From the NCBI RefSeq assembly GCF_900110455.1, contig NZ_FOIS01000001.1, positions 310,001 through 374,000 on the forward strand: a DNA stretch of 64,000 nucleotides, given 5' to 3'. Shown one piece after another: positions 1 through 64,000 of this stretch. The stretch comes from Natrinema salifodinae (GTDB lineage Archaea > Halobacteriota > Halobacteria > Halobacteriales > Natrialbaceae). A program made the translations under genes and the position numbers. Positions within the stretch are counted from its first letter, which is position 1; every line of letters begins with the position of its first letter. The notes beneath the pieces are model-generated. The model did no database searches. It was given only the letters and a program-made list of their open reading frames with translations, and was not told where the DNA came from.

Positions 1-537
1 GACGCCGACGGCGTACACCGTCAGCAGGATTAGCAGCGCCAGGACGTGGACGCCGATCTGGCCCAGGGCGATGATGAAGGTGACGTAGAGGACGGAGTAC
101 TTGACCACCTTCGGGAGCAAGGAGACCTCGGGGAGTTTGACCCCGCGTAAGTACTCGCTGACGATCAGCTCCGACTTGTCCGCGACGATGAACCCGAGGA
201 TGAGCACTAAGACGGCGATGAACAGCTGTGGGATGAACTCCGTGACCCGCAGCCAGAAGGCGTCCGTGTCCAGCAGCTGCGCGATGTGGATCGCGGTCAG
301 GACCGCGATGCCGTAGATGAACCACGAACTCAGCCGCGCGACGATCTCGACCGTCGAGGTGCCGATCGACTGGGCCGTCCGCTCGAACGGCGTCCCTTCG
401 ACGGCCCCGGGCACGCCCGAGGCGGCCAGCAACTCCTCGTTGAGCCGGCCGACGAGATAGCCGACCACGAGTCCGAGCGCCAGTACCGCCGCCGCGATGA
501 CGGCCGGCTCGTTGACGAACGACTGCCAGTTGACCAT
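1..537 (-). CDS. Membrane protein, mechanosensitive-channel/TM-helix type (partial)
   Basis: The reading frame starts with ATG at 537 and runs off the left edge, giving 179 codons without a stop. It reads as an integral membrane protein with about four hydrophobic helices: residues near 11-30, a segment near 75-95, one near 105-125 and one near 150-179. Arg and acidic residues sit in the short loops. The pattern matches the TM-helix repeat proteins related to MscS-type small-conductance channels; this is family resemblance, not proof of gating. Its ATG lies one base beyond the stop codon of the dacZ gene, so the two are almost certainly co-transcribed and probably translationally coupled. Because c-di-AMP controls osmolyte and ion traffic in other prokaryotes, a channel here fits an osmotic role (inference). 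Confidence 0.75.
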   Translation of the reverse strand, partial: MVNWQSFVNEPAVIAAAVLALGLVVGYLVGRLNEELLAASGVPGAVEGTPFERTAQSIGTSTVEIVARLSSWFIYGIAVLTAIHIAQLLDTDAFWLRVTEFIPQLFIAVLVLILGFIVADKSELIVSEYLRGVKLPEVSLLPKVVKYSVLYVTFIIALGQIGVHVLALLILLTVYAVGV

Positions 538-538
538 A

Positions 539-1351
539 TCAGTACGCCTCCGGATCGACCTCCAGAATGAGCTCTCCGGCCTTGAACGCCCGGACGAGTC
601 CGTCGCTCTCGGAGAGAACGATCGAAATCGCATTGGTGTCCCGCGTGATCGCGGCGCCGGACATGTGCCGCGCCCCCAGCCCCTTCGGAATGTCGATCCC
701 CTCCGCGGACGGCTCGAGGTAGCGGTACGCCGAGACAATCTTGCCCGCGTCGGAGATGACGAACGCGCCGTCGAGCCGCGAGAATTCCTTGAGCATCACG
801 TTCACGATCGGATCGCCGACGTGGACGTGAGACTTCTCGAAGGGGTTGTACGAGAGGGGCCGAGACTTGTTCATCACCTTCCCCGCGTCGCCGACGACGA
901 ACAGCGCGCCCACGGGCTTGCCCTTCTGTCCCTTCTGGCCCAACTCGATCGCCAGTTCGAGGACCGCCTTGGTCACCTCCGAGTCGGCCCGGGACTTGAC
1001 GAACATGTCGTAGATCCCCGTGTGGGTCTCCGCGTCCGCCCGGACGCGCGAGACGGTATCGATCCCGTCTCCGAAGACGCTCGTCGCGCAGGCCAACTCG
1101 TCGCCGTCCTCGATCACTCCTTGTTCCAGCGCGCCTTCCAGGCCGAAGCGGATGCGCTCCGTGATGGCTTCGAATTCCAGGGGGAGTTCGACGAACGTCT
1201 CCGCGCCCACGGCGTTTTCCGTGCCGACGACGATCACATCGACGTCGTCGACCGACGCGAACTGTTCGTAGTAAGATCCGCTCGGCGAAAAGAGAACGAC
1301 TGCATCGATACTCGCAAAGAGTTCCCCGAAGACGTCGTCTAACCCGGCCAT
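539..1351 (-). CDS. dacZ: Diadenylate cyclase DacZ
   Basis: 270 residues. The C-terminal DAC domain (about 115-262) shows the catalytic DGA triplet at 194-196 and the ATP-binding GARHMSGAAIT stretch at 226-236, where bacterial DisA has RHR. The enzyme joins two ATP into cyclic di-AMP, an essential, tightly titrated messenger tied to osmotic balance in Haloferax volcanii. The N-terminal ~110 residues form the alpha/beta domain usual for archaeal DacZ, so length and layout are typical. The ATG at 1351 has a TTATTCG box about 30 bases upstream, consistent with a short or absent leader. First gene of an operon with the channel-like gene at 1-537. Confidence 0.92.
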   Translation of the reverse strand: MAGLDDVFGELFASIDAVVLFSPSGSYYEQFASVDDVDVIVVGTENAVGAETFVELPLEFEAITERIRFGLEGALEQGVIEDGDELACATSVFGDGIDTVSRVRADAETHTGIYDMFVKSRADSEVTKAVLELAIELGQKGQKGKPVGALFVVGDAGKVMNKSRPLSYNPFEKSHVHVGDPIVNVMLKEFSRLDGAFVISDAGKIVSAYRYLEPSAEGIDIPKGLGARHMSGAAITRDTNAISIVLSESDGLVRAFKAGELILEVDPEAY

Positions 1352-1435
1352 TGCTCGTATAAGTCGTTTCCGCGCGAATAAGCGTTGTGGGACGTCAGAC
1401 GCTTGTCTGTCGATTATCTACGGATTTAACTGGGT

Positions 1436-1960
1436 TCAATTATCTGTCACTGACTCGTCGGTCGGCTCGGAGTCCGTCCCGTCGCGGTCGCCATACTCGC
1501 GTTCGAAAGCGATCGGATCGGGGCCGAGAACCGTCGTGACGCCACCGCCGCGGCGACGGATCATCGGGACGCCCCCGCGGTCGGGATCAGACCCGGGCCC
1601 TTCGTCGCCACCGTCACCGTCGGCGCCCCGATCACCGTCCGTCCCGTCGGTCGGCCGCCTGGCGTCGCCCGCCGCGGACTCAGATTGCGCGAGTGCGCGG
1701 CCGGCCCACGCGGCTTCCGCGCGGATTTCGCGGAGGTGCCGAACCGCGTCGCGACGCGTCGCGGGTTCGAGGTCACCGTCGCGGGCGGCCTGGCGGACGG
1801 TCGCGAGGAGCGTCCGCGCCGTCGCGTCGATCGTCGCGAGCCGCACGCGGAAGGCGGGCCGGACCGCGTCGGAGCCGGACCCGTACGCTCGGACGATCGA
1901 GTCGGTCGATACGTCTCGTCGGTCGGGGCCTTCGAGACCCCGCGAATTGTCGTCTGACAT
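1436..1960 (-). CDS. Conserved haloarchaeal hypothetical protein
   Basis: 174 residues from the ATG at 1960. The frame stays open further upstream, but that extension is Ser/Arg/Thr-rich and crosses an AT-rich promoter-like stretch, so I chose the later ATG (MSDDNSRGLE). Residues about 30-105 are helical, Ala/Arg-rich and well balanced (ATIDATARTLLATVRQAARD, then a REIRAEAAWAGRAL stretch); about 110-145 is a Gly/Asp-rich linker, and the tail has an RRRGGG segment. No catalytic motif or membrane helix is visible and I do not recognise the family. It is divergent from the winged-helix gene at 2201. Confidence 0.6.
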   Translation of the reverse strand: MSDDNSRGLEGPDRRDVSTDSIVRAYGSGSDAVRPAFRVRLATIDATARTLLATVRQAARDGDLEPATRRDAVRHLREIRAEAAWAGRALAQSESAAGDARRPTDGTDGDRGADGDGGDEGPGSDPDRGGVPMIRRRGGGVTTVLGPDPIAFEREYGDRDGTDSEPTDESVTDN

Positions 1961-2128
1961 GGCGTTCGTCGTTCGAATGCGGGAGTTGGCGCAGATCGGT
2001 GTGAGGACACCTTCTGTCTGTTTTGTCGTTGCTCGTTCACTCCGCGTACCGTCCCGCTGTCCAAATATTATAGTAGCATAACAAAAAACTATGCCCCGCA
2101 GTCCTATTGGTACCCTAAATTGGATCAA

Positions 2129-2159
2129 AGAACTGCTAGAACGGTTAGTAGAACTGCTA
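2129..2159. promoter_or_regulatory. Direct-repeat operator candidate
   Basis: AGAACTGCTA occurs at 2129-2138 and again at 2150-2159, exactly 21 bases (two helical turns) apart, in the AT-rich divergent region before the winged-helix gene at 2201. The spacing puts both copies on one DNA face. Autoregulation by that winged-helix protein is inference. Confidence 0.4.
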
Positions 2160-2200
2160 TTGCGTACCTTCATGGAACTCTGCTCAGCATAGCTTTATAG

Positions 2201-2461
2201 ATGCGAAAGCGTGCTGAGTGGATGACTCGGGCAGATGACGAGATACTGGAGTACCTCGCATCGGAGACGGCCGGGACTCCGAAAGTGATCGCAGATGCGC
2301 TCGATCGGAGCAACGACTACATCGGCGTTCGCTGCCGCAAACTCGCCTCGTACGGCCTGGTCGAGCGTCCCTCCCGCGGCTTCTACGTGATCTCCGATAC
2401 GGGGGCATCGTATCTCGACGGGGAGTTAGACGCAAGTTCGCTGACGGAAGACGGGGACTGA
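2201..2461 (+). CDS. Small winged-helix transcriptional regulator (phage PhiH1 repressor-like)
   Basis: 86 residues. The fold is a compact winged helix: helices at 12-20 and 27-35, a recognition helix near 38-50 (RSNDYIGVRCRKLASYG), and the wing LVERPSRGFYVISDTG. This class is common in haloarchaea and related to the PhiH1 repressor; most members are uncharacterised. Start choice is open. The AEWM motif before MTRADDEIL recurs in relatives as I know them and favours 2201, but a CTTTATAG box at 2190-2197 lies 27 bases before the next ATG at 2222 and would suit a leaderless start there (79 residues). A 10-base direct repeat lies upstream. Confidence 0.8.
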   Translation: MRKRAEWMTRADDEILEYLASETAGTPKVIADALDRSNDYIGVRCRKLASYGLVERPSRGFYVISDTGASYLDGELDASSLTEDGD

Positions 2462-2556
2462 GTTCGGGGGCCAGGCGACTCGTCGGAGACGGAGATAGTA
2501 AACTCGAGGAAAAGGGTACGGAAAGACCGAAATTTAGAGTGACGGCAGTATACTGT

Positions 2557-2575
2557 GCGGGACCGGATTCGAACC
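2557..2575 (-). repeat. Partial duplicate of the tRNA-Leu 3' end (att-like)
   Basis: The 19 bases GCGGGACCGGATTCGAACC are identical to 2678-2696, the T-arm/acceptor part of the tRNA-Leu gene, and lie 121 bases away in the same orientation. A further T-loop-like GGTTCGAATCC follows at about 2622-2632. Such partial tRNA copies commonly mark past integration by a tyrosine-recombinase element; no integrase or element remains between the copies. Confidence 0.55.
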
Positions 2576-2674
2576 AGAGCAAGAAATGCTCGCTCCCGTC
2601 GGTCGCTGCGCGTTCCTTGCAGGGTTCGAATCCTCATCGCGATGCGTCTCCTCGCGGAAGTGCTCGGAGAAGCA

Positions 2675-2759
2675 TGCGCGGGACCGGATTCGAACCGGCG
2701 GACCCCTACGGGACAGCGTCCTAAGCGCTGCGCCGTTGGCCTAGCTTGGCTACCCGCGC
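2675..2759 (-). tRNA. tRNA-Leu (anticodon TAG)
   Basis: 85-nt class II tRNA. The acceptor stem GCGCGGG (2759-2753) pairs with CCCGCGC (2682-2676), with discriminator A at 2675 and no encoded CCA. The anticodon arm is CAGCG-CTTAGGA-CGCTG, giving anticodon TAG, which reads CUA and wobble CUN leucine codons. A long variable arm (TCCCGTAGGGG) as required for Leu and the T arm GCCGGTTCGAATCCGGT are complete. No intron. Confidence 0.95.
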
Positions 2760-2816
2760 TCGGTTTTGGATTTTCACGAATCGAGTAAGTACCTGTCGGT
2801 CCGCGATGATCGCGGG

Positions 2817-2990
2817 TCACCCGTGTTTCACCGGCTCCTCCGGCGACCAATCCGGGGGAACGATGAACGTCACGTGCTCCGAATCCCGCAGCTGGTGGAG
2901 CTCCGCGGCTCGTTCGGCCAGCGACCGCTCCCGGTAGGGCATCTCGAGCCCGCAGCCGGTACAGACGAGTTTGCAGGTTGGCTCTTTCAT
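2817..2990 (-). CDS. Small CxxC zinc-ribbon protein
   Basis: 57 residues from ATG at 2990 to TGA at 2817. The N-terminus carries a Cys cluster, CKLVCTGCGLEM, with Cys at 6, 10 and 13, followed by a helix rich in Arg/Glu (residues 19-35) and a sequence SEHVTFIVPPDWSPEEP. It probably binds a metal ion, possibly in a dimer or with His32/His39, since only three Cys are present. Such tiny zinc-finger proteins are abundant in Halobacteria and several affect stress or motility phenotypes; the function of this one is unknown. Codon use and length fit a real gene, and it sits next to the tRNA in the same orientation. Confidence 0.65.
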   Translation of the reverse strand: MKEPTCKLVCTGCGLEMPYRERSLAERAAELHQLRDSEHVTFIVPPDWSPEEPVKHG

Positions 2991-3222
2991 GTGGCTCGCG
3001 AACCGCCCCCGATGGTGGTCGTCGCATTGGTCTTCACCCTACAGGTGGTTTAGTAGTTATCTCCTAGTGTAATCGACCGAGAACGGCCGCAGTACCGAAC
3101 TATCCGTAGCTGGACGTTGCCATTCGTAGTACTGCATTGGAGCGAGCCGCCGACACCGACGGCCGGTGGCCCGACGACCGCCGGTCCGTACGTTTATCTC
3201 CATCGATCCGATATCCGGTCGT

Positions 3223-3531
3223 ATGCACAGCGCCCGGGACCGTGTCGAATACGAACCGTGGCTCGAGAAACTCCAGACCGTTGCCGACCGACTGGAGCTA
3301 TCGGCGGAGGCGCGATCGTGCGCGGTCGATCTCTTCCTCACCGACGTCCCCGCGTCAGATCGCTCGAAGCGAGCGGTCCTCGCCGCCAGCCTCTACGCCG
3401 GCTCACTCGTCGCCGGTGACGGCCGCACGCAGGGCGCGGTCGCCGAGGCCGCCGACGTCTCACGGCTCTCGATCCAGTCCCGCTGGAAGGAACTCCTCGA
3501 GTCTGCCGGCCTCGAACCGCCGCGGTGGTAG
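3223..3531 (+). CDS. Short TFB-like (cyclin-fold) protein
   Basis: 102 residues from ATG 3223; the 19 codons upstream in frame are Arg/Pro-rich and less likely coding. The sequence resembles one cyclin-like repeat of transcription factor B: helices around EPWLEKLQTVADRLELS, AVDLFLTDVP, RAVLAASLYAGSLVAGDGRTQGAVAEAADVS and the final QSRWKELLESAG, which looks like the helix-turn-helix contacting the BRE. It lacks the zinc ribbon and the first cyclin repeat of full TFB (compare 59030-59989, 319 residues). It cannot recruit polymerase like TFB through the ribbon, so it might modulate or compete at promoters (inference). Confidence 0.75.
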   Translation: MHSARDRVEYEPWLEKLQTVADRLELSAEARSCAVDLFLTDVPASDRSKRAVLAASLYAGSLVAGDGRTQGAVAEAADVSRLSIQSRWKELLESAGLEPPRW

Positions 3532-3671
3532 GGAGCACGTACGGCCGTTTCACTACCATAGGTCGCCACTGACCGACCGTAACAAGTCGGTACGCGGACT
3601 GAAACAGCTATTACGCGGCGATCGGAAATAGCGGCCGCAAACGAGGCGCCGCGTCGCCAGGCGTCGCGCCG

Positions 3672-4139
3672 TCAGTCCTCGTCGACGACGGTCCCGTGTT
3701 CGTCGATCTCCCCCTGGACGATCCGCGTACTCGAGATGATATCGCCGTCGTCGGCGAGGAGGTGCGGGACGACGACGACCTCGAGCGGATCGTGGCCGCG
3801 TTCGCGGCGAATTTCGTTGATCCGGTCGCCACCTTCGCGCGTCTCGGGGGAGACGATGAGGTAGTCGAACTGGGGTTCGGTTGCGATCCCCGTCGGCTTC
3901 GTCAGTTTCCGAATCTCGAACTCGCGGTCGTAGTCGGCCGCGATCGCTTCGAGTTCGTCCGCGAGAGCCGCCTTCCGCTCGTCGAACGGCCGAACGTTCC
4001 GATCGACCGATCGCGTCTTCGGCGCGAGCTCGTCGCTGGTCAGCCCGACCGTCACGTCCCCGAGTTCGAACGCCCGTTCGAACAGCCGTCGGTGGCCGTC
4101 GTGAACGGGGTCGAAGGTCCCACCAAGCGCGACGTCCAT
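3672..4139 (-). CDS. coaD: Phosphopantetheine adenylyltransferase (archaeal CoaD)
   Basis: 155 residues from ATG 4139; four codons upstream (MGWG) are possible but the homologous start is [11 protein letters not shown]. It transfers AMP from ATP to 4'-phosphopantetheine, giving dephospho-CoA, in cytosolic coenzyme A synthesis. The nucleotidyltransferase fold shows [15 protein letters not shown] (residues 6-20) with the (H/T)xGH-type signature, [11 protein letters not shown], and near the C-terminus the ISSTRI motif that closes the ATP site. It is the archaeal cytidylyltransferase-like form, somewhat shorter than bacterial CoaD. It is divergent from the malic enzyme gene, sharing a 147-base promoter region. 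Confidence 0.93.
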
Positions 4140-4225
4140 ACCCCACCCCACTCCAGCGGCGCGTATAAAACGGTCGAATCAACGCATTTGTACGGGGCCG
4201 CTCGGCGGCCGTCCGAAACCATATT

Positions 4226-4241
4226 TTCGACATGTGTCGAA
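4226..4241. promoter_or_regulatory. 16-bp palindrome, operator candidate
   Basis: TTCGACATGTGTCGAA has perfect 7-base arms (TTCGACA/TGTCGAA) around a TG centre, inside the coaD-malic enzyme divergent region, 46 bases before the malic enzyme start. It is the strongest inverted repeat in this intergenic region. The binding protein is not known; it does not match the TACT-N7-8-GAGTA site of TrmB. Confidence 0.45.
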
Positions 4242-4286
4242 GATACCCTCCACATCGTTTTTGTAGTATCCTGTAGTGTCCCCGAT

Positions 4287-6542
4287 ATGGGACTAGACGA
4301 GGACGCACTGGAGTACCATCGGACCGATCCGCCGGGGAAGATCGAGATTTCGACCACCAAATCGACGAACACCCAGCGAGACCTCTCGCTGGCGTACTCG
4401 CCTGGCGTCGCGGCGCCGTGTCGCGAGATCGACGAGGACGAGACCGACGCCTACAGCTACACGGCCAAGGGCAACTTGGTCGGCGTCGTCTCGAACGGCT
4501 CCGCCGTCCTCGGACTGGGCGACATCGGTGCCCAGGCGTCGAAACCCGTCATGGAGGGGAAGGGCGTGCTATTCAAGCGCTTCGCCGACATCGACGTCTT
4601 CGACATCGAACTCGACGAGGAAGACCCGCACAAGTTCGTCGAGGCCGTCAAGATGATGGAACCGACCTTCGGCGGGGTCAACTTGGAGGACATCAAGGCG
4701 CCCGAGTGTTTCACCATCGAGGAACGGCTCCGCGAGGAGATCGACATCCCCGTCTTCCACGACGACCAGCACGGGACCGCGATCATCTCCGGCGCGGCGC
4801 TGCTCAACGCCGCGGACATCGCCGGCAAGAGTCTCGACGAACTCAAGATCGTGTTTTCGGGCGCGGGCGCGAGCGCTATCGCGACGGCGCGGTTCTACGT
4901 CTCGCTGGGCGTCCGCCGGGAGAACATTACCATGTGCGACTCCTCGGGGATCATCACCGAGGAGCGCGCGCGCCAGGACGATATCAATGAGTACAAGCGA
5001 GAGTTCGCCCGCGACGTTACAGAGGGCGGCCTGGCGGACGCGATGGAGGGCGCCGACGTCTTCGTCGGCCTCTCGATCGGCGGGATCGTCTCCCAGGAGA
5101 TGGTCCGGTCGATGGCCGACGATCCGATCATCTTCGCGATGGCGAATCCGGACCCCGAGATCGGCTACGAGGAGGCCAAGGAGGCCCGCGACGACACCGT
5201 CATCATGGCGACCGGCCGTTCGGACTACCCGAACCAGGTCAACAACGTGCTCGGGTTCCCCTTTATCTTCCGCGGCGCGCTGGACGTCCGCGCGACCGAG
5301 ATCAACGAGGAGATGAAGGTGGCCTGCGCCGAGGCGCTGGCGGAACTCGCCCGCGAGGACGTCCCGGACGCGGTCGTCAAGGCGTACGGCGACGAGCCGA
5401 TCCAGTACGGCTCCGAGTACATCATTCCCAAGCCCGTCGATCCGCGGGTGCTCTTCCGCGTCGCGCCGTCGATCGCCGAGGCGGCGATGGAGTCCGGCGC
5501 CGCCCGCGCGGAACTCGACACCGACGAGTACGAGGAGGAACTCGAGGCCCGCCTCGGAAAGTCCCGCGAGATGATGCGGGTCGTCCTCAACAAAGCCAAG
5601 AGCGACCCCCAGACGGTCGCGCTCGCCGAGGGTGAAAACGAGAAGATGATCCGCGCGGCCTACCAGATCCAGGAGCAGGGGATCGCCCTGCCGGTGCTGA
5701 TCGGCGACGAGGGAGAGATCCGCCAGACGGCGGCAAATCTCGGACTCGACTTCGATCCGACCGTCGCGGATCCCGCCGTGGGCGACTACGAGGAGTACGC
5801 CGACCGGCTCCACGAACTCCGCGCCCGCAAGGGGATCACGCGGACCGAGGCCGGCGAACTCATCGAGCGCGACACGAACTACTTCGGCAGCATCATGGTC
5901 GAACAGGGCGATGCCGACGCCCTGCTGACCGGCCTCTCGCACCACTACCCGTCGGCGCTGCGACCGCCGCTGCAGGTCATCGGCACCGACGAGAACGTCG
6001 ACTACGCCGCTGGCGTCTACATGCTCACGTTCAAGAATCGCGTGGTCTTCGTCGCCGACGCGACGGTCAACCAGGACCCCGACGAGGAGGTCCTCGCGGA
6101 GGTCACCAAGCAGACGGGCAAGCTCGCGCGCCGGTTCAACATCGAGCCCCGCGCGGCCCTGCTCTCGTACTCGAACTTCGGCAGCGTCAACAACGAGGGG
6201 ACGCGCAAGCCCCGCAAGGCGGCCTCGATGCTGCAGGACGATCCCGAGGTCGACTTCCCCGTCGACGGCGAGATGCAGGCTGACACCGCCGTCGTGGAGG
6301 ACATCCTCCAGGGCACCTATGGCTTCTCCGAACTCGATGACCCCGCGAACGTGCTGGTCTTCCCGAACCTCGAATCGGGTAACATCGGCTACAAGCTGCT
6401 CCAGCGCCTGGGCGGGGCCGACGCCATCGGCCCGATGCTCGTCGGGATGGACAAGCCGGTCCACGTCCTCCAGCGCGGCGACGAGGTCAAGGACATCGTA
6501 AACCTGGCCGGCGTGGCGGTCGTCGACGCACAACAGGAGTAA
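4287..6542 (+). CDS. maeB: NADP-type malic enzyme with C-terminal phosphotransacetylase-like domain
   Basis: 751 residues from ATG 4287. The enzyme oxidatively decarboxylates malate to pyruvate with NAD(P)+, feeding pyruvate and reducing power. The N-terminal malic domain (about 15-170) has the SPGVAAPC stretch and the LGDIGA and [15 protein letters not shown] motifs; the NAD-binding domain has [16 protein letters not shown]; from about 430 on a phosphotransacetylase-like domain follows ([18 protein letters not shown]). This MaeB layout is found in many prokaryotes; in bacteria the PTA part is catalytically silent and binds acetyl-CoA as an allosteric signal, and I infer the same here. A T-rich stretch follows the stop. 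Confidence 0.95.
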
Positions 6543-6561
6543 CTCGCGCGGTTGGCCCGTG

Positions 6562-6573
6562 CGCGGTTTTTAG
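6562..6573 (+). terminator. Oligo-T transcription stop behind malic enzyme
   Basis: GCGCGGTTTTTAGC lies 20 bases after the stop codon; GC-rich bases followed by five T are typical of haloarchaeal terminators. No strong hairpin is needed in archaea. Confidence 0.4.
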
Positions 6574-6651
6574 CGGTCCGCGGAGCGGCCGAGTCCGAAC
6601 CGATCGAGACGAAAGCGTGGATTCAAGTATGCGCCGGGACTTTTGCCGCGT

Positions 6652-7023
6652 ATGCAAGATCAGGGACGCTCTACGCGCAAGCGAACCGGTGGCCGACTGA
6701 AGAACGTTCGAAAGCGCCGCAAGGACGAGCTCGGCCGGCTCCCGACCGAGACGCAGGTCGGCGAACCCCGATACCGGACCGTCGACGTGCGCGGCAACGA
6801 CACGAAGACCCGCGCTCTCGCGACGAACGTCGCCAGCGTCAACAAGGGCGGAGAGACGGTCTCCGCGGAGATCGAGGACGTCGTCGAGAACGACGCCAAC
6901 CCGAACTACGTCCGCCGGAACATCATCACGAAGGGCGCTGTCATCGAGACGAGCGAGGGCCGCGCTCGCGTGACGTCCCGACCGGGCCAGACCGGACAGG
7001 TCAACGCCGCTCTCCTCGACTAA
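6652..7023 (+). CDS. rps8e: Small ribosomal subunit protein S8e
   Basis: 123 residues from ATG 6652; an in-frame start nine bases earlier is less likely because S8e begins MQDQGRS in relatives. S8e is an archaeal/eukaryal protein of the small ribosomal subunit that binds rRNA. The N-terminus is basic (QGRSTRKRTGGRLKNVRKRR), followed by the conserved EPRYRTVDVRGNDTKTRAL and the C-terminal NIITKGAVIETSEGRARVTS with the RPGQTGQVNA tail, all hallmarks. Length is normal for the archaeal form. It stands alone, not in an r-protein operon, between malic enzyme and the convergent aldo/keto reductase. Confidence 0.97.
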   Translation: MQDQGRSTRKRTGGRLKNVRKRRKDELGRLPTETQVGEPRYRTVDVRGNDTKTRALATNVASVNKGGETVSAEIEDVVENDANPNYVRRNIITKGAVIETSEGRARVTSRPGQTGQVNAALLD

Positions 7024-7040
7024 CGCGAACTGCGAACTGA

Positions 7041-7051
7041 GCGCCGTTTTT
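7041..7051 (+). terminator. Oligo-T transcription stop behind S8e
   Basis: GCGCCGTTTTT begins 18 bases after the S8e stop codon and gives a five-T stop signal between convergent genes. Confidence 0.4.
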
Positions 7052-7137
7052 CGGTTCTCACGGCCGATGCACGCCCGAAAGCGGCCGGTATACTCGTCGC
7101 CGACCGCCGAGCGCTCGCCGGCCGTCGCTCCCTCCAG

Positions 7138-8121
7138 CTACACGTCCCCGATCTCGCGGTTCCAGACCGGCGTCACGGGCGCTTCTAACCGATCGATCTC
7201 CGCGTCGGTGAGGTCGACCGCGAGCGCGCCAACGTTGTCTTCGAGGTGATCGATCGTCCGCGGACCGACGATCGGCGCGTCGACGACCTCCTTGTGGAGC
7301 AACCAGGCGAGCGCGACCTGCGCCGGCGTCGCGTCGTTGGCGTCGGCGATCTCGCGGAGTTCCTCGACGACGGCCCAGTTCTCGTCGGTGAACCGTTTTT
7401 CCATGAACTCGTCCGTCGCGGCCCGGCCCGAGTCGGGGTCCCCGTCGCGGTCGTACTTGCCCGTCAGGAAGCCGCCGGCCAGCGGCGACCACGGAATAAC
7501 CCCGATCTCTTGATCGGCACACAGCGGCAGGACGTTGGCCTCCTCGTGGCGGTCCACGAGGTTGTACTCGCACTGCATCGAGACGAACCGCTCGTAGTTG
7601 TCGACGTCCGCTTCGTGCAGGGCCTTCATGAACCGCCAGGCGGGCATCGTGCTCGCGCCGACGTACCGGACTTTTCCGTCCTCGACGAGGCGGTCGAGCG
7701 CCGAGAGCGTCTCCTCGATGGGCGTGTGCTCGTCCCAGCGGTGGATCTGGTAGAGGTCGATGTAGTCGGTGCCGAGTCGCTCGAGGCTCGCCTCGGCCTG
7801 GTCGAGGACGTGCTTGCGGGAGAGGCCCTGTCCGTTCGGTCCCTCGTGCATCTCGCCGTAGACCTTCGTCGCGACGACGAGTTCCGCCCGGTCGCGGTCC
7901 GCGTCGGCGAGGACGTCCCCGAGGATCGACTCGCTCTCGCCGTGGGAGTAGACGTTGGCCGTGTCGAAGAAGTTGATCCCGAGGTCGAGCGCTCGCTCGA
8001 TCACCGCGCGGGCCTGGTCGCGGTCGTGGACCATCCAGGGTTGCTCGGTCCCGAAGTTCATGCAGCCGAGACAGAGTTGCGACACTTCCAGACCAGTGTC
8101 TCCGAGGTGCGTGTACTCCAT
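7138..8121 (-). CDS. Aldo/keto reductase
   Basis: 327 residues from ATG 8121 (MEYTHLGDTGLEVSQ); twelve codons upstream in frame lack typical sequence. The TIM-barrel NADPH-dependent reductase shows the catalytic set: Asp and Tyr in DTANVYSHGESE, Lys in VATKVYG, and His in YQIHRWD. The C-terminal LAWLLHKEVVDAPIVGPRT stretch is the cofactor-binding segment. The closest group by motif is the YajO/Tas-like bacterial and archaeal AKRs. The substrate is unknown; carbonyl detoxification or sugar reduction are both possible. Convergent with S8e. Confidence 0.9.
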   Translation of the reverse strand: MEYTHLGDTGLEVSQLCLGCMNFGTEQPWMVHDRDQARAVIERALDLGINFFDTANVYSHGESESILGDVLADADRDRAELVVATKVYGEMHEGPNGQGLSRKHVLDQAEASLERLGTDYIDLYQIHRWDEHTPIEETLSALDRLVEDGKVRYVGASTMPAWRFMKALHEADVDNYERFVSMQCEYNLVDRHEEANVLPLCADQEIGVIPWSPLAGGFLTGKYDRDGDPDSGRAATDEFMEKRFTDENWAVVEELREIADANDATPAQVALAWLLHKEVVDAPIVGPRTIDHLEDNVGALAVDLTDAEIDRLEAPVTPVWNREIGDV

Positions 8122-8218
8122 CGCGCCGACCTTCATCGCGAGCGGGGTTAAACCCACCTCGAAGGTGCAGTTCGCTGCTTGGCCCGCGATATCGACGCGG
8201 TGATCGGAAGGGAAGCGG

Positions 8219-9214
8219 TTAGGGTCGCGGCGCCGCCTTCTGTAACGCCGTCTCGGCGACGTTGCCGCCGTAGTCGGCGCTTCGGGACAGCGAGTCGACG
8301 ATCAGCCCCAGCGACTGGGCCTGTGCGGGTTCGAGATCGCGGAGCATGTCGTCGATCGCCCGGGTGTGTTCGTCGATCTCGACGACGGCTTCGAGCGCGT
8401 CGTGGCCGAGGCGGTTGGCCTCGTCGGCGTCCTCGGCGAACAGCGCGTCCGTGGCCTGTTCGAAGACGGTCGCGGCTTCGGCGTGGAGGCCGTGGATGGC
8501 GTCGGCAACGTCGGCAGGGAGGTCGTCGAGTTTCAGCGCGATGTCGCAGATCTTGACGGCGTGATCGGCGATCCGCTCGAGTTGGCGGGCGCTGGAGTGG
8601 AAATCGAAACAGGCCTCGCGCGAGACGCCGAGTTCCTCGACGGCGCGGGGCGATCGCAGCGTCGCGCGGAAGATCCGCGAGACGACGAGCCAGAGGCGGT
8701 CGACGTCGTCGTCGCGCTCGATCACGTCGTGGGCGATGGCGTCGTCGTTCTCGATCAACGCGGTCACCGCGTCCTCGAGCATCGACTGGGCGATCAGTCG
8801 CATCCGCGTGACCGCGTTGACGATCGACAGCTCCGAGGAGTCCAGTAAGTCCTGAATGACCACGCTGTCGTTGGTTTCCTCGAGCACCTCGACGCCGACG
8901 AGCCGCTGGGTCGCGTTCCGAATCGCGCCGCGCTGGTTGGTCGCGATGCCCCCCGCCTCGAGCCGGATGATATCGAAGCCGCTGACGTACATCGTCATCA
9001 CGGCTCGCTTCAGCTGTTCGTCCTCGAGACCGGAGACGTCTAAGGTCCCCTCTTGTCGCCGCGTCTCACATTCAGGAGTCAGGAGGAGTTCGTCGTCTTC
9101 CGGATAGAACTCGACCGTCGTGCCGCTGCTGACGTCGTTGTCCGTCGCCCACGTCTTCGGCAGCGAAACGGTGTACGTCGACCCGCCCGTCACCTGAACC
9201 TTGCGCGTCTCCAT
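8219..9214 (-). CDS. phoU: PhoU-family phosphate uptake regulator with AbrB-like N-terminus
   Basis: 331 residues from ATG 9214, chosen because AGGAGGAAG lies 11 bases upstream and because relatives begin METRKVQ. Residues 1-45 form a SpoVT/AbrB DNA-binding swapped-hairpin (VTGGSTYTVSLPKTWAT, then VEFYPEDDELLL). Two PhoU three-helix repeats follow (about 100-200 and 215-320), with acidic metal-binding helices such as IERDDDVDRLWLVVSRIF and HSSARQLERIADHAVKICD. Haloarchaeal PhoU proteins of this fused type modulate phosphate transport genes. No pst genes are in the window. The divergent region behind the start is AT-rich and long, fitting a regulated promoter. Confidence 0.9.
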   Translation of the reverse strand: METRKVQVTGGSTYTVSLPKTWATDNDVSSGTTVEFYPEDDELLLTPECETRRQEGTLDVSGLEDEQLKRAVMTMYVSGFDIIRLEAGGIATNQRGAIRNATQRLVGVEVLEETNDSVVIQDLLDSSELSIVNAVTRMRLIAQSMLEDAVTALIENDDAIAHDVIERDDDVDRLWLVVSRIFRATLRSPRAVEELGVSREACFDFHSSARQLERIADHAVKICDIALKLDDLPADVADAIHGLHAEAATVFEQATDALFAEDADEANRLGHDALEAVVEIDEHTRAIDDMLRDLEPAQAQSLGLIVDSLSRSADYGGNVAETALQKAAPRP

Positions 9215-9222
9215 ACGTCCCA

Positions 9223-9231
9223 CTTCCTCCT
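9223..9231 (-). promoter_or_regulatory. Shine-Dalgarno site deciding the phoU start
   Basis: On the minus strand AGGAGGAAG precedes the ATG at 9214 with 11 bases between GGAGG and ATG. Strong sites are uncommon in this window, where most first genes look leaderless. Confidence 0.6.
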
Positions 9232-9486
9232 GAAACAATATAAATCTACTAGCCTATAGAGTGATATTGATTTGAGGTTTTTCGAAGAATAGGAGTCTTC
9301 TACCGGCATTTTTGGTATTGACTAGTTGGTACGTATCCCTCGACTAAGATTGTCGAACGTAGAACTATATAGAATATATTCGGATATATACCCTTCGTGA
9401 GCGACAATGATTCGCCCGTTCGCGGGGCGGGTATCGAGTTCTCGACCGCCGATACCAGGCGAGCGGCGTCGACCCGTCGCCGAGCA

Positions 9487-9714
9487 TCAGCGCGCGTCGG
9501 CGAGGTCGACGAACGCCGCGGCGTCCGCCGACAGCCAGGTCGTCAGCTGTTCGGCCTCGGAACACTCGCGGGGAGTGATCGTACACCGGTCGGCTCGGTC
9601 CTCGTATCGGACGACAATCGCCTCGAGATCGAGCGACTCGGTTTCGCGTTGCGCCGCCGCGGCCAAGCGCCGTCGGGCCGCGCGATCGTCGTAGTCGCTG
9701 GTAGATCCGGTCAT
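9487..9714 (-). CDS. DUF7511-type small haloarchaeal protein
   Basis: 75 residues from ATG 9714; an in-frame start at 9795 would add 27 residues without visible conservation. The pattern LEAIVVRYEDRADRCTITPR followed by EAEQLTTWLSADAAAFVDL is the hallmark of a small halophile-only family (DUF7511): a beta-hairpin with the Cys-containing turn, then an acidic helix and a terminal D-L-A-D-A-R. Function unknown; no catalytic residues or membrane segments. Members are scattered through haloarchaeal genomes as single genes. Divergent from the arfC gene. Confidence 0.7.
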   Translation of the reverse strand: MTGSTSDYDDRAARRRLAAAAQRETESLDLEAIVVRYEDRADRCTITPRECSEAEQLTTWLSADAAAFVDLADAR

Positions 9715-10042
9715 GGGTTCGGGGGTGCAGGTCGTACGCGAATCGACCGGCGACACGTACAAAGCCGCTGCTAGTTGTGCTATTGAGTAGTCCATACGAG
9801 TGGGAGGTGCTCCGTATCGGTCGGGGCCGACGGGGACGGGTTCGGTCTCGAGCGATCGGCAGTCGGGACGGTGTGACGGGAACGCGCCGCGGCGACCGCC
9901 TGGCGCGGCCGAGCGCGTCCTTGCCGTCCGGCCCCGTTCGCGTCAGGTCGCCGACGACGCGGACGTCACCGCGGGTCGCGAGATCGCCGCCTCGAACCGG
10001 ACGAGACGGTGTTTTCTTTAGACGGGATCCCGCAGCGGGAGT
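9715..10042. other. Intergenic region before arfC
   Basis: 328 bases between divergent genes. No convincing open frame on either strand. It holds a TTTCTTTA box at about 10013-10020, 26 bases before the arfC ATG, and a small CCCGCAGCGGG inverted repeat at about 10027-10037 in the presumed start region. Confidence 0.5.
10013..10020 (+). promoter_or_regulatory. TATA-type box of arfC (leaderless start)
   Basis: TTTCTTTA centred about 26 bases before the ATG at 10043, the spacing expected when transcription begins at the start codon. Confidence 0.5.
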
Positions 10043-10708
10043 ATGCACGTCGTCGTCAACGCCGCCGTCAGCGCGGACGGCAAACTCTCCTCGCGCCGGC
10101 GCGAACAGCTCGCGATCAGCGGCGCGGACGACTTCGCGCGCGTCGACCAGGTCCGAGCGGCCAGCGACGCCATCGTCGTCGGCGTCGGGACCGTCCTCGC
10201 GGACGATCCGCACCTGACCGTCAAGGACGAGGACCTGCGCGAGCAGCGCCGCGAGGACGGTCGCCCGCCGAACCCAGCGCGCGTCGTCGTCGACTCGAAC
10301 GGGCGCACGCCGACGGACGCGGAAATCCTCGACGACGAGGCCGCGACGTACGTCTGTCTGAGCGAGGCCGCGCCGGTCGACCGACGGGCCGATCTCGCCG
10401 ACCGCGCCGAGCTGATCACGGCCGGCGACGAGCGAGTCGACCTCCTGCGCGCGTTCGCGGCGCTCCGAGAGGCGGGCCTCGAGCGGATCATGGTCGAGGG
10501 CGGCGGCGAACTCATCTTCTCGCTGTTCGAGGCCGGCCTGGTCGACGAGCTCCGGACCTTCGTCGGCCCGAACGTCATCGGCGGTCGCGACGCTCCCACG
10601 CTCGCGGACGGCGAGGGGTTCGTCGCGGACTTCCCGACGCTCGACCTCGAATCGGTCGACAGGCTCGACGACGGCGTCCTGTTAACCTGGCGCGTCGACG
10701 AACGATAG
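10043..10708 (+). CDS. arfC: 2,5-diamino-6-ribosylaminopyrimidinone 5'-phosphate reductase
   Basis: 221 residues of the RibD C-terminal/dihydrofolate-reductase-like fold. It reduces the ribosyl side chain of the GTP-derived pyrimidine to ribityl, an early step of archaeal riboflavin synthesis (reduction before deamination). Visible signatures are VNAAVSADGKLS (residues 5-16), the nucleotide-binding AIVVGVGTVLADDPHLTV (43-60), RVVVDSNGR and the Gly-rich IMVEGGGELI near 152-161, where NADPH binds. Length is normal. A leaderless start fits the TTTCTTTA box upstream. No other riboflavin genes are in this window. Confidence 0.9.
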   Translation: MHVVVNAAVSADGKLSSRRREQLAISGADDFARVDQVRAASDAIVVGVGTVLADDPHLTVKDEDLREQRREDGRPPNPARVVVDSNGRTPTDAEILDDEAATYVCLSEAAPVDRRADLADRAELITAGDERVDLLRAFAALREAGLERIMVEGGGELIFSLFEAGLVDELRTFVGPNVIGGRDAPTLADGEGFVADFPTLDLESVDRLDDGVLLTWRVDER

Positions 10709-10929
10709 GCTCGTCGCGTCGTCCCGGCGGCACTCGGTCGAGCCGGGTCGGAACGGGACGTTCGTACCGATTCACGGCGACAGACGACGCAGATTAGTCC
10801 CTGTACGAGCACGTTAGGACGGGCGTCGGTCGAGCGACGCCGGCGATGAATCTCGGTCCGCCAGTAACCGCACCATATCTCCCGAAGGAATTTTTATCGG
10901 TAATAGTGTCGGTTCGACGGTATTCGTCC

Positions 10930-12801
10930 ATGACACGACAATCCGATTCGAACGAAATCGATCGAAATTCGAACCGAGGCGGGGCGGCGCGCTTCGACCG
11001 TCGCGCGTTCCTGGCGAACGCGGGGGCGGCGGCCGGTGCGCTCGGGCTCGGGGCGACCAGCGTCGCGGCGAGCGAGACCGGGCCGGAGACGATCGTCCCC
11101 GGATTCGCCTGCGACCGGCGCCAGTTTACGTGCGGTCGCCAGGCGACCGCCGGCGGCGGCATGGTTTCGAGCGTCGATTCGATCGCCTCCGGCGTCGCCG
11201 CGGCCGTCCTGCGCGAGGGCGGCAACGCCGTCGACGCCGCCGTGGCGCTCCAGTACGTCCTGACCGTCACCCAGCCCCACGGATCGGGGATCGGCGGCGG
11301 CGGATTCATGGTCGTCTACGACGCCGACGCGGACGCGGTCGACGTCGTCGACAGCCGCGAGCGCGCGCCCCGCGGCGCGACCGAGGACATGTTCCTCGAC
11401 GAGGACGGCGAGCCGATCCCGTTCGAGCGGCGGATCCAGATGGGGGAGGCCGTCGGCGTTCCGGGGACCGTGATGGGGCTGGAGACGGCGCTGGCCCGCC
11501 ACGGCTCGCGGCCGCGCCAGCGGCTGGTCACGCCCGCGATCGAACTCGCTCGCGAGGGCTTTCCGATCGACGAAGTCTTCGCGGACCAGATCGCCGAGAA
11601 CTGGGACAAGTTCAACGAGGCGGCCAAAGAGGCCTACTCCGACGAGAACGGCCGCCCGCTCGCGGCGGGTGATACGCACGTCAATCCCGACCTCGCGGAC
11701 ACGCTCGCGGCGATCAAACGCGGCGGCGCCGCGGCCTTCTACGAGGGACCGATCGCGGCCGACCTGACGGCGACGGTACGGGGCGCCGGCGGCAGTATGA
11801 CCATCGCCGACCTCGCGGACTACGACGTCACGATCGACGACCCGGTCCGCGCCGAGTGGCGCGACGTCGAGATCGTCGGCCAGCCGCTCCCGAGCTCGGG
11901 ACCGAGCACCGTCGCGTATATCCTGAAACTGCTCGAGTTCCTCGACGTCGGGCGGTACGATATCCGCTCGCCGGAGAAGTACCACCTGCTCGGCGAGGCG
12001 ACGAGCCTGGCCTGGGCCGACCGGAACGAGTACATGGGCGACCCCGAGTTCGTCGACGCCCCGATCGCGGGGCTGCTCGACGACGGGTACCTTCGGGACC
12101 GCGCGGCAAAAATCAGCGTCGACGACACGCTCGCGGACTACGAGGCGGGCGAGTGCGTCGATCCGGGCGTGCCGCCTGGCGCCGAGCCCGCTCGGGCGCC
12201 GACGCCCGACAAGGAACACGGGTCGACGGCCCACTTCTCCGTCGTCGACGCGGACGGGAACGCCGTCTCGTACACCTCGACCATCGAGCAGTTCATGGGC
12301 TCCGGGATGATGGTCCCGGGCCGCGGGTTCATGCTCAACAACGAGCTGACTGACTTCAGCGCCGTCCCCGACGGACCGAACAGCGTCGAACCGTGGAAGC
12401 GGCCGCTGAGCAGCATGAGTCCGATCATCGTCGTGCGCGACGGCGTCCCCGAGTTCACCGTCGGCTCGCCTGGCGGGTGGACGATCATCACCTCGGTCGC
12501 CCAGACGCTGCTGCACCGCTACGTGTACGGCCTCGACCCGCTCGAGGCGCTCTCCGAGCCGACCGTGTTCACGACCGACTGCCCGCCGATCATGTGGGAA
12601 GACGGCGTGCCAGCGCGCGCCCGCGAAGCAACTGCAGGGGCCGGCCAGGTCTGGGAGGACGAATCCAGCGGCGACTTCGGCAACGTGCAGGTCATCGAGA
12701 TCGGCGACGACGAACTGGTCGGCGCGGCCGATCCGACTCGCGACGGCCTGGCCGTGGGCGTCGACCGCGGCGGAGTCGGTGAGTGCGGGCGAACCGACTG
12801 A
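10930..12801 (+). CDS. ggt: Gamma-glutamyltransferase, Tat-exported
   Basis: 623 residues from ATG 10930. A Tat signal is plain: RRAFLANAGAAAGALG at about 25-40, ending near VAAS. The mature protein is the Ntn-hydrolase that transfers or hydrolyses gamma-glutamyl groups and matures by autocleavage. The nucleophile Thr is in STAHFSVVDADGNAV, aligned with the E. coli TTHYSVVD motif; the second Thr of that motif is Ala here. GGGFMVVYD and the LSSMSPIIVVRDG segment (SSM loop) are also conserved. In haloarchaea with gamma-glutamylcysteine as thiol, an external role in peptide or gamma-Glu-Cys scavenging is plausible. The stop lies 6 bases from the convergent enoyl-CoA hydratase stop. Confidence 0.94.
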   Translation: MTRQSDSNEIDRNSNRGGAARFDRRAFLANAGAAAGALGLGATSVAASETGPETIVPGFACDRRQFTCGRQATAGGGMVSSVDSIASGVAAAVLREGGNAVDAAVALQYVLTVTQPHGSGIGGGGFMVVYDADADAVDVVDSRERAPRGATEDMFLDEDGEPIPFERRIQMGEAVGVPGTVMGLETALARHGSRPRQRLVTPAIELAREGFPIDEVFADQIAENWDKFNEAAKEAYSDENGRPLAAGDTHVNPDLADTLAAIKRGGAAAFYEGPIAADLTATVRGAGGSMTIADLADYDVTIDDPVRAEWRDVEIVGQPLPSSGPSTVAYILKLLEFLDVGRYDIRSPEKYHLLGEATSLAWADRNEYMGDPEFVDAPIAGLLDDGYLRDRAAKISVDDTLADYEAGECVDPGVPPGAEPARAPTPDKEHGSTAHFSVVDADGNAVSYTSTIEQFMGSGMMVPGRGFMLNNELTDFSAVPDGPNSVEPWKRPLSSMSPIIVVRDGVPEFTVGSPGGWTIITSVAQTLLHRYVYGLDPLEALSEPTVFTTDCPPIMWEDGVPARAREATAGAGQVWEDESSGDFGNVQVIEIGDDELVGAADPTRDGLAVGVDRGGVGECGRTD

Positions 12802-12807
12802 CCGACC

Positions 12808-13578
12808 TCACTCGAACTCCGGTTCCCGGTCCTCGACGAACGCCGCCATCCCCTCGCGCTGGTCGTGCGAGCCGAAGAGACTCGCGAACGCGCGCTTCTC
12901 GTACTCGAGGCCGCTCGCCAGAGATCCCTCGTACCCCTGGTTGAGCGCCTGCTTGGCGGTCCGCATCGCGAACGCCGGTTTGCCGGCGAGTCGATCGGCC
13001 AGCTCGGCGGCGACGTCGTCGAGTTCGTCGTCGGCGACGACCTCGCCGACCAGATCGGCCTCGGCCGCGGAGTCGGCGTCGAGGCGTTCGCCGAGGAAGA
13101 TCATCCGGCGGGCGGTCTCGTCGCCGACGAGCCGCGGCAGCCGTTGGGTCGCGCCCCAGCCCGGAATGATGCCGAGATCGATCTCGGTGTTGCCGATCAC
13201 GGCCGACTCGCTGGCGATCCGCAGGTCGCAGGCCAGGGCCATCTCGCAGCCGCCGCCGAAGGCGTAGCCGTTGACCGCGGCGATCGTCGGCGCCGGGAAC
13301 GTCTCGAGCGCGTCGGCGACGGCGTGGCCGAGTTCGCCCCACTCCTGTGCTTCCTCGGCGGAGAGCTCTCGCATGTACTTGATGTCCGCGCCGGCGATGA
13401 ACGCGTTGCCGGCGCCGGTCAGGACGAGCGCGCGGGCGTCGTCGTCCGCGGCTTCCTCGAGGGCCTCGCCCATCGCTTCGAGGGTCGCCACGTTCAGGGC
13501 GTTGAGCGCGTCGGGGCGGTCGACGGTCAGCGTCGCGACGTCGCCGTCCCAGTCGAGTCGGACTGTGTCCCAAGACAT
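12808..13578 (-). CDS. Enoyl-CoA hydratase/isomerase family protein
   Basis: 256 residues from ATG 13578. The crotonase fold shows the CoA-binding and oxyanion-hole elements AFIAGADIKYM and NGYAFGGGCEMALACD, with the acidic pair of the hydratase in the NTEIDLGIIPGWGATQRLPR segment. It hydrates trans-2-enoyl-CoA in fatty acid or amino acid breakdown. The frame continues upstream but the extra 69 residues are basic and unlike the family. No other beta-oxidation gene is adjacent. It is divergent from msrA. Confidence 0.92.
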   Translation of the reverse strand: MSWDTVRLDWDGDVATLTVDRPDALNALNVATLEAMGEALEEAADDDARALVLTGAGNAFIAGADIKYMRELSAEEAQEWGELGHAVADALETFPAPTIAAVNGYAFGGGCEMALACDLRIASESAVIGNTEIDLGIIPGWGATQRLPRLVGDETARRMIFLGERLDADSAAEADLVGEVVADDELDDVAAELADRLAGKPAFAMRTAKQALNQGYEGSLASGLEYEKRAFASLFGSHDQREGMAAFVEDREPEFE

Positions 13579-13729
13579 ACCCCGGCGTTCCACAGCCACT
13601 GTGAAATCCTTTCCCACGGGTTTCGGCTCGCGAGCACGCGCCGGATCGCAAGCAGGCGTGCGACGGACGGCCGGACGGGACCGCGCACGTCCCGTCAGGT
13701 CTTTCCTCGGGCGCACCCTACGATGGGGT

Positions 13730-14263
13730 ATGGAACGAACGACATTCGGCGGCGGCTGTTTCTGGTGCGTCGAGGCGGCGTTCAAGCCGCTCGACGGCGT
13801 GGAATCGGTGACCTCCGGCTACGCCGGCGGCCACACCGAGGACCCGACCTACGAGGCGGTCTGTTCCGGAGAGACCGGCCACGCGGAGGTCGTCCAGATC
13901 GAGTACGATCCCGACGCCATCGCCTACGAGGACCTGCTCGAGATCTTCTTCACGATCCACGACCCGACGACGAAAGACCGCGAGGGGCCCGACATCGGCT
14001 CCCAGTACCGGTCGGCGATCTACGCCCACGACGACGAGCAACTCGAAATTGCCAGGGCGTTCGCCGAGGAACTCGAAAACGAGGGGCTCTACGACGGCAT
14101 CGTCACCGAGATCGAGCCGCTCGAGACCTTCTACGAAGCCGAGGAGTACCATCAGGACTACTTCGAGAAGAACCCCAACGACGCCTACTGCACGATGCAC
14201 GCGGCCCCGAAGGTCGAGAAGGTCCGCGAGAAGTTCGGCGAGAACGTCGCCGCGGAACACTGA
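13730..14263 (+). CDS. msrA: Peptide methionine-S-sulfoxide reductase
   Basis: 177 residues from ATG 13730. MsrA reduces the S-epimer of methionine sulfoxide in proteins, repairing oxidative damage. The active-site motif GGCFWCVEAAF gives Cys10 as the nucleophile and Cys13 as a likely resolving partner; GYAGGHTEDPTYEAVCSGETGH and YEAEEYHQDYFEKNPN are the other hallmark blocks. Size is typical. The C-terminal His is the last residue. It is followed after 72 bases by the CBS gene in the same direction. Confidence 0.96.
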   Translation: MERTTFGGGCFWCVEAAFKPLDGVESVTSGYAGGHTEDPTYEAVCSGETGHAEVVQIEYDPDAIAYEDLLEIFFTIHDPTTKDREGPDIGSQYRSAIYAHDDEQLEIARAFAEELENEGLYDGIVTEIEPLETFYEAEEYHQDYFEKNPNDAYCTMHAAPKVEKVREKFGENVAAEH

Positions 14264-14335
14264 CGGGACCGCACCCCTGCGTTCACTCGAAGGCTCCAAT
14301 TTGAAGCCCGTACCCGTCCTCTAATTATCCGAACC

Positions 14336-14761
14336 ATGTCTGTTGGCCAACTCGGTCCCCAGAACGTCGCCACCACGAGCCGGGACAGCGACCTCGAAGA
14401 AGTAACGGAGACGCTGGCCGAAGAGAACGTCGGCGCGCTCGTCGTCACGGAGGACGACGAACCCGTCGGCATCGTCACCGACCGCGACGCCGCGCTCGCG
14501 ATCTACGAGTACGACGACGTCGGCTCGGTCTCGGTCGAGGACGTGATGACCGCCGATCCCGCGACGGTCCACGAGGACGACGACCCGATCGCCATCTCGA
14601 AAGCCATCGGCGAGTACAACGTCCGTCGCCTCCCGATCGTCGACGACGACGGGAAACTCGCCGGCATCGCGACGCTGGACGACCTGGTCGCGACGATCGG
14701 CGAGGAACTCGACAACGTCGCCAACACGATCGAAGTCCAGTCACCCGACTACAGTCCGTAA
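14336..14761 (+). CDS. Two-CBS-domain protein
   Basis: 141 residues holding a Bateman pair: CBS1 about 8-60 (ALVVTEDDEPVGIVTDRDAA) and CBS2 about 70-125 (VRRLPIVDDDGKLAGIATLD). Such stand-alone pairs bind adenosine nucleotides and act as energy or ion-strength sensors. The classic GIVTDRD and GIATLDD endings are present. No catalytic domain is attached. The partner is unknown. Confidence 0.9.
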   Translation: MSVGQLGPQNVATTSRDSDLEEVTETLAEENVGALVVTEDDEPVGIVTDRDAALAIYEYDDVGSVSVEDVMTADPATVHEDDDPIAISKAIGEYNVRRLPIVDDDGKLAGIATLDDLVATIGEELDNVANTIEVQSPDYSP

Positions 14762-14897
14762 ACGGTTCGGTGCGTCCGTCATCGCACGGCACCGTCACCC
14801 GATTGCTCCCGGTCGCGACGCGAACGCGCTCGCGTCGCGACGACCGGTTTTCCGTCGACAATGAAAGGTTCGTCAGTCTGGACCCCGTCGATCCCGT

Positions 14898-16130
14898 ATG
14901 GACGTAGACAGCAGTCCGACCGTCCTCGTGATCGGAGGCGGCGCAACCGGGGCCGGAATCGCCAGGGACCTCGCGCGCAGGGACGTGGACGTCACGCTGG
15001 TCGACCGCAACGGGCTCTCGTCGGGCACGTCGGGGCGGTCCCACGGCCTGCTTCACAGCGGGGCGCGCTACGCCGAGGCCGACGGGCCGGAGGCCAAGGA
15101 ATGCCTCGAAGAGAACCGCATTCTGCGCCGGATCGCAGGCGCGTGCATCCGAGAGACGCAGGGCCTATTCGTCCAACTGGCCGACGACGATCCGGCGTAC
15201 TTCGACGTGAAGCGGGCCGCCTGCGAGGACGTCGGCATTCCGGTCGAAGTAGTCGACGGCCAGGCCGCCCGCGACGAACTCCCCGACCTCGCCGCCGACG
15301 TCGAACGGGCGATGCGGGTCCCCGACGCGGTCGTCCTCCCGTCTCGCCTGGTCGCCGCCAACGCGGCCGACGCGCGCGACCACGGCGCGCACATCTATCC
15401 CCACGCACCCGTCACGTCGATGGACCGCGAGGACGGGCGGATCGCGAGCGTCGCGCTGGGCGGCGAGGTCGACGAGACCGTGCGACCGGACTACGTCGTG
15501 AACGCGACGGGACCCCATGCCGGCCGTATCGCGGCGATGGCGGGCCTCTCCGTCGAGATGCGCCCGACCCGCGGCGTCATGGTCTCGGTGGCGTACGACG
15601 GCCTCGAGCCGGTGCTCAACCGCTGTCGCGAGCCCGCCGACGGGGACATCGTCGTTCCCCACGAGGGCGAGGCCGTCCTCGGCACGACGAGCGTCCCGGT
15701 CGACGACCCCGACGACTACGAGCGGCCCGATTGGGAGGTCGAGCGCACCGTCGAGGAGTGTGCGGCGATGCTCCCGCCGGTCGCCGACGCCGAGCGCGTG
15801 CGGACCTGGTGGGGTGTCCGGCCGCTGTACGAACCCGACGAGGCGTCCCGCGGCGGCCGCGGCATCTCGCGGGGGTTCCACCTGCTCGATCACGCGGATG
15901 ACGACGACGGCGTCGCGAACTGCTGTAGCATCGTCGGCGGGAAGCTGACGACCTACCGTCAGATGGCCGCGGCGACCGCCGACATGGTCTGCGATCGACT
16001 CGGCGTGGACGCCGAGTGTACCACCCCCGAGGAGCGACTCCCGGGCGCGACCGACCCCGACCGGCTCGACGCGTTCGTCCGCGAATTCGACGGCCAGGGG
16101 CCGACGGACGCCGACGTCGTCGGCCGATAG
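14898..16130 (+). CDS. GlpA-like FAD-dependent glycerol-3-phosphate dehydrogenase subunit
   Basis: 410 residues. The Rossmann FAD site VLVIGGGATGAGIARDLARR (10-29) begins a DAO-type oxidoreductase; SHGLLHSGARYA, YVVNATGPHAGRIAAMAG and the final SIVGGKLTTYRQMA are typical of GlpA/GlpD. It probably oxidises glycerol 3-phosphate or a related hydroxy acid. Full GlpA has about 550 residues with a C-terminal BFD-like iron-sulfur domain; this one ends soon after the FAD domain and no glpB or glpC is adjacent. It may therefore be a stand-alone paralogue with another substrate or electron acceptor. Confidence 0.82.
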   Translation: MDVDSSPTVLVIGGGATGAGIARDLARRDVDVTLVDRNGLSSGTSGRSHGLLHSGARYAEADGPEAKECLEENRILRRIAGACIRETQGLFVQLADDDPAYFDVKRAACEDVGIPVEVVDGQAARDELPDLAADVERAMRVPDAVVLPSRLVAANAADARDHGAHIYPHAPVTSMDREDGRIASVALGGEVDETVRPDYVVNATGPHAGRIAAMAGLSVEMRPTRGVMVSVAYDGLEPVLNRCREPADGDIVVPHEGEAVLGTTSVPVDDPDDYERPDWEVERTVEECAAMLPPVADAERVRTWWGVRPLYEPDEASRGGRGISRGFHLLDHADDDDGVANCCSIVGGKLTTYRQMAAATADMVCDRLGVDAECTTPEERLPGATDPDRLDAFVREFDGQGPTDADVVGR

Positions 16131-16233
16131 GTACGGGCGCGGACGCAGAGTCCGGTACGAGCGCACTGGGGGTCAGCGACCGGAGAAGGTGAACGGGCGA
16201 TCGGAACTCGCGGCGATGGCCGTTGACGTGCGG

Positions 16234-16602
16234 TCAGAACTCCCGTTGAATGTTAGACCAGAGGCCCAGGTTCGCCGCGCGGTCGACGTCGACGCGCAAC
16301 TCGTTGTCGTCGTCGAGGCCGATCGAGATCCGGTCGAGGTTCGCGACGTACCGGGACTTCTGGTGGCGGCCCTCCCGGACGCCGACGGCCTCTTGGACCA
16401 GGCCGGCCTCGGTCAGGCGGTCGAGTTTCCGATAGGTCGTCGAGAGCGGCCGGTCCGTCGCCTCGGCGACCTCGTGGGCTGTCATCGGCTCCTCGAGGAT
16501 CGCGATGATCTCCCGGCAGCCGTCGTCGTCGAGCGCGGCGACGACGTGCTCGAAGGCGGGAGCATCGCCGGACGAGGAGAACTCGAGTGACATGGAGTGC
16601 AT
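16234..16602 (-). CDS. ArsR-like winged-helix transcriptional regulator
   Basis: 122 residues (or 119 from a second ATG at 16593). The winged helix covers about 15-95: CREIIAILEEPMTAHEVAEATDRPLSTTYRKLDRLTEAGLV is the helix-turn-helix, with TAHEVAEATDRP as positioning and STTYRKLDRLTEAG as recognition helix, followed by a wing with basic residues (REGRHQKSRY). The C-terminal part (about 90-120) forms a small beta unit seen in many haloarchaeal HTH proteins. The target is unknown. CTTTAGGC lies 23-30 bases before the two start choices and suits a leaderless message. Confidence 0.82.
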   Translation of the reverse strand: MHSMSLEFSSSGDAPAFEHVVAALDDDGCREIIAILEEPMTAHEVAEATDRPLSTTYRKLDRLTEAGLVQEAVGVREGRHQKSRYVANLDRISIGLDDDNELRVDVDRAANLGLWSNIQREF

Positions 16603-16746
16603 TCGGGTTGGGAGCGAAGCCTAAAGACACGTTTGGTTGGGCCACTCATCCGACCTGAATCCCGAGTACCGGACCCGTGACGAACCGGGGCGAGACGACG
16701 GGGCGACTGGACTACTTACATATGCGATCGGTCCGATCGGTCGCGT

Positions 16747-17460
16747 ATGAGCGACGAGCGGACGCCCGAGTCCGAATCCGAACGCGAGGTCGAATCCACG
16801 ATCGAGAACACGCCTGGCCAGGGGCGAACGCCGGAACCCGAAGGCATCGAGCCGGCCGCGCCCGAGGAGTTCGGCCTGGTTCAGGTCTGGTGGGGCGACG
16901 GAAAGGGGAAGACGACGGCCGCGCTCGGCATGGGGATGCGCGCGGCGGGCCACGGCTACCGCGTCCATATGCTCCAGTTCATGAAGGGCGGGGCGTCGAG
17001 CGTCGACGCGGTCCGCGGCGAGTACAACGCGATCGCCGCGCTTCCGGGGATCAGCTACGAGAACCTCGGCCACTACGGCTGGCACGGGATGGCGGACGGG
17101 TCCGACGAAGCCGATCACGAGGCCGAGGCCAAGGCCGGTCTGGAACGGGCCCGCGAGTTGCTCGCGGCCGCGGGCGACGCCGACCTCACAGAACCGATCG
17201 CCCTCGACGCCGAGCCGGACGCGGGGATGCACATGCTGATCCTCGACGAGGTGCTCTACGCCGCGGACCGGGACCTCATCTCCGAGGACGACGTGCTCGA
17301 CCTGATCGACGCGAAACCGGCGAACCTGGAACTGGTGCTGTCGGGCAGCCACGCCGAGCCGGCATACCTCGCGGACCGCGCGGACCTCGTTACGAACGTC
17401 CGGAAAGTGTCCCATCCGATCGACGACGGGCAGCGGGCGCGCCGCGGCGCCGAGTTCTGA
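16747..17460 (+). CDS. cobA: Cob(I)yrinic acid a,c-diamide adenosyltransferase
   Basis: 237 residues. The ATP-binding P-loop GDGKGKTTAALGMGMRAAG is at 51-69 and VHMLQFMKGG and MHMLILDEVLYA are the other BtuR/CobO-type motifs. It attaches the 5'-deoxyadenosyl group to reduced corrinoid, in de novo synthesis or salvage of adenosylcobalamin. The first ~42 residues are an acidic Glu/Ser/Pro-rich tail not needed for the fold, common in haloarchaeal proteins. The gene opens a same-strand run with the ABC pair and cobQ (16747-21586). Confidence 0.94.
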   Translation: MSDERTPESESEREVESTIENTPGQGRTPEPEGIEPAAPEEFGLVQVWWGDGKGKTTAALGMGMRAAGHGYRVHMLQFMKGGASSVDAVRGEYNAIAALPGISYENLGHYGWHGMADGSDEADHEAEAKAGLERARELLAAAGDADLTEPIALDAEPDAGMHMLILDEVLYAADRDLISEDDVLDLIDAKPANLELVLSGSHAEPAYLADRADLVTNVRKVSHPIDDGQRARRGAEF

Positions 17461-17561
17461 CCGACGTGACAGCGGGCGCGGCGATTGGGAATCGACGACC
17501 GCTGTTATTATTTCTCTACCAACACAGTTATTATCAGATACTGAGAACGCTCGGGCGTTCA

Positions 17562-18323
17562 ATGGGAGCGATTCGAGTCGACGGACTGCGGAAGTCCTAC
17601 GGATCCGTCGAAGCGGTGGCGGGGATGGAGTTTACCGTCGAACGGGGAGAGTTGTACGGGTTTCTCGGGCCAAACGGGGCCGGCAAGACGACCACGATCC
17701 GGACGCTGACCGGGCAGATCGAACCCGATTCGGGCTCGGTCCGCGTACTCGGCACCGATCCGACGACCGAGCCGCTCGCGACGCGCCAGGCGGTCGGCAT
17801 CCTGCCGGAGCAGGGCTCGCCGCCGAGCTTTCTCACGCCCCGCGAGTACTTCGAGTTCGTCGGGGAGGTGCGCGACCTCGATTCGGAGCGCGTCGCCGAC
17901 CGGATGGCTGCGTGGGCCGACCGACTCGGCTTCGAGAGCAAGCTCGATACGCTGCACACCGACCTCTCGCGGGGCCAACAGCAGAAGGTGATGATCACCC
18001 AGGCCTTCCTGCACGAGCCGGACGTGGTCTTCATCGACGAGCCCTTGGCGAACCTCGACCCGCTGGTACAAGAGCAGGTCAAGCAGTTTCTCGTCTCCTA
18101 CGCGGCGGGCGACAACGCCGTCTTCGTCTCGACGCACAACATCGACGTCGCCGAGGAGATCTGCACTCGCGTCGGGATCGTCGCCGACGGGCAACTCGTG
18201 ACCGAACGCACGCTCGACGGCGACGAGGACGACGAGTCGCTGCTCGACGTGTTCCTCGACCGCGTCGAGGGGACCGCCGAGCGAGACGTTCCGACGCCCG
18301 GACGAATGGACACGGAATCATGA
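17562..18323 (+). CDS. ABC transporter ATP-binding protein
   Basis: 253 residues from ATG 17562. Walker A is GPNGAGKTT; the Q-loop is near VGILPEQGSPPSF; the signature is LSRGQQQK rather than LSGGQ; Walker B VVFIDEPLANLD and the switch His in STHNIDVAEEIC are present. This is the ABC-2 export type of ATPase (NatA/CcmA-like). It overlaps its permease gene by four bases (ATGA), so they form one transporter. The residues after 225 are acidic and family-variable. Confidence 0.93.
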   Translation: MGAIRVDGLRKSYGSVEAVAGMEFTVERGELYGFLGPNGAGKTTTIRTLTGQIEPDSGSVRVLGTDPTTEPLATRQAVGILPEQGSPPSFLTPREYFEFVGEVRDLDSERVADRMAAWADRLGFESKLDTLHTDLSRGQQQKVMITQAFLHEPDVVFIDEPLANLDPLVQEQVKQFLVSYAAGDNAVFVSTHNIDVAEEICTRVGIVADGQLVTERTLDGDEDDESLLDVFLDRVEGTAERDVPTPGRMDTES

Positions 18324-19846
18324 CCGGAACCGGTGCGGCGACCGATCGGTCGGGCGGACGGTCGAACGGGAACGGCCTCGGGGCCGGAAACGAAGACGGG
18401 AGCGGTTCCGCAACCGGATCGGGACTGTCCACCACGGGGCTGCTCGCGATCCTCTTCCGCGAGGAGTGGCGGCTCCACACGCAGCTATTCGGCGGCTGGC
18501 GGTTCGCGCTGTTCCCGGTCGTGATCGCCCTGTTCACCGTCGGCGCGACGGTCGCGCTCGTCGAGACCGGCACCGCGCCGGGAACGATCGTCGGCGGCCT
18601 CCACGTCCTGGCCCTCGGCTTCGGGCTCTACAGCGGCACCGCGGGGTTCGCCGGCTCGGACATGCTCGAGAACGTCTTCGGCCGACTGTCGCTGTTGCTC
18701 TCGTCGTCGACCACGCTGCCGCTCTCGCGGCGGCGCCTGCTGAGCGCGTTTCTCCTGAAGGATGCGCTCTTTTACAGCGTCGCGTTCGTCCTCCCGATGG
18801 CGCTGGGAAGCGCCGCCTTAGAGGGCCTCTCGGCCGCGACGCCGCTCGCGGTCGGCCTGTTCTGGCTCTCGCTCTGTCTCGTCTTCGCGGTCGGCATGAC
18901 GACGACCGTCGCGCTGATCGCCGTCCGAACTCGGGGCGTCCCGCCGTGGGCGATCGGCCTGGCCGTCGGTCTCGCAGCCGTCGGGGGCTGGGCGACCGGG
19001 AGCCTCGATCTCGTCCGGACCGTCCTGATGCCGATCGAGGGCACTCCGCTCGCGGCGGGCGGCCTGGCCGTCGGGACCGTCGCCGTCGCGCTGGCGTCGC
19101 TGGTCGCCTACGATCCGACGTACGGGCGTCCCTCGCGGACCGCGACGGATCGGTTCGCCGACCTCACCGAAACGATTCCCGTCGAGCACGACGCGCTCGT
19201 CACGAAGACGCTGCTCGATCTCGCGCGCTCCTCGGGTGGCGTCTGGAAGCCGTTCGTCTCGGCCGGCATCCTGCTCGCGCTCGTCGCGGCGCTCGTCGGC
19301 GTCGTCGACGCGATCACCGGCGTCGCACCCGCGCCGGGGATCTTCTTCGGTGGCGTCCTCGGGCTGACGGCCTTCACGACGTACAACTGGCTGACCCAGT
19401 TCGACTCGCTCGAGGCCTACCTCGCCTATCCCGTCTCGATCGAGGCCGTCTTCCGGGCCAAGCGGATCGCGTTCGTCCTGGTCGGCGCGCCGACCGTCGC
19501 CCTCCCGTACCTCGCGGCCGTCGCCTGGTTCGACGCGACGCTCGTCGACGCCGTCGTGGGAGCCGTGTTGCTGGCCGGCTACGGGCTGTACTACTACGGG
19601 CTGACGGTCTACATTGCCGGCTTCGATCCCAACGAGTTCCTCTTCGACGCCGTCCGCTTCGTGACCTTCACGGTCGGCGTGGCCGTCGCACTCGTGCCGA
19701 CGCTGGTCGCCGGCTTCGTCGTCGTGCCGCCCTCGACGGACGTCGCCGCCGTCCTCGCGCTCGCCGGGGTCGCGTTCGGGGCCGTCGGGCACGTCCTCTC
19801 GAGTCGCGCCGGCCCGCGCTGGGACGCGCGGTATCGGACCGACTGA
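18320..19846 (+). CDS. ABC-2 type transporter permease
   Basis: 508 residues. A ~35-residue Gly/Asn/Ser-rich start precedes the conserved LAILFREEWRLHTQLFGGWRF, as in many ABC-2 type permeases. About 12 hydrophobic segments follow: near 70-100, 140-200, 205-245, 290-330 and 355-500. A central soluble stretch (about 255-300) contains a DRFADLTETIPVEHDALV segment. The start overlaps the ATPase stop (ATGA), a coupled pair. The substrate is unknown; the position between cobA and cobQ suggests cobalamin handling but exporters of the ABC-2 type are usually not B12 importers. Confidence 0.88.
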   Translation: MTGTGAATDRSGGRSNGNGLGAGNEDGSGSATGSGLSTTGLLAILFREEWRLHTQLFGGWRFALFPVVIALFTVGATVALVETGTAPGTIVGGLHVLALGFGLYSGTAGFAGSDMLENVFGRLSLLLSSSTTLPLSRRRLLSAFLLKDALFYSVAFVLPMALGSAALEGLSAATPLAVGLFWLSLCLVFAVGMTTTVALIAVRTRGVPPWAIGLAVGLAAVGGWATGSLDLVRTVLMPIEGTPLAAGGLAVGTVAVALASLVAYDPTYGRPSRTATDRFADLTETIPVEHDALVTKTLLDLARSSGGVWKPFVSAGILLALVAALVGVVDAITGVAPAPGIFFGGVLGLTAFTTYNWLTQFDSLEAYLAYPVSIEAVFRAKRIAFVLVGAPTVALPYLAAVAWFDATLVDAVVGAVLLAGYGLYYYGLTVYIAGFDPNEFLFDAVRFVTFTVGVAVALVPTLVAGFVVVPPSTDVAAVLALAGVAFGAVGHVLSSRAGPRWDARYRTD

Positions 19847-19906
19847 CGGGGAGCGCGTCGAACCGATAGGACGATACCGTCGTCCGTTCGAATACGGCCA
19901 ACGCGG

Positions 19907-21586
19907 ATGACCAGAACGCTTCTCGTCGCCGGAACCGCGAGCCACGTCGGCAAGTCGACGGTCGCGGCCGGCCTCTGTCGGCTGCTCGCCGACCGTGGGG
20001 TCGACGTCGCGCCGTTCAAGGGCCAGAACATGAGCAACAACGCCCGCGTCGTCGTTCGACCGGAGAGCGATTCGAACGACGACCGCGCTCGCGCCGCCGA
20101 CGGCGCCGACAGCACCGACGGCACGGACGACACCAATGATCGGTGGGGCGAAATCGGTGTCTCCCAGTTCGTCCAGGCCCGCGCGGCCCGGACGACGCCG
20201 ACGACCGATTGCAACCCGGTGTTGCTCAAACCCCGCGGCGACGGGGAGAGCCAACTGGTCCTCCAGGGCCAGGCGCACGAACACGTCCCCGCCGGGACCT
20301 ACTACGAGGAGTACTGGGACCGGGCGCGCGCGGCCGCCGAGGAATCCTACCGACGCCTGGCGGCCGACAACGACGTGATCGTCGCCGAGGGCGCGGGGAG
20401 TATCGGCGAGATCAACCTGCACGACCGGGACCTGGCGAACGTCGAGACCGCTCAGTTCGCGGACGCCGACATCCTCCTGCTTGTCGACATCGAACGCGGC
20501 GGCGCGTTCGCCAGCCTCTACGGGACGATCGAACTCGCGCCCGACGCCGTCCGCGAGCGCATCGTCGGCGCGGCCATCACCAAGTTCCGGGGCGATCCGA
20601 CGCTGCTCGAGTCCGGTATCGAGGAGATCGAATCCCGTACCGGCGTGCAGATCCTTGGCGTCCTTCCGTACGACGATCCCGGGCTCCCGGAGGAGGACAG
20701 CGTCGGTCTGCCCGGCACCGAGGAGCAGGGCGTCGTCGGCGACGACGACGGCGTCCCCGACGACCGCCGCGTTCGCATCGCTGTCCCCCGGCTCCCCCGG
20801 ATCTCGAACGCAACCGATCTCGAAGCGCTGGCGGCCGAACCGGGCGCCTCGGTCGTCTACGTCCCGGTCGATGGGGACGCGGGCGACGGCCGAACGGCCG
20901 ATCCGCTCGACGGCGTCGACGCCGACGCGGTCGTGCTTCCGGGGACGAAGAACACGGTCGACGACCTCCTCGCACTGCGGGCGGCCGGCTTCGCCGACGC
21001 GCTCGCGGCCTTCGACGGCCCGATCGTCGGCGTCTGCGGCGGCTACCAGCTACTCGGCGAGCGGATCACCAACGCCGCGCTCGAGGGAACGGGCGACGAC
21101 GACGTCGTCGAGGGGCTGGACCTGCTGCCGGTCGAAACCCGATTCGAGGGGGACAAGCGCCTCGAGCAGACGACGGTTCCCGTCGACGGGTCGGCGTCGC
21201 CGCTGCTCGCCGGCGCCGACGGGACCGCGTCGGGCTACGAGATCCACGCCGGGCGGACCCGAGCGCTCGCGGACGTGACCAGGCCGCTGGGCGAGTCGAG
21301 CGCGGCCCGCGGCGAGGTCCTCGGAACGTACCTGCACGGCCTCTTCGACAACGAGTCGGTCCGGACGGCGTTTCTCGATCACGTCGCGGCGACGGCGGGC
21401 GTCGATCGACCGTCGCAGGCGGACGCGGACGAGCCCTCGTCACCGGGGACGGCGGAAGCCGCCACCGCTACCATCACCGACACCGGACCCCCAGCCACGC
21501 CCGCCGACCGCGCGGCGCGCCTGGTCCGCGAGCACGTCGACCTGGCGGCGTTGGGCGAGCCGTTCGACCGAGTGCAGGAACAGTAG
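19907..21586 (+). CDS. cobQ: Cobyric acid synthase
   Basis: 559 residues. It amidates the side chains b, d, e and g of adenosylcobyrinic acid a,c-diamide. The N-terminal synthetase domain has the P-loop [10 protein letters not shown] (9-18) and [10 protein letters not shown] (37-46); the GATase domain has the nucleophile Cys in [14 protein letters not shown] and the catalytic His in [10 protein letters not shown]. Compared with family members, residues ~50-80 carry an extra acidic stretch of Asp/Ala/Ser/Thr, just before [14 protein letters not shown], and the C-terminal part also has an acidic Pro/Thr/Ala insert (about 495-525). Both inserts look disordered. A third gene of the cobalamin-linked run. 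Confidence 0.94.
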
Positions 21587-21621
21587 ACGGATCGGCAAGA
21601 AGGAAGCGGTGCGGCGGTCGG

Positions 21622-22011
21622 CTACGTCGGCCCGTCGCGGTAGGTGCCGAGCAGTTCCTCGAGGATGATACACTCCTGGTCAGTCTCGTCGTAGTGAGTG
21701 TCGATAAACCGCTCTGCGGCCTCGTAGTTCCCGCGGAGACCGTGTTTGCGGATGGTGATGACGGCGTCGAGGAAGAAGGTGCCACCGTCGGCCCCGAGCG
21801 CTTTCGCGTGGTCGCTCTCGCTGATGTCGAGTTCGGACTTGATCTCGTCGAAGTTGAACGTCTTGACGTCGTGATCGTCGTTGATCAGCGTGAGAACGTA
21901 CTCCGCGGAGAAGCGGTAGAACTCGGATTTGCTCTCGAACATACCGTCTTCGACGAGCGCGTCGATCTCTTCGACCACGTCGTCCGGGTACCTGACGGTA
22001 TCCTTCGCCAT
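21622..22011 (-). CDS. Ribbon-helix-helix transcriptional regulator
   Basis: 129 residues. The N-terminal ~45 residues fit a CopG/MetJ ribbon-helix-helix: a strand DTVRYPDDVVEEIDALVEDG (4-23), then SEFYRFSAEYVLTLI as the second helix. The rest (about 50-129) is an acidic companion domain with a KTFNFDEIKSELDIS stretch and a Cys/Ile/Leu-rich end, probably for dimer or effector contact. RHH proteins bind DNA as dimers on short palindromes or direct repeats. It is divergent from the MTH865 gene, with a 14-base palindrome and a 12-base direct repeat between. The target is unknown. Confidence 0.75.
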   Translation of the reverse strand: MAKDTVRYPDDVVEEIDALVEDGMFESKSEFYRFSAEYVLTLINDDHDVKTFNFDEIKSELDISESDHAKALGADGGTFFLDAVITIRKHGLRGNYEAAERFIDTHYDETDQECIILEELLGTYRDGPT

Positions 22012-22150
22012 GTCCCGACACTGCTCGGCCCTGATTAATTACTGTTTCGAACAGGTTTCTCCCGTGGTACGGCTGCCGTCGGGATTCGCTCGAAATTCAT
22101 GCGGCGGCTTTAATCGTTCCGGCGGGGAACACTGTCCCATCCGCGGCCGA

Positions 22151-22184
22151 GTCGCTCGGTCGCACGGTCGCTCGGTCGACCGAG
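22151..22184. promoter_or_regulatory. Direct repeat plus palindrome, operator candidate
   Basis: GTCGCTCGGTCG occurs at 22151-22162 and 22167-22178. The second copy runs into the perfect palindrome CTCGGTCGACCGAG (22171-22184). The cluster lies just upstream of the TTATTATTTA box of the MTH865 gene and downstream of the divergent RHH regulator gene, the position expected for a shared operator. Confidence 0.45.
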
Positions 22185-22203
22185 CACGCAGAAACTACCT
22201 GCA

Positions 22204-22217
22204 AATTTATTATTTAT
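22204..22217 (+). promoter_or_regulatory. TATA-type box of the MTH865-family gene
   Basis: The AT-rich stretch AATTTATTATTTAT is centred about 28 bases before the ATG at 22239, so the message is probably leaderless. Confidence 0.6.
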
Positions 22218-22238
22218 CGCACGGAAGGACGGAGCGTC

Positions 22239-22487
22239 ATGGCAGACGAAGCCGAACTCCGCGAACAGTTGATCGACGCCTTCGAGGACGCAGACTACCC
22301 CGTTTCGAGTCCGATGGACCTCGTGCCGGCGCTCCCGAACGGGCCGGGCACGAAGTTCGAATCGGGCGACTTCTCGATGACTGCGATGGAACTGAACACC
22401 AAGGCCTCCGGTGACTTCCCCTACGAGAACGTTGACTCCCTCGTCGACGATCTGATCGCGGAACTGAACGAACAGGGCGAACTGTAA
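22239..22487 (+). CDS. MTH865-family protein
   Basis: 82 residues of a small archaeal family named after M. thermautotrophicus MTH865. The order is an acidic N-terminal helix (AELREQLIDAFEDAD), a loop PVSSPMDLVPALPNGPGTKFESGDFSMTA and a C-terminal helix VDSLVDDLIAELNEQGEL. The fold of MTH865 is known to be an alpha-helical EF-hand-like bundle but no activity is assigned. All family landmarks (PALPNG, TKFESGDFS) are intact. Divergent from the RHH regulator. Confidence 0.8.
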   Translation: MADEAELREQLIDAFEDADYPVSSPMDLVPALPNGPGTKFESGDFSMTAMELNTKASGDFPYENVDSLVDDLIAELNEQGEL

Positions 22488-22661
22488 CCGAATTGGTTCG
22501 GGTGACCGCTGTCCACGTCCGCCGTCGGCCATCCGGGTCGCAAACTTGTCGAACGAACGATACGATACCAGCAGCCTTTTATTCTATATAGCCCATTATG
22601 TAGAAAGAACGGAGCGACAGATGGGGTCGGCGACAGCCGACCGAACTGGGGAGGGACACGG

Positions 22662-24710
22662 ATGACTACGACACAGCGAGCTGGACCGATCGTCCTCGTG
22701 GTGGACGCCACCGACCGAGAGAGCCGTCTACGGACGCGTCTCGAGAAGGCGACCGACCGCGACGTGCGACCGGTGCCGGCGACCGGAGACATCGAAGGCG
22801 TTCTCGAAGCGGACGCGACGAATGCGACCGACAGTAACGACGACCCGACGACGTCGGACGGCAGCGAGACCGGATCAGCCGACCCCAGCGCCGTCATCGT
22901 CGAACTCGACTGCCCGGGCGAGATACAGACGATCCTCCAGCGCATTCACGCGACCGCACCGAGCGTTCCGACGATCGTCGCGCCGCGCGAGGGCAGCGAA
23001 CGACTCGCCACGGTCGCGCTCCGGGCCGATGCGACCGAGTACGTGCCGACCGAACGCGACGAGGATCCGATCGATCGGATCGTCTCGACGATTCGTTCCC
23101 AGCCCGAGACCTCGTCCGACGGCGACGGCGGTGGGTATCACCGGATTCTGGCCAACGAACTCCCCGACGAAGCCTTCGTCATCGGCGAGGACGGCACCTA
23201 CCTCGAGGCGAAGGCCCGGCCCGAGTCGGCCGACCTCTACACCGTCTCCGCCGAGGATCTCCCCGGCACCTCGCTGGTCGACGCCTTCCCCGACCAGGTC
23301 GCCGCGCGGCTGCAGGACTGCATCGACAAGGCGATTCGGAGCGGCGACGTTCGGTCCGTCGAGTACGACGCGGAGACGACCGACGGGCGGCGGCGGTTCG
23401 AGGCCCGCGTCGTACCGATCGACCAACGGATTCAGGGCCGTCGCGCCGTCGTCTGGCTGGCCCGAGACATCACCGAGCGGGTCGAGCGCGAGCGACAGCT
23501 CCGCTCGCGTCAAGACCAGCTCGAGACACTCAACCGGATCAACGCGGTCGTCCGTCAGGTGATCGAGACGCTAGTCGAGGCGCCGGCCCGGGACGCCATC
23601 GAAGACGAGGTCTGCGACCAACTGGTCGACTCGGACCTGTACTGCGGCTCGTGGATCGCCGAACGGACCGGCGACGGACGGATCGCCTACCGGACCGGCG
23701 CGGGCGAGGCCGAGACCTACCTCGCCCGCATCCGCGAACTCGACATCGGCCGCGAACGCCCGGTCAGCCGAGCGGCGCGGACGGGCGAGTTGCAGACCAC
23801 GAACCGAATCCTCGCGGACGAGTCGGTCCCTGAGTCCTTGCAGGACGCGGCCCGCGAAAACGAGGTTCGGTCCGCGATCGCCGTGCCGATCTCCCACGAA
23901 GACGCGACCTACGGCGTGCTCACCGTACTCGCGAGCCGGGACGATGCGTTCAGCGAGCGCGAACGGGCCGGGTTCCGGCTGCTCGGCGAGACCATCGGCT
24001 TCACGATCATGGCCGTGAAGAACCGCCAACTGCTCTTTGCCGACACCGTCGTCGAACTCGAGTTCCGCATCGACGGCGGCGACACGTTCTCGTTCGACCT
24101 CTCCGAGGAGTACGGCTGTACCTGCTCGCTCGAGTGGGCCGGCACGACCGCGGAGGGGCGGACCTTCCAGTACGTGACGATCGACGGTCTCGATGGCGAC
24201 ACGGTGCTCGAGGAGGCAGAGGCCCACGACTCCGTCGAGCGGTGTCGGCTCATTCACGACGGCGACGAGCGCTGTACCATCGAGATGCGCCTCTCGAAAT
24301 CAGGCGTCCGCACGCTCGAGAACCACGGCGCGACGATCCGAGACATCACCGTCGAGGACGGCGTCGGGACCTGCCTGGTCGAGGTATCGCAGGACGCGGA
24401 CATCCGGGAAATCGCGGAGGCGTTGACCCTCGTCTACGAGAACACCGAACTCGTCGCCAGGCGGGAGGTCGACCGGCCGGTCCGAACGGCGGCCGAACGG
24501 CGTAACCGGATCCTCGATCAGCTCACCGATCGCCAGCTCACGACGCTGCGGCTCGCGTACTACGGCGGGTTCTTCGACTGGCCGCGCGAGAGCACCGGCG
24601 AGGAGATCGCCGAGGCGATGGGCATCTCGCCGCCGACGATGCACCAGCACCTCCGAAAGGGGCACAAGTCGATTCTCGGGGAGTTCTTCGAGGGCGGCAG
24701 CACGAGGTAG
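22662..24710 (+). CDS. Bat-like sensor-regulator: pseudo-receiver, PAS, GAF, BAT and HTH_10 domains
   Basis: 682 residues. Residues about 8-140 resemble a response-regulator receiver, but the phosphoacceptor position reads VIVELDCPG, with Glu where Asp is expected. A PAS domain (about 150-275), a GAF domain (about 285-440), the bacterio-opsin activator N-terminal domain (about 455-615) and the C-terminal HTH_10 (about 625-680, YYGGFFDWPRESTGEEIAEA) follow. This architecture, without kinase or a true receiver, is a haloarchaeal one-component regulator that senses redox or a small ligand through PAS/GAF and binds DNA through HTH_10. The named relative Bat activates bacterio-opsin genes; I see no such gene here. 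A very similar C-terminus is in the gene at 38118. Confidence 0.88.
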   Translation: MTTTQRAGPIVLVVDATDRESRLRTRLEKATDRDVRPVPATGDIEGVLEADATNATDSNDDPTTSDGSETGSADPSAVIVELDCPGEIQTILQRIHATAPSVPTIVAPREGSERLATVALRADATEYVPTERDEDPIDRIVSTIRSQPETSSDGDGGGYHRILANELPDEAFVIGEDGTYLEAKARPESADLYTVSAEDLPGTSLVDAFPDQVAARLQDCIDKAIRSGDVRSVEYDAETTDGRRRFEARVVPIDQRIQGRRAVVWLARDITERVERERQLRSRQDQLETLNRINAVVRQVIETLVEAPARDAIEDEVCDQLVDSDLYCGSWIAERTGDGRIAYRTGAGEAETYLARIRELDIGRERPVSRAARTGELQTTNRILADESVPESLQDAARENEVRSAIAVPISHEDATYGVLTVLASRDDAFSERERAGFRLLGETIGFTIMAVKNRQLLFADTVVELEFRIDGGDTFSFDLSEEYGCTCSLEWAGTTAEGRTFQYVTIDGLDGDTVLEEAEAHDSVERCRLIHDGDERCTIEMRLSKSGVRTLENHGATIRDITVEDGVGTCLVEVSQDADIREIAEALTLVYENTELVARREVDRPVRTAAERRNRILDQLTDRQLTTLRLAYYGGFFDWPRESTGEEIAEAMGISPPTMHQHLRKGHKSILGEFFEGGSTR

Positions 24711-24964
24711 GTGCGATCCGTCGTCCACGATTCAGGATCCACGGTCCGCGGTCCGCGATCCGACGCAGTTAGCCGCGACACTATGGACTACGATACCGAG
24801 TTCCACGGTTCGTACTCTCCCGGAGAGTGACTCTCAGATTTTCTTAAACGTCGTCCATATGAATCCGAGCGTCGATGCGGTCGCCGACTAGTCGATCGGG
24901 TAGGAATGACGACGATCGTTCGGGCGACCGCAGGCGTCGCTCGATTGTTGGAGGTGAGCCAGTC
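24711..24964. other. Region between Bat-like gene and the small ORF
   Basis: 254 bases with no clear gene. Short repeats GGTCCGCGGTCCGCGATCC follow the Bat-like stop at about 24742-24760, and a 15-base hairpin ACTCTCCCGGAGAGT at 24814-24828 is followed by a TTTTCTT stretch, so transcription may stop there. Confidence 0.4.
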
Positions 24965-25225
24965 GTGGGCGAACCGGACGTAAGCCTCTACGAGGGCTCG
25001 AACGGACGGTATTACACCGCGTGGCAAGTGCGACGGCGGCTGCGGTCCGGCGAGTGGACGCGCTGTCTCCGCCAGCGACAGCCGGATCGGCGCCTGGTCG
25101 AAACCGGCGACGGCACGTTGCTCTTGCTCGTGTCGGTCGAGCCGGACGCGTTACCGGGCGGCATCGACGTCCGCGTCGCCGACGGCCGCGCTCGCATCGT
25201 CGACACCCGCCGGACGCCGCCGTGA
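24965..25225 (+). CDS. Hypothetical protein (weak)
   Basis: 86 residues from GTG 24965; a longer form from ATG 24875 would add 30 Arg/Ser/Asp-rich residues. The part YEGSNGRYYTAWQVRRRLRSGEWTRC followed by TGDGTLLLLVSVEPDALPG has a normal hydrophobic rhythm, which argues for coding, but I do not recognise a family. It ends 75 bases before the metalloprotease. It could be a small secreted-enzyme partner or a chance frame. Confidence 0.35.
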   Translation: MGEPDVSLYEGSNGRYYTAWQVRRRLRSGEWTRCLRQRQPDRRLVETGDGTLLLLVSVEPDALPGGIDVRVADGRARIVDTRRTPP

Positions 25226-25300
25226 TCGCGTGCGGCGGACTGTAACCCGTGTCCATGTTCACCCGAACGAACTGGGCGCGCGACCGCGAGACTCGGAGCC

Positions 25301-26050
25301 GTGAAGCGCCGCGCGTTTCTCGGAGCGGTTGGGTCGACGGTCTCGTTCACCACGTTGGCGTACGCGACGGGCGATTCGGGCGAGACGCTCGCTGTTCAGG
25401 TCCGGCTCTCGGAGCGGGCCGCGACCTACGACGGGGTCGGCGACCGTATCCGCGAGTATCTCGGACGCATGCTCGCGTTCGGCCGCTGGACGCTCGACCT
25501 CTCGATCGGCGACACCGTCTCGGTCTCGACCGAAGACGCCGCGCGGGTCACCAGGCGCGGCGAGTGGCCGATGACCGTCGCGCGGGAGACGCTGGGCGAT
25601 CGCGAGCGCGAGTCGGCCGCGGACGTCAACCTGCTGGTGACCGACGGGGGAATGGACGAAGCGCCCACCGGGTACGGGTTCCCCCACGTCGCGTCGGTCG
25701 GCGGCGCCCGCCACATCGCCGCGCTCGAACCGTTCGACGAACTGGTCGTCGACGACGCGCGGCGGATCGTCCCGCACACGACGCGGACGCGAACGATCCA
25801 GGTGCTCGCCCACGAGGTCGGCCACGCGCTCGGGCTGCGCCACGATCACGGGGTCGCGTTCCTGTCGGGCGATGCCGTCGTCGCAACGCCGATGCTCAGC
25901 GCGTACGCCTGGGATTCCGACTACACCGCCGACGCGTCCCGTTGCGGGACGACGATTCCGGCGACCGACGGGCGGGAGCAAAAACTGAGCCTGGCGTTCT
26001 CCGCGTGTGCTCGTCGCGCACTCGCGGACGATGACGACGTCCCGCCATAA
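25301..26050 (+). CDS. Tat-exported zinc metalloprotease (matrixin/adamalysin-like)
   Basis: 249 residues from GTG 25301. The N-terminus is a short Tat signal: KRRAFLGAVGSTVSFTTLA (residues 2-20). The zinc-binding motif HEVGHALGLRH, i.e. HExxHxxGxxH, puts ligands at His171, His175 and His181 with Glu172 as catalytic base. This is the metzincin arrangement; the Met-turn Met would be at or near the TPMLSAY stretch. It is probably secreted into the medium or anchored outside. Substrates are unknown. Smaller than most metzincins, with only a catalytic domain. Confidence 0.82.
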   Translation: MKRRAFLGAVGSTVSFTTLAYATGDSGETLAVQVRLSERAATYDGVGDRIREYLGRMLAFGRWTLDLSIGDTVSVSTEDAARVTRRGEWPMTVARETLGDRERESAADVNLLVTDGGMDEAPTGYGFPHVASVGGARHIAALEPFDELVVDDARRIVPHTTRTRTIQVLAHEVGHALGLRHDHGVAFLSGDAVVATPMLSAYAWDSDYTADASRCGTTIPATDGREQKLSLAFSACARRALADDDDVPP

Positions 26051-26204
26051 CCGCAGTTACCGTCACGACAGTCGATCGGAGATAGCGGACGTGCGTGGAC
26101 AGCTACGCCGCTGCTGAAGCCACGGTCGGATCGCCCGAAGCGGAGTACAATCGAGACTGAGCGCGGCGGGCGGGCGAACCGGTGTGGCCATGTCTGTTCG
26201 CCCG

Positions 26205-26555
26205 TTATTCGTCTTCGTCGCCCTCATCCTCACCGCGGGCGAAGCTCGCCTGCGCCTCTCCATCCTGTTCGGCGCCGGCGTTTGGCCCTTCGATGAGCGA
26301 CTCGAAATCGTCGACTTCGTCGTACTGGTCGCGGTACACCAGCGCCGCTTTCCCCTTCGAGGAGATCTCGTAGAGACCGGACCGTTCGGCGGGACCGATC
26401 TTGCGGACCAGGCCGTAGTCCTCGAGGACCGGTAGCCTGGTGTTGATGTTCTTCCGGCTCTTCCCCGTGTGCGCGGACAGATTCGTCGCGACGTTTCGCC
26501 CCTTGTCCTCGAGCGCTTCGAGGATCAGGAAGTCAGTTGGTTGACGGAGTTTCAC
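26205..26555 (-). CDS. Winged-helix regulator, phage PhiH1 repressor-like
   Basis: 116 residues. The start codon is GTG at 26555, 25 bases behind a CTATATTT box, so probably leaderless. Winged helix: MKLRQPTDFLILEALEDKG, then AHTGKSRKNINTRLPVLEDYG as the helix-turn-helix and LVRKIGPAERSGLYEISSKG as the wing. The C-terminal ~35 residues are a Glu/Asp/Gly-rich acidic tail. It belongs to the same large class as the gene at 2201. The GTG lies in the first of two tandem TTCACTCTCG units (26551-26570). The target is unknown. Confidence 0.8.
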   Translation of the reverse strand: MKLRQPTDFLILEALEDKGRNVATNLSAHTGKSRKNINTRLPVLEDYGLVRKIGPAERSGLYEISSKGKAALVYRDQYDEVDDFESLIEGPNAGAEQDGEAQASFARGEDEGDEDE

Positions 26556-26570
26556 TCTCGTTCACTCTCG
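26551..26570. repeat. 10-base tandem repeat covering the GTG start
   Basis: TTCACTCTCG is present twice back to back at 26551-26560 and 26561-26570. The first unit contains the GTG start codon (CAC on the plus strand) of the winged-helix gene. The two units are in different frames. Confidence 0.6.
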
Positions 26571-26965
26571 TACCGCACTATATTTCCAGTGGTAACTAAT
26601 ACTTTCGGCTCGAACCGGAGTGTTAGTAATAGTAATAGGCATCGGTATTATTAAGTGGGATGGGAACGAACGAATAGGTGGGTGGACGGGTCGAGTACTC
26701 CCTGACGGTATCCCCTGACCGTACCACGCGGATGCGCCCGGATCGGAATCGTCGCTGTCCGTCCGGGCGCGGTTACCACTCCCGAACTCGTGCCCGTCCC
26801 TCCCCTTCCCCCCTTTCCCCCTTTCCCAGTACCGTCCCTTCTCTCACCCGTTGACCGGTATCGGCCCTCCGTTACAGTCATAGCCATTAGAGGCGAGTCG
26901 TCGGCCGAGACTCGATCCATGACGGGGTCGAGAGTTACCGCCGGCCCGCTCGATTCGCCAATGTG
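26556..26965. other. Intergenic region with hairpin and C-rich tract
   Basis: 410 bases between the winged-helix gene and otsB; I see no gene. It has an AT-rich half (about 26575-26660), a hairpin with 9-base arms GCGCCCGGA/TCCGGGCGC at 26734-26742 and 26762-26770, and a C-rich tract at 26793-26827 whose minus strand carries six G-runs. The latter two lie downstream of otsB on its transcribed strand. Confidence 0.5.
26793..26827 (-). repeat. G-quadruplex-type G-run tract
   Basis: The minus strand has six G-runs of 3, 5, 6, 4, 3 and 3 separated by AAA, AAA, AA, A and AC. This fits a strict G-quadruplex consensus (four runs of three or more G, loops of one to seven). It follows the otsB stop by about 140 bases on the otsB sense strand. 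Confidence 0.65.
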
Positions 26966-27817
26966 CTACTGCGCTTCGACGGGCGGTGCGGCAGGCGATC
27001 CGGTTCGATCGACCAGATCGGCGCCGGTCGAGCCAAGCCAGGCGAGGAAGTCGGCGACCTCGGTCGGCGAGTCGACGCGACAGGAAGCGCTCGACGGCTC
27101 GTCGTCGTCCCCGACGCGGATCCCGATTCCGTCGGGTTCGACGGCTCGGAACGCCGATTCGTCGGTGACGTCGTCGCCGATGTAGACCGGGACCGTCTCG
27201 GAAGGCTCGTCGGCTGCGATCAACTCGACGGCGTTGCCCTTGCCCCACGGGATGTCCGGCCCGATTTCGAGGATCCGTTTGCCGGGCGAGAGTTCGAGGT
27301 CGTCGCCGCCGAACCGCTCGACGACGGTGTTCGTGATGCGGCGGACGATCGGCTCGGCGGCGTCCGGGACGGATCTGTAGTGAACCGTTCCGGTCAGGCG
27401 CTTGTTCTCGACCCGACAGTTCGGAACGGACGCGAGCGCGGTCTCGAGGATCGAACAGATCCGCTCGATCCGGATCGCGCGCTTGCGCGCCACCGGGTGG
27501 ACGGCGATCGATCCCTCGCGGGCGAGTTCGAGTCCGTGGTTGCCGGCGTAGATCGACGGGCCGTCGACGCGCGCGCGGACGTCTCGCAAAGCGCGTCCGC
27601 TGACGACCGCTGTCGTCACCGCCGGCGTCGCGGCGAGCGCGGCCAGGGCCTCCCGGTTTCGCTCCGTTGGGGCCGCAGCGTCGGGATCCTCGACGATCGG
27701 CGCCAGCGTGCCGTCGAAATCGAGACAGACGAGTAACTCGGCGGCCCCGTCGAGTCGCCCGCGGAGCGTCGGCAGCCGCTCGTCGAGCGGTCGCGGAGGT
27801 GACTCGGTTCGCGACAC
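26966..27817 (-). CDS. otsB: Trehalose-6-phosphate phosphatase
   Basis: 283 residues from GTG 27817, two bases behind the otsA stop. It removes phosphate from trehalose 6-phosphate. HAD-family motif I is LDFDGTLAPI (near residues 28-37), with the nucleophile Asp in DFDG; motif II is in VVSGRALRDV and the Mg-binding motif IV GDDVTDE is near 227-233. The conserved GNHGLE segment is present. The family is usually 230-300 residues. The coupling with otsA makes a two-step trehalose pathway, an osmolyte or desiccation protectant in halophiles. Confidence 0.93.
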   Translation of the reverse strand: MSRTESPPRPLDERLPTLRGRLDGAAELLVCLDFDGTLAPIVEDPDAAAPTERNREALAALAATPAVTTAVVSGRALRDVRARVDGPSIYAGNHGLELAREGSIAVHPVARKRAIRIERICSILETALASVPNCRVENKRLTGTVHYRSVPDAAEPIVRRITNTVVERFGGDDLELSPGKRILEIGPDIPWGKGNAVELIAADEPSETVPVYIGDDVTDESAFRAVEPDGIGIRVGDDDEPSSASCRVDSPTEVADFLAWLGSTGADLVDRTGSPAAPPVEAQ

Positions 27818-27819
27818 GG

Positions 27820-29454
27820 CTACACCGACGGGGTCGGTTCCGTCGAGTCGGAATCGGTCCGTCGGCGCTTCCGGCCGGGATCGCCGTGCACGCGGCGGAT
27901 CCAGTCGAACTGCGTGGACATCCACGACTCGATGTCCCCGTTGAAGACGCGCTGGCGGAGCGTGTTCATCCGGCGGCGGCGCTCGTGGGGCGGCATCGAG
28001 AGCGCGTGCTCGAGCTGGACCGCGAACCCGTCGGTGTCCGTCGGGTCGATCGTCAGCGCGTGCGACCCGAGTCGTTCGTGGGCGCCGGTCCGGTCGCTCA
28101 GCACCAACGTTCCGTCGCCGTCGACGCTCGCGGCGACGTACTCCTGGGCGACCAGGTTCATCCCGTCGACCAGCGGACTCACGACCATCACGTCCGCGCG
28201 GCGGTAGAGCGCACAGAGAGCCTCGTTGGGCAACACGTCTTCGGTGTAAACGATCGGCTGCCAGGCGTCGGTCTCGAAGCGGCGGTTGATCCGCTGGACC
28301 TCGCTGCGGACGAGTTCGCCGTGTCGCTCGTAGGTCTCGATGTTCGTCCTGGAGGGCGTCGCCTTCTGGACGAAGGTAAACTCGCCGCGCCAGTCCGGGT
28401 TCCACTCGAAGAATCGTTCGATCGCCGCCAGGCGCTCCGGAATCCCTTTCGTGTAGTCGAGCCGATCGAGACCAAGCCCGATCGCGGTGTCCTGCGGAAT
28501 GTCGTACTCCTCGAACAGCGACGAGACCTGCTCGAAGTCGGCCGACCGGGCGACCCGGTCGTACGAATCGGCGTCGACGCCCATCGATGTCGCGACGACG
28601 CGGGTCGTCCCCCCGTCGTAGCTGACGGTTCGTTGTGCCCGGTCGACGGTGGCACCGGGGAGGAACCGGTCGACGCAGTCGAGGAACCGATCGGCGTACC
28701 GCTCGACGTGGAAGCTGAGCAGGTCGTTGCCGAGCAGGCCTTCGAGGAGATGGCCGCCCGCGGGACAGTGCTGGTAGGTCGTCGGCGACGGCCACGGAAT
28801 GTGCCAGAAGTGGGCGATCGTCGCGCCAGGCGGCACCGACTCACGGATCATTCGCGGCGCGAGCGCAAGGTGGTAGTCCTGCAGCCAGATCACGGAGTCG
28901 TCGGTGGCGTGGTCGGCGACCGCGTCGGTGAACTGCTCGTTGACCGTCCGATACCACTCGAAGTCGTTCGAACGGTCCTCGATCAGGTCCGGGAAGTCGT
29001 GACAGAGCGGCCAGAGCACGCGGTTGCTGAAGCCGTAGTAGTAGGAATCGACCGCCTCTTCGGAGAGTTCGAGCCGACGGAGCGTGTACTCCTCGTCCTC
29101 GGGCGGGACGGCGACGCAATTGCGCTCGTCCGTGACGTCGAAGTCCGCGTCACCGTCGCCCCAGGCGATCCAGGTGCCGCTGGTTTCCTGCATCACGGGA
29201 TCGAGACCGGCGGTCAGGCCGCCGGTCGGTTCGTCGACGGAAATCGACGTGTCGGAAGCCGTCTCCGCGTCTGCGTCCGTCGGTGGCTCGTCTTCGTACG
29301 CATGACGATACGGTTCCCGGTTCGAGACGACGATCAGCGAACCGGGGCAGTCGGGGCCGTCGGACGCGGCCGCCTCGTCCGTTCGGCCGCGCCCGTCGCC
29401 TCGTTGCTGTCGGTTACGTACAGTCGTCGACGACAACCGCTCGGTGTCTCGCAT
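27820..29454 (-). CDS. otsA: Trehalose-6-phosphate synthase
   Basis: 544 residues from ATG 29454; a GTG five codons earlier is less favoured. The GT20 glycosyltransferase transfers glucose from UDP-glucose to glucose 6-phosphate. Family blocks are visible: LIVVSNREPY, PTGGLTAGLDPV, SVIWLQDYHLALAPRMIRE, AHFWHIPWP, GLDRLDYTKGIPERL and LVDGMNLVAQEYVA. About 40 Asp/Arg-rich residues precede the core and about 20 basic residues follow it. otsA-otsB lie tail to tail in one operon, with otsA first. The upstream AT-rich region 29455-29660 holds an ATATTAG box. Confidence 0.94.
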   Translation of the reverse strand: MRDTERLSSTTVRNRQQRGDGRGRTDEAAASDGPDCPGSLIVVSNREPYRHAYEDEPPTDADAETASDTSISVDEPTGGLTAGLDPVMQETSGTWIAWGDGDADFDVTDERNCVAVPPEDEEYTLRRLELSEEAVDSYYYGFSNRVLWPLCHDFPDLIEDRSNDFEWYRTVNEQFTDAVADHATDDSVIWLQDYHLALAPRMIRESVPPGATIAHFWHIPWPSPTTYQHCPAGGHLLEGLLGNDLLSFHVERYADRFLDCVDRFLPGATVDRAQRTVSYDGGTTRVVATSMGVDADSYDRVARSADFEQVSSLFEEYDIPQDTAIGLGLDRLDYTKGIPERLAAIERFFEWNPDWRGEFTFVQKATPSRTNIETYERHGELVRSEVQRINRRFETDAWQPIVYTEDVLPNEALCALYRRADVMVVSPLVDGMNLVAQEYVAASVDGDGTLVLSDRTGAHERLGSHALTIDPTDTDGFAVQLEHALSMPPHERRRRMNTLRQRVFNGDIESWMSTQFDWIRRVHGDPGRKRRRTDSDSTEPTPSV

Positions 29455-29711
29455 TCGCTGAAATACCACAGTGCCCCGACGGGTTGCTTCGCGGCCTGCG
29501 AACGCCGGGGCTCTAATATGTTTCCAGTAGCAATCACGAGATCCAAAGTATTTGGAGGCTGTGACTGTCCAGCTGCCCGGAACGCGATGGCTGCGCGTAA
29601 TAGCGGACTACGCGAGACCGCGGTGCCGACGATCGGAGGAGCTACTGACCGGACGGGGCGGTGTCGTCGCCGCAACCAAACGTTGATTTCTCGCTCGCAC
29701 GAACGGTCGCC

Positions 29712-30899
29712 ATGGACTCCCCGTTCGAGCAGCGGATCGCAGCCTGTCGGCGACGGCTCGCGGCGACCGGGGCCGACCTGGTCGTCTGTTTCCCGAGCCC
29801 GAACCTCACCTATCTGACCGGGTTCGAGGAGTCGCCGTCGGAACGGCACCTGTTGCTGTTCGTTCCCGAAACCGGCGAGCCGGCCCTCGTCGCGCCGGCG
29901 ATGTACGAGGCACAGCTGTCCGAACTGCCGATCACGGGCCTGCGACGACGCTACTGGACCGACGCGGAGGACCCGCTCGCCCTCGTCGCCGAGGTAATAG
30001 ACGACTATCCGCTCGGAACGGATGCGGACGCGGACGGAGACGGGTCGGCGACCGTCCTCGTCGACGACCGCATGTGGGCGACGTTCACCCACGACCTCCG
30101 TGAGGTGCTGTCGGCCGCCGTCGACGTCGACCTCGAGTTCGGCCTGGCGAGCGCCGTCCTCGAGCCGCTGCGGATCCGCAAGGACGAGGTTGAACTCGAG
30201 ACGCTCCGGCGGGCCGCTGACGTCGCCGACCGAGTGGCGCTCGAAATCCGCGAGCGCGGCGACGACCTGATCGGCACGACCGAAGCCGAACTCGCGAGCG
30301 AGATCGATCGGCTGCTCGCCGCGGCGGGCGGCGAGGAACCGGCCTTCGAGACGATCGTCGCCGCCGGGCCCAACGGCGCCAGGCCCCACCACCACAGTGG
30401 GTCGCGAGAGATTCGGGCCGGCGACCCGATCGTCCTCGACTTCGGTGCCTTCGTTTCGGCCGATGTGGGGGCCGCGGCCGGAACCGCCAGGTACCCGGGC
30501 GATCAGACCCGGACGATCGTCGTCGGCGAACCGCCGGCCGGGTACGAGCGCGTTCACGAAATCGTACGAGAGGCCCAGCAGGCCGCGGTCGACGCCGTCG
30601 AGCCTGGCGCGACGGCCGGCGAAATCGATCGCGCCGCCAGGTCGGTCATCGAGGACGCCGGCTACGGCGACGCCTTCGTCCACCGGACCGGCCACGGCGT
30701 CGGCCTCGAGGTCCACGAGCCGCCGTACATCGCGGACGGCAACGACCGCAAGCTCGAGCCAGGCATGGTCTTCAGCGTCGAGCCGGGAATGTATCTGGAG
30801 GGCGAGTTCGGCGTCCGGATCGAGGACCTGGTCGTTGTAACTGAAGACGAGGCCGAACGGCTGAACGACACGCCACGGGGCTGGGAGACCGGCGGCTGA
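29712..30899 (+). CDS. Xaa-Pro aminopeptidase-type peptidase (M24 family)
   Basis: 395 residues from ATG 29712. Creatinase-like N-terminal domain (about 1-150) followed by the pita-bread metallopeptidase domain. Metal ligands can be picked out: Asp in VLDFGA, Asp in [15 protein letters not shown], His in [15 protein letters not shown], Glu in [12 protein letters not shown] and the last Glu in [16 protein letters not shown]. It probably cleaves X-Pro peptides in the cytosol. Divergent from otsA with an AT-rich upstream region. Confidence 0.9.
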
Positions 30900-30952
30900 T
30901 TCGGGACGAACTCGATTCGAACGGAGACGGATCGAGAGACCTGACTCCGAAG

Positions 30953-30972
30953 ACACCGGGTTTCCGGTGAAA
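30953..30972 (-). repeat. ORB-like element behind orc1
   Basis: ACACCGGGTTTCCGGTGAAA, i.e. on the minus strand TTTCACCGGAAACCCGGTGT, identical to the best copies of the main origin cluster. It lies between the M24 peptidase stop and the orc1 stop, about 1.4 kb from the nearest cluster element. Confidence 0.8.
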
Positions 30973-31089
30973 TGTCGGAGGATTGCCGACTGAGGTGTCC
31001 GATCTGACAGGTCAGTCGGATCGCGGAAACGCGGTTCAGAACGCTCCGAGTACTGGTATTGCCGGTTGACGGCGCTCTGGTGACCGGAC

Positions 31090-31159
31090 GGATCACCGTT
31101 CCCAGTTATGGATCACCGTTCACAGTCACGGATCGCCGCGCCTGGTCACGGCTCACCGG
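31090..31159. repeat. Degenerate 20-bp tandem repeat at the orc1 3' end
   Basis: Units GGATCACCGTTCCCAGTTAT (31090), GGATCACCGTTCACAGTCAC (31110) and GGATCGCCGCGCCTGGTCAC (31130), with a partial GGCTCACCGG at 31150. The last unit covers the orc1 stop codon (31146-31148). Confidence 0.65.
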
Positions 31160-32351
31160 TTTCGACCAGGACCTTCCGCACTACTTCAGGGTCCTCCAGT
31201 AACTGGTGTTCGGTGTAGCTGCCCTCCGCGCTGCCGCCGCTCCGGCGGGTCTGCTCTAAGATGTCGAGGAAGGCGTGTTCCTTCAGGAGATCGCGAACCC
31301 GTCGCAGCGAGAGCGGGTCGGAACTCTCCTGGCGACAGATCTCCTCGTAGACATCGTAGATTCTGGTCGTCCGGAACCCGTCCTCGTCGGGCGTGTTGAG
31401 CGAGAGCACCGCAAGCGCCTGAAGGACGTACCGTGAGTGGGGCGTCGAACCGCGGATGAGCTCCCGGAAGCGATCAGTCTCGGCCCGCTCGCGGGCCTGG
31501 ACGACGAACTCCTCGCGGACGGTCTCGCTGCCCTTCGACTGGGCGATCTCGCCGGCGTACCGGAGGATGTCGATCGCCTTCCGCGCGTCGCCGTGTTCGC
31601 GTGCGGCCAGGGCGGCGGCGCGGGGGATCACCGACGGCTCGAGAACGCCGTCCTTGAACGCGTCGCTGCGGGCCTCCATGATGTCCCGCAGTTGGGTCGC
31701 GTTGTATGGCGGGAAGACGAACTCGCGCTCGCAGAGGCTGGACTTGACGCGCTCGTCCAGTCGGTCCTTGTACTTGATCTTGTTACTGATTCCGATGACA
31801 CCGATTTTACACGATTCGAGCTTGCCAGCCTCGCCCGCGCGCGAGAGTTGCATGAGGATGTCGTCGTCGTCGAGCTTGTCGACCTCGTCTAAGATGACGA
31901 GCACGACGTCGTACTGGGAGTCGAGCACCGTCCAGAGGCGCTTGTAGTACGTCGAGGTGCTGAGCCCCTTGTCGGGAATCTTCACGTCGGTCATCGCCGG
32001 CTCGTTTAACGTGTGGGCGATCGTCTGGACGGCCTGGGTCTCCGTGTTGTCCTGCGCGCAGTCGACGTAGGCAAAGGCCGAGGTGATGCCCTCGTCTTCC
32101 GCGACGCGAACGAGCCGCTCGGAGATGTACTTCGCACAGAGGGACTTGCCCGTCCCCGTCTTGCCGTAGATGAGGAGATTGCTCGGACTCTGTCCGAAGA
32201 TTGCGGGGTTGACCGCGTTCGCGAGTTCGGAGATTTCGTCGTCCCGGCCGACGATCCGACCCTCCTCGGGGAGGTGATTGATCTCGAGTAGCTCCTTGTT
32301 CTCGAAGATCGGATCGTCGCGAGTGAACAGGTCGTCGCCGGAACTCGACAT
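31146..32351 (-). CDS. orc1: Orc1/Cdc6 replication initiator
   Basis: 401 residues from ATG 32351. An AAA+ ATPase of the archaeal Orc1/Cdc6 family: Walker A IYGKTGTGKSLCAKY (61-75), Walker B VLVILDEVDKLDDD near 149-162, sensor 1 in VIGISNKIKYKDRLDERVKSS, sensor 2 Arg near ARKAIDILRYAGEIA, and a C-terminal winged helix (about 300-390) that reads ORB DNA. Its start codon lies 8 bases from the first ORB element and the cluster fills the upstream 1 kb, the usual pairing of an initiator with its own origin. Autoregulation through the elements at 32359 and 32553 is likely (inference). Convergent with the M24 gene. Confidence 0.95.
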   Translation of the reverse strand: MSSSGDDLFTRDDPIFENKELLEINHLPEEGRIVGRDDEISELANAVNPAIFGQSPSNLLIYGKTGTGKSLCAKYISERLVRVAEDEGITSAFAYVDCAQDNTETQAVQTIAHTLNEPAMTDVKIPDKGLSTSTYYKRLWTVLDSQYDVVLVILDEVDKLDDDDILMQLSRAGEAGKLESCKIGVIGISNKIKYKDRLDERVKSSLCEREFVFPPYNATQLRDIMEARSDAFKDGVLEPSVIPRAAALAAREHGDARKAIDILRYAGEIAQSKGSETVREEFVVQARERAETDRFRELIRGSTPHSRYVLQALAVLSLNTPDEDGFRTTRIYDVYEEICRQESSDPLSLRRVRDLLKEHAFLDILEQTRRSGGSAEGSYTEHQLLEDPEVVRKVLVETGEP

Positions 32352-32358
32352 GAATGGA

Positions 32359-32378
32359 ACACCGTGTTTCCGGTGAAA
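32359..32378 (-). repeat. ORB 1
   Basis: Minus strand TTTCACCGGAAACACGGTGT, eight bases from the orc1 ATG; may also overlap the orc1 promoter. Confidence 0.85.
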
Positions 32379-32552
32379 TAGCCTTTCCGTTTGGCGTCGC
32401 AGCCGCGTGCGTCGAACCGAGACACCGTCTCGCGGCCGTCAACTGCCGATTCGACGGCGTAGTTCAACTCGAACGGACCGCCTGGTCGGGAGAGCGAGTC
32501 GAGAAGCGGCCACGGAGACAGACGTTCACAAATATACACGACCACAGACACA

Positions 32553-32572
32553 CACCGCATTTCCGGTGAAAG
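32553..32572 (-). repeat. ORB 2
   Basis: Minus strand TTTCACCGGAAATGCGGTGT, two changes in the central spacer from the commonest form. Confidence 0.8.
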
Positions 32573-32614
32573 GCGGGGAACAGTGGGGGAACGTCCAGTT
32601 GAAATGGCGGTTCG

Positions 32615-32634
32615 ATTCACCGGAAACCCGGTGT
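32615..32634 (+). repeat. ORB 3
   Basis: ATTCACCGGAAACCCGGTGT followed by GGGG, the G-string typical of haloarchaeal ORBs. Confidence 0.85.
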
Positions 32635-32764
32635 GGGGACAGTAGCAGAACAGAGCGTCACGAACAGAATTCGGCTCGCGAGACGTTGTGGCCCGTCTGG
32701 TCGACCGGTACTCGGTCTCGACTCCCGTCGAGACTTAGAACCTCGATTTACCCAATGGACTGTA

Positions 32765-32812
32765 CTCACATTTACTACTAATATATTCCTATAGAGATGA
32801 AGTATGTGGAGT
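32765..32812. other. Likely DNA unwinding element
   Basis: AT-rich stretch between ORB 3 and ORB 4, with ACTACTAATATATTCCTATA in its middle, contrasting with GC-rich flanks. Confidence 0.65.
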
Positions 32813-32895
32813 GTCGCCATGGTCGATTCGAGCGGGTGCCGGTCGATCGAGTGTGCTCCCGTCATCCTTCCCGATCAGGAGTTGGTCTTTCGAAA

Positions 32896-32915
32896 CTTCA
32901 CCGGAAATCCGGTGT
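32896..32915 (+). repeat. ORB 4
   Basis: CTTCACCGGAAATCCGGTGT, first element right of the AT stretch. Confidence 0.85.
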
Positions 32916-32958
32916 GTGGCTCGGTAGTTCGACCGCTCCTTTTCCGCGATCTGTCCTC

Positions 32959-32978
32959 TTTCACCGGAAACCCGGTGT
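32959..32978 (+). repeat. ORB 5
   Basis: TTTCACCGGAAACCCGGTGT followed by GGG; the consensus form, as at 33317 and 30953. Confidence 0.88.
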
Positions 32979-33076
32979 GGGTGTTCTCGAATCCCACACC
33001 GAACCGTAGTTCGACGGCCGATCACATCCCCGATCGGTACGCTACCGGCCGCCGGCTGGTCGGAATCGTCCGTGTC

Positions 33077-33096
33077 GTTCACCGGAAACACGGTGT
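33077..33096 (+). repeat. ORB 6
   Basis: GTTCACCGGAAACACGGTGT, same spacer as ORB 1. Confidence 0.85.
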
Positions 33097-33170
33097 GTCT
33101 GCACGTCGTCCCTCGCTGAGCCCGATCCGTGACGAATATCCCCTGTCGAGTTCTCCGATCGCCATTCGCG

Positions 33171-33190
33171 ATACACTGGAAATTCGGTGT
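33171..33190 (+). repeat. ORB 7 (degenerate)
   Basis: ATACACTGGAAATTCGGTGT; differs from the consensus at several positions, so binding may be weaker. Confidence 0.6.
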
Positions 33191-33230
33191 TTGCGGGCGG
33201 AATTCTTTCGGTGGTCTCGGTCGTCGCATC

Positions 33231-33250
33231 GTTCACCGGAAACGTGGTGT
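33231..33250 (+). repeat. ORB 8
   Basis: GTTCACCGGAAACGTGGTGT; two spacer or arm changes. Confidence 0.8.
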
Positions 33251-33316
33251 GTCCGCCGGCGGTTCCCGCACAACCGTTCTCCGACGCGCGATATCCGAGG
33301 AATCCCATCGATCGGA

Positions 33317-33336
33317 TTTCACCGGAAACCCGGTGT
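33317..33336 (+). repeat. ORB 9
   Basis: TTTCACCGGAAACCCGGTGT followed by GG; rightmost element of the cluster. Confidence 0.88.
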
Positions 33337-33486
33337 GGCTCCGTCGCACCCGGTCGGTCCGTCGCTCGTCGGCCCGCCTGGCGACGAGAGTGGCGACCGT
33401 GACCGGAGTAGTGAGCAAGAATGGGCGATGGAGAACCGCTCTCGGGTGGCATCTGGGCGACCCTCGAGATCACGGTTGCTCCCAAC

Positions 33487-33663
33487 TCAGTAGTAGTAGA
33501 GTTCGAGTTCGTGTCCGCAGTTCCGGCACTCGGTTTCCGTGCCAAGGAGACGGTTCGAATCGCTCTCGGCGTGGATTCCGGGGCCCGGCGGGACGGAGGC
33601 GTCGATCGTTGCGTCGCACTCGGGACAGCCGATGTCCATATCTGCCTGACCTGTACGAGACAT
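33487..33663 (-). CDS. Small two-CxxC zinc-ribbon protein beside the origin
   Basis: 58 residues from ATG 33663 (or 50 from the ATG at 33639) to TGA at 33487. Two knuckles are visible: CPEC (residues 13-16) and CRNC (residues 46-49), about 30 residues apart, enough for one four-Cys zinc ribbon; the tail is HELELYYY. The middle is GPGIHAESDSNRLLGTE. This is a common haloarchaeal small-protein design of unknown role. Its position directly beside the ORB cluster could be chance or could mean a link to replication or to transcription near the origin. Confidence 0.7.
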   Translation of the reverse strand: MSRTGQADMDIGCPECDATIDASVPPGPGIHAESDSNRLLGTETECRNCGHELELYYY

Positions 33664-33960
33664 ACACCCTGCGTAGTTGATGATCCCCGATAGTTATCGG
33701 AGGCGTACGAGAACGGTTGCAGCCGGTTTCGATCGTTCGATCTGTACAGAACGGAATTTACACGCTCTCTAACCGGCTGTGTAGCGCCGTGTATCGGTCG
33801 CTCGCCGACGGCCGACCGGAAAGGTTCGATTTTTGAACTGGACGACCCCGGCGCGTGTCGGGTGTTCGACACGCCGTTCAGCTCGGTCGGTTGCTATCCC
33901 TCGCCTGGCGCGGGAGCCGATATGGAACGTATCCGGTGTGACAAGTCGCAGTGTGACGAA

Positions 33961-35124
33961 TCAGACCGCGTACGTGACCTCGTCGAACTCGAAGAACGCC
34001 GTCTCGTAGCCGTCGTGCCGGGAGACCTGCGGCGGGGAATCGACGGTGACCGTCACGCGGTCGTCGTCCGCGAGGTCCTCAACGACGAGTCCGTAGTGGT
34101 GGCCGAACTCGCCGTCGAGCGTCTCCGCGAGCGTTTCCTCTCGGACGATCGAGCCGTCGCGCTCGACGGTGGCGGACAGGGACGTAAACGGGAGGATGAT
34201 CTCGTTGTAGGGCGTTCTGGGACAGACCGCCAGGTACGACCCGTCGGTATCGGCGTCGGTAAACCGATTCGCGTCCGCGACGAACGTCGCGAATTTCGCG
34301 TCGCCGCTGCGGTCGGTGCCGAGGTGTTCGCCGGGGAGGTCCTCGATCGCGGGCTCTCGTCCCATCGGCCGCTGCCCGTGCTCGTCGCCATGTCCGTCAC
34401 CGCCGTGTCCGGAGCCGTTGTCGTGACCGCCGTCGCCGCCGTCGCCGTGTTCCATCAGCGGGAGCGCATCGCGGCTGCCCCGCCGCTCCTTGTCGATCGT
34501 TTCGAACGAGAGGTCGTGGACGGCCGATCGCTCGTACTCGAAGTCGACCTCGAGCGTTCCCATCGACTCCAGGCGTCCCTCGAACGCGCCGGTCCGGTCG
34601 ACCCGCGAGACGGGGCCGACCTGCACGCGGGCCGTGTACTCGCCCTCGCCGGGGAGGCGGACGTTGTCGCCGTAGTGAAAGCCCATCCGCTGGGAGAGCA
34701 TCGGCCACGGCGAGGAGATACCGGTGTCGACCATCGATCCGTCCTGTAGAATATCGAGGCGCATGTCCACCGGAAGGACGGTGTGGGTCTCCCGGTCCCA
34801 GACGGTGAGCATGAGGTGGAGGCTGTCGTCGGCGTCGACCTCGACGAGTTCCTTGCCCTCGTCGACGGCTTCCACGATCCAGAACCGGTGAGGGAACGTG
34901 TACGAGAGCGCGACGCCGTAGTCGCCGTCGGTCGCCGTGCCGTAGGTCCCCATCTCCTCGCGGGAGGCCGGGAGGTAGACGGCGTCGGGGCGGTTCTCAA
35001 CGAGCGGCGGGTTCGCCCAGGCCGATTCTTCTTCGAAGCCGAGTCGCTCGAGACAGCCGGCGGTGCCGACCGTTCCGGCGGCTCCGACTGCGGCCGTGCC
35101 ACGGAGGAAACCCCGGCGATTCAT
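33961..35124 (-). CDS. Tat lipoprotein with His-rich stretch (DUF7350, iron-transport P19/Tp34-like)
   Basis: 387 residues from ATG 35124. The signal NRRGFLRGTAAVGAAGTVGT has a twin-arginine motif and ends in the lipobox TAGC with Cys24, so it is anchored outside the membrane. Residues ~45-215 form a beta-sandwich resembling P19/Tp34-type iron-binding proteins (DYGVALSYTFPHRFWIVE; THTVLPVDMRLDI). A His/Gly/Asp stretch, HGDGGDGGHDNGSGHGGDG near 235-253, looks like a metal buffer. A second beta domain (about 285-380) follows. It is divergent from sco-tlpA-ccdA. I infer a metal-binding surface protein of a copper or iron handling locus. Confidence 0.8.
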   Translation of the reverse strand: MNRRGFLRGTAAVGAAGTVGTAGCLERLGFEEESAWANPPLVENRPDAVYLPASREEMGTYGTATDGDYGVALSYTFPHRFWIVEAVDEGKELVEVDADDSLHLMLTVWDRETHTVLPVDMRLDILQDGSMVDTGISSPWPMLSQRMGFHYGDNVRLPGEGEYTARVQVGPVSRVDRTGAFEGRLESMGTLEVDFEYERSAVHDLSFETIDKERRGSRDALPLMEHGDGGDGGHDNGSGHGGDGHGDEHGQRPMGREPAIEDLPGEHLGTDRSGDAKFATFVADANRFTDADTDGSYLAVCPRTPYNEIILPFTSLSATVERDGSIVREETLAETLDGEFGHHYGLVVEDLADDDRVTVTVDSPPQVSRHDGYETAFFEFDEVTYAV

Positions 35125-35304
35125 CGGTCCGTCCTTGGAACCCGCCGACAAAACGCCTGTTGGTTCACCGATCGAAGGCCGGGCCGCTCTCCGGCGACTC
35201 TCCCGTCGAATCGGCCCGCTCCGTCGGTAATCGATCGACGGCTGAACGGCGTCTTCGGTGCTCGAACCAATGAACCTTTGATTGCGGGTTCCTACGAGTT
35301 AGAC

Positions 35305-36078
35305 ATGGACCGGCGGACCTATCTCGGCTCACTCGGGGCGACAGGACTCGCGAGCGTCGCCGGCTGTCTCGGCGATACCCTCGGCGGCTCTGGCGGGGAC
35401 GACGGTGACGGAGACACCGATACCGACGATCGCGTCGACGACTCCGATACCGTCCTCGGATTTGCGGACGAGCGCCGCGGCGATCCGTCGTACCCGATCC
35501 ACGGCGAGGAGTTCCCGTCGTTTTCGATTCAGAACCCGCTCGCGGGCGAATCGGTCTCGCTGGACGATTTCGTCGGCGAGCGCTCGTTCCTGATAACGTA
35601 CTTCTTCACATCTTGCCCCGACGGCGTGTGTCCGATGTTGCTCCAACACTTCAACCGGGTACAGAAAGACGCCGCCGAGAGCGGGTACGAGGACGATATC
35701 GCCCTGCTCGCGGTGACGTTCGACCCCGAGCGTGACACGCCCGACGCTCTCGAAACGTACGGCGCCCAACAGGGGATCGACTACGAGGCCGACAACTGGC
35801 ACTTCCTCCGGCCGGAGAACAACGACGACGCCCTGACGCTCGTCAACGACACCTTCGGCGTCCCGGTCAAGCAAGTCGAGGACGGCGAGCACGCTGACCA
35901 CGACTCGTCGGACCACGACCACGGCGAGTACACGTTCACCCACTCGGCCCTCGTCGAACTCGTCAACGACCGCGGGATCGTCGAGCGCGCGTACCCGAGT
36001 GCGGCGACCCAGCGCGAGGCGGTTAACACCGAAGTGATCGTCGAGGACACGCGAACGGTCGTGGGGGTGGACGAGTAG
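35305..36078 (+). CDS. SCO1/SenC-family protein (Tat lipoprotein)
   Basis: 257 residues from ATG 35305. The N-terminus is a Tat-type lipoprotein signal (DRRTYLGSLGATGLASVAGC, Cys21), then a Gly/Asp linker to ~50. The thioredoxin-like fold shows the Cu-site stretch TSCPDGVCPML with Cys104 and Cys109 and the conserved His213 in TFTHSALVELV. In known SCO proteins the cysteines are spaced CxxxC (CPDxC); here there is one more residue. SCO proteins deliver copper to cytochrome oxidase CuA or act as thiol reductases. A His/Asp-rich loop (EHADHDSSDHDHGEY, about 195-209) precedes the His. First gene of a tight operon (2-base gap to tlpA). Confidence 0.88.
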   Translation: MDRRTYLGSLGATGLASVAGCLGDTLGGSGGDDGDGDTDTDDRVDDSDTVLGFADERRGDPSYPIHGEEFPSFSIQNPLAGESVSLDDFVGERSFLITYFFTSCPDGVCPMLLQHFNRVQKDAAESGYEDDIALLAVTFDPERDTPDALETYGAQQGIDYEADNWHFLRPENNDDALTLVNDTFGVPVKQVEDGEHADHDSSDHDHGEYTFTHSALVELVNDRGIVERAYPSAATQREAVNTEVIVEDTRTVVGVDE

Positions 36079-36080
36079 CG

Positions 36081-36728
36081 ATGCGCCGACGCGACGTCCT
36101 CGCCGGCCTGGGCAGCGCGGGCGTGCTCGCCGGCGCCGGCGCCGTCGCGGCCTTCGGTATTCCCTCCGGGAACGATACGAACCCCAAAGAGGGCGAGGCG
36201 GCGAACGAATCCGACGAGTCCGACGACGGCTCCGGCGGTCTCATCGGTCGCCGACACGAGCCCTACGAGATCGAGACGGTCGACGCGCCCGGAAGCGAGG
36301 CCGGCACGATACAAGTACCGCCCCCGAACGAGCCGCTGTTCATCGACTTCTTCGGGACCTGGTGCGATCCCTGTATTAAACAGATGGACGCGCTCGGCGC
36401 GGCCCACGAGCGAGTCGGCGACCAGATTACCTTCCTCTCCGTGACCCACGAACGGGTCGGCCAGTCGCTCACCGAGGACGAACTCGTCGCCTGGTGGGAC
36501 GAACACGACGGGCACTGGACGCTCGGCCTCGATCCGACCGTAGAGCTTGGCGCCCGATACTGGGGGACGAGCTATCCGACCGCCGTGGCCATCGACGCGA
36601 GCGGCCGCGTCCGGTGGCACGAAACCGGACCGAAGACGGCGGACGAGCTCGTCGCTGGGATTGAACGGGCGCTCGACGGCGAGGACGAGGGCGAGGGAGA
36701 CGAATCCAACGCGACCGAGGCCGAATAA
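36081..36728 (+). CDS. TlpA/ResA-like thiol-disulfide oxidoreductase
   Basis: 215 residues. An RRRDVLAGLGSAGVLAGAG Tat-like or membrane-anchor start (2-20), an acidic Asn/Glu/Ser linker to ~58, then a thioredoxin fold with the redox centre FFGTWCDPC (Cys95 and Cys98) and the cis-Pro segment TSYPTAVAIDASG. It reduces disulfides outside the membrane, for apocytochrome c heme attachment or SCO/CuA cysteines. Two bases from sco and two bases before ccdA, so clearly one message. Confidence 0.92.
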   Translation: MRRRDVLAGLGSAGVLAGAGAVAAFGIPSGNDTNPKEGEAANESDESDDGSGGLIGRRHEPYEIETVDAPGSEAGTIQVPPPNEPLFIDFFGTWCDPCIKQMDALGAAHERVGDQITFLSVTHERVGQSLTEDELVAWWDEHDGHWTLGLDPTVELGARYWGTSYPTAVAIDASGRVRWHETGPKTADELVAGIERALDGEDEGEGDESNATEAE

Positions 36729-36730
36729 GA

Positions 36731-37405
36731 ATGGTCGACGCGGTGGAAACTACCTCGATCGTCTTCGCGCTGACCTCCGGCATCGCTACCTTCTTCTCCC
36801 CGTGTGCGTACCCGCTCCTGCCCGGCTACGTCGGCTTCTACGTGAGCCAGACCGACGGCGAGCGGGCGTCGCTGGGCGGCGCGCTGAGCCGCGGGCTGTT
36901 CGCCGGACTGGGCGTCCTGGTCACGTTCGCCGCCCTGCTCGGCGCCACCTTCATGCTCAGCTACTCGACGCTGTCGACCGTCAAGTGGTTCGAGGTGCTC
37001 GCCGGCCTGATCCTGATCGCGTTCGGCCTGGTGACCGCTGCCGGCCGCGCGCCGTCGCTCTCGATCACGCTCCCGAAGCGGCGCTCGAGCGTGCTCGGCT
37101 TCGCGATCTTCGGCGTCGGCTACGCGCTGGCCGCGGCCGGCTGCGTCGCGCCGGTGTTCTTCGGCATCGTCACCCGCGCACTGTCGCTGCCGACCGGCGA
37201 GGCGACGGTCCTCCTCGGGACGTACGTCGGGAGCATCGTCGCCCTCATGGTCTCGTTGACCGTCGCGACCGGCATGGGCCTGGTCGCCGGTGCCGGCCGG
37301 TTCGCGGCCTACTCCGACCCGCTGAAGCGGGTCGCAGGCGCGGTGATGATCGTCGCCGGGATCGGCCAGCTGTACCTCGCGATCGTCGTGCTCGACGCGA
37401 TCTGA
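36731..37405 (+). CDS. ccdA: CcdA/DsbD-type cytochrome c biogenesis membrane protein
   Basis: 224 residues with six membrane segments (about 8-30, 50-75, 85-105, 120-148, 155-180, 195-222). The two membrane cysteines, Cys25 in FFSPCAYPLLPGYVGFY and Cys138 in GYALAAAGCVAPVFFG, pass electrons from cytosolic thioredoxin to external TlpA. The conserved PCxxPLxPGY pattern is intact. End of the sco-tlpA-ccdA operon. A tandem repeat starts over its stop codon. Confidence 0.94.
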   Translation: MVDAVETTSIVFALTSGIATFFSPCAYPLLPGYVGFYVSQTDGERASLGGALSRGLFAGLGVLVTFAALLGATFMLSYSTLSTVKWFEVLAGLILIAFGLVTAAGRAPSLSITLPKRRSSVLGFAIFGVGYALAAAGCVAPVFFGIVTRALSLPTGEATVLLGTYVGSIVALMVSLTVATGMGLVAGAGRFAAYSDPLKRVAGAVMIVAGIGQLYLAIVVLDAI

Positions 37406-37445
37406 CTCGGCGCTGACCCGGAACTGACCCGGCACTGACCCGGGC
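37402..37445 (+). repeat. 11-base tandem repeat at the ccdA stop
   Basis: Four units CTGACTCGGCG, CTGACCCGGAA, CTGACCCGGCA and CTGACCCGGGC; the first covers the TGA stop at 37403-37405 and each unit carries another TGA. Confidence 0.7.
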
Positions 37446-37513
37446 TCGTCTGCCCGGCAGGCAACGGCAGGTCAGGGATGTATCCCGCCGCCTGTCGAAC
37501 TCATAGGCGAGCA

Positions 37514-37936
37514 ATGTACCAGGACTTGGTGCTCGCGACGGACGGGAGCGACGCCGCCCGTCGAGCGACCGATCACGCGGTCGAGCTCGCGGCGCAACTC
37601 GACGCGACGCTGCACGTGGTGTCGGTCTCGGAGGACGGTCCGCAGGCCGAAGGGCAACAGGACCGCTTACGGAACGATCCGGAAGAGCAAGCGGCCGCGG
37701 CCGCCGAGGAGGCCGAAGAGATGGCGGCGGGAGCGGGCGTCGAGACGACGTCGTCGATCCGCCACGGCGTCCCGCAGGAACAGATCGTCGACTTCGCGGA
37801 GACGAACCCGGTCGACATGATCGTCGTCGGGACGGCCGGCCGATCCGGCCTCGATCACCTGATCTCGGGCAGCGTCGCCGAGGAGATCGTCCGGAACGCG
37901 CCGGTTCCCGTCGTTACGGTCCGGTCGGATACCTGA
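37514..37936 (+). CDS. Universal stress protein A family protein
   Basis: 140 residues from ATG 37514. The USP fold begins with the MYQDLVLATDGSDAARRATD signature (residues 1-20); the ATP-binding G-2x-G-9x-G(S/T) motif is visible as VGTAGRSGLDHLISGSVAEEI. It probably binds ATP and takes part in stress adaptation. An insert of Glu/Ala (EEQAAAAAEEAEEMAAGAG) in the middle is acidic, common in halophile USPs. It lies 108 bases after ccdA and may or may not share its message. Confidence 0.92.
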   Translation: MYQDLVLATDGSDAARRATDHAVELAAQLDATLHVVSVSEDGPQAEGQQDRLRNDPEEQAAAAAEEAEEMAAGAGVETTSSIRHGVPQEQIVDFAETNPVDMIVVGTAGRSGLDHLISGSVAEEIVRNAPVPVVTVRSDT

Positions 37937-38117
37937 GCCCGACCCTGAACCCGGCGCGTCCCGCGGCTCGTACTCTCGCGCTACGTGCGGATACGAGTTC
38001 GAGACATGCTTCGAGAGCGCGGTGCAGGTGCTATCGTGACCACAACTCGCACTTGTGCCCGAGCGGACCGACGATCAGATCGGCCCGTGAGAGCGAACTG
38101 GTCCGTGTAACTGACTG

Positions 38118-41100
38118 ATGAGCGACAGCACCGCAACCGTCGTCGGCGACGCGCTGTGCGTGCTTGTCGTCGGCGACTCGGAATCCGCCGACGACGCGAC
38201 GGACGCGCTCGCCGCGGGACTCGGCGGCGCCGCAGTGCTCCGGGAGCGAACGGTCGCGGACGCCCTCGATCGACTCGCCGATCGTCGGGTCCACTGTCTC
38301 GTCTGTCCGTTCGCGGCCGATCGAACTGCCCCATCCGACGCGACGCTCGAGCGGCTCGCGGCCCGCACCGACGAGCGTCCGATCGTCGCCGTCACCGCCG
38401 GCGTCGACGCCGACCGGGCGCTCGAGATCGGCGCGACCGACGTCGTCGATCGCGACGCGTCCCCCGCGGTCGTGGCCGCCCGCGTCAGGAACGCCGCCGA
38501 GCGCGAGCACTACCGAACCGCCGCGTCGCGGGCGGACCGTAGCCACCGCTCGATCCTTGAGCACGCCGCGGCGGTCGTCTGGGTCCTCGACGCGGACGGC
38601 GAGATCGAGTACGCCAGCCCGGCGGTCGAAGCACAATTCGGGTACACGCCGGCCGAACTCGAGCGAACGTCGCTCCCCGGGCTCGTCCATCCGGACGATC
38701 GCGAGACGGCCCGCGACGTCCTCGCGTCCGTCGCCGCGGCCCCGCTCGGGACGAGCGAGCGGGCCACCCTGCGGCTCGGCCGCTCCGACGGCACCTGGCG
38801 CGTCGCGGCGCTGACCTGCACGAACCGGCTCGCTGACCCGACGGTCGAAGGGATCGTCGTCACCGTCACCGCCGAGTCGGACGCAGCGTCGACGGCACCA
38901 GGCGAATCGGACGGCGTCCGCGCGGCCGCGGATCGGCTCGGAAATCCCTTTTTTGCGCTCGGACAGCGCGACGAGATTCGATACGCCAATCCGGCGGCGA
39001 TGCGGTTGTTCGCCGGCCCGGGACCCGACGACGATGGAGGATCGAGTACCGTCGACGCGCCCGACGGCCCGGCCGATTTGACCGGTACCGTCGTCTGGGC
39101 CCTCCTCCCCGACAGCGTCGCCGAGACGGTCTACGAGCGGGTCCGCGAGGCCCAGACGACCGGCTCCGTCGTCGAGTTCGAGGTGCCGGACCCCGCCGAC
39201 GGGCGTGCGTCGCCCCTCGCCGTTTCCGTTCATCCTGCCCGCGACGGTGACGACGGTGTGTCCGTCTACGCGCGCGAGCAGCCCACCGACGCGACCTCGC
39301 CGGTCCGGGACCGCCTCGATCTCCTCGAATCGGTTGTCGACGCGCTCGACGACGGGGTCGCCGTTCTCGAGGACGACGGGGAGGGCGAAAGCGAGAACGG
39401 GGGCGAGACGATCCGCCTGGCCAACCCGGCGCTGCTGGAACTCGCCGACGCGGACGCGCTCGTCGGTCGCGGCCTCGACGCGGTCTTCGACGACGACCTG
39501 GCGGCGGCGATCCGCGAGCGCGCCCGATCGCCGGTCGTCCGGTGGATGGACCCTGTCACCGGCGACCTCGTGACCGACGGGGATGCGGGAACCGACGGCG
39601 CCGCGCGGATCCCGGTCGACGTCTTCGTGGCTCCGCTGTCCGATCCCGATCGAACGCTCTGCGTGGTCCGCGACAGGCGCGACTCCGCGGCCGCGGCGCT
39701 GTCGATCCTCAGCCGGGCCGTCACCGCCCTCCGCGGCGTTGAGACGCCGGCCGCCGTCCGCGAGACCGTCGTCGATGCCGTTCGCGACTACGTCGCTGCG
39801 GACGTCGCCGCCTGGTACGTCGCCGACGACCGGCTCCGGCCGGCGGCGGTCACGGTGGCGGACCGAATCGCGGACGGCGAGTCGGGGATCGACCTCCCGT
39901 CGATCGATCCCGAGGGCACGCCGCTGGTCGACCCGACGGAGCGCAGCGAGCGCGCAGAACGCGGCGAGCCGACCGTCTACGACGGGGCGGCGCTCGCCGG
40001 CGCGCTCGTTCGCGCCGGGCTCCGCGCCGAGCGGGTCCTGGCCGTCCCGATCGGCGAGCGCGGCGTCGTCCTCGCGACCAGCACGGAGCCGATGGCCTTC
40101 GAGGGGGTCGATCTCGAGCCGGTCGCGGCGCTGTCGGACGCCGCGACCGGCGCGCTCGACGGCCTCGAGCGCGCCGCCGACCTCCGATCGTGTCGCCGCG
40201 ATCGATCCCGACTCGCGACCGTCGCCGACCGGACGACCCGACTGTGGGCCGCCGAGCGGTCGTTTTTCGACGCCGACACGCGCGACGCGGTCGAACGACG
40301 GCTCTGCGAAGCGGTGCTCTCGTTGTCGCCCCTCGAGTCGGACGCCGAACTCGAACTCGCCTGGTGCGGTCGCGTCGACGACGGCCGCGAGACGATCACC
40401 CCGGCCGCGTGGGCCGGCCGCGACGGCGAGTTCCTCGAGTCGCTGTCGGTCCCGCTCGGGGAGACCGACGCGCCGACGGGGATCGCCGCGGCGACCAGTG
40501 AGTCTGTCGATATCGCGGATCTCGATGATCTTGCATTCGACGAGCCGGGCCGGCCGGCCGAGGACGACCGAGCCTGGCGCCGGCGCGCGCTCGAGCGCGG
40601 GTTCCGCTCCGTCCTGTGCGTCCCGATCGCGTCCGGCGGCGTTCGCCACGGGACGCTCACCGTCTACGCCGACCGGCCGTCGGCGTTCGACGACCGCACC
40701 GAGCGCGCCTGCGAGCACCTCGCGGGGATCGCCGGCGCCGCGATCGGGACGATCGAGACGACCCGCGCGCTGCTCGCCGATGGAATCACCGAACTCGAGG
40801 TCGCCCTCCGGGACGAGACGGAGCCGCTGTCGGCGATCGCCCGCCGGCTCGGTCGGCGGATCGACGTGCGATCCGTGATCCCCCGGTCGTCCGGCGGCTC
40901 GACGGTATTCTGTACGGTCTCCGAGACCGATTCGGACGCGGTTCGCGACGCGATCGAGTCGCTGTCGGCGGTCGAATCGATCGCGAGCGTCAGTCCGACG
41001 AACGGCGAGACGGCCCTCGAACTCGTCCTGACCGACGACACCGTCGCGCGGGCGGTCGCGGACGCCGGCGGCGTCCTCCGCTCGCTCGCTCCCGTCGACG

Positions 41101-41450
41101 ATCGGGCCAGGCTCACGATCGAACTCGGAACCCCCGTCGCCGTTCGGTCGTTCGTCCGCGCGCTCGAACGGACGTACCCCGGCACGGAACTGGTTGCGCG
41201 CCGGGAACGCGATCGGCCGCTGCGGTCGACCCGCCCGAAACCGTTCGACGACCTGGCGGCTCACCTCTCGGAGCGACAGCGGCGGACGCTCGAGGCGGCC
41301 TACTACGGCGGCTTCTTCGAGTGGCCCCGCGAGCGCACCGGCGAGGAAGTCGCTGAGTCGCTGGGTGTCTCCCAGCCGACGTTCAGTCGTCACCTCCGCC
41401 TGGCCCAGCGAAAGCTGTTCGCGCTGTTGTTCGATGAGACCCAGGACTGA
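38118..41450 (+). CDS. Large Bat-like multi-sensor regulator with HTH_10
   Basis: 1110 residues. Order: receiver-like domain (about 12-130) without the phosphoacceptor Asp (VHCLVCPFAADRT), a PAS domain (143-255; ILEHAAAVVWVLDADGEIEY), a PAS-like unit (260-385), another (about 400-510), two GAF-like domains (about 535-690 and 710-870), the BAT domain (about 880-1040) and HTH_10 (about 1055-1108; AYYGGFFEWPRERTGEEVAE). It is a large one-component sensor of unknown signal. No kinase is present. The C-terminal half is similar to the gene at 22662, so they are paralogues. Strong codon bias for GC and high Arg/Asp content fit the host. Confidence 0.87.
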   Translation: MSDSTATVVGDALCVLVVGDSESADDATDALAAGLGGAAVLRERTVADALDRLADRRVHCLVCPFAADRTAPSDATLERLAARTDERPIVAVTAGVDADRALEIGATDVVDRDASPAVVAARVRNAAEREHYRTAASRADRSHRSILEHAAAVVWVLDADGEIEYASPAVEAQFGYTPAELERTSLPGLVHPDDRETARDVLASVAAAPLGTSERATLRLGRSDGTWRVAALTCTNRLADPTVEGIVVTVTAESDAASTAPGESDGVRAAADRLGNPFFALGQRDEIRYANPAAMRLFAGPGPDDDGGSSTVDAPDGPADLTGTVVWALLPDSVAETVYERVREAQTTGSVVEFEVPDPADGRASPLAVSVHPARDGDDGVSVYAREQPTDATSPVRDRLDLLESVVDALDDGVAVLEDDGEGESENGGETIRLANPALLELADADALVGRGLDAVFDDDLAAAIRERARSPVVRWMDPVTGDLVTDGDAGTDGAARIPVDVFVAPLSDPDRTLCVVRDRRDSAAAALSILSRAVTALRGVETPAAVRETVVDAVRDYVAADVAAWYVADDRLRPAAVTVADRIADGESGIDLPSIDPEGTPLVDPTERSERAERGEPTVYDGAALAGALVRAGLRAERVLAVPIGERGVVLATSTEPMAFEGVDLEPVAALSDAATGALDGLERAADLRSCRRDRSRLATVADRTTRLWAAERSFFDADTRDAVERRLCEAVLSLSPLESDAELELAWCGRVDDGRETITPAAWAGRDGEFLESLSVPLGETDAPTGIAAATSESVDIADLDDLAFDEPGRPAEDDRAWRRRALERGFRSVLCVPIASGGVRHGTLTVYADRPSAFDDRTERACEHLAGIAGAAIGTIETTRALLADGITELEVALRDETEPLSAIARRLGRRIDVRSVIPRSSGGSTVFCTVSETDSDAVRDAIESLSAVESIASVSPTNGETALELVLTDDTVARAVADAGGVLRSLAPVDDRARLTIELGTPVAVRSFVRALERTYPGTELVARRERDRPLRSTRPKPFDDLAAHLSERQRRTLEAAYYGGFFEWPRERTGEEVAESLGVSQPTFSRHLRLAQRKLFALLFDETQD

Positions 41451-41706
41451 GTTCGCCCCTCGATCGGTAGCAAGATATTACCGCGAATTACCGCGAGTTT
41501 AGCGGGTGATCCGCCGGGTAATTTCGTTTTTCCGCCAGGCGTTTGCGGAACGCAAATTGGACAGCGAATTGATGGATGAATAGGTATTGAGGTGCTTAGC
41601 TGAACCGTTTCCGTGTATAGCGCTCACGTCCATGTACTCGGGTCCTAATGTGGCATTCAATGAGTGCGTTCGAGGTAACAGCTACTTACAACGGTCATCG
41701 TTCCGG
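41451..41706. other. AT-richer intergenic region between two HTH_10 genes
   Basis: 256 bases. ATTACCGCGA is doubled at about 41476-41495, then a TTCGTTTTTCC stop-like stretch at about 41524-41534, and further an AGCTACTTAC box about 27 bases before the start at 41707. No gene is visible. Confidence 0.45.
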
Positions 41707-42504
41707 ATGGCGGATGGATTCGTGAGCATCGAGATCACCGACACCGAGGAGTCGACGGACGCCGAAACGATCACCGACGTTTCCCGCGCTACCGACGCGG
41801 CCGGCGCGGTCGACACGGCCGATGCGGACGCGGACGGCCGCTCCGAACTCCGGTCGGAAGCCGAGGGTGGGATCGTCGCCCAGCTCCGGCTCGATCACCC
41901 GGATCTGGTTCTGCGCCCGACCCTCCGGCGCGTCCCGAACGTCACCGTCGAACCGGACTACTGGACCACCGTCGAACCGGGCCGGACGCTCCTGTTTCTC
42001 ACCGTCTACGGGAGCGCGTTCGACGAGTTCGAGTCCGCCCTAGAGACGGACCCGACCGTCACCGAACCGGTGCTGGCGGATCGGTACCCCGATCGACGAG
42101 TCTACCGGGTCACCCTCACCGACCGCGCGGTGACCGTCACGTCCGCGACCGCCGCGGTCGGCGGCCGCCTGCTCGATCTCTCGAGTTCCCGCGACGGCTG
42201 GCTGCTCCAGCTTCGGTTCCCCGACCGAGACCGGCTCGTCGAGTTCAACGACTTCTGTCGCGAGCGGGACATCTCGGTTACGGTCGACCACCTCCGAGTG
42301 TCCGACGACGAGGGCGACGGCGTCGTCGCCCTGACCGACAAGCAACAGGAACTGCTCACCGTCGCCTACGAGGAGGGATACTTCGACGTGCCGCGGGGTA
42401 TCTCTCAGGACGAACTCGCCGATCAGCTCGGCGTTTCGAAGTCGGCCGTCTCCCAGCGACTGCGGCGGGCGATCGGGGAACTCTGTTCGGCGACGCTCTC
42501 CTGA
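41707..42504 (+). CDS. HTH_10-family transcriptional regulator
   Basis: 265 residues from ATG 41707; the frame extends 40 codons upstream through a promoter-like AT stretch, so I take the later ATG. The N-terminal part (about 50-195) is a BAT-like beta domain (IVAQLRLDHPDLVLRPTLR; LLQLRFPDRDRLVEFNDFC), then HTH_10 at about 205-260 (LTDKQQELLTVAYEEGYFDV, PRGISQDELADQLGVSKSAV). In contrast to the two larger Bat-type genes, it has no PAS or GAF domain. Target unknown. It follows the 1110-residue Bat-like gene on the same strand. Confidence 0.85.
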   Translation: MADGFVSIEITDTEESTDAETITDVSRATDAAGAVDTADADADGRSELRSEAEGGIVAQLRLDHPDLVLRPTLRRVPNVTVEPDYWTTVEPGRTLLFLTVYGSAFDEFESALETDPTVTEPVLADRYPDRRVYRVTLTDRAVTVTSATAAVGGRLLDLSSSRDGWLLQLRFPDRDRLVEFNDFCRERDISVTVDHLRVSDDEGDGVVALTDKQQELLTVAYEEGYFDVPRGISQDELADQLGVSKSAVSQRLRRAIGELCSATLS

Positions 42505-42663
42505 CTCGCGGCGTACTATCGACTGTCTCGGTGAGGACGCGAGAAAACTGAGCAAATATCGAGCCGCTGGTCCGCCGTCCGCTGGCGTCCGGTGGGGGTC
42601 GACGGTCGGCCCCCGTTCCTGCTTCTGTTTTGACCGCCGAACCGATCCGAACGCGGTCGGGAC

Positions 42664-42846
42664 TTAGTCCTCGGACTCCTCGTCTTTCATCGAGCCGAGC
42701 TGGGAGACCAGCTCGTCCGTCGAGAGGTCGGACTCGAAGGACAGCTTGCCCTCGTGGTCGTTTTCGTGGACGTTGACGGCCTCGACGTCCTCGTCGGAAG
42801 TCGTCTGCTCTTGCTGCTCGGATTCGTCGTAGCTACCAAAACCCAT
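42664..42846 (-). CDS. DUF5786-family small protein
   Basis: 60 residues from ATG 42846. The start MGFGSYDESEQQEQ followed by an acidic, helical C-terminus (LSFESDLSTDELVSQLGSMK) is the hallmark of the haloarchaeal DUF5786 family. The protein is very acidic, with no Cys, and its function is unknown. Convergent with the HTH_10 gene at 41707. Confidence 0.75.
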   Translation of the reverse strand: MGFGSYDESEQQEQTTSDEDVEAVNVHENDHEGKLSFESDLSTDELVSQLGSMKDEESED

Positions 42847-43476
42847 ATTCCTACCACCCGGCCCACACCAAAAGGTGTGGCGATTCCCCTCGTTTCGTGT
42901 CCCGCTGCCGATGACCGTGCGCCGGCGATTCGATTCGATCGCGGCCGCCAGGCGAGCCGTCAGACGCGGTCCGTCGCTGTCAGCGCTGCGAGACTTCACC
43001 GCGGAGGCGGCTGTTTCCCGACCCTACCGGCCGTTGGGCGGTTGCTACTGGCGTTCGACGGAGCATACTCGAACGCCGGTCTGCTGTTCGTTCGGCGTAC
43101 TTTTTCGGTCGGCGCTGCGGTTTCAAACGGATCGGTCCGTGAACCGCGGGAACCGACAGTTCGTCGTCGCCGTCGAACCACCGTTTTTCCGTTCGCCCGC
43201 GCGAGAGCAACCGTCCTGCGGTCGGCCGTCAGCGCTCCAGTACCGACAGGCTACGGCGCTCAGTAGTCCGTCTATAGTAATGGGTGCCGGAGGTTTGAAT
43301 TCCGCTCATGGTTGCGTACCGTCCGCCGTCTCGAACAGTCCTCGCGGAACAGCAGTTCGCGCCGACGCGGCCCTCGTCTCTCGCCGCGAAGCGCCGCACC
43401 GACGCGTCGGCAGCGGGAACCGATATCGTGTCCGGGCCACACCGATCCGAACGGCCCGCCGGGCGGTGATCAGTCG
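42847..43476. other. Gene-free region before glmS
   Basis: 630 bases with no convincing gene; open frames on both strands are Arg/Ser-rich and lack family features. It contains a CGTTTTTCCG T-run at about 43189-43198 and a CTATAGTAATG stretch at about 43273-43283. I see nothing I can name; an RNA gene cannot be excluded. Confidence 0.5.
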
Positions 43477-45288
43477 ATGTGTGGAATCATCGGCCGTGTC
43501 GGCGACGGCAACGCCCTGGAACCGTTGCTGACGGGATTGGAGAACCTCGAGTATCGCGGCTACGACTCGGCCGGCGTCGCCGTCCAGAACGGCTCCGGCA
43601 TCAACGTCGAGAAACGCTCCGGGAAGGTCGAGGAGTTGAAGGACTCGATCGGCGAACCTCTCAGCGGTAAAGTCGGGATCGGCCACACCCGCTGGAGCAC
43701 CCACGGCCCGCCGACCGACGAGAACGCCCATCCGCACACCGACGAGAGCGAGGACGTCGCGGTCGTCCACAACGGCATCATCGAGAACTACGTCGAACTC
43801 CGGGAACGCCTCGCTGAGAACGGCTACGAGTTCACCAGCGACACCGACACCGAGGTCATTCCGCACCTCATCCAGTACTACCTCGACGAGGGCCTCGATA
43901 GCGAACTGGCGTTTCGCCGGGCGATCGACGAACTCGAGGGTAGCTACGCCGTCACTGCGATGGTCTCGGGCGAACACGTCCTCTACGCGGCCCGCCAGGG
44001 CTCCCCGCTGGTGGTCGGCATGGAGGACGGCGAGTACTTCCTCGCGAGCGACGTCCCGGCCTTCCTCGAGTACACGGACAGCGTCATCTACCTCGAGGAC
44101 GGGGACGTCGTCATCGTCGACGAGGACGGCGTCGAGTTCACCGACCTCGACGGGGACCCGATCGTGCGCGAGCCCGAGACGGTCGAATGGGACCCCGAAC
44201 AGGCTGGCAAGGGCGAGTACGATCACTTCATGCTCAAGGAGATCAACGAGCAGCCCGTCTCCCTGGCCCAGGCGATCGAGGGACGGATCGACCCCATCAA
44301 CGGCCGGATCGCGCTGTCGGACTTCGAGCCCGGCAGCTTCGCCGACGTCGATAGCGTCCAGTTCGTCGCCTGTGGTACCTCCTACCACGCCGCGCTCTAC
44401 GGCTCGCTCACGCTGAACCAGGCGGGCGTGCAGTCGACCGCGCTGCTGGCCAACGAGTACAGCGTCTCGGCGCCGCCGATCGACGACGACACGCTGGTGG
44501 TCGCGGTCACCCAGAGCGGGGAGACGGCTGACACGCTCAACGCGCTCCGGCGGGCCAACGCCGAAGGGGCGCACACGTTAACGGTGACAAACGTTGTCGG
44601 TTCGACGGCCGCTCGCGAGGCCGACGACGCGCTGTTCATCCGCGCCGGGCCGGAGATCGGCGTCGCCGCGACGAAGACGTTCTCCTCGCAGGCCGTCATG
44701 CTCACGCTGCTGGCTCAGCGCATCACCGACGACCTGCGGGGCGAACCGCCAACGGACCTCGAATCGCTCCTGTCGGCGCTCGATGCAATGCCCGGTGCCA
44801 TCGACAACCTGCTCGACGACTCGGACGCCGCAGAGATCGCCAGGCGATACCGGGACAGCGAGTCGTACTTCTTCATCGGGCGCGGCCTGGGCTATCCGGT
44901 CGCGCTCGAAGGAGCCCTGAAGTTCAAGGAGATCACCTACGAGCACGCCGAGGGCTTCGCTTCCGGCGAGCTCAAACACGGCCCGCTGGCGCTGGTCACC
45001 CCCGACACGCCGGTGTTCGCCATCTTCACCGGTCAGGAGGACGAGAAGACGCTGAAAAACGCCGAGGAGGCCCAGACTCGTGGTGCGCCCGTGATCGCGG
45101 TCTGCCCCGAGGATCATCCGGCCGTCGCGATCGCCGACGACCATCTCGAGATTCCCGAGACCGATCCCGACCTGGCGGGACTGCACGCGAACGTCCAGCT
45201 CCAGTTGGTCTCGTACTACGCCGCGGACCTCCTCGATCGGCCGATCGACAAGCCGCGGAACTTGGCCAAGAGCGTCACGGTCGAGTGA
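43477..45288 (+). CDS. glmS: Glutamine-fructose-6-phosphate aminotransferase
   Basis: 603 residues from ATG 43477. Cys2 (MCGIIGRVGDGN) is the glutaminase nucleophile; YRGYDSAG, HTRWSTHG and HNGIIENY belong to the same domain. The isomerase half has two SIS domains with CGTSYHAALYG, TQSGETADT and FKEITYEHAEGF. It makes glucosamine 6-phosphate, the first step to UDP-GlcNAc. The start is fixed because Cys2 must be exposed. Shares a neighbourhood with glmU and glmM, on the opposite strand from these. Confidence 0.96.
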   Translation: MCGIIGRVGDGNALEPLLTGLENLEYRGYDSAGVAVQNGSGINVEKRSGKVEELKDSIGEPLSGKVGIGHTRWSTHGPPTDENAHPHTDESEDVAVVHNGIIENYVELRERLAENGYEFTSDTDTEVIPHLIQYYLDEGLDSELAFRRAIDELEGSYAVTAMVSGEHVLYAARQGSPLVVGMEDGEYFLASDVPAFLEYTDSVIYLEDGDVVIVDEDGVEFTDLDGDPIVREPETVEWDPEQAGKGEYDHFMLKEINEQPVSLAQAIEGRIDPINGRIALSDFEPGSFADVDSVQFVACGTSYHAALYGSLTLNQAGVQSTALLANEYSVSAPPIDDDTLVVAVTQSGETADTLNALRRANAEGAHTLTVTNVVGSTAAREADDALFIRAGPEIGVAATKTFSSQAVMLTLLAQRITDDLRGEPPTDLESLLSALDAMPGAIDNLLDDSDAAEIARRYRDSESYFFIGRGLGYPVALEGALKFKEITYEHAEGFASGELKHGPLALVTPDTPVFAIFTGQEDEKTLKNAEEAQTRGAPVIAVCPEDHPAVAIADDHLEIPETDPDLAGLHANVQLQLVSYYAADLLDRPIDKPRNLAKSVTVE

Positions 45289-45799
45289 TCGGCGTCGCGA
45301 TGGGGCGCCGTGGTGTCGTCGGTGTCTCGGTTCGGTCGCCGCTGGTCGGCGGTCACGGACGCGCCGCTGGTCGGCGTCGTCGCGACGAACGAGGACCGCT
45401 GTCGGATTCGAGTACACTGCCGGCGTAACTGGTCGGGTGATTCGTCCCGAACGGGTCGACGAATCGTGACACGGACTCCGGCCGGCAGCGGACGCGGCCT
45501 CGAGGCCACGGGACGCGAAACCACCCCCGTAGTTCCCGTCCGCGCGGCGTCGATCCGCGACCCGTACTCGAACGACCTCGGAATCGTTCGCGGAGGGTAC
45601 TGCGGCGATCGAGCGTCCGGCGACGGCGGCACCGATTGTCGCCGGTCCCGTCGGTATCGATCGATACCCTCCAGTTCGACTAGGTGTTCGACTAGGATAT
45701 AAAGGACGTACCTGATAGCTACGGGTGGCTCGCCTGGCCGCCGACCTCGACCGACGGCGATCGGGCAGCGAGATCGAGAGTCGCAGTGGGTCGATCGAC
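45289..45799. other. Convergent gap between glmS and glmU with a plus-strand promoter-like site
   Basis: 511 bases without a convincing gene. GTTCGACTAGG occurs twice (45674-45684 and 45686-45696), followed directly by TATAAA at 45698-45703 in plus orientation. A transcript from about 45725 would run antisense into the 3' end of glmU. The tract before it is Arg/Gly-coding-like in one frame but shows no family. Confidence 0.45.
45674..45703 (+). promoter_or_regulatory. Tandem repeat with TATAAA box
   Basis: Two 12-base-spaced copies of GTTCGACTAGG just upstream of TATAAA; no coding gene starts downstream on this strand, so it may drive an antisense or small RNA (inference). Confidence 0.4.
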
Positions 45800-46981
45800 C
45801 TATCGGTCCCGGTCGACGGTTTCGCCGGGACGCGTGGTCGCACCGGTGTCGAGTTTCAGCCCGGGGGTTAGACTCGTGTTAATCCCGGTTTTGACCCCGT
45901 CGCCGGCGACGACGCCGAACTTCCGCCGGTCGGTCGAGACGCGCTCGCCCTTGACGGTAAAGCGAATATCGTCGTCGTCGTGCCGGAGGTTCGCCACGTT
46001 CGTCCCCGCCCCGAAGTTCACGTCCCGGCCGAGCACGCTGTCGCCGACGTACGAGAGGTGACTGACTGACGCGTCCCGCATGAGCACGCTGTTTTTCACC
46101 TCGACCCCGTTCCCGACGGAGACGTCCGCCCCGAGCAGCGTCGCCCCGCGGACGTAGGCGTTGGGTCCGACGGTCGCACCCTCGCGGATCAGCGCCGGAC
46201 CCTCGATCACGGCGCCCGGTTTCACCGTCGCGCCCGCCTCGACGACCACGTCGCCCTCGACGTGGGCGGCGTCGCTGACGTCGCCGTCGATCCGGCGGTC
46301 GAGCTCGGCGAGCTTCCACTCGTTGGCCTCGAGCAGTTCCCAGGGTCGACCGACGTCTAGCCACCGGTCGAGGGTCACCGGCGTGACCGCGTACCGGTCG
46401 ATGACGCGGGCGAGCACGTCCGTGATCTCGTGTTCGCCGCGCTCGCTGGCGGGGACTTCGAGCCACTCGCGGGCCTCGGCGGGGAAGGCGTAGGCACCGG
46501 CGTTGGCGAGGTTCGTCGGCGGATCCGCGGGCTTTTCGACGATGTCAGTAATCGTTCCGTCGGTCGTGCTCAGCACGCCGTAGTTCCGCGGGTGGGCGAC
46601 CTCGGCGGCGCAGACCGCCGGACACTCCGTGAACAGGCGGTCGATTGCGGCCGGATCGTAGAGATTGTCGCCGTTCAGAACGGCAAACGGCCCCTCGATG
46701 TGTTCCCGAGCGGTGTTGACGGCGTGGGCCGTCCCGGCCTGTTCCTCCTGGACGGCGTAGGAGACGGGGACGCCCCGGTATTCCTCGCCGAAGTACCCCC
46801 GGACGGTCTCGGCTTCGTACCCGACGACGAGCACGATTTCGTCGGCGCCGGCGTCGACGGCGGCGTCGACGGTATGGGCCGCGAGCGGTCGATCGGCGAC
46901 CGGCAGCATCGGTTTCGGTCGAGATGCGGAAAGCGGTCTGATCCGTGTGCCCTCACCTGCCGTGAGAACGATGGCTTTCAT
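45800..46981 (-). CDS. glmU: Bifunctional GlcNAc-1-P uridylyltransferase / GlcN-1-P acetyltransferase (GlmU-type)
   Basis: 393 residues from ATG 46981; a doubled ATG at 46984 is equally possible. N-terminal nucleotidyltransferase (1-225): VLTAGEGTRIRPLSASRPKP, VLNGDNLYDP and VEKPADPP. C-terminal left-handed beta helix with hexapeptide repeats (about 245-350) carries the acetyltransferase. It acetylates GlcN-1-P and then couples it to UTP, giving UDP-GlcNAc. Archaeal enzymes of this type may also use glucose-1-P or dTTP; I cannot tell. Genome neighbourhood with glmS and glmM supports the amino-sugar role. Confidence 0.93.
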   Translation of the reverse strand: MKAIVLTAGEGTRIRPLSASRPKPMLPVADRPLAAHTVDAAVDAGADEIVLVVGYEAETVRGYFGEEYRGVPVSYAVQEEQAGTAHAVNTAREHIEGPFAVLNGDNLYDPAAIDRLFTECPAVCAAEVAHPRNYGVLSTTDGTITDIVEKPADPPTNLANAGAYAFPAEAREWLEVPASERGEHEITDVLARVIDRYAVTPVTLDRWLDVGRPWELLEANEWKLAELDRRIDGDVSDAAHVEGDVVVEAGATVKPGAVIEGPALIREGATVGPNAYVRGATLLGADVSVGNGVEVKNSVLMRDASVSHLSYVGDSVLGRDVNFGAGTNVANLRHDDDDIRFTVKGERVSTDRRKFGVVAGDGVKTGINTSLTPGLKLDTGATTRPGETVDRDR

Positions 46982-47011
46982 CACGCCGACGTACCTCGAT
47001 CCGGGGGATAA

Positions 47012-47221
47012 TTATAGGGTTTCTACACCGGTCGGGATCGGGATCTCTCGATTCGGCCGGCGGTTCGTCTGACCGCCGACTCGGTCCGGCCCCTCGAGAC
47101 TTAGGATCGCCGCGGTACCGACCGTGCTCAACCAGGCCGCTCGCTCGGACCGTCGTTCGCGTTCCGGTGTGACGATCGCGATCTCGTCCGCCGAGCCACC
47201 GATCTCCCAACTGCAACACAT
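47012..47221 (-). CDS. Hypothetical small protein (weak; DUF7511-like pattern)
   Basis: 69 residues from ATG 47221, with TAATAC about 24 bases upstream. It starts MCCSWEIGGSADEIAIVTPE and continues SERAAWLSTVGTAAILSL; the order IVTPE, then SE, then WLS, then a hydrophobic-SL end recalls the CTITPRE-SEAEQLTTWLSADAA pattern of the gene at 9487. The C-terminal 25 residues are Arg/Pro-rich. If real it lies just upstream of glmU on the same strand. Confidence 0.4.
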   Translation of the reverse strand: MCCSWEIGGSADEIAIVTPERERRSERAAWLSTVGTAAILSLEGPDRVGGQTNRRPNREIPIPTGVETL

Positions 47222-47407
47222 GTAATATACCGTGAAAGACCGTATTACCCCAACGTAATATCTAATTTCTTACGAATGAGCCGCTAATACGTTCGTTATG
47301 CGGACTCTCTTCGGGACCGATTACTCGCCGAAGAAAGCAATGACTAACTGCGACGATATTGATTATGCGGTCTATATTAAATACCGTTCTGTGGCTACGG
47401 GCTGTTG
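47222..47407. promoter_or_regulatory. AT-rich promoter region
   Basis: 186 bases, strikingly AT-rich for the host, between the divergent small genes; CTATATTAAATACC at about 47371-47384 fits a TATA box for the plus-strand gene at 47408. Confidence 0.5.
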
Positions 47408-47614
47408 ATGTCGACGGATCCATCCGCGAAGTGGACGCCCATGTCGTCCCGTCAGCAAACGAGCGCACCCCGTTGTGTTAACTGTGGCAACCAGGTGACC
47501 CGCCAGTTCGCCCGCGTCTTCGGCGACAACCGCGACGTCGTCCACGCCTGCCCCGACTGCGCCACCTATCGCGAGATGAAGACGTCGGATTTCATCCCTG
47601 AAGAAGCCAGATAA
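47408..47614 (+). CDS. DUF7563-type zinc-ribbon protein
   Basis: 68 residues from ATG 47408, or 57 from the ATG at 47441, where the family core begins. Four Cys in two pairs, CVNCGN near the start and CPDCAT near the end, enclose QVTRQFARVFGDNRDVVHA, the signature of the haloarchaeal DUF7563 family. It binds one zinc ion (inference) and may contact nucleic acid. The TATA box at about 47371-47384 suits the earlier ATG. Placed between glmU and glmM. Confidence 0.75.
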   Translation: MSTDPSAKWTPMSSRQQTSAPRCVNCGNQVTRQFARVFGDNRDVVHACPDCATYREMKTSDFIPEEAR

Positions 47615-47787
47615 TCGGTTCGTCGAGCCCGGTTCATCTCGAGTCCGTGTGAGCGTCTGTCGTCGCGTGCCAGTTCTCCCGCCAGGCGACTGGTGCTCGC
47701 CGACCGAGACAAGGGCCGTCCCGTCCTCCGTTCGATCTCATCGGAATCAGCGTCCAACCGCACCCAGCGCCGCCCGGATCGGCGCGT

Positions 47788-49113
47788 TCAGGCGTTCGCC
47801 GGGAGCGCGTCGGTAACCAGCGTCTGTGCCGTCTCGAACAGCGCCTCGGCGTCGTCCGCCGACCGCGCCTCCGCGGTGACCCGAATCAGGGGCTGCGTTC
47901 CGCTCGCCCGCAGCAAGAACCACCCGTCCTCGGTCTCGACGCGCACCCCGTCGAGCGCGTCGACCTCGTCGTAGCGTTCGGTCACCAGACCCTCGACCTC
48001 GGTCATCACCGCCGCCTTGTCCTCGACCTCGATCGACGTGCGCCGGATCGGATACTGACTGATGCTGTCGACGAGCGCCGACATCGGTCCGCGTTCGGCG
48101 ACCAACTCGACCAGTTTGCAGGCCGCAAGCGGGCCGTCCGGACAGCGCGTCTCTCCGGGCCAGATCCAGGCGCCGCTGGGTTCGCCGCCGAAGACGACGT
48201 CGTCCTCGGTTGTCCGCTCCGCGACGTAGACGTCCCCGACCTGCGTGCGGGTCAGCGACGCACCGACGCCCGCCAGAGCGTCGTCGACGGCCAGGCTGGT
48301 GTCGACGGGGGCGGCGACTCGATCGCCCTCGCCGGCGGCCTCGCGAGCGAACACGGCGAGCAGGGCGTCTTTCGGGACGAACGTGCCGGTCTCGTCGACC
48401 GCCAGCATCCGGTCGGCGTCGCCGTCGTGACCGATTCCGAGGGCGGCGTCCGTCTCCGCGACGAGCGTCGACAGCGTCTCGAGGGTCTCCGCGGTCGGCT
48501 CGCTCGGCCGGCCGGGGAACGAGCCGTCCGCCTGGCCGTTCAGCGTGCGGACCCGACATCCCAGATCGTCGAGCACCGCCGCCGTCACGCCGCCGGCGCC
48601 GTTCCCCACGTCGACGACGACGCTCGGCGGATCGTCGAGGTCGACCGCCTCTTTGAGCGCCGCGGCGTGGTGTTGCCGGACGCCGTCGCGGTGGCGGCGG
48701 TCGCCGACCCCGTCCCACGCGGCGAGGTCGTAGTCGTCCCTGCGGAGCCGTCGCTCGATCGCGTCGCGCTGATCGGGGCCGAAGGCCTTCCCGGACGGGT
48801 TCCAGAGCTTGATCCCGTTGTCCGTCGCCGGGTTGTGCGAGGCCGTCACGACGACCCCCGCGTCGGCGTCGAGGTGCTCGATCGCGCGGGCGACCGTCGG
48901 CGTCGCCTGGACGCCCACTTCGAGGACGTCCGCGCCGCACTCCCGCAGCCCCGCGCCGACCGCGTCGACGAGCATCGAACCGCTCTCGCGGACGTCGCGA
49001 CCGACGACGACGCGTTCGTATCCCTCGGAGGCGACCGCACGGCCGACCGACAGCGCCAGGTCGGCCGTCACCTCGCTTCCGACCCGTCCGCGAATACCAC
49101 TGGTTCCGAACAT
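47788..49113 (-). CDS. glmM: Phosphoglucosamine mutase
   Basis: 441 residues from ATG 49113. Of the alpha-D-phosphohexomutase fold: the active-site Ser in VVVTASHNPATDNGIKLW, the Mg loop GIGHDGDADRMLAV, the sugar-binding GGEPSGAWIW and the phosphate-binding RASGTQPLIRV near the C-terminus. It converts GlcN-6-P to GlcN-1-P, the step between GlmS and GlmU. Specificity (glucosamine vs. mannose/glucose) is set by context, since the cluster has glmS and glmU. Start MFGTSGIRGR is the family start. Confidence 0.93.
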   Translation of the reverse strand: MFGTSGIRGRVGSEVTADLALSVGRAVASEGYERVVVGRDVRESGSMLVDAVGAGLRECGADVLEVGVQATPTVARAIEHLDADAGVVVTASHNPATDNGIKLWNPSGKAFGPDQRDAIERRLRRDDYDLAAWDGVGDRRHRDGVRQHHAAALKEAVDLDDPPSVVVDVGNGAGGVTAAVLDDLGCRVRTLNGQADGSFPGRPSEPTAETLETLSTLVAETDAALGIGHDGDADRMLAVDETGTFVPKDALLAVFAREAAGEGDRVAAPVDTSLAVDDALAGVGASLTRTQVGDVYVAERTTEDDVVFGGEPSGAWIWPGETRCPDGPLAACKLVELVAERGPMSALVDSISQYPIRRTSIEVEDKAAVMTEVEGLVTERYDEVDALDGVRVETEDGWFLLRASGTQPLIRVTAEARSADDAEALFETAQTLVTDALPANA

Positions 49114-49504
49114 ACCCGTTCCTGAATCGGGCCTCTGCCTTACTATGCATGGGCTAAACCGGCAAGCCATCCGCCGAAATTCGCCGCTCGGTCACGCGTG
49201 ACGCGGGTTCGCGAACCCCGTCGATCGATACCGATCCGCGCCGTCCGCCCGGAATCCGAACGTCGCTATACAATTGTTAGTTCCTCCCTGTCGATTTGAA
49301 CTGTCAGTACCGTATATGTGAGTCAGGCCGGTACGACCGCGTGAGAATGCTAGCGGCACTGCACGGATTCAGCCGATGCTCTTCGATCGCCGACGGACTT
49401 CGCTTCCTCCCGACCGGCACACGTTGCGGCGGTGAATCGCCGTCTCAGCCACCGCGAACGCTGCGGTTCGACCGCTCGTCCGCCGTCCGCGCGGGTCGAT
49501 ACGC
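49114..49504. other. Intergenic region between glmM and a winged-helix gene
   Basis: 391 bases, divergent promoters. AT-rich spots CTATACAATTG at about 49265-49275 and CGTATATGTG at about 49312-49321 are possible boxes. No gene seen; frames in it are Arg-rich. Confidence 0.4.
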
Positions 49505-49822
49505 ATGAGCGCGACCGAGCCCGATACCGACACCGAAGCCGAGGAAAACGGCGAGGCAACCGACCCGACGACGTCCGACGAGCGCGACGCGCTCGCCGAG
49601 CTCCCGCCCAGCTCGAAACTGGTCTACAAGGTTCTCGAGTACGAGGGCCCGCTGACCCAGGAGGGAATCGCCGCCGAGTCCCGGCTCTGTCCCCGGACCG
49701 TCCGCTACGCGCTGGGGAAACTGGAGGATCAGGATCTCGTGAGCAGCCGCGTCTGTCTCGAGGACGCCAGGCAGTCGAAGTATCGGATCGGCGAGCCCGA
49801 CGATCGGACGATCCGGACGTGA
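49505..49822 (+). CDS. Winged-helix (TrmB/MarR-like) regulator
   Basis: 105 residues. An acidic ~33-residue start (Glu/Asp/Thr) is followed by the winged helix: LPPSSKLVYKVLEYEGPLTQ and EGIAAESRLCPRTVRYALGK, which has the recognition helix, then LEDQDLVSSRVCLEDARQSK as the wing. This small form is common in haloarchaea. Target unknown. Divergent from glmM and convergent with the GNAT-like gene. Confidence 0.82.
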   Translation: MSATEPDTDTEAEENGEATDPTTSDERDALAELPPSSKLVYKVLEYEGPLTQEGIAAESRLCPRTVRYALGKLEDQDLVSSRVCLEDARQSKYRIGEPDDRTIRT

Positions 49823-49872
49823 TCGTGAGAATCGGGACGACGAGCCGACGCGAGGACTGATAACCGCGATAT

Positions 49873-49922
49873 CAGGACGTTACGGGGCGTTACAGGACGT
49901 TACAGGACGTTACAGGACGTTA
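49873..49922. repeat. 10-base tandem repeat at the FemAB-like gene stop
   Basis: Five units of CAGGACGTTA (second unit CGGGGCGTTA); the last holds the stop codon TTA/TAA of the minus-strand gene at 49920. Confidence 0.75.
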
Positions 49923-50933
49923 CCGGTGTTTCTGATACTGGTCGACCAGGAGATCGATTCCGAACACCCCGGACGTGATCTCGTAGTGGGTCTCGAGCCG
50001 GGGGTTGAACTTCGCCTTGTAGCGGTTGATGCTCGGCACGCCGGCGCCGACCAGATCGTACTCGTCGATTCCATCGCGTAGCCCGTCGCGCATGACGTGC
50101 CAGTCGAGCAGGTCGTTGATCGCGATGTCGACGTCCGCGTCGGGTTTGACGCCGCCCTGCCACCGGTAGCGCGTCCGGTCGGACTCGAGGACTAAGATGC
50201 CGCCGAGGAACTCGCCGTCGACGCGGCAGACGTAGGGCCGAACCGCACCGTCGGGCAACTGTTCGTACAGCGACCGCGCAAACGCGGGACGCATGTGAAA
50301 CGCCTGTCCCTGGTTCTCGTAGCGCTTCCGGACCTGGTCGACGATGCGTTCGACGTCGTCGGCGTCGCCCTCCTCGATCACGTAGCTGTCTGCGTCGGCG
50401 TTGCGGACGTTGCTTCGCGCGTCGCTGCTGAACCGCTTCAGCAGTTCTTCTTCGGTGCCGTCGAGGTCGACGATGTAGGTGTGGCCCGGTTCGACGTCGT
50501 ACTCGTTCCAGGCGAACGGGCGGATATCGTCGAACTCGGCGCCGGCGACGAATTTGCAGTACAGCGGCGAGAGCTCGTCTTCGATCCACTCGTGACAGCC
50601 CTCGAGAAACCGCTTGATCCGGCGGTCGGCCTTGCGCTGTTTGAGCTTGTCGACGTTCAGCAGGGCGGGACCGAGATACGCCGTCCACGACTGCGGTGCC
50701 GGGGAGAACGCACCGGTGATCGGCCCCTTGCTGTACTCGAAGAGGGGGAAGATCCCGACCGGTTCCTGTCCCTTGAATCCGGCGAGCAAGTGGGGGGTCG
50801 TGTCGGTCTCCGCAGCCTGCAATCGGATCGATTCGACCCGGAAGAACGGGTTCGCTCCGTCGGCGCGGTCGGCGTAGCGGTTCCACTCGTCGGCGTCGTG
50901 CTGCGGATCCAGGGTGCGGATGTCGATGCTCAT
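49920..50933 (-). CDS. FemAB/GNAT-like acyltransferase
   Basis: 337 residues from ATG 50933. It reads as a tandem GNAT of the FemAB/BioF2-like type: an N-terminal half with HLLAGFKGQEPVGIFPLFEY, a middle SSDARSNVRNADADSY, and a C-terminal core GEFLGGILVLESDRTRYRWQ with the ending VPSINRYKAKFNPRLETHYE, the hallmark of acyl- or aminoacyl-transferring GNATs of polysaccharide operons. It probably modifies an amino sugar or lipid. Its ATG overlaps the stop of the AlkP gene (ATGA), so the pair is translationally coupled. Confidence 0.78.
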   Translation of the reverse strand: MSIDIRTLDPQHDADEWNRYADRADGANPFFRVESIRLQAAETDTTPHLLAGFKGQEPVGIFPLFEYSKGPITGAFSPAPQSWTAYLGPALLNVDKLKQRKADRRIKRFLEGCHEWIEDELSPLYCKFVAGAEFDDIRPFAWNEYDVEPGHTYIVDLDGTEEELLKRFSSDARSNVRNADADSYVIEEGDADDVERIVDQVRKRYENQGQAFHMRPAFARSLYEQLPDGAVRPYVCRVDGEFLGGILVLESDRTRYRWQGGVKPDADVDIAINDLLDWHVMRDGLRDGIDEYDLVGAGVPSINRYKAKFNPRLETHYEITSGVFGIDLLVDQYQKHR

Positions 50934-52564
50934 AGGTAGCCGAGGTCGGAGAGTCGATCTTCGACGGTGCTGTCGTCGGTCGCCGTGATCGGCGACGGCT
51001 CGTAGTCGGGGTACTCGCGTTCCGTTTCCGTTCCTCGGTCGACGACCGGGAGCGGCGTCCCGTCCATCGCGACGTCGATCGGCACGTCGAACAGCGAGCA
51101 GATCGTCGGCGCGACGTCGAAGATCGTCGCGTCCCCGATCGCGGCCGACTCGTCGAACGCCGAACCGGCGGCCGCGATGACGCCGGTTCGCTTGTGGTTC
51201 CACGGTTCCATCGGCTCGCCGAACCGCTCCCTCCCGAGGTCGGCGGCGATCGCGTTGTCGAACGCCGCCGGAACCGTCACGATGTCGGGCGCTCGATCGA
51301 CGTGTGGCCCCTCGAAGAACGTTTCCCGCGGCTCGACGGCGTCGAACATCGGCTCGCCGTCGGGCGTGCGAACGGCCGACAGCTCCTCGATGAGCGCCTC
51401 GCGGACGGCCTCGTACTCCGATTCGGGCACCTGGCCGTTCGGTTCGCGACCCTCGAGGTTGATCCGAACGCCGAGTTCGCTCTTCGAGCGGACGTACGCT
51501 CGCGAATTCGGGAAGTCGACCTGTTCGCTCGCCGCCCGGATCATATCGTTTGGCACCCGTTTACCGATCGGTTCTTTCAGCCCCACGTAGTCGAGCGCGC
51601 TCGCGACGCGCTGGGTGGTGAGCCCGACTTTCGCGGCCAGGTTCATCGCCCGCTCGAGCGGACTCGGCTCGTGGTCGCCGGCCTCGGCCCCCTCGAGCAG
51701 GTCGTTCTCCCAGCTTTTCGACCAATCGGGCATCCCTTCGCCGCCGCTGCGGGCGCTCACGTCGCCTCGATCCCGGAGGAACTCGTTGACCCGGAACTCG
51801 TCGCCGCTTACCTTCCCCATTCCGTGGTCGCTGACGACCAGGACGTTCTCGGGATCGGTTCGCTCGATCGTTTCCGCGACCTGGCGATCGACCTCGCGGT
51901 AGACCGCCTCGATCGCGCGCTTGTCTCCCGGCCGTTCGTGGAACACCGAGTCGGTCTGCTGGAACTGGACGAAGCCGAACTCTGGCGAGAACCGCCGGCA
52001 GAGATACCGGAATGCCTGCCCTCGAAGCTCCACGGTCCGTTCGTACCCCTCGATCGAACGGTCCGGATGCGGACTGCTCTGGGGGTAGATCCAGTACTCG
52101 CCGCCGCAAGCCAGCTTCACGTCCTCGAGGATCCCCTCGGGGTGACAGCCCGGCTCCTCGGGCGCGGTCAGGCCCGGAATCAACGCGCCGTCGAACTCCC
52201 GCGCCGGATGGGTCACCGGCACGTTGACGACGACGCTCGAGTGGCCGTGATCGCTCAACAGTTCCCAGACCGGCCGTTCGCGGACGTGACTCGCGTTGAC
52301 GACGTCCCAGTCGTAGCCGTCGAACGAGAGGAAATCGTAGACGCCGTGCTTTCCCGGGTTCTTCCCGGTGTACAGCGATGGCCAGGCGCTCGCGGTCCAG
52401 GGTGGTATTTGAGACTCGAGCGGCCCTGCGGTCCCGCCGTCGAACAGTCGTCGTAAAGTAGGGAGGTCGCCCGACTCGAACATCGGCTCGAGCACCGGCC
52501 GGCAGCCGGCGTCCAGCCCCACGACGAGCAGACGAAGGTCTCCGCCGTCGGTCGAACCTGCCAT
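50930..52564 (-). CDS. AlkP-superfamily phosphodiesterase/hydrolase
   Basis: 544 residues. The alkaline phosphatase superfamily fold: metal-binding Asp in VVGLDAG near 14-20, the nucleophile Thr/Ser region PPWTASAWPSLYTGKNPGKH, SDHGMGK near 244-250 and the last metal His in EPWNHKRTGV. Members of the type I phosphodiesterase / nucleotide pyrophosphatase group act on phosphate diesters or on lipid-linked substrates. There is no signal peptide and no membrane segment, so it may be cytosolic. Operon with the FemAB-like gene; divergent from the DegT aminotransferase. A role in lipid-linked glycan or phosphodiester tailoring is inference. Confidence 0.85.
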   Translation of the reverse strand: MAGSTDGGDLRLLVVGLDAGCRPVLEPMFESGDLPTLRRLFDGGTAGPLESQIPPWTASAWPSLYTGKNPGKHGVYDFLSFDGYDWDVVNASHVRERPVWELLSDHGHSSVVVNVPVTHPAREFDGALIPGLTAPEEPGCHPEGILEDVKLACGGEYWIYPQSSPHPDRSIEGYERTVELRGQAFRYLCRRFSPEFGFVQFQQTDSVFHERPGDKRAIEAVYREVDRQVAETIERTDPENVLVVSDHGMGKVSGDEFRVNEFLRDRGDVSARSGGEGMPDWSKSWENDLLEGAEAGDHEPSPLERAMNLAAKVGLTTQRVASALDYVGLKEPIGKRVPNDMIRAASEQVDFPNSRAYVRSKSELGVRINLEGREPNGQVPESEYEAVREALIEELSAVRTPDGEPMFDAVEPRETFFEGPHVDRAPDIVTVPAAFDNAIAADLGRERFGEPMEPWNHKRTGVIAAAGSAFDESAAIGDATIFDVAPTICSLFDVPIDVAMDGTPLPVVDRGTETEREYPDYEPSPITATDDSTVEDRLSDLGYL

Positions 52565-52773
52565 GGGCGCGTTGTCCCTTCCCCTATGCTTTGTTATTCA
52601 ATGGGATTCTCGATCGTAGGGACGGTATAGCGCGGCCGGCGGTCCGATCCGCGGCGGCCGTAAGTACCGGTTGCGGATGATTGGCTGCCGGTAACGTCCG
52701 AATCACTAATATGACGGTCATCATCCTCTCGTGTCGTGTTCCGTTGCGCCGCAATCGCACCGGGTTCTCACGT

Positions 52774-53889
52774 ATGATTAATGCCACTCCGTCTGTGTTC
52801 GATGCGTCGCTCTCCCGGTCGGGGTCGACCGGAATCGATTCGTTCGTCGATCGCTACGCTCCGGACGTCGAATACACCTACTACGGTGCCGGCAAGATCG
52901 CACTCCGGGACGGCCTGGCGGGGCTCGTCGAGCCCGGCGGAAACGTCCTTGTTCCGGCCTACCTCTCGCCGGCGGTGGTCGAACCGTTTCGCGACCTCGG
53001 GCTGGAGCCGCGGTTCTACGCCGTCGAGGAAACGCTCGCACCGGACTTCGCCGATCTCGAAGACCGTATCGACGACGACACCGTCGCCATCACGTCGGTC
53101 AACTACTTCGGCTTTCCCCAGCCCGGCCTCCGCCGGCTCGCGTCGCTAGCCGACGACCACGACTGCTATCACATCGACGACAACGCCCACGCGCCGCTCA
53201 GCGTCGCCGACGACAGGTTGCTCGGGACCCACGGCGACCTCGGAATTGCGACGCTCCGGAAGCTGCTCCCCGTCCCCGACGGGGCCGTCCTCTACCGCCG
53301 CGACGACGAGGTCCGCGAGGCGTTCGACCCGTCGTCGCTGGCCGGCACGGCCGACCGCGTCGCCGCCACCGACTACCGGTTCGTCGCCACGTCGGTTGCC
53401 GAGCGCGTCAGCCCGACGTTGTTGCGCTCGATCGAGTCCGTCCTCGACGACGGGCCCGACGACTCGTCGTCGGTCGATCCCGAGGCCAGATACGAGGCCG
53501 CGAAAATCCCCATGTCGAAGTTCTCCGCTCGAGTCGCCGCGGCCGCCAACCCGGAGGCGATCCGCGACGCCCGACGCGAGAACTTCCGCGCCTGGCGGGA
53601 CGTCCTCGAGGCCCGCGACGACGTCCGACTCCTCTACGAGGAGCTCTCGGCGGGCCTTTCCCCCTACGAGTTCCCCGTCCGCGCGGACGATCAAGCGGCG
53701 CTGCTCGACGAACTCGCGGACGCGGGCGTTGCGGGCGCACACACTTGGCCGATCCTCCGCGAGTCCGTCCACGAGAACGCGGCCTACGAGACCGCGAACC
53801 GGCTCGCAAACGAGATCGTCGTCCTGCCCGTTCACCAGGGGATCGAGCCGGCGGCGATCGAGGCGGTCGGCGATCGCCTCCGGCGCTGA
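52774..53889 (+). CDS. DegT/DnrJ/EryC1/StrS-type aminotransferase
   Basis: 371 residues from ATG 52774; an earlier in-frame start at 52681 would cross the promoter region. PLP enzyme with Lys163 in GIATLRKLLPVPDGAVL forming the aldimine, Asp136 in HIDDNAHA holding the pyridine nitrogen, and TYYGAGKIALRDGLAGLVE at the start. DegT-family enzymes transaminate nucleotide-linked ketosugars. The residues after 240 are acidic. Divergent from the AlkP-FemAB operon, so the three genes probably belong to one sugar-modifying pathway (inference). Confidence 0.83.
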   Translation: MINATPSVFDASLSRSGSTGIDSFVDRYAPDVEYTYYGAGKIALRDGLAGLVEPGGNVLVPAYLSPAVVEPFRDLGLEPRFYAVEETLAPDFADLEDRIDDDTVAITSVNYFGFPQPGLRRLASLADDHDCYHIDDNAHAPLSVADDRLLGTHGDLGIATLRKLLPVPDGAVLYRRDDEVREAFDPSSLAGTADRVAATDYRFVATSVAERVSPTLLRSIESVLDDGPDDSSSVDPEARYEAAKIPMSKFSARVAAAANPEAIRDARRENFRAWRDVLEARDDVRLLYEELSAGLSPYEFPVRADDQAALLDELADAGVAGAHTWPILRESVHENAAYETANRLANEIVVLPVHQGIEPAAIEAVGDRLRR

Positions 53890-53951
53890 GCCACTCCCGG
53901 TTTCTATCGCTCACCGGACCTACGCAACGGAGTCGCCGCTCGCGCCCGCGT

Positions 53952-55730
53952 TCACTCCGCGGTCGCTGACGGAGACGCGGTCAGGTCCGTCCGAACGTCC
54001 TCGTGGAGCGCGTACGTCCGCTCGGCCGTCCGCTCGAGGATCGATTCCGTCCGCAGCTCCGAGAGGAGACTCTGGACCGCGACCGTCGACCGATCGACGC
54101 GCCTGGCCACGGCCGGCGTCTCGAGCGGTCCGTCTCGGGCGAACTCGGCCAGGACGTCGTGGGCCGTCTCGACCGAACACCGCGACCCGTCGCACGCGCG
54201 CTGGACTCGGTCGTCGAGCCACGAGATCTCGAGCAGATCCGCCAGCTCGCGCTCCTCGTTCGCGACGACGAAGCCGGGTTCGTCGGCCGCGTTCGATCGT
54301 CCGCTCGCGTCGTCGTTCGCACTGCCACCGTCGTCGGCCTCGACGGGCGTGTACCCGTACTCGACGTCGTCGCCGCCGGCCTGGACGATCGCCGATTCGC
54401 CGTCACCGTCGTCCGCCTCGGCCTCGTCGGCTTCGTCGGCCTGGTCGCCCCGATCGTCCCCGGCGATCGATTCCCGCTCGAGGTCGCGGACGACCCGCCG
54501 TAACTGCTCGTTTTCCCGCCGGAGTCGGTCCAGTTCGTCCTCGCGGGCCGCGAGGTCGTCTTCGAGGGCGTCGATCCGCTCGTCGCGCTCGCCGAGTTGC
54601 TCCCGGAGGTCGTCCCGTTCGGCCTCGAGTTCGGCGATCTCCTCGTGGAGCCGGCGCGCGTCCCCGCCGCCCCCTGGCAACTGTGACTGGACCGGCTCCG
54701 CGTTCTGGAGGGCGTCGGCCATCTGCCTGGCCGCGCTCGAGACGTCCCGCGCGGAGGAGAGCTCGTCCTCTAAGGTCTCGATCCGCGTTTCTTTCTTCTC
54801 GAGTTCGTTCTCGAGTTCGTTGATCCGGTCCTGCTCGCGGTCCTTGCGCTCGGAAATCTCCTGGAGGTCGCCGACCAGCGCGTCCGAGACCGACTTGAGT
54901 TCGGGGCGCTCGAAGTCGTCGAGCCCCGGCGTCGCGCCCGCGTCGAAGGTCCGCTTCCGGCGGAACTGGATCTTCCGGACGTCGACCTCGGTCCAGTCGG
55001 TCTGGACGAACGCCTGGCCGTCGTTGAGATCGGAGACGAGTTCCGAGTACTCGGTGTCGATGATCCGGCCGACGACCTTGGTGTCGTTGTCCCAGGTCAG
55101 TCGGTGCCAGACGAGCCAGTTGGCCTGCGTGATGAAATCCTTCTTGACGTCGGCCGGCCGCTGGCTGATCCCGAGGATACCGAGGCCGTGTTTGCGCCCG
55201 CGCTTGCTGATCTTGATCAGGAGGTTGCCGGTCTCGCCGACGCCGCCGCCCTCGGGGATGTACTCGTGGACCTCCTCGACGACCAGCAGGAACGGCTTCT
55301 TCAACTTCTTCTCCTTGACGAACAGCTGCCTGGCGACCTCCCGGAGGAGTTCGTCGGCCACGTCCTCGTCGAGGTAGCCGGAGACATCGAGGATGACGGG
55401 GACGTTCTCCTCGAGCGCGATGGTGGCCATCTGCTCGGCGTGTTCCGGCCCGATCTGGATGTCGCACTCCTCGTCGGCGCCGGCGTGGAGCATCTCGTAC
55501 TCCTCCTTCAGGCCGTAGTACTCCCCGTCGGTGTCGACGATCAGGAGCGGGTAGCCGGCCTCGAGTAACTCCTCGGCGATGACCGATGCGGTGTTTGACT
55601 TCCCCGACCCGGACTTGCCGGTGACGAACCCGCGTCCGGTGAGCAGTTCGACCACGGGTAGCTTCAGGTTGGTTCCGTCGGCGGTCTCGCCGACGTGAAT
55701 TTGTCGCTGCTTGGACTCCTCGTCGCTCAC
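53952..55730 (-). CDS. HerA-like ATPase with coiled coil and winged helix
   Basis: 592 residues from GTG 55730, fixed by GAGGTGATC 5 bases upstream. Walker A GKSGSGKSNTA is at 38-48 and Walker B LLVVEEVHEYIP near 153-164, typical of the FtsK/HerA clade; SKRGRKHGLGILGISQRPAD is the arginine-rich translocation core. From about 280 to 435 comes an acidic coiled coil (RINELENELEKKETRIETLE), then an Asp/Ala linker and a winged helix (about 500-585). No nurA nuclease gene is adjacent. Haloarchaeal HerA-like proteins with this extension are not well described. It may pump DNA in repair or bind specific sites through the winged helix. Confidence 0.85.
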   Translation of the reverse strand: MSDEESKQRQIHVGETADGTNLKLPVVELLTGRGFVTGKSGSGKSNTASVIAEELLEAGYPLLIVDTDGEYYGLKEEYEMLHAGADEECDIQIGPEHAEQMATIALEENVPVILDVSGYLDEDVADELLREVARQLFVKEKKLKKPFLLVVEEVHEYIPEGGGVGETGNLLIKISKRGRKHGLGILGISQRPADVKKDFITQANWLVWHRLTWDNDTKVVGRIIDTEYSELVSDLNDGQAFVQTDWTEVDVRKIQFRRKRTFDAGATPGLDDFERPELKSVSDALVGDLQEISERKDREQDRINELENELEKKETRIETLEDELSSARDVSSAARQMADALQNAEPVQSQLPGGGGDARRLHEEIAELEAERDDLREQLGERDERIDALEDDLAAREDELDRLRRENEQLRRVVRDLERESIAGDDRGDQADEADEAEADDGDGESAIVQAGGDDVEYGYTPVEADDGGSANDDASGRSNAADEPGFVVANEERELADLLEISWLDDRVQRACDGSRCSVETAHDVLAEFARDGPLETPAVARRVDRSTVAVQSLLSELRTESILERTAERTYALHEDVRTDLTASPSATAE

Positions 55731-56348
55731 TGACCGATCACCTCACTCTCGATTGCGATCGCGATCGCGCGCGGTTCGTTCATGTTATCCGTACAGTCCG
55801 AACACGCGACCTTGAATATTGGCCTCGTCCCGGCGATCCCAGCAGCGGTCTTTGCGACCGCCCGCTGCACTCGAACCGAGTACTCCAGTGAGAGTTGTGA
55901 ACACACCGCGGAAAGAGTTATGTCACTGCTACTGTACGATACAGTTATCCGCCGACCGATGATTCCGACCACATCACCGATCCGCTTTGCCGGCCAGTAT
56001 CTCGCCGGAGAGCGGCTCGTCGCGTCCGACGCCGCACCCGCCGACGGGAGCGGGGCCGGGCTCGGCGTTCGCGGCCTTCGTGGACGGAATCCCCGCCGTT
56101 CCTCCTATCCGTCGTGGCCAGGCGCGGTCGGCATCGGCTCCGTCCGCGCCGCGTAGGTCGCCGCCGGCCGGACGGCCGCTCGGACTGGTTTTCGGGACCG
56201 AATTCCGCCGTCTCCGTACCGGGCGACGCTGTCGATCGGCCAGCACGACCGCTGCGACGCGTCGGTGTCCGTCCTCGTACCCCCGTGGTGTACCGGCCAA
56301 CACGCGGGCTCCGGCCCGAGCGTCGAGTTCGAGTCTCGACGGGGGCGT
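55731..56348. other. Intergenic region upstream of the HerA-like gene
   Basis: 618 bases. An 81-codon frame on the minus strand (55727-55972) ends with a GTGA overlap with the HerA-like start, but its sequence has no family features apart from a VACSDCTDNMNEPR stretch; I do not call it a gene. CAATATTC at about 55815-55822 is a possible box. Other frames are Arg-rich. Confidence 0.45.
55736..55744 (-). promoter_or_regulatory. Shine-Dalgarno site for the HerA-like GTG start
   Basis: GAGGTGATC on the minus strand matches the 16S rRNA 3' end and leaves five bases before the GTG at 55730. Confidence 0.6.
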
Positions 56349-56687
56349 ATGAATCGCCAGTGCGAACCAGTCGCGGCAACGCTCACCGTGCGCGTTCCTC
56401 TCGGTGCGACCGGGAGCCTCGCGGACGGCGCAGTGCGGATCGTCGAACGAACCGATGCCGTCGGAACGATCGCGACCGCCGACGTGCGCCGAGTGTCGCC
56501 CGGCCTCAACGACACGACCGTCGAACTCCGCGTTCGCGTCGCCCTCGAACTGCCCCGCGGCGGCGAGGACGTCGACGCGCTCGCCAGGCGCGCACTCGCG
56601 GTCGGGGTCGGCGTCGAATCGGTCGCCGACGTCGAGCGCGTGGAGTCGGTCGAACCGGAGGCGCCGCCGCCAGCGGAGGTCGGGTAG
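56349..56687 (+). CDS. Conserved hypothetical protein
   Basis: 112 residues from ATG 56349. The sequence alternates in a way typical of beta strands: ATLTVRVPLGATGSLADGAV, RIVERTDAVGTIATADVRRV, and NDTTVELRVRVALELPRGG; the C-terminus is a helix (DALARRALAVGVGVESVAD). No Cys pair or catalytic motif. Its end is two bases from the stop of the convergent XPB helicase. I do not recognise the family. Confidence 0.6.
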   Translation: MNRQCEPVAATLTVRVPLGATGSLADGAVRIVERTDAVGTIATADVRRVSPGLNDTTVELRVRVALELPRGGEDVDALARRALAVGVGVESVADVERVESVEPEAPPPAEVG

Positions 56688-56689
56688 TT

Positions 56690-58696
56690 CTAGTCTTCGC
56701 GCTCGACCGCCCGTTCGCGGACGGTCATTCCCTTGCGACCCAGGTGCTGGAGCTGTTTGCGGGCGAAGTCCTCCTCGCGGGTGCCCCGCGTCGCGAGGAC
56801 GTAGACGAGCGCGCCGCCGGCGGGGCGCATCGTCCGGCCGGCGCGCTGGGTGCCCTGACGGCGGGAGCCGCCGAGCCCGGAGGCGACGATTGCCAGGTCG
56901 GCCGTCGGCAGGTCGATCCCCTCGTCGCCGACCCGCGAGATGAGAAGCAGGTCGCGCTCGTTCCGGCGGAACTCGCCTAACAGCCGCCGGCGCTCGTGGT
57001 GTGGCGTCTCGCCGCTGAGGAAGGGAACGTCCAGCGCCTCGGCGAGCTCCCGGCCCTGCTCGAGGTAGTCGACGAAGACGATAGCCTTCGAGTCAGGGTG
57101 GGCCGACAGCAGGTACCGGACCTCGTCGATCTTCCCCCGATTGCGGGCGGCGATGCGGTACTTCTCCCGGCCGTCGGCCGAGCCGTAGGCGTTGCGCTGC
57201 TCCTCGTCACCCCACGGCACGTAGCGAATCTCGAGTTCGGGTTCGGCGACGAAGCCGGCCTCGAACAGCGCCTCCCAGTCGGTGCCGATCGGCGGGCCGA
57301 CCAGGGTGAAGATCTCCTTCTGGCGGTCGTCCTCCCGGATGGGACTGGCCGACAGCCCTAGCCGGTGTTTGGACTGCAGGTGCGTGCTCCGCCGGTAGAC
57401 GTCCGAGGGGACGTGCTGACACTCGTCGAAGACCACCAGGCCCCACTCGCGGTCGTCGAACAGCGAGCGGTGGCGATCCATCCCCGCGATCTGGTAGGTG
57501 GCGATCGTTACCGGCCGAACCTCCTTTCGGCCGCCGTGGTACTGGCCGATCTGGTGGGGTTCCAGCGAGGTGTACTCGACGATCGCGTCGGCCCACTGCT
57601 GGGCCAGGTCGCGGCTCGGCACCAACACCAGGGTCTCGCCCTCGACGTGGGCCATCGCGCCCATCGCGGCGACCGTCTTCCCGCTGCCAGGCGGGCCGAC
57701 GAAGACCCCCTCGCCGGCCTCGGCGAAGCGGTCGACCCAGGTCCGCTGGTAGTCGCGCAGCCGCACCCCCAGCTCGATCGGCAACTCCTCGCCGGCCGTC
57801 AGCTCGCGGTGGTCCTGGACCGGATAGCCGGCCTCGTAGAGGATTCGCTTGATCGCGGCCTCCGCCCCCTCGCGGACCCAGTCCTCGGTGTCCGAAATCG
57901 GCGCGTGGACGTGCTCCTCGTCTAACTTCTGGCGCGCGACGTTGCCCATGATCTCCGGCGTCTGGCCCTCGAGTACGGTGTAGCCGTCCTCGTGGGTCAC
58001 CAGGCGGAACTGGTGGGCGCGGTCCCACTGGCTCTCGACCCAGTCCTCGAGCCGTTCGGAGCGCTGGCCGAGCGCCTGGCGCATCGTCCGCGCGAGGTCC
58101 TCGAAGGAGTCGTGGGGGGTGCTCCAGACGTCCTCGGGCCGGACGACGTAGCGGTAGCCCTGCTCGCCGTTTCCGTCCGCAAGGTGGGCGAACTGTGAGA
58201 GTTGCGCGCGCGTGAATTGGTCGGGCCGGTCGACGATGATCTCCCGTCGTTTCGGGAAGACGACCACGCGCTCCCGATCGGTCAGGTCCTCGAGTTCGCT
58301 GGGGTACCAGACGACGGGGTCGGTCGAGACCGAGAGCCGTTCGAGGTCGCCCGTCTCGGCAAGGGTTTCGAGGCGGTCGCTGGCCGCCTCGTGGGGGAGT
58401 TCGAGCGCGCGGGCGACCGAGGCCGCCGTGAGGACGGGCCGGCCCTCGTGCTGGCTGGCGTCGTGGAAGTCGGCGATGGTGAACGCCGCGTCGCCGGTCT
58501 CGTCGCGGTCGCCGCCCGCGTCGGTCGGTTCGTTCTCGTCGGTCGGTTCGTCGTCGCTATCGGTCCCTCGATCGCCGTCGATCGGTGCTGCCGCTTCGGT
58601 CGAGTTCGGATCGCTCGGCTCGTCCGAATCGTTCTCGGGATCACCGGACTCGCTCCGCTGCTCGTCGGAGGGCGTCGGAGAACGTTCGTCGGTCAC
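56690..58696 (-). CDS. rad25: XPB/Rad25-type DNA helicase
   Basis: 668 residues from GTG 58696, with TTTAC about 27 bases upstream (leaderless); the frame runs on upstream without family sequence. An acidic ~70-residue tail (Asp/Glu/Pro/Thr) precedes a damage-recognition-like domain (about 75-290). The SF2 helicase core has Walker A VGPPGSGKTVAAMGAM, motif II VVFDECQHVPSD, motif III GLSASPIR and motif VI QRAGRTMRP, with the REDDRQKE segment of the XPB red motif region. It unwinds DNA 3' to 5' in repair or transcription. Archaeal XPB often pairs with Bax1; none is adjacent. Confidence 0.92.
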   Translation of the reverse strand: MTDERSPTPSDEQRSESGDPENDSDEPSDPNSTEAAAPIDGDRGTDSDDEPTDENEPTDAGGDRDETGDAAFTIADFHDASQHEGRPVLTAASVARALELPHEAASDRLETLAETGDLERLSVSTDPVVWYPSELEDLTDRERVVVFPKRREIIVDRPDQFTRAQLSQFAHLADGNGEQGYRYVVRPEDVWSTPHDSFEDLARTMRQALGQRSERLEDWVESQWDRAHQFRLVTHEDGYTVLEGQTPEIMGNVARQKLDEEHVHAPISDTEDWVREGAEAAIKRILYEAGYPVQDHRELTAGEELPIELGVRLRDYQRTWVDRFAEAGEGVFVGPPGSGKTVAAMGAMAHVEGETLVLVPSRDLAQQWADAIVEYTSLEPHQIGQYHGGRKEVRPVTIATYQIAGMDRHRSLFDDREWGLVVFDECQHVPSDVYRRSTHLQSKHRLGLSASPIREDDRQKEIFTLVGPPIGTDWEALFEAGFVAEPELEIRYVPWGDEEQRNAYGSADGREKYRIAARNRGKIDEVRYLLSAHPDSKAIVFVDYLEQGRELAEALDVPFLSGETPHHERRRLLGEFRRNERDLLLISRVGDEGIDLPTADLAIVASGLGGSRRQGTQRAGRTMRPAGGALVYVLATRGTREEDFARKQLQHLGRKGMTVRERAVERED

Positions 58697-58718
58697 TGCC
58701 CGGGCGTAACGGCGGTGC

Positions 58719-58726
58719 GGGTAAAC
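58719..58726 (-). promoter_or_regulatory. TATA-type box of the XPB gene
   Basis: TTTAC on the minus strand, centred about 28 bases before the GTG at 58696; supports the GTG as a leaderless start. Confidence 0.45.
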
Positions 58727-58837
58727 AGATTTCGCTCGCCGACGCCGCGTTCGGGGGTGTGCAAGGGGCAACGAGCCCGGAGTAATCGCTCGTTCAAGGC
58801 CCCACAGTATATGCGGGATGACGGCGTACGGAATCGT

Positions 58838-59014
58838 ATGTTCCGCGCGATCCTTCCCGAAGGTCAGATCGCTTGCGAGCGCTACGAACACACCGACAAC
58901 GGCGTCGAACTCTACGACGACGAGGACGAGTTCATCGCGTTCGTTCCCTACGCGAACCTTCAGGCTATGGCCAGCGAGGATCTCTACACGGAGGACGAGC
59001 GATCGATCATGTAG
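58838..59014 (+). CDS. Small acidic conserved protein
   Basis: 58 residues from ATG 58838; TATAT at 58808-58812 is 28 bases upstream, so the earlier in-frame ATG at 58811 is inside the box and unlikely. Sequence MFRAILPEGQIACERYEHTD, then GVELYDDEDEFIAFVPYANL, with a strand-rich centre and an acidic tail. It looks like a genuine halophilic small protein; the family is unknown to me. Convergent with tfb, 16 bases apart. Confidence 0.65.
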   Translation: MFRAILPEGQIACERYEHTDNGVELYDDEDEFIAFVPYANLQAMASEDLYTEDERSIM

Positions 59015-59029
59015 TCCCGTCGGCGGCCG

Positions 59030-59989
59030 TCACGCCGTGGGCTGCTGGTCGATCGCGTCGAGTTGCTCGCGATAGCGGTTGCGGACGGTGACGACGGTCG
59101 TCTGTGCGGTGTCGGCGACCGCTCGCTGGGGGATCGTCTCGTCACAGAGCAGGCCGGCCGCGTAGATGGCCGCGGCGGCAAAGCCCGTCGGCGACTTGCC
59201 GGAGTGGAGTCCCTGTTTGGTCGTTCGATCGATGATCTCGATGGCTTTGGTCTCGACGTCCTTGCCGACGTCCAGTTCGGAACAGAACCGCGGGACGAAC
59301 TGTCGGGGGTTCGTCGGCTCCAAGTTAATGTCCAATTCGTCCGCGATGTATCGATAGGTCCGTCCGATCTCTCGCTGATCGACTCGTGAAACGGAGGTTA
59401 CTTCCTCGAGACTGCGCGGAATATCCTCCTTACGGCACGCGGTGTAGAGGGCGCTGGTCGCGACGCCTTCGATCGAACGGCCGCGGATAAGGTCCTGTTC
59501 GAGCGCTCGACGGTAGATGACGCTCGCCGTTTCCTTGACCGGCTTCGGGACGCCCAGCGCGCTGACCATCCGATCGATCTCCGAGAGGGCGTACTTGAGG
59601 TTTCGTTCGCCGGCGTTTTTCGTTCGAATTCGTTCCTGCCAGACGCGGAGTCGGTGGAGCTGGCCGTGTTTGTCGGCCGACATCGAGTGCCCGTTCGCGT
59701 CCTTGTTCCGCCAGTCGATGGTCGTCGTCAGCCCCCGGTCGTGCATCGATTGCGTCAGGGGCGCGCCGACCCGGGAGAGTTCGTCGTGTTCCTGTGCGTT
59801 GAACGCTCGCCATTCCGGTCCGTAATCGATAGGATCCTCCGTAAGGACCAGCCCACACTCCTCGCAGACCCGTTCGCCGCGGTCCGGATCGTGGACGATC
59901 GTATCGGTCTCGCAGTCGGGACACAGACCAGCCTCGACCTCCTCCGACTGCGATTCGGTGCTGGCGTGATCGATGATAGACCGCGTCAT
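59030..59989 (-). CDS. tfb: Transcription initiation factor B (TFB)
   Basis: 319 residues from ATG 59989; 49 codons upstream in frame are not family-like. The N-terminal zinc ribbon uses CPDC and CEEC (CPDCETDTIVHDPDRGERVC), the B-reader segment is near EWRAFNAQEHDELSRVGAP, and two cyclin repeats (about 110-205 and 215-310) carry SEIDRMVSALGVPKPVKETA and VGKDVETKAIEIIDRTTKQG. The C-terminal recognition helix VTVRNRYREQLDAI reads the BRE. Haloarchaea have several TFBs with overlapping promoter choices; this one is full length. Compare the short form at 3223. Confidence 0.96.
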   Translation of the reverse strand: MTRSIIDHASTESQSEEVEAGLCPDCETDTIVHDPDRGERVCEECGLVLTEDPIDYGPEWRAFNAQEHDELSRVGAPLTQSMHDRGLTTTIDWRNKDANGHSMSADKHGQLHRLRVWQERIRTKNAGERNLKYALSEIDRMVSALGVPKPVKETASVIYRRALEQDLIRGRSIEGVATSALYTACRKEDIPRSLEEVTSVSRVDQREIGRTYRYIADELDINLEPTNPRQFVPRFCSELDVGKDVETKAIEIIDRTTKQGLHSGKSPTGFAAAAIYAAGLLCDETIPQRAVADTAQTTVVTVRNRYREQLDAIDQQPTA

Positions 59990-60736
59990 CAGTACCCGAC
60001 CGAAACCGTGCAGGCACTGTAAGGGGTTCACATGGTTTCGCGGGAAACACCGACTTACCGACGGCGCCGGATCGTCGGAAGAGAGAACAGAAGAGAGCCG
60101 CCGTAACGGCCGCCTGTCTCGGCCGGGACAGGGCACCGATTACGGCGAAACCGTGTCCCATCGGTCGTGTCCGGGCGAAACGACCGCCGAACGGTCGCTT
60201 CGACCCATCATGCCCAATGGTCACACGGGACATGAACGTGCCGATCGTTGCAGCGCGGCGGCGGCGTCAATCCCTCGTTCATCGCGTAAACCCATCTTTC
60301 GCGTTCGAACCGTCGCGCGCATTTATATTGGCACGGCCGAACTTTCGGTACCAGTGTCGTGTCGCCGATCGGGCCCACTCCGCGCCAGCGACCCGTCCCG
60401 CCGCGGACGGAGCCTCCGTACGCCGTCGATATACGCGGACAATCGATCGATACCGATCGGTCTCGAGCGCGCCGACGAGCGCTCGCCTGGCCTCGCCCGC
60501 GCACTGACGACGATGTCGGCGCGAAGTCGCTCCGTACCTGCTTTGCAGACGGTGCGAAACGTGGTCGTGTTTAAGAGTATCAGTGTTGGCGTACAACCTG
60601 GTGTGTCAAACGTGATTGGGACTCGCCGTTCGAACGTACAGCGGTCGCCGTCGAGCCGCAGCTCCGGAATACCGGGGACCCGAATGCAGGGGACAGCGGG
60701 CTCGAAAGCGGTCTATACGACCGGAGGCATTCGATA
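59990..60736. other. Long divergent region between tfb and the DUF7344 gene
   Basis: 747 bases with no gene I can support. It includes ATTTATATTGG at 60321-60331 as a strong TATA-like site, whose downstream region has only Arg/Pro-rich frames; a small RNA or an upstream leader is possible. GGAGG at 60723-60727 serves the gene at 60737. Confidence 0.5.
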
Positions 60737-61333
60737 ATGTCTTCGATCGATACGTCACTGCCCGACGAAATTGCATCGGTCGCCGACGGTGACGAAGACG
60801 ATCGACTGTCGAAGGACGTCATTTTCGAACTGTTAAAGAATCGCCGTCGGAGAGAAGTCCTCGCGTACTTACTGGAAGCCGACGAAACGGTCACCCTCGG
60901 TGAACTCGCCGAACAGATCGCCGCCTGGGAGAACGATACCGACGTCAATGCGCTCAGTTCTGATCAGCGCAAGCGGGTTTACGTCGCGCTGTATCAGACC
61001 CATCTGCCGAAGATGGACGACGCCGGGATCATCGAGTACGACCAGGACCGCGGGTTGATCTCGCTTTCGGACAACGCCGACCTGTTAATGATGTACCTCG
61101 ATACGGACTCCCATCGACAGGACCGGTGGGACCGGTGGTACGCCGGCCTGAGCGCGGCCGGTACCGCCGTTCTCGGCGCCGCCATCCTCGGCGTCCCGGG
61201 CCTCGCGGCCGTTCCGGTGACCGCGCTCGCGGCCGTCGTCGTCGCCGCGTTCTGTTGTCTCTCGGTTGCTCACGTCGTCCGCAACCACCGCCGCGAACGC
61301 ACCGTCGACGGGAAACTCTCCCGTATCGAGTAA
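60737..61333 (+). CDS. DUF7344-domain HTH protein with membrane anchor
   Basis: 198 residues from ATG 60737, with GGAGG nine bases upstream. Residues about 25-120 form a DUF7344 winged-helix (KDVIFELLKNRRRREVLAYL, then TLGELAEQIAAWENDTD and QRKRVYVALYQTHLPKMDDA with GIIEYDQDRGLISLS). The C-terminal ~60 residues hold two hydrophobic helices (ALSAAGTAVLGAAILG-type and AAVPVTALAAVVVAAFCCLS) and end in a basic tail. Such membrane-anchored wHTH proteins are common in haloarchaea; signal and target are unknown. The tandem DNA-binding/membrane layout suggests a membrane-tethered regulator. Confidence 0.85.
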   Translation: MSSIDTSLPDEIASVADGDEDDRLSKDVIFELLKNRRRREVLAYLLEADETVTLGELAEQIAAWENDTDVNALSSDQRKRVYVALYQTHLPKMDDAGIIEYDQDRGLISLSDNADLLMMYLDTDSHRQDRWDRWYAGLSAAGTAVLGAAILGVPGLAAVPVTALAAVVVAAFCCLSVAHVVRNHRRERTVDGKLSRIE

Positions 61334-61855
61334 CCGGTTTTCCCTTCGATACCGCTGCACCGTCGCGTTCGTCCTGTTCTCGCCCGTTGTAACACCGACG
61401 GCCGACGCGACCTCGACGATCCGACCAGGCCGCGCCGTCTGGACGGTCCGAACGCGACCCGAACCGCGTGCGTAAGCCGCCCGCTGTGACGGTTGTAGTA
61501 GCCGCAATTGCCATCGATCGACGGATGTCAGGACCGCGAAGATTTTTAGGCCACAACTGCATAGGACCACCTGGCTCCCGACGACCGTCATCCGGTACCG
61601 GAACAGTCGCGTGCCAGCATCTGTTCCAGGCGCGGGAGCCGTTTCCCGTACGCTGTGCACGTTTCTCTCGGTCCGAATCCGTAATTCCATCCCATACCCC
61701 AGTCGCGACGTCGTCGCGCCGACGGCCGCGAGTTCGCCCCGCGGTGAACGGTTCCCTGACAGTGAGACGCCGTCGCGGCGCCCGCCCGCGGTAGCCCCCT
61801 GCTGACGGTCATAAACGCGGACATTACAAAGCGGTATACTGACTCGCGTTCTGAT
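61334..61855. other. Intergenic region before the AsnB-like gene
   Basis: 522 bases. ATTTTTAGG at about 61541-61549 and GCGGTATACTG at about 61831-61841 are possible boxes; the second is 15-25 bases before the ATG at 61856. No gene is seen. Confidence 0.45.
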
Positions 61856-63682
61856 ATGGTTGGGCTCACGGGACGAACCCCCGCCGTCGACGACCGATCG
61901 TTCGCCGGCTCGCTCGAGCCGCTCGTGCACACGGACCGTTACGAGGCCGACGTCGTCTTCGATTCGCCGGCCTGGTCGGTCGGGACGACGGCCTATCCGG
62001 AGTATCCGATCCGCATTATCGAGGACGAAGACCGCTGGGTCTGTCTCGAGGGGCGCATCTACGATCGCGACGACGAGGGCCTCGAAGCGGAACTGCTCGA
62101 GGTCGCGGAGCACGTCCTCGCGACCGACGCCGACGACGAGTTCCTGACGGAGTGGCTCCTCGAGACCGACGGCGAGTTCCTGCTGGTCGCCGCCGACAAG
62201 GACACCGGCCGGCTCGGCCTGCTCAACGATCCGCTCGGCCGGCTGCCGACCTACTACTTCCACGACGGAGAGACGTTCGTATTCTCGCGGGAGCTGCGCT
62301 ATCTCATCAACGAGGCAGCGGTCGAGGACTTCGACCCGATGGGCGTTGCCCAGTGTCTCCTCTTCGGGTACTCGCTCGGCGCGCGGACGCTCGTTCAGGG
62401 GGCAAACCGACTCCGTCCCGGCACGAAGCTCACTGTCGATCCGGATCACGGCGTGATCACGGAGACCGCGCTCCACCGATTCGACTTCGGGGATCCGGCC
62501 CACGCCGATCGGAGCCAGTCGCGAAACGCCGCCGAACTCGTCGACCGGTTCGAGCAGGCGTGTCAGCAGCGCTCAGGCTGTGGCAGCCGCGACGTGATCT
62601 CGCTGAGCGGCGGCCTCGACTCTCGGTCGGTGCTGGCCGGCTACCACGCCGAGGGAATCCCGGTGACCGCGGCGACGATGGCCTCCGAGGACTTCGTTCC
62701 GCCGTCGGACGTCGATATCGCCCAGCGCCTGGCGTCGGCGCTCGACGTCGAGTGGCGCCGATACGAGGTCGGGCCGCCGAACGGTTCCGATCTGGACCGC
62801 ATCATCAAGACGAAAAACGGTCAGATCGGCCTTCTGACGTCGTTCATTCTCGATTTCTTCCGACAACTGCGCGAGACGTACGACCCCGCGCTCACCTACG
62901 TCACCGGCGACGGCGGAGACAAGGTCCTTCCCGATCTGACGCCCGCGCGGTCGATCGACGACGAGGAGGGCCTGGTCGACTACGTCATCGCGGAGAACAG
63001 CTTCCTCTCGCTCGACCAGGTCGCCCAGATCACGGGGCTGTCGGCGGACGCGATTCGTCGGAGCGTGCGCGACCGGCTTCGGCTCTACCCCGAGAGCGAT
63101 CCCGCGGCGAAGTACGTCCACTTCCTGCTCTACGAGCGCGGCGTCAACTTCCTGTTCGAGGGCGAGGATCGCAACCGGTTCTTCTTCTGGAGCACGACCC
63201 CGTTCTACTCGATGGACTTCTTCCGCTATGCGATGAACTGTCCGCCCGAGCAGAAGGCCAGGTACAACCTCTATCGGTCGTTCCTCGCGGACCTCGAGCC
63301 CGCCGCCGCGGAGCTGCCGCATCCGGATTACGGGGTACCCGTCGACTCCGCGCGCCACGAAGCCGCGGCGTTCGTCGACGACGTGCTTTCGCGGTACCCG
63401 CGACTGTTCGACCTGGCGCGACCGATCGTCAAGTCGATCAACGGGCTCGATACGGGCTCGCAGCTCCAGCCGGACACGGTCGACTGCATTCGCGCCCAGA
63501 TCGAGCAGTGCGAGGCTGTCGACGACGTGCTCTCGTCCGACGAACTTCGCGCGTTCCTCGACTCGCACCCGGATCACGACCGGACGTCGGTCTATCGGCT
63601 CTTTACGATCACGAGCGTAATCGACGACATTCACTCCACCCAGAGCGTCCTCGAATCGCGGCGCGACGCCGTATTCGGCTGA
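61856..63682 (+). CDS. Asparagine-synthetase-like protein lacking the glutaminase Cys
   Basis: 608 residues. The N-terminal half is an Ntn-glutaminase fold (NDPLGRLPTYYF at about 124-135) but begins MVGLTG, with Val2 where active AsnB has Cys2. The C-terminal synthetase domain keeps the PP-loop SGGLDSRSVL (251-260) and the TGDGGDKVLPD block near 350. It can probably adenylate a carboxylate but cannot hydrolyse glutamine, so it may use free ammonia or another amine. Many haloarchaeal AsnB paralogues sit in surface-glycan clusters (family knowledge); the neighbours here do not show the substrate. Start fixed by the family position of residue 2. Confidence 0.85.
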   Translation: MVGLTGRTPAVDDRSFAGSLEPLVHTDRYEADVVFDSPAWSVGTTAYPEYPIRIIEDEDRWVCLEGRIYDRDDEGLEAELLEVAEHVLATDADDEFLTEWLLETDGEFLLVAADKDTGRLGLLNDPLGRLPTYYFHDGETFVFSRELRYLINEAAVEDFDPMGVAQCLLFGYSLGARTLVQGANRLRPGTKLTVDPDHGVITETALHRFDFGDPAHADRSQSRNAAELVDRFEQACQQRSGCGSRDVISLSGGLDSRSVLAGYHAEGIPVTAATMASEDFVPPSDVDIAQRLASALDVEWRRYEVGPPNGSDLDRIIKTKNGQIGLLTSFILDFFRQLRETYDPALTYVTGDGGDKVLPDLTPARSIDDEEGLVDYVIAENSFLSLDQVAQITGLSADAIRRSVRDRLRLYPESDPAAKYVHFLLYERGVNFLFEGEDRNRFFFWSTTPFYSMDFFRYAMNCPPEQKARYNLYRSFLADLEPAAAELPHPDYGVPVDSARHEAAAFVDDVLSRYPRLFDLARPIVKSINGLDTGSQLQPDTVDCIRAQIEQCEAVDDVLSSDELRAFLDSHPDHDRTSVYRLFTITSVIDDIHSTQSVLESRRDAVFG

Positions 63683-64000
63683 CCGATCCGATCGGGTCCG
63701 GATCCAGCCGCGGCCGGTCCGAACGGATCCGATGACTGTCCGTGACGGATGTCAAACACCAGAATCGTTAGGTCACTTTTCTGCTAACCGCGATTACCAA
63801 TGGTTTGGTGACAGTTTTGGATACGATAGTATCGTTTATCTCGCACCGAATCCGGGCGGAGAGATGAATCTCCCTGGCGCCGCCCCTCGATTATGAATAT
63901 AAAGAACTGTTGTTTTTCCGAATAAATAGATAACAGTTTAATAACGATACAATTATTCTCACGAAATCTTACTGATAATTGGGAAGGAAAGTTTATGGTT
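63683..64000. other. AT-rich right edge
   Basis: 318 bases, clearly lower in GC than the rest. ACGATAGTATCGT at 63823-63835 is a 13-base palindrome; the last bases read GGAAGGAAAGTTTATGGTT, so a gene may start with ATG at 63996 just inside the edge. No complete gene is visible. Confidence 0.5.

What the first reader, a model, noticed from the sequence alone, without database searches (positions are those of the whole stretch)
30953..33336. Complete oriC1-type origin with ten ORB elements around an AT stretch
Ten elements close to TTCACCGGAAACCCGGTGT lie in and around a gene-free region before orc1. Left of the AT stretch (32765-32812) two point to the minus strand and one to the plus strand; to the right six point to the plus strand. 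This inverted arrangement and the initiator beside it match active haloarchaeal origins. One plus-oriented element (32615) breaks the symmetry and may tune initiation, and several elements have a G-string. Spacer variants (CCC, CAC, ATG, TTC, GTG) suggest different affinities.
Basis: partly seen in the sequence, partly recalled or inferred. Interest (0 to 1): 0.75.

Follow-up and report, generated by a model that had tools for sequence, protein, structure and literature searches.

The report
Megaplasmid-type archaeal replication origin beside orc1
A salt-loving archaeon (a Natrinema relative) carries, next to an initiator gene, an ordered array of ten initiator-binding boxes that is almost certainly a DNA replication origin; it is not the universal chromosomal origin oriC1 but an accessory origin of a type that elsewhere runs whole megaplasmids.

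Summary
The ten boxes are real: 11 matches in the window against 0.12 expected, and 9 of the genome's 10 exact matches lie within 2.4 kb. The locus is an Orc1/Cdc6-linked origin, but not oriC1. The universal oriC1 initiator of this genome is on another contig, occurs in 116 of 116 haloarchaeal genomes, and has classic G-string boxes beside it. The window's initiator is an accessory type in 52 of 116 genomes. The array goes with that initiator: all 55 orthologous loci have boxes, no 53-57% paralogue locus does. On 8 of 11 complete plasmids (94-378 kb) it is the only Orc, with its boxes. A 112-kb stretch around it matches plasmid pHTUR04 gene for gene in rearranged blocks. The Natrinema J7 counterpart replicated a plasmid weakly (39 cfu/ug, PMC5350488). 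Corrections: the plus box at 32616 does not break symmetry (the array diverges from 32571-32615); only one box has a GGGG run; one box abuts the orc1 start codon. New detail: a conserved G-rich element with an oriC1-like core (32594-32610) between the two inverted boxes. Known kind, with testable refinements.

The parts
31146..32351 (-). orc1/cdc6 initiator gene, 401 aa, accessory family (not the oriC1 initiator)
   Evidence: TIGR02928 443 bits, Cdc6_lid, Cdc6_C; orthologue in 52 of 116 genomes
30953..30971 (-). box past the orc1 stop codon; possible titration site (clusters of up to nine in relatives)
32359..32377 (-). box directly before the orc1 start codon; candidate operator for autorepression, position kept in all loci
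32552..32570 (-). left box of the inverted central pair
32571..32615 (+). 45-nt spacer of the inverted pair, G-rich; axis of the divergent array
32594..32610 (+). conserved core TCCAGTTGAAATGGCGG (family consensus TCCAGTTGAAACGGGGG), like the oriC1 box core
32616..32634 (+). right box of the inverted central pair; the only box followed by GGGG
32765..32812 (.). AT stretch (69% A+T), candidate duplex-unwinding element
   Evidence: the AT peak lies in the corresponding gap in 48 of 55 loci
32897..32915 (+). distal array, box 1
32960..32978 (+). distal array, box 2
33078..33096 (+). distal array, box 3
33172..33190 (+). distal array, box 4 (degenerate, two mismatches)
33232..33250 (+). distal array, box 5 (one mismatch)
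33318..33336 (+). distal array, box 6

Best explanation
This is an Orc1/Cdc6-dependent accessory replication origin: an initiator gene with its own cognate binding array, a replicator-initiator cassette of a type found on many megaplasmids, which sits on the main chromosome in the genus Natrinema. Inferred mechanism: the encoded Orc binds the 19-nt boxes. The divergent arrangement (all boxes point away from 32571-32615) sets opposed Orc assemblies on either side of the AT stretch at 32765-32812, where the duplex opens and MCM is loaded. The box that touches the orc1 start codon lets Orc repress its own gene. The box past the stop codon, a larger cluster in relatives, soaks up surplus Orc. Shown here: box array, orientation, linkage to this Orc family, presence as the only Orc with its boxes on several plasmids, AT peak position. 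Inferred: binding, unwinding, autorepression, titration. Whether it fires in this chromosome or is weak or dormant is open.
For: Cluster is unique in the genome. All 55 orthologue loci have boxes; none of the paralogue loci (53-57% identity) has. All 52 genomes with the orthologue have at least five box matches; of 64 without, one does, and part of its array lies at a contig start. Divergent polarity is perfect in 44 of 56 loci against 7.4 expected. AT peak in the gap of the array in 48 of 55 loci against 25.9 expected. Only Orc on 8 of 11 complete plasmids, with the boxes on the same record; one plasmid read in full shows no other annotated replication initiator. The J7 counterpart (ARS-3, primers matched) gave 39 cfu/ug in a plasmid test (PMC5350488).
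Against: Weak plasmid replication in J7 (39 against about 2000 cfu/ug for the best fragments). GC skew is inconclusive. Boxes mostly lack the G-string that was essential in Haloarcula oriC1 (PMC3936714). No binding or replication data for this organism. Some predicted haloarchaeal origins are dormant (PMC4595724).
Confidence: 0.86

Rival explanations
1. It is the ancestral chromosomal origin oriC1.
For: Same overall layout: boxes around an AT stretch next to an orc gene.
Against: The universal initiator (116 of 116 genomes) and classic G-string boxes are on contig C4; the window Orc is in 52 of 116 genomes and often on plasmids.
Confidence: 0.02
2. The array is a true origin by descent but dormant or nearly silent in this chromosome, kept as a backup or as a relic of an integrated megaplasmid.
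For: Weak ARS activity of the J7 counterpart (PMC5350488); dormant origins are documented in Haloferax mediterranei (PMC4595724); plasmid-like surroundings.
Against: Boxes, start-codon operator, inverted pair and Orc are kept intact throughout Natrinema, which suggests use.
Confidence: 0.4
3. The boxes serve mainly to regulate the orc1 gene and to titrate its protein, not to start replication.
For: A box sits at a fixed place by the start codon in all loci; downstream clusters resemble the titrating oriC2D of Haloarcula hispanica (PMC3936714).
Against: Does not explain the divergent polarity around an AT gap or plasmids with this as the only Orc.
Confidence: 0.07

Closest known systems
Predicted orc-adjacent origins of Haloterrigena turkmenica pHTUR04 and Natrialba magadii pNMAG01 (Wu et al. 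2012, PMC3528665, Table 1)
   Same: Orthologous Orc (92% and 79%), same boxes; for pHTUR04 the same gene neighbours. Table 1 counts all Orc genes of these plasmids as origin-associated.
   Different: Here on a chromosomal contig; the published box lists (supplement) could not be read, so it is not known which boxes were drawn.
Natrinema sp. J7 oriC5/oriC6, fragment ARS-3, vector pFJ3 (PMC5350488)
   Same: Reverse primer matches N. gari L089 at 22 of 23 bases, forward primer 18 of 24; the gap between oriC5 and oriC6 is 1206 bp, the length of this orc gene.
   Different: Weak activity, 39 cfu/ug; anatomy was not dissected there.
Haloarchaeal oriC1 (Haloarcula hispanica oriC1-cdc6A, PMC3936714)
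   Same: Inverted boxes around an AT-rich stretch; G-rich tract just inside a box.
   Different: Different Orc family, different box, mostly no G-string; more boxes. The genome's own oriC1 is on C4.
Haloarcula hispanica oriC2 with downstream box cluster oriC2D (PMC3936714)
   Same: Boxes both upstream and downstream of the initiator gene.
   Different: One downstream box here against 11 there; titration is untested here.

Membership tests
Haloarchaeal oriC1 | Initiator is the Orc1 conserved in all haloarchaea | tested here: not met
   Window Orc in 52 of 116 genomes; the C4 Orc in 116 of 116
Haloarchaeal oriC1 | Boxes carry the extended G-string | tested here: not met
   GGGG after 1 of 10 boxes; 26 of 490 across the family
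Haloarchaeal oriC1 | AT-rich stretch between inverted boxes | tested here: met
Archaeal orc1/cdc6-adjacent origin | Intergenic region directly next to an orc1/cdc6 gene | tested here: met
Archaeal orc1/cdc6-adjacent origin | Inverted repeated boxes specific to the neighbouring Orc family | tested here: met
Archaeal orc1/cdc6-adjacent origin | Orc binds the boxes | not testable with these tools
   needs binding assay
Archaeal orc1/cdc6-adjacent origin | Origin activity (plasmid replication or replication peak) | not testable with these tools
   only indirect: J7 counterpart 39 cfu/ug (PMC5350488); only Orc on 8 of 11 plasmids
pHTUR04-type megaplasmid origin | Orthologous Orc, same boxes, shared gene neighbourhood | tested here: met

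The most novel reading that the evidence does not exclude
The conserved G-rich element between the inverted boxes (32594-32610) is a docking site for the universal oriC1 initiator Orc1, so that this accessory origin is built by two different Orc proteins and is coupled to oriC1. Its consensus core TCCAGTTGAAAC resembles the oriC1 box core (TCCAGTCGAAAC) more than the family's own box. If so, the view that each haloarchaeal origin depends only on its neighbouring initiator would need revision.
Probability: 0.13. Interest if true: 0.65.

Novelty: new member of a known kind. Interest (0 to 1): 0.36.

Why it matters
It corrects an oriC1 label, ties a chromosomal origin to a family that also runs megaplasmids, and gives a clear comparative anatomy: start-codon box, inverted pair with a near-fixed gap, conserved G-rich core, AT gap, distal array. 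It shows a widespread haloarchaeal box family that mostly lacks the G-string used as a selection rule in earlier origin searches. It also makes testable whether a megaplasmid-type origin fires within a chromosome.

Tried and rejected
oriC1 membership: rejected. An early guess that the C3 Orc (L018, best profile score) was the oriC1 initiator: rejected, E <= 1e-120 in only 57 of 116 genomes. GC skew over 400 kb as origin evidence: inconclusive; the cumulative maximum is at C1:282.7 kb, not here. Viral source of the Orc: no match in the phage collection. Literature search for the box sequence: no relevant paper. Direction of transfer (plasmid into chromosome, or the reverse): not decided. No structure prediction was run; family membership of the protein is not in doubt.

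Full report
What is there. A 19-nt element TTCACCGGAAAYNCGGTGT occurs ten times between 30953 and 33336: minus strand at 30953, 32359 and 32552; plus strand at 32616, 32897, 32960, 33078, 33172 (two mismatches), 33232 (one mismatch) and 33318. With up to three mismatches the window holds 11 matches against 0.12 expected. In the whole 4.27-Mb genome there are ten exact matches to TTCACCGGAAANNNGGTGT, nine of them here, and none to the reversed control pattern.

The initiator. The gene at 31146-32351 (minus) encodes a 401-aa Orc1/Cdc6 protein with the Cdc6 lid and C-terminal winged helix; its best solved relative is Sulfolobus Cdc6 homologue 1 (that 2qby is from Sulfolobus is from my own knowledge). 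The genome has about 13 orc1/cdc6-like genes, several with inverted box-like repeats of their own and of other sequence.

Not oriC1. Published work defines oriC1 by the initiator conserved in all haloarchaea (PMC3528665). In 116 genomes of the class, the initiator on contig C4 is present in all 116, and beside it lie boxes CTCCAGTCGAAACGAAGGGGTGGGGG and CTCCACTTGAAACGAAGGGGTGGGGG around an AT-rich stretch. The window initiator has an orthologue of at least 78% identity in 52 of 116. It is therefore an accessory origin family.

Linkage of box and initiator. In 55 named loci with an orthologue (73-97% identity) every one has at least two boxes near the gene, and all but one (L086, two boxes) a larger set; in the loci with 53-57% paralogues there are none. 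Among the 116 genomes, all 52 with the orthologue have five or more box matches. Of the 64 without it only G103 does; two of its boxes and a one-mismatch copy sit within 0.9 kb of a contig start, so the gene may be cut off by the assembly. Counts for this comparison were read off the two tables by hand.

Anatomy. If the axis is placed between 32552 and 32616, all minus boxes are left and all plus boxes right. Over 56 loci, 44 show perfect divergent polarity (7.4 expected at random) and 357 of 369 boxes agree; the inverted pair recurs with a gap of 43-54 nt. In 48 of 55 loci the most AT-rich 40 nt of the array lies in the longest gap that follows a minus box (in the frame of the orc gene), against 25.9 expected from gap length. 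One box starts 21-39 nt before the orc start in all loci. Boxes past the orc stop are common and reach nine copies in one Halorientalis plasmid.

No G-string. Only the box at 32616 is followed by GGGG, and 26 of 490 boxes in the family have one. The 3' flank tends to GTGTGT. The G-string was a selection rule in earlier origin searches (PMC3528665) and was essential in Haloarcula oriC1 (PMC3936714). Even so, pHTUR04 (3 of 3) and pNMAG01 (1 of 1) Orc genes were listed there as origin-associated, so this family was probably seen; the supplementary box lists could not be read.

A conserved element in the middle. Between the inverted boxes the window has AGGCGGGGAACAGTGGGGGAACGTCCAGTTGAAATGGCGGTTCGA. 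The core is present in 22 of 26 representative loci, 22-24 nt from the box, with family consensus TCCAGTTGAAACGGGGGTT. It is the only such match in the window (0.04 expected). It resembles the oriC1 box core and the G-rich tract inside the Haloarcula oriC1 boxes (PMC3936714). The loci are related, so part of this conservation is shared descent. Anchored identity near the core reaches 0.57-0.70, against about 0.3 on the gene side of the same box beyond its first ten bases. That a second initiator binds it is speculation.

Function. On 8 of 11 complete plasmids examined (94-378 kb) this Orc is the only one over the family cut-off, and boxes are found with it. The 94-kb plasmid was read in full and shows no other annotated replication initiator; the annotation may be incomplete. 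In Natrinema sp. J7, fragment ARS-3 matches this locus: reverse primer 22 of 23 bases, forward 18 of 24, implied length 3157 against 3167 bp. It replicated a plasmid, but weakly: 39 cfu/ug against about 2000 for others (PMC5350488). GC skew does not decide.

Genomic setting. The window's closest relatives are Natrinema (97% Orc identity). In same-genus genomes G005 and G091 this gene and the oriC1 gene lie on one contig about 1.2 Mb apart, so it is chromosomal there. Yet window 10.0-121.6 kb matches plasmid pHTUR04 gene for gene in rearranged blocks, and the orc neighbours (peptidase, trehalose synthesis, SCO, TlpA, CcdA) are the same. The orthologue is on plasmids in many genera. Integration of a megaplasmid into the chromosome fits; the reverse is not excluded.

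Verdict. A real accessory origin of a known kind; the oriC1 label, the G-string and the broken symmetry are corrected. Whether it fires in this chromosome needs a replication profile.

Noticed in passing
window 10013-64000 and on to C1:431646: About 112 kb of the contig matches the 172-kb plasmid pHTUR04 of Haloterrigena turkmenica gene for gene in rearranged blocks; smaller matching blocks lie at C1:155-163 kb and 233-263 kb. Points to an integrated megaplasmid or an excised one elsewhere.
   Followed up: partly
L148 (pHOS100 103439-104239); NZ_CP095483 19936-20789: Two Halorientalis plasmids have a second divergent array of five boxes away from the orc gene; on pHOS100 it lies between a trehalose-6-phosphate synthase and a PadR gene, with no orc beside it.
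   Followed up: partly
C1:158314-158332 (L001): The only other exact box in the genome; it lies about 0.8 kb past a glutamine synthetase gene that is itself in a pHTUR04-like block.
   Followed up: partly
window 34766-34784: A box-like sequence inside the neighbouring DUF7350 gene, also seen in plasmids as TTCACCGGAAGGACGGTGT; probably kept for the peptide it encodes.
   Followed up: no
plasmids NC_013747 (110966), NZ_CP084320 (90591), NZ_CP019328 (59043): A single box about 7.6 kb downstream of the orc recurs on three plasmids but not in the window.
   Followed up: no
L020, L021, L022, L023, L024, L026: Other orc genes of this genome have their own inverted repeats of different sequence, several ending in GGGGTGT, so the genome has many candidate origins.
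   Followed up: no

Follow-up and report, generated by a model that had tools for sequence, protein, structure and literature searches.

Gene content and promoters of the locus

The window analyzed here is a 64,000-nucleotide stretch of Natrinema salifodinae DNA (contig NZ_FOIS01000001.1, positions 310,001 to 374,000), and all coordinates below are counted from its first base. A preliminary description of the window had proposed a lipoprotein gene facing a tightly packed sco-tlpA-ccdA operon, followed by a universal stress protein (USP) gene. The coordinates bear out all five genes at their proposed positions, the divergent orientation of the lipoprotein, and gaps of exactly two bases each at the sco/tlpA and tlpA/ccdA junctions. 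The features are as follows.

33961..35124, minus strand: Tat lipoprotein of 387 amino acids with PF10634 and DUF7350 domains; stop at 33961
34375..34449, minus strand: His-rich linker of the lipoprotein (residues 226 to 250), variable among relatives
35160..35176, minus strand: promoter element TTCGATCGGTGAACCAA, ending 35 nt ahead of the lipoprotein ATG
35254..35270, plus strand: promoter element TTCGGTGCTCGAACCAA, ending 34 nt ahead of the SCO ATG
35305..36078, plus strand: SCO, a Tat lipoprotein of the SCO1/SenC family with CPDGVC (C-x4-C); internal loop rich in His/Asp
36081..36728, plus strand: membrane-anchored TlpA-like thioredoxin with WCDPC
36731..37405, plus strand: CcdA/DsbD_TM-like membrane thiol reductase with SPC...AGCVAP cysteines
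37514..37936, plus strand: USP (PF00582), a syntenic neighbor of the module
38118..41450, plus strand: PAS-GAF-BAT-HTH_10 regulator downstream of USP, a candidate regulator only

SCO matches PF02630 (61.2 bits; cut-off, 22.8). Its cysteine motif, CPDGVC, is C-x4-C, and the C-x3-C copper motif is absent. Most SCO proteins at such loci are alike in this, with C-x4-C in 42 of the 46 distinct sequences (36 matched by pattern and 6 on reading the sequences) and C-x3-C in the other 4; the two spacings may differ in copper binding. Neither TlpA nor CcdA reaches its Pfam cut-off (Redoxin, 25.8 bits versus 26.6; CcdA, 19.1 bits versus 27.1), but TlpA carries its WCDPC and CcdA its two membrane cysteines, and the Halosolutus orthologues are annotated as TlpA and CcdA. 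At such loci, CxxC occurs in 31/32 TlpA frames and both CcdA cysteine motifs in 25/31 frames. The sco-tlpA-ccdA set is complete in all 29 sco loci. The USP of the window matches PF00582 with 121 bits, and a USP match above 100 bits occurs in 19 of the 29 loci, whereas several others lack USP; the PAS-GAF-BAT-HTH_10 protein, present near the operon in 23 of the 29, is a candidate regulator of the module.

Both divergent promoters contain the element TTCG-N6-GAACCAA. It occurs three times in the 4.27-Mb genome, twice at this locus and once ahead of two TlpA paralogues. The best start of the lipoprotein is the ATG at 35124 (MNRRGFLRG, with a Tat motif and lipobox Cys24); a longer reading from the TTG at 35151 is less probable, since the spacing between the element and the ATG is as expected. 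Sharing of the element suggests that the lipoprotein and sco-tlpA-ccdA would be coregulated in the cell. However, the element accompanies sco even in a genome that has sco only, and it is absent from lipoprotein promoters where another gene, CL1 (described below), intervenes; it may therefore be a core-promoter feature of the BRE/TATA region.

A P19-like lipoprotein with conserved His and Met residues

The iron-transport-like domain that the preliminary description saw in the lipoprotein is confirmed by a match to PF10634 (Iron_transport; 26.5 bits, above the curated Pfam cut-off of 21), and a paralogue reaches 26.6 bits. The protein also matches PF24041 (DUF7350; 3.5e-53). NCBI names the family "iron transporter." Overall, the lipoprotein looks like two P19/FetP-type domains in tandem (approximately residues 55 to 204 and 265 to 387) joined by the His-rich linker. 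In its AlphaFold model (pLDDT, 86.9), predicted domain 1 aligns with HftA, FetP, P19, and FtrA at Z scores of 12.7 to 10.9 (VIA-align), including copper-bound HftA (8t7l; Z = 12.7, rmsd 2.5 over 134 residues) and P19 (3lzl; Z = 11.7). For domain 2, the top row of the structure comparison is a DUF4426 protein (Z = 10.3) and none of the rows listed is P19, so the tandem claim rests on the profile comparison between the two domains (hhalign probability, 93.6) and on the repeated HYG motif.

To examine putative metal residues, we used an alignment of 61 lipoproteins, comprising a selection from 80 lipoprotein loci plus the window protein. H103, M105, M142, H150, and H370 are invariant (61/61), and two of them, M142 and H150, line up with the Met and His in the PM....HYG motif of FtrA. 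The His of the FtrA GRH motif, mutated in FtrA H151A, is absent from domain 1 at the aligned place; domain 2 has an invariant R369-H370, whose equivalence to GRH is suggested by hhalign. We take the P19 copper ligands to be His42, Met88, His95, and His132, and PDB titles name Met88, Glu44, and Asp92 of P19, Met90 and Glu46 of FetP, and His151 of FtrA. H103 and M105 may be equivalent to P19 His42 and Glu44, which would place a methionine at the expected Glu44-like position. The acidic iron/manganese site of P19 consists of Glu3, Glu44, Asp46, and Asp92 (PMC9174327). Asp92 was the position scored, the other three lacking a reliable alignment, and it is not kept: among the 61 aligned lipoproteins, the column holds no Asp and two Glu (R, 23; Q, 16; N, 10; T, 6; P, 3; E, 2; S, 1). 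The His-rich stretch emphasized in the preliminary description is real but poorly conserved, with four or more His in just 16/61 aligned relatives and zero to two in several close orthologues, and we rejected it as a defining feature of the lipoprotein.

Genomic partners of the lipoprotein

The preliminary description had treated the lipoprotein and sco-tlpA-ccdA as a four-gene module, to be abandoned if the lipoprotein were not conserved alongside the other three. Within the Natrialbaceae the module stands: among the matches listed, 64 of 69 clade A lipoprotein orthologues (matches of at least 271 bits, plus one at 255 bits and 55% identity) lie within 6 kb of sco, always divergently and in many genera, and chance linkage was rejected on this basis. 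The shared promoter element and the predicted copper-protein fold also agree with it. Outside the family it does not hold. When the 80 lipoprotein loci were split by record title into 32 of Natrialbaceae type and 48 others, sco was near the lipoprotein at just 1 of the 48. In favor of the association, a Halococcaceae MAG has the two genes in a different, convergent arrangement. The operon evidently does not need the lipoprotein, since SCO is found in at least 122 of 125 genomes of the family, many of them without it. A single old insertion followed by losses may be the source of the linkage.

Across haloarchaea the constant partner of the lipoprotein is instead CL1, a polytopic membrane protein without a family name. 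It has no match in Pfam, NCBIfam, or PDB sequences, and comparison of its structure with the PDB gave a best Foldseek E value of 8.5e-3 and a highest Z of 5.5, which is no proof of a new fold. In the 125 family genomes, 68 have both CL1 and the lipoprotein, 48 have neither, 8 have CL1 only, and 1 has the lipoprotein only. The CL1 gene adjoins cytochrome oxidase genes (cox1/3) in at least 52 genomes, including this one, where it lies away from the lipoprotein locus. The link is weaker outside the family: in an order-level sample of 53 genomes, 27 have both, 3 CL1 only, 8 the lipoprotein only, and 15 neither, and 12 of 48 CL1 matches fall within 2 kb of the lipoprotein. Bacterial relatives of CL1 occur mostly in catabolic clusters; in Sulfitobacter alone, the relative stands beside PCu(A)C.

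In two Halobacterium species the lipoprotein-CL1 pair adjoins nosD/nosL, with a NosL/NosD-domain protein and an ABC pair beside the lipoprotein, and H. hubeiense adds DsbA, DsbB, and CtaA. A P1B ATPase is nearby in 23 of the 48 loci outside the Natrialbaceae; by signature, the four examined are presumably ZntA-like (Zn/Cd) rather than copper-like. Where Haloarcula, Haloferax, and others carry the pair on plasmids, ZntA-like ATPases are close by, in some cases together with CDF transporters. The FTR1 permease (PF03239) was found in 0/125 family genomes (control rings, 4/14), and FTR1 was rejected as the lipoprotein's partner.

Proposed copper handling and alternative readings

We propose, with a probability of about one-half, that the locus encodes a module that handles copper outside the cytoplasm for the assembly of CuA-type sites, those of cytochrome oxidase and, in some relatives, probably of nitrous oxide reductase. 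CcdA would pass electrons across the membrane to TlpA, which would hold the cysteines of SCO and of the target site reduced, and SCO would supply the target with copper or with thiol reduction. The tandem P19-type lipoprotein would bind copper at its His/Met site and store it or pass it on, acting together with CL1 encoded by the cytochrome oxidase genes elsewhere in the genome. We infer copper as the metal, the direction of transfer, and the role of CL1, and the lipoprotein may feed metal to SCO or conceivably shield it. More tentatively, and at well under even odds, the lipoprotein and CL1 could make up a new two-component system by which haloarchaea move or load copper for respiratory sites (cytochrome oxidase CuA, nitrous oxide reductase) in place of PCuAC chaperones; sco-tlpA-ccdA would then be the thiol-redox arm of that system, and the shared promoter element would be dedicated to it.

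Parts of this arrangement have precedents, though the preliminary description could not name the combination. In excerpts from PMC6696091, sco and tlpA are a known CuA-maturation pair, and Bradyrhizobium TlpA reduces ScoI and CoxB. The haloarchaeal locus likewise groups genes for SCO and TlpA, but it forms a single operon with CcdA, its SCO has C-x4-C, and there is a P19-type lipoprotein instead of PCuAC proteins. Like PCu(A)C chaperones, for which the same excerpts give the motif H(M)x10Mx21HxM, the lipoprotein is proposed to be an extracytoplasmic copper carrier working with SCO; profile searches of the locus proteins gave no match to the PCu(A)C family. It resembles P19, FetP, FtrA, and HftA (PF10634) in the predicted fold of domain 1, the Met and His of PM....HYG, its extracytoplasmic location, and its occurrence alongside thioredoxin-type proteins, and it differs from them in being apparently tandem and of the Tat-lipidated type, in not keeping the acidic Asp92 position, and in having CL1 as partner in genomes without FTR1. 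We found no description of this gene combination among the open-licence papers listed on haloarchaeal SCO/CcdA copper chaperones, DUF7350 with copper and oxidase, or a haloarchaeal P19 or Tat-lipoprotein iron transporter; DUF7350 itself occurs in none of the 10 papers listed out of 23.

The P19 relatives of known function serve iron uptake, which counts against the copper reading. That reading is further weakened by the ZntA-like neighbors, SCO without the lipoprotein in many genomes, the C-x4-C spacing, the catabolic context of bacterial CL1 relatives, and the possibility that the promoter element is a core-promoter feature. Iron acquisition of the P19 kind, with the lipoprotein capturing iron, TlpA and CcdA supplying redox power, CL1 replacing FTR1, and SCO having a redox function instead of serving as copper chaperone, would accommodate the predicted fold, the PF10634 match, and a purely redox C-x4-C. 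It also has a parallel in Campylobacter fetMP-fetABCDEF, where, according to excerpts from PMC6083913 and PMC10783030, the P19 protein is encoded with periplasmic thioredoxins (FetE/FetF), and the title of a 2020 Metallomics paper states that P19/FetP iron transport requires the copper site. The haloarchaeal locus shares the P19-type protein and the thioredoxin but lacks equivalents of FTR1-type FetM or fetABCD, having SCO and CcdA instead. We consider iron acquisition unlikely, given the absence of FTR1 from 125/125 family genomes, the unconserved Asp92 position, Met105 at the expected Glu44-like position, and neighbors such as cox, nosD/nosL, and sco.

The plasmid-borne ZntA-like ATPases and CDF transporters, together with the scarcity of sco beside the lipoprotein outside the Natrialbaceae (1/48), would suit a metal-stress or efflux-related role for the lipoprotein-CL1 pair (zinc, cadmium, or copper), placed beside sco-tlpA-ccdA in one family by an old insertion. 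This is quite improbable in view of the sco linkage kept across genera in constant orientation, the separate lipoprotein-sco arrangement in the Halococcaceae, the promoter element common to lipoprotein and sco, and the position of CL1 beside cox in at least 52 genomes. We give similarly little credence to the view that CcdA, TlpA, SCO, and USP make up a locus for general thiol-redox or stress functions outside the cytoplasm, in which the lipoprotein would be a passenger. In its favor are the generic reductant character of TlpA and CcdA, the USP gene that comes next in the order and recurs in 19/29 sco loci, and the location of the third promoter site ahead of another two TlpA paralogues; on the other hand, the lipoprotein is inherited with CL1 and remains at sco, and several loci lack USP while sco-tlpA-ccdA is complete in 29/29.

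Since the His/Met site, partners, and neighbors point to copper and respiration, haloarchaeal PF10634-DUF7350 "iron transporters" may be misnamed. If the copper-handling reading is correct, it offers a concrete route for copper loading into haloarchaeal oxidases and a possible function for CL1, a widespread membrane protein that is nameless in the libraries searched. The lipoprotein-CL1 pair is also carried by relatives of the genetically tractable Haloferax.

Linkage of the lipoprotein to sco-tlpA-ccdA

The window sequence bears out the placement of the five genes in the preliminary description, including the two-base gaps between sco, tlpA, and ccdA on the plus strand.

33961 to 35124, minus strand: Tat lipoprotein gene (ATG at 35124, stop at 33961)
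3′ of sco-tlpA-ccdA: universal stress protein gene
Downstream of sco-tlpA-ccdA: two BAT/HTH_10 regulators
38118 to 41450: BAT/HTH_10 regulator, conserved close to the operon at 23 of 29 sco loci and a candidate for controlling the module

The five genes had been proposed to form one metal and thiol-redox module, and the co-conservation of the lipoprotein with sco-tlpA-ccdA that this implies holds within Natrialbaceae (64 of 69 clade-A places listed) but is not general (1 of 48 loci outside the family). Across 125 family genomes, the lipoprotein query matched 120 and the SCO query 122. Clade A, the close lipoprotein orthologues above a score cut that we set, comprises 69 places among the matches listed; sco lies at 88 to 572 bp in 48 of these and at 1.6 to 5 kb in 16, divergently oriented in all 64, and was not found on the same contig in 5. 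At 13 of the 16 more distant places, CL1, an unnamed polytopic membrane protein, lies ≤2 kb from the lipoprotein. Of 32 Natrialbaceae-type loci drawn from a named collection, 29 have sco, and all 29 of these have tlpA and ccdA. The single outside locus with sco, from a Halococcaceae MAG, has the lipoprotein convergent with ccdA-tlpA-sco. The operon also exists without the lipoprotein (e.g., loci L058, L061, and L085). On one contig of genome G070 (L191:3887-16222 and L192), a span of ∼22 kb contains another set of sco-tlpA-ccdA together with a ZIP-like gene, a copy of the lipoprotein gene in divergent orientation, and a copy of CL1 with internal stop codons.

Most of the intergenic regions compared from 20 loci have a common element at both ends. 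TTCG-N6-GAACCAA is found twice in the 180 bp between the window's lipoprotein and sco genes and three times in the whole 4.27-Mb genome (pattern read backwards, 0). The third site (contig 2, L196:6746-8515) precedes a tandem pair of TlpA paralogues, which share 36% and 38% identity with the window TlpA; the first of them starts ∼145 nt downstream, and a 37-codon frame begins 34 nt after the site. Twenty-nine genomes of the genus hold 93 sites (27 before the lipoprotein, 29 before sco, 37 elsewhere), against 13 in total for a control pattern, and the element precedes both genes in 25 of them. Spacing is 34 nt to sco in 29/29 and 35 nt (24 cases) or 34 nt (3 cases) to the lipoprotein. Beyond this genus it is sco that retains the element, in exact form in L058, a genome without the lipoprotein, and in altered form in others; lipoprotein promoters lack it where CL1 separates the two genes. 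We infer that the lipoprotein and sco are co-regulated. The element could be an operator, or it could belong to the BRE/TATA region.

Domains and conserved residues of the lipoprotein and SCO

The iron-transport-like domain noticed earlier is confirmed by a score above the cut-off of PF10634 (P19-type "Iron_transport"); a family search placed DUF7350 in the C-terminal part, and a profile of 61 lipoprotein relatives found Brucella FtrA in the PDB (E = 1.7e-7). In VIA-align, residues 55 to 204 (domain 1) of an AlphaFold model from the 61-row alignment (mean pLDDT 86.9, pTM 0.85) matched copper-bound HftA (Z = 12.7, rmsd 2.5 over 134), FetP (12.3), P19 (11.7), and FtrA (11.4), all of which outscored unrelated rows. 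Domain 2 (residues ∼265 to 387) was matched by one row, 3uc2 (DUF4426, Z = 10.3). Profiles of the two domains are alike (hhalign probability 93.6, E = 2.2e-7), pairing the HYG of H150 with that of H343, and we read the lipoprotein as a probable tandem P19 duplication; this reading rests on the profile comparison because the fold search did not list P19 for domain 2.

All 61 aligned relatives keep H79, H103, M105, M142, M147, H150, N154, R369, and H370, and 53 keep H343. The FtrA PM....HYG motif aligns with M142 and H150, and Met105, at the expected place of P19 Glu44, may be its equivalent. The His-rich stretch is present as described but is not conserved: ≥4 His occur in just 16/61 rows and several close orthologues have 0 to 2, and we therefore regard it as a variable linker. 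A paralogue with ∼40% identity (contig 2, L072:1643-2944) is flanked by enoyl-CoA hydratase/MenB-like and UbiA/MenA-like genes, an arrangement similar at locus L077.

The closest solved relatives of the window SCO are Bacillus subtilis Sco1 and human SCO1. Judged by profile it is a SCO family member, without the C-x3-C feature: its cysteines (CPDGVC, 35614 to 35631) are spaced C-x4-C. Solved SCO proteins have C-x3-C, whereas those of these loci mostly have C-x4-C (42 of 46 distinct proteins, 36 by pattern and 6 lacking the following proline read from sequence; C-x3-C in 4).

CL1 and the proposed handling of copper

In several genera the gene for CL1 (∼470 aa, multi-helix), a member of an undescribed family, separates the lipoprotein from sco; outside Natrialbaceae CL1 is present at 40 of 48 loci. 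It takes three orientations relative to the lipoprotein. It had no match in Pfam or NCBIfam, no relative in a PDB sequence search, and, as a predicted model (pLDDT 88.6), no convincing fold match in the PDB; H372, H375, H422, and H430 (L112 numbering) are invariant. Of 125 family genomes, 68 have both CL1 and the lipoprotein, 48 neither, 8 CL1 only, and 1, which is 67% complete, the lipoprotein only (Fisher's test, 6e-25, relatedness ignored); the two vary jointly in three variable genera (3/7, 3/9, and 7/10). Among 53 further genomes sampled from the order, the link is weaker: 27 have both genes, 3 have just CL1, 8 just the lipoprotein, and 15 neither.

Contig 3 of the window genome, ∼46.8 to 48.2 kb (L189:9833-11236): CL1, between COX4_pro and DUF7410 genes
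Halobacterium hubeiense pSTJ003, L230:9086-12916: DsbB and DsbA genes separate the lipoprotein from CL1, followed by a gene of the COX15/CtaA family

We favor, at a probability of about 0.5, copper handling for CuA-type sites. The window-genome CL1 region continues with fused COX1/COX3 and then COX2, and CL1 lies <8 kb from a COX1/3 gene in at least 52 of 76 CL1-bearing genomes; in the 68 with both genes, CL1 is by cox in at least 52, by the lipoprotein in 13, by both in 4, and by neither in 7. In Halobacterium noricense the lipoprotein and CL1 have as neighbors an ABC pair and a gene encoding both a NosL and a NosD domain; H. hubeiense is similar, with a gene annotated NosD plus DsbA, DsbB, and a COX15/CtaA protein. 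Bradyrhizobium TlpA reduces ScoI and CoxB (PMC6696091), and Campylobacter P19 works with thioredoxins (PMC6083913, PMC10783030); PDB titles record copper binding by P19 proteins. Some neighborhoods speak against copper alone: on other plasmids the pair lies near ZntA-like ATPases and CDF transporters, and bacterial CL1 relatives lie in catabolic clusters; among those examined, PCu(A)C adjoins the Sulfitobacter relative only.

That the module serves iron seems less likely. Bacterial P19 partners with the permease FTR1, which was found in 0/125 family genomes by a search whose control was positive in 4/14 known genomes. PMC9174327 reports P19 Asp92 as one of four acidic Mn/iron ligands; no Asp occupies this column among the 61 aligned lipoproteins (R 23, Q 16, N 10, T 6, P 3, E 2, S 1).

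The single parts of the copper-handling module proposed here are of known kinds; their combination, a probable tandem P19-type lipoprotein without FTR1, CL1, sco-tlpA-ccdA, and a C-x4-C SCO, appears new, and no description of it came up in the literature searches made. CL1 relatives are also found on Rhizobium, Sulfitobacter, and Mycolicibacterium plasmids.
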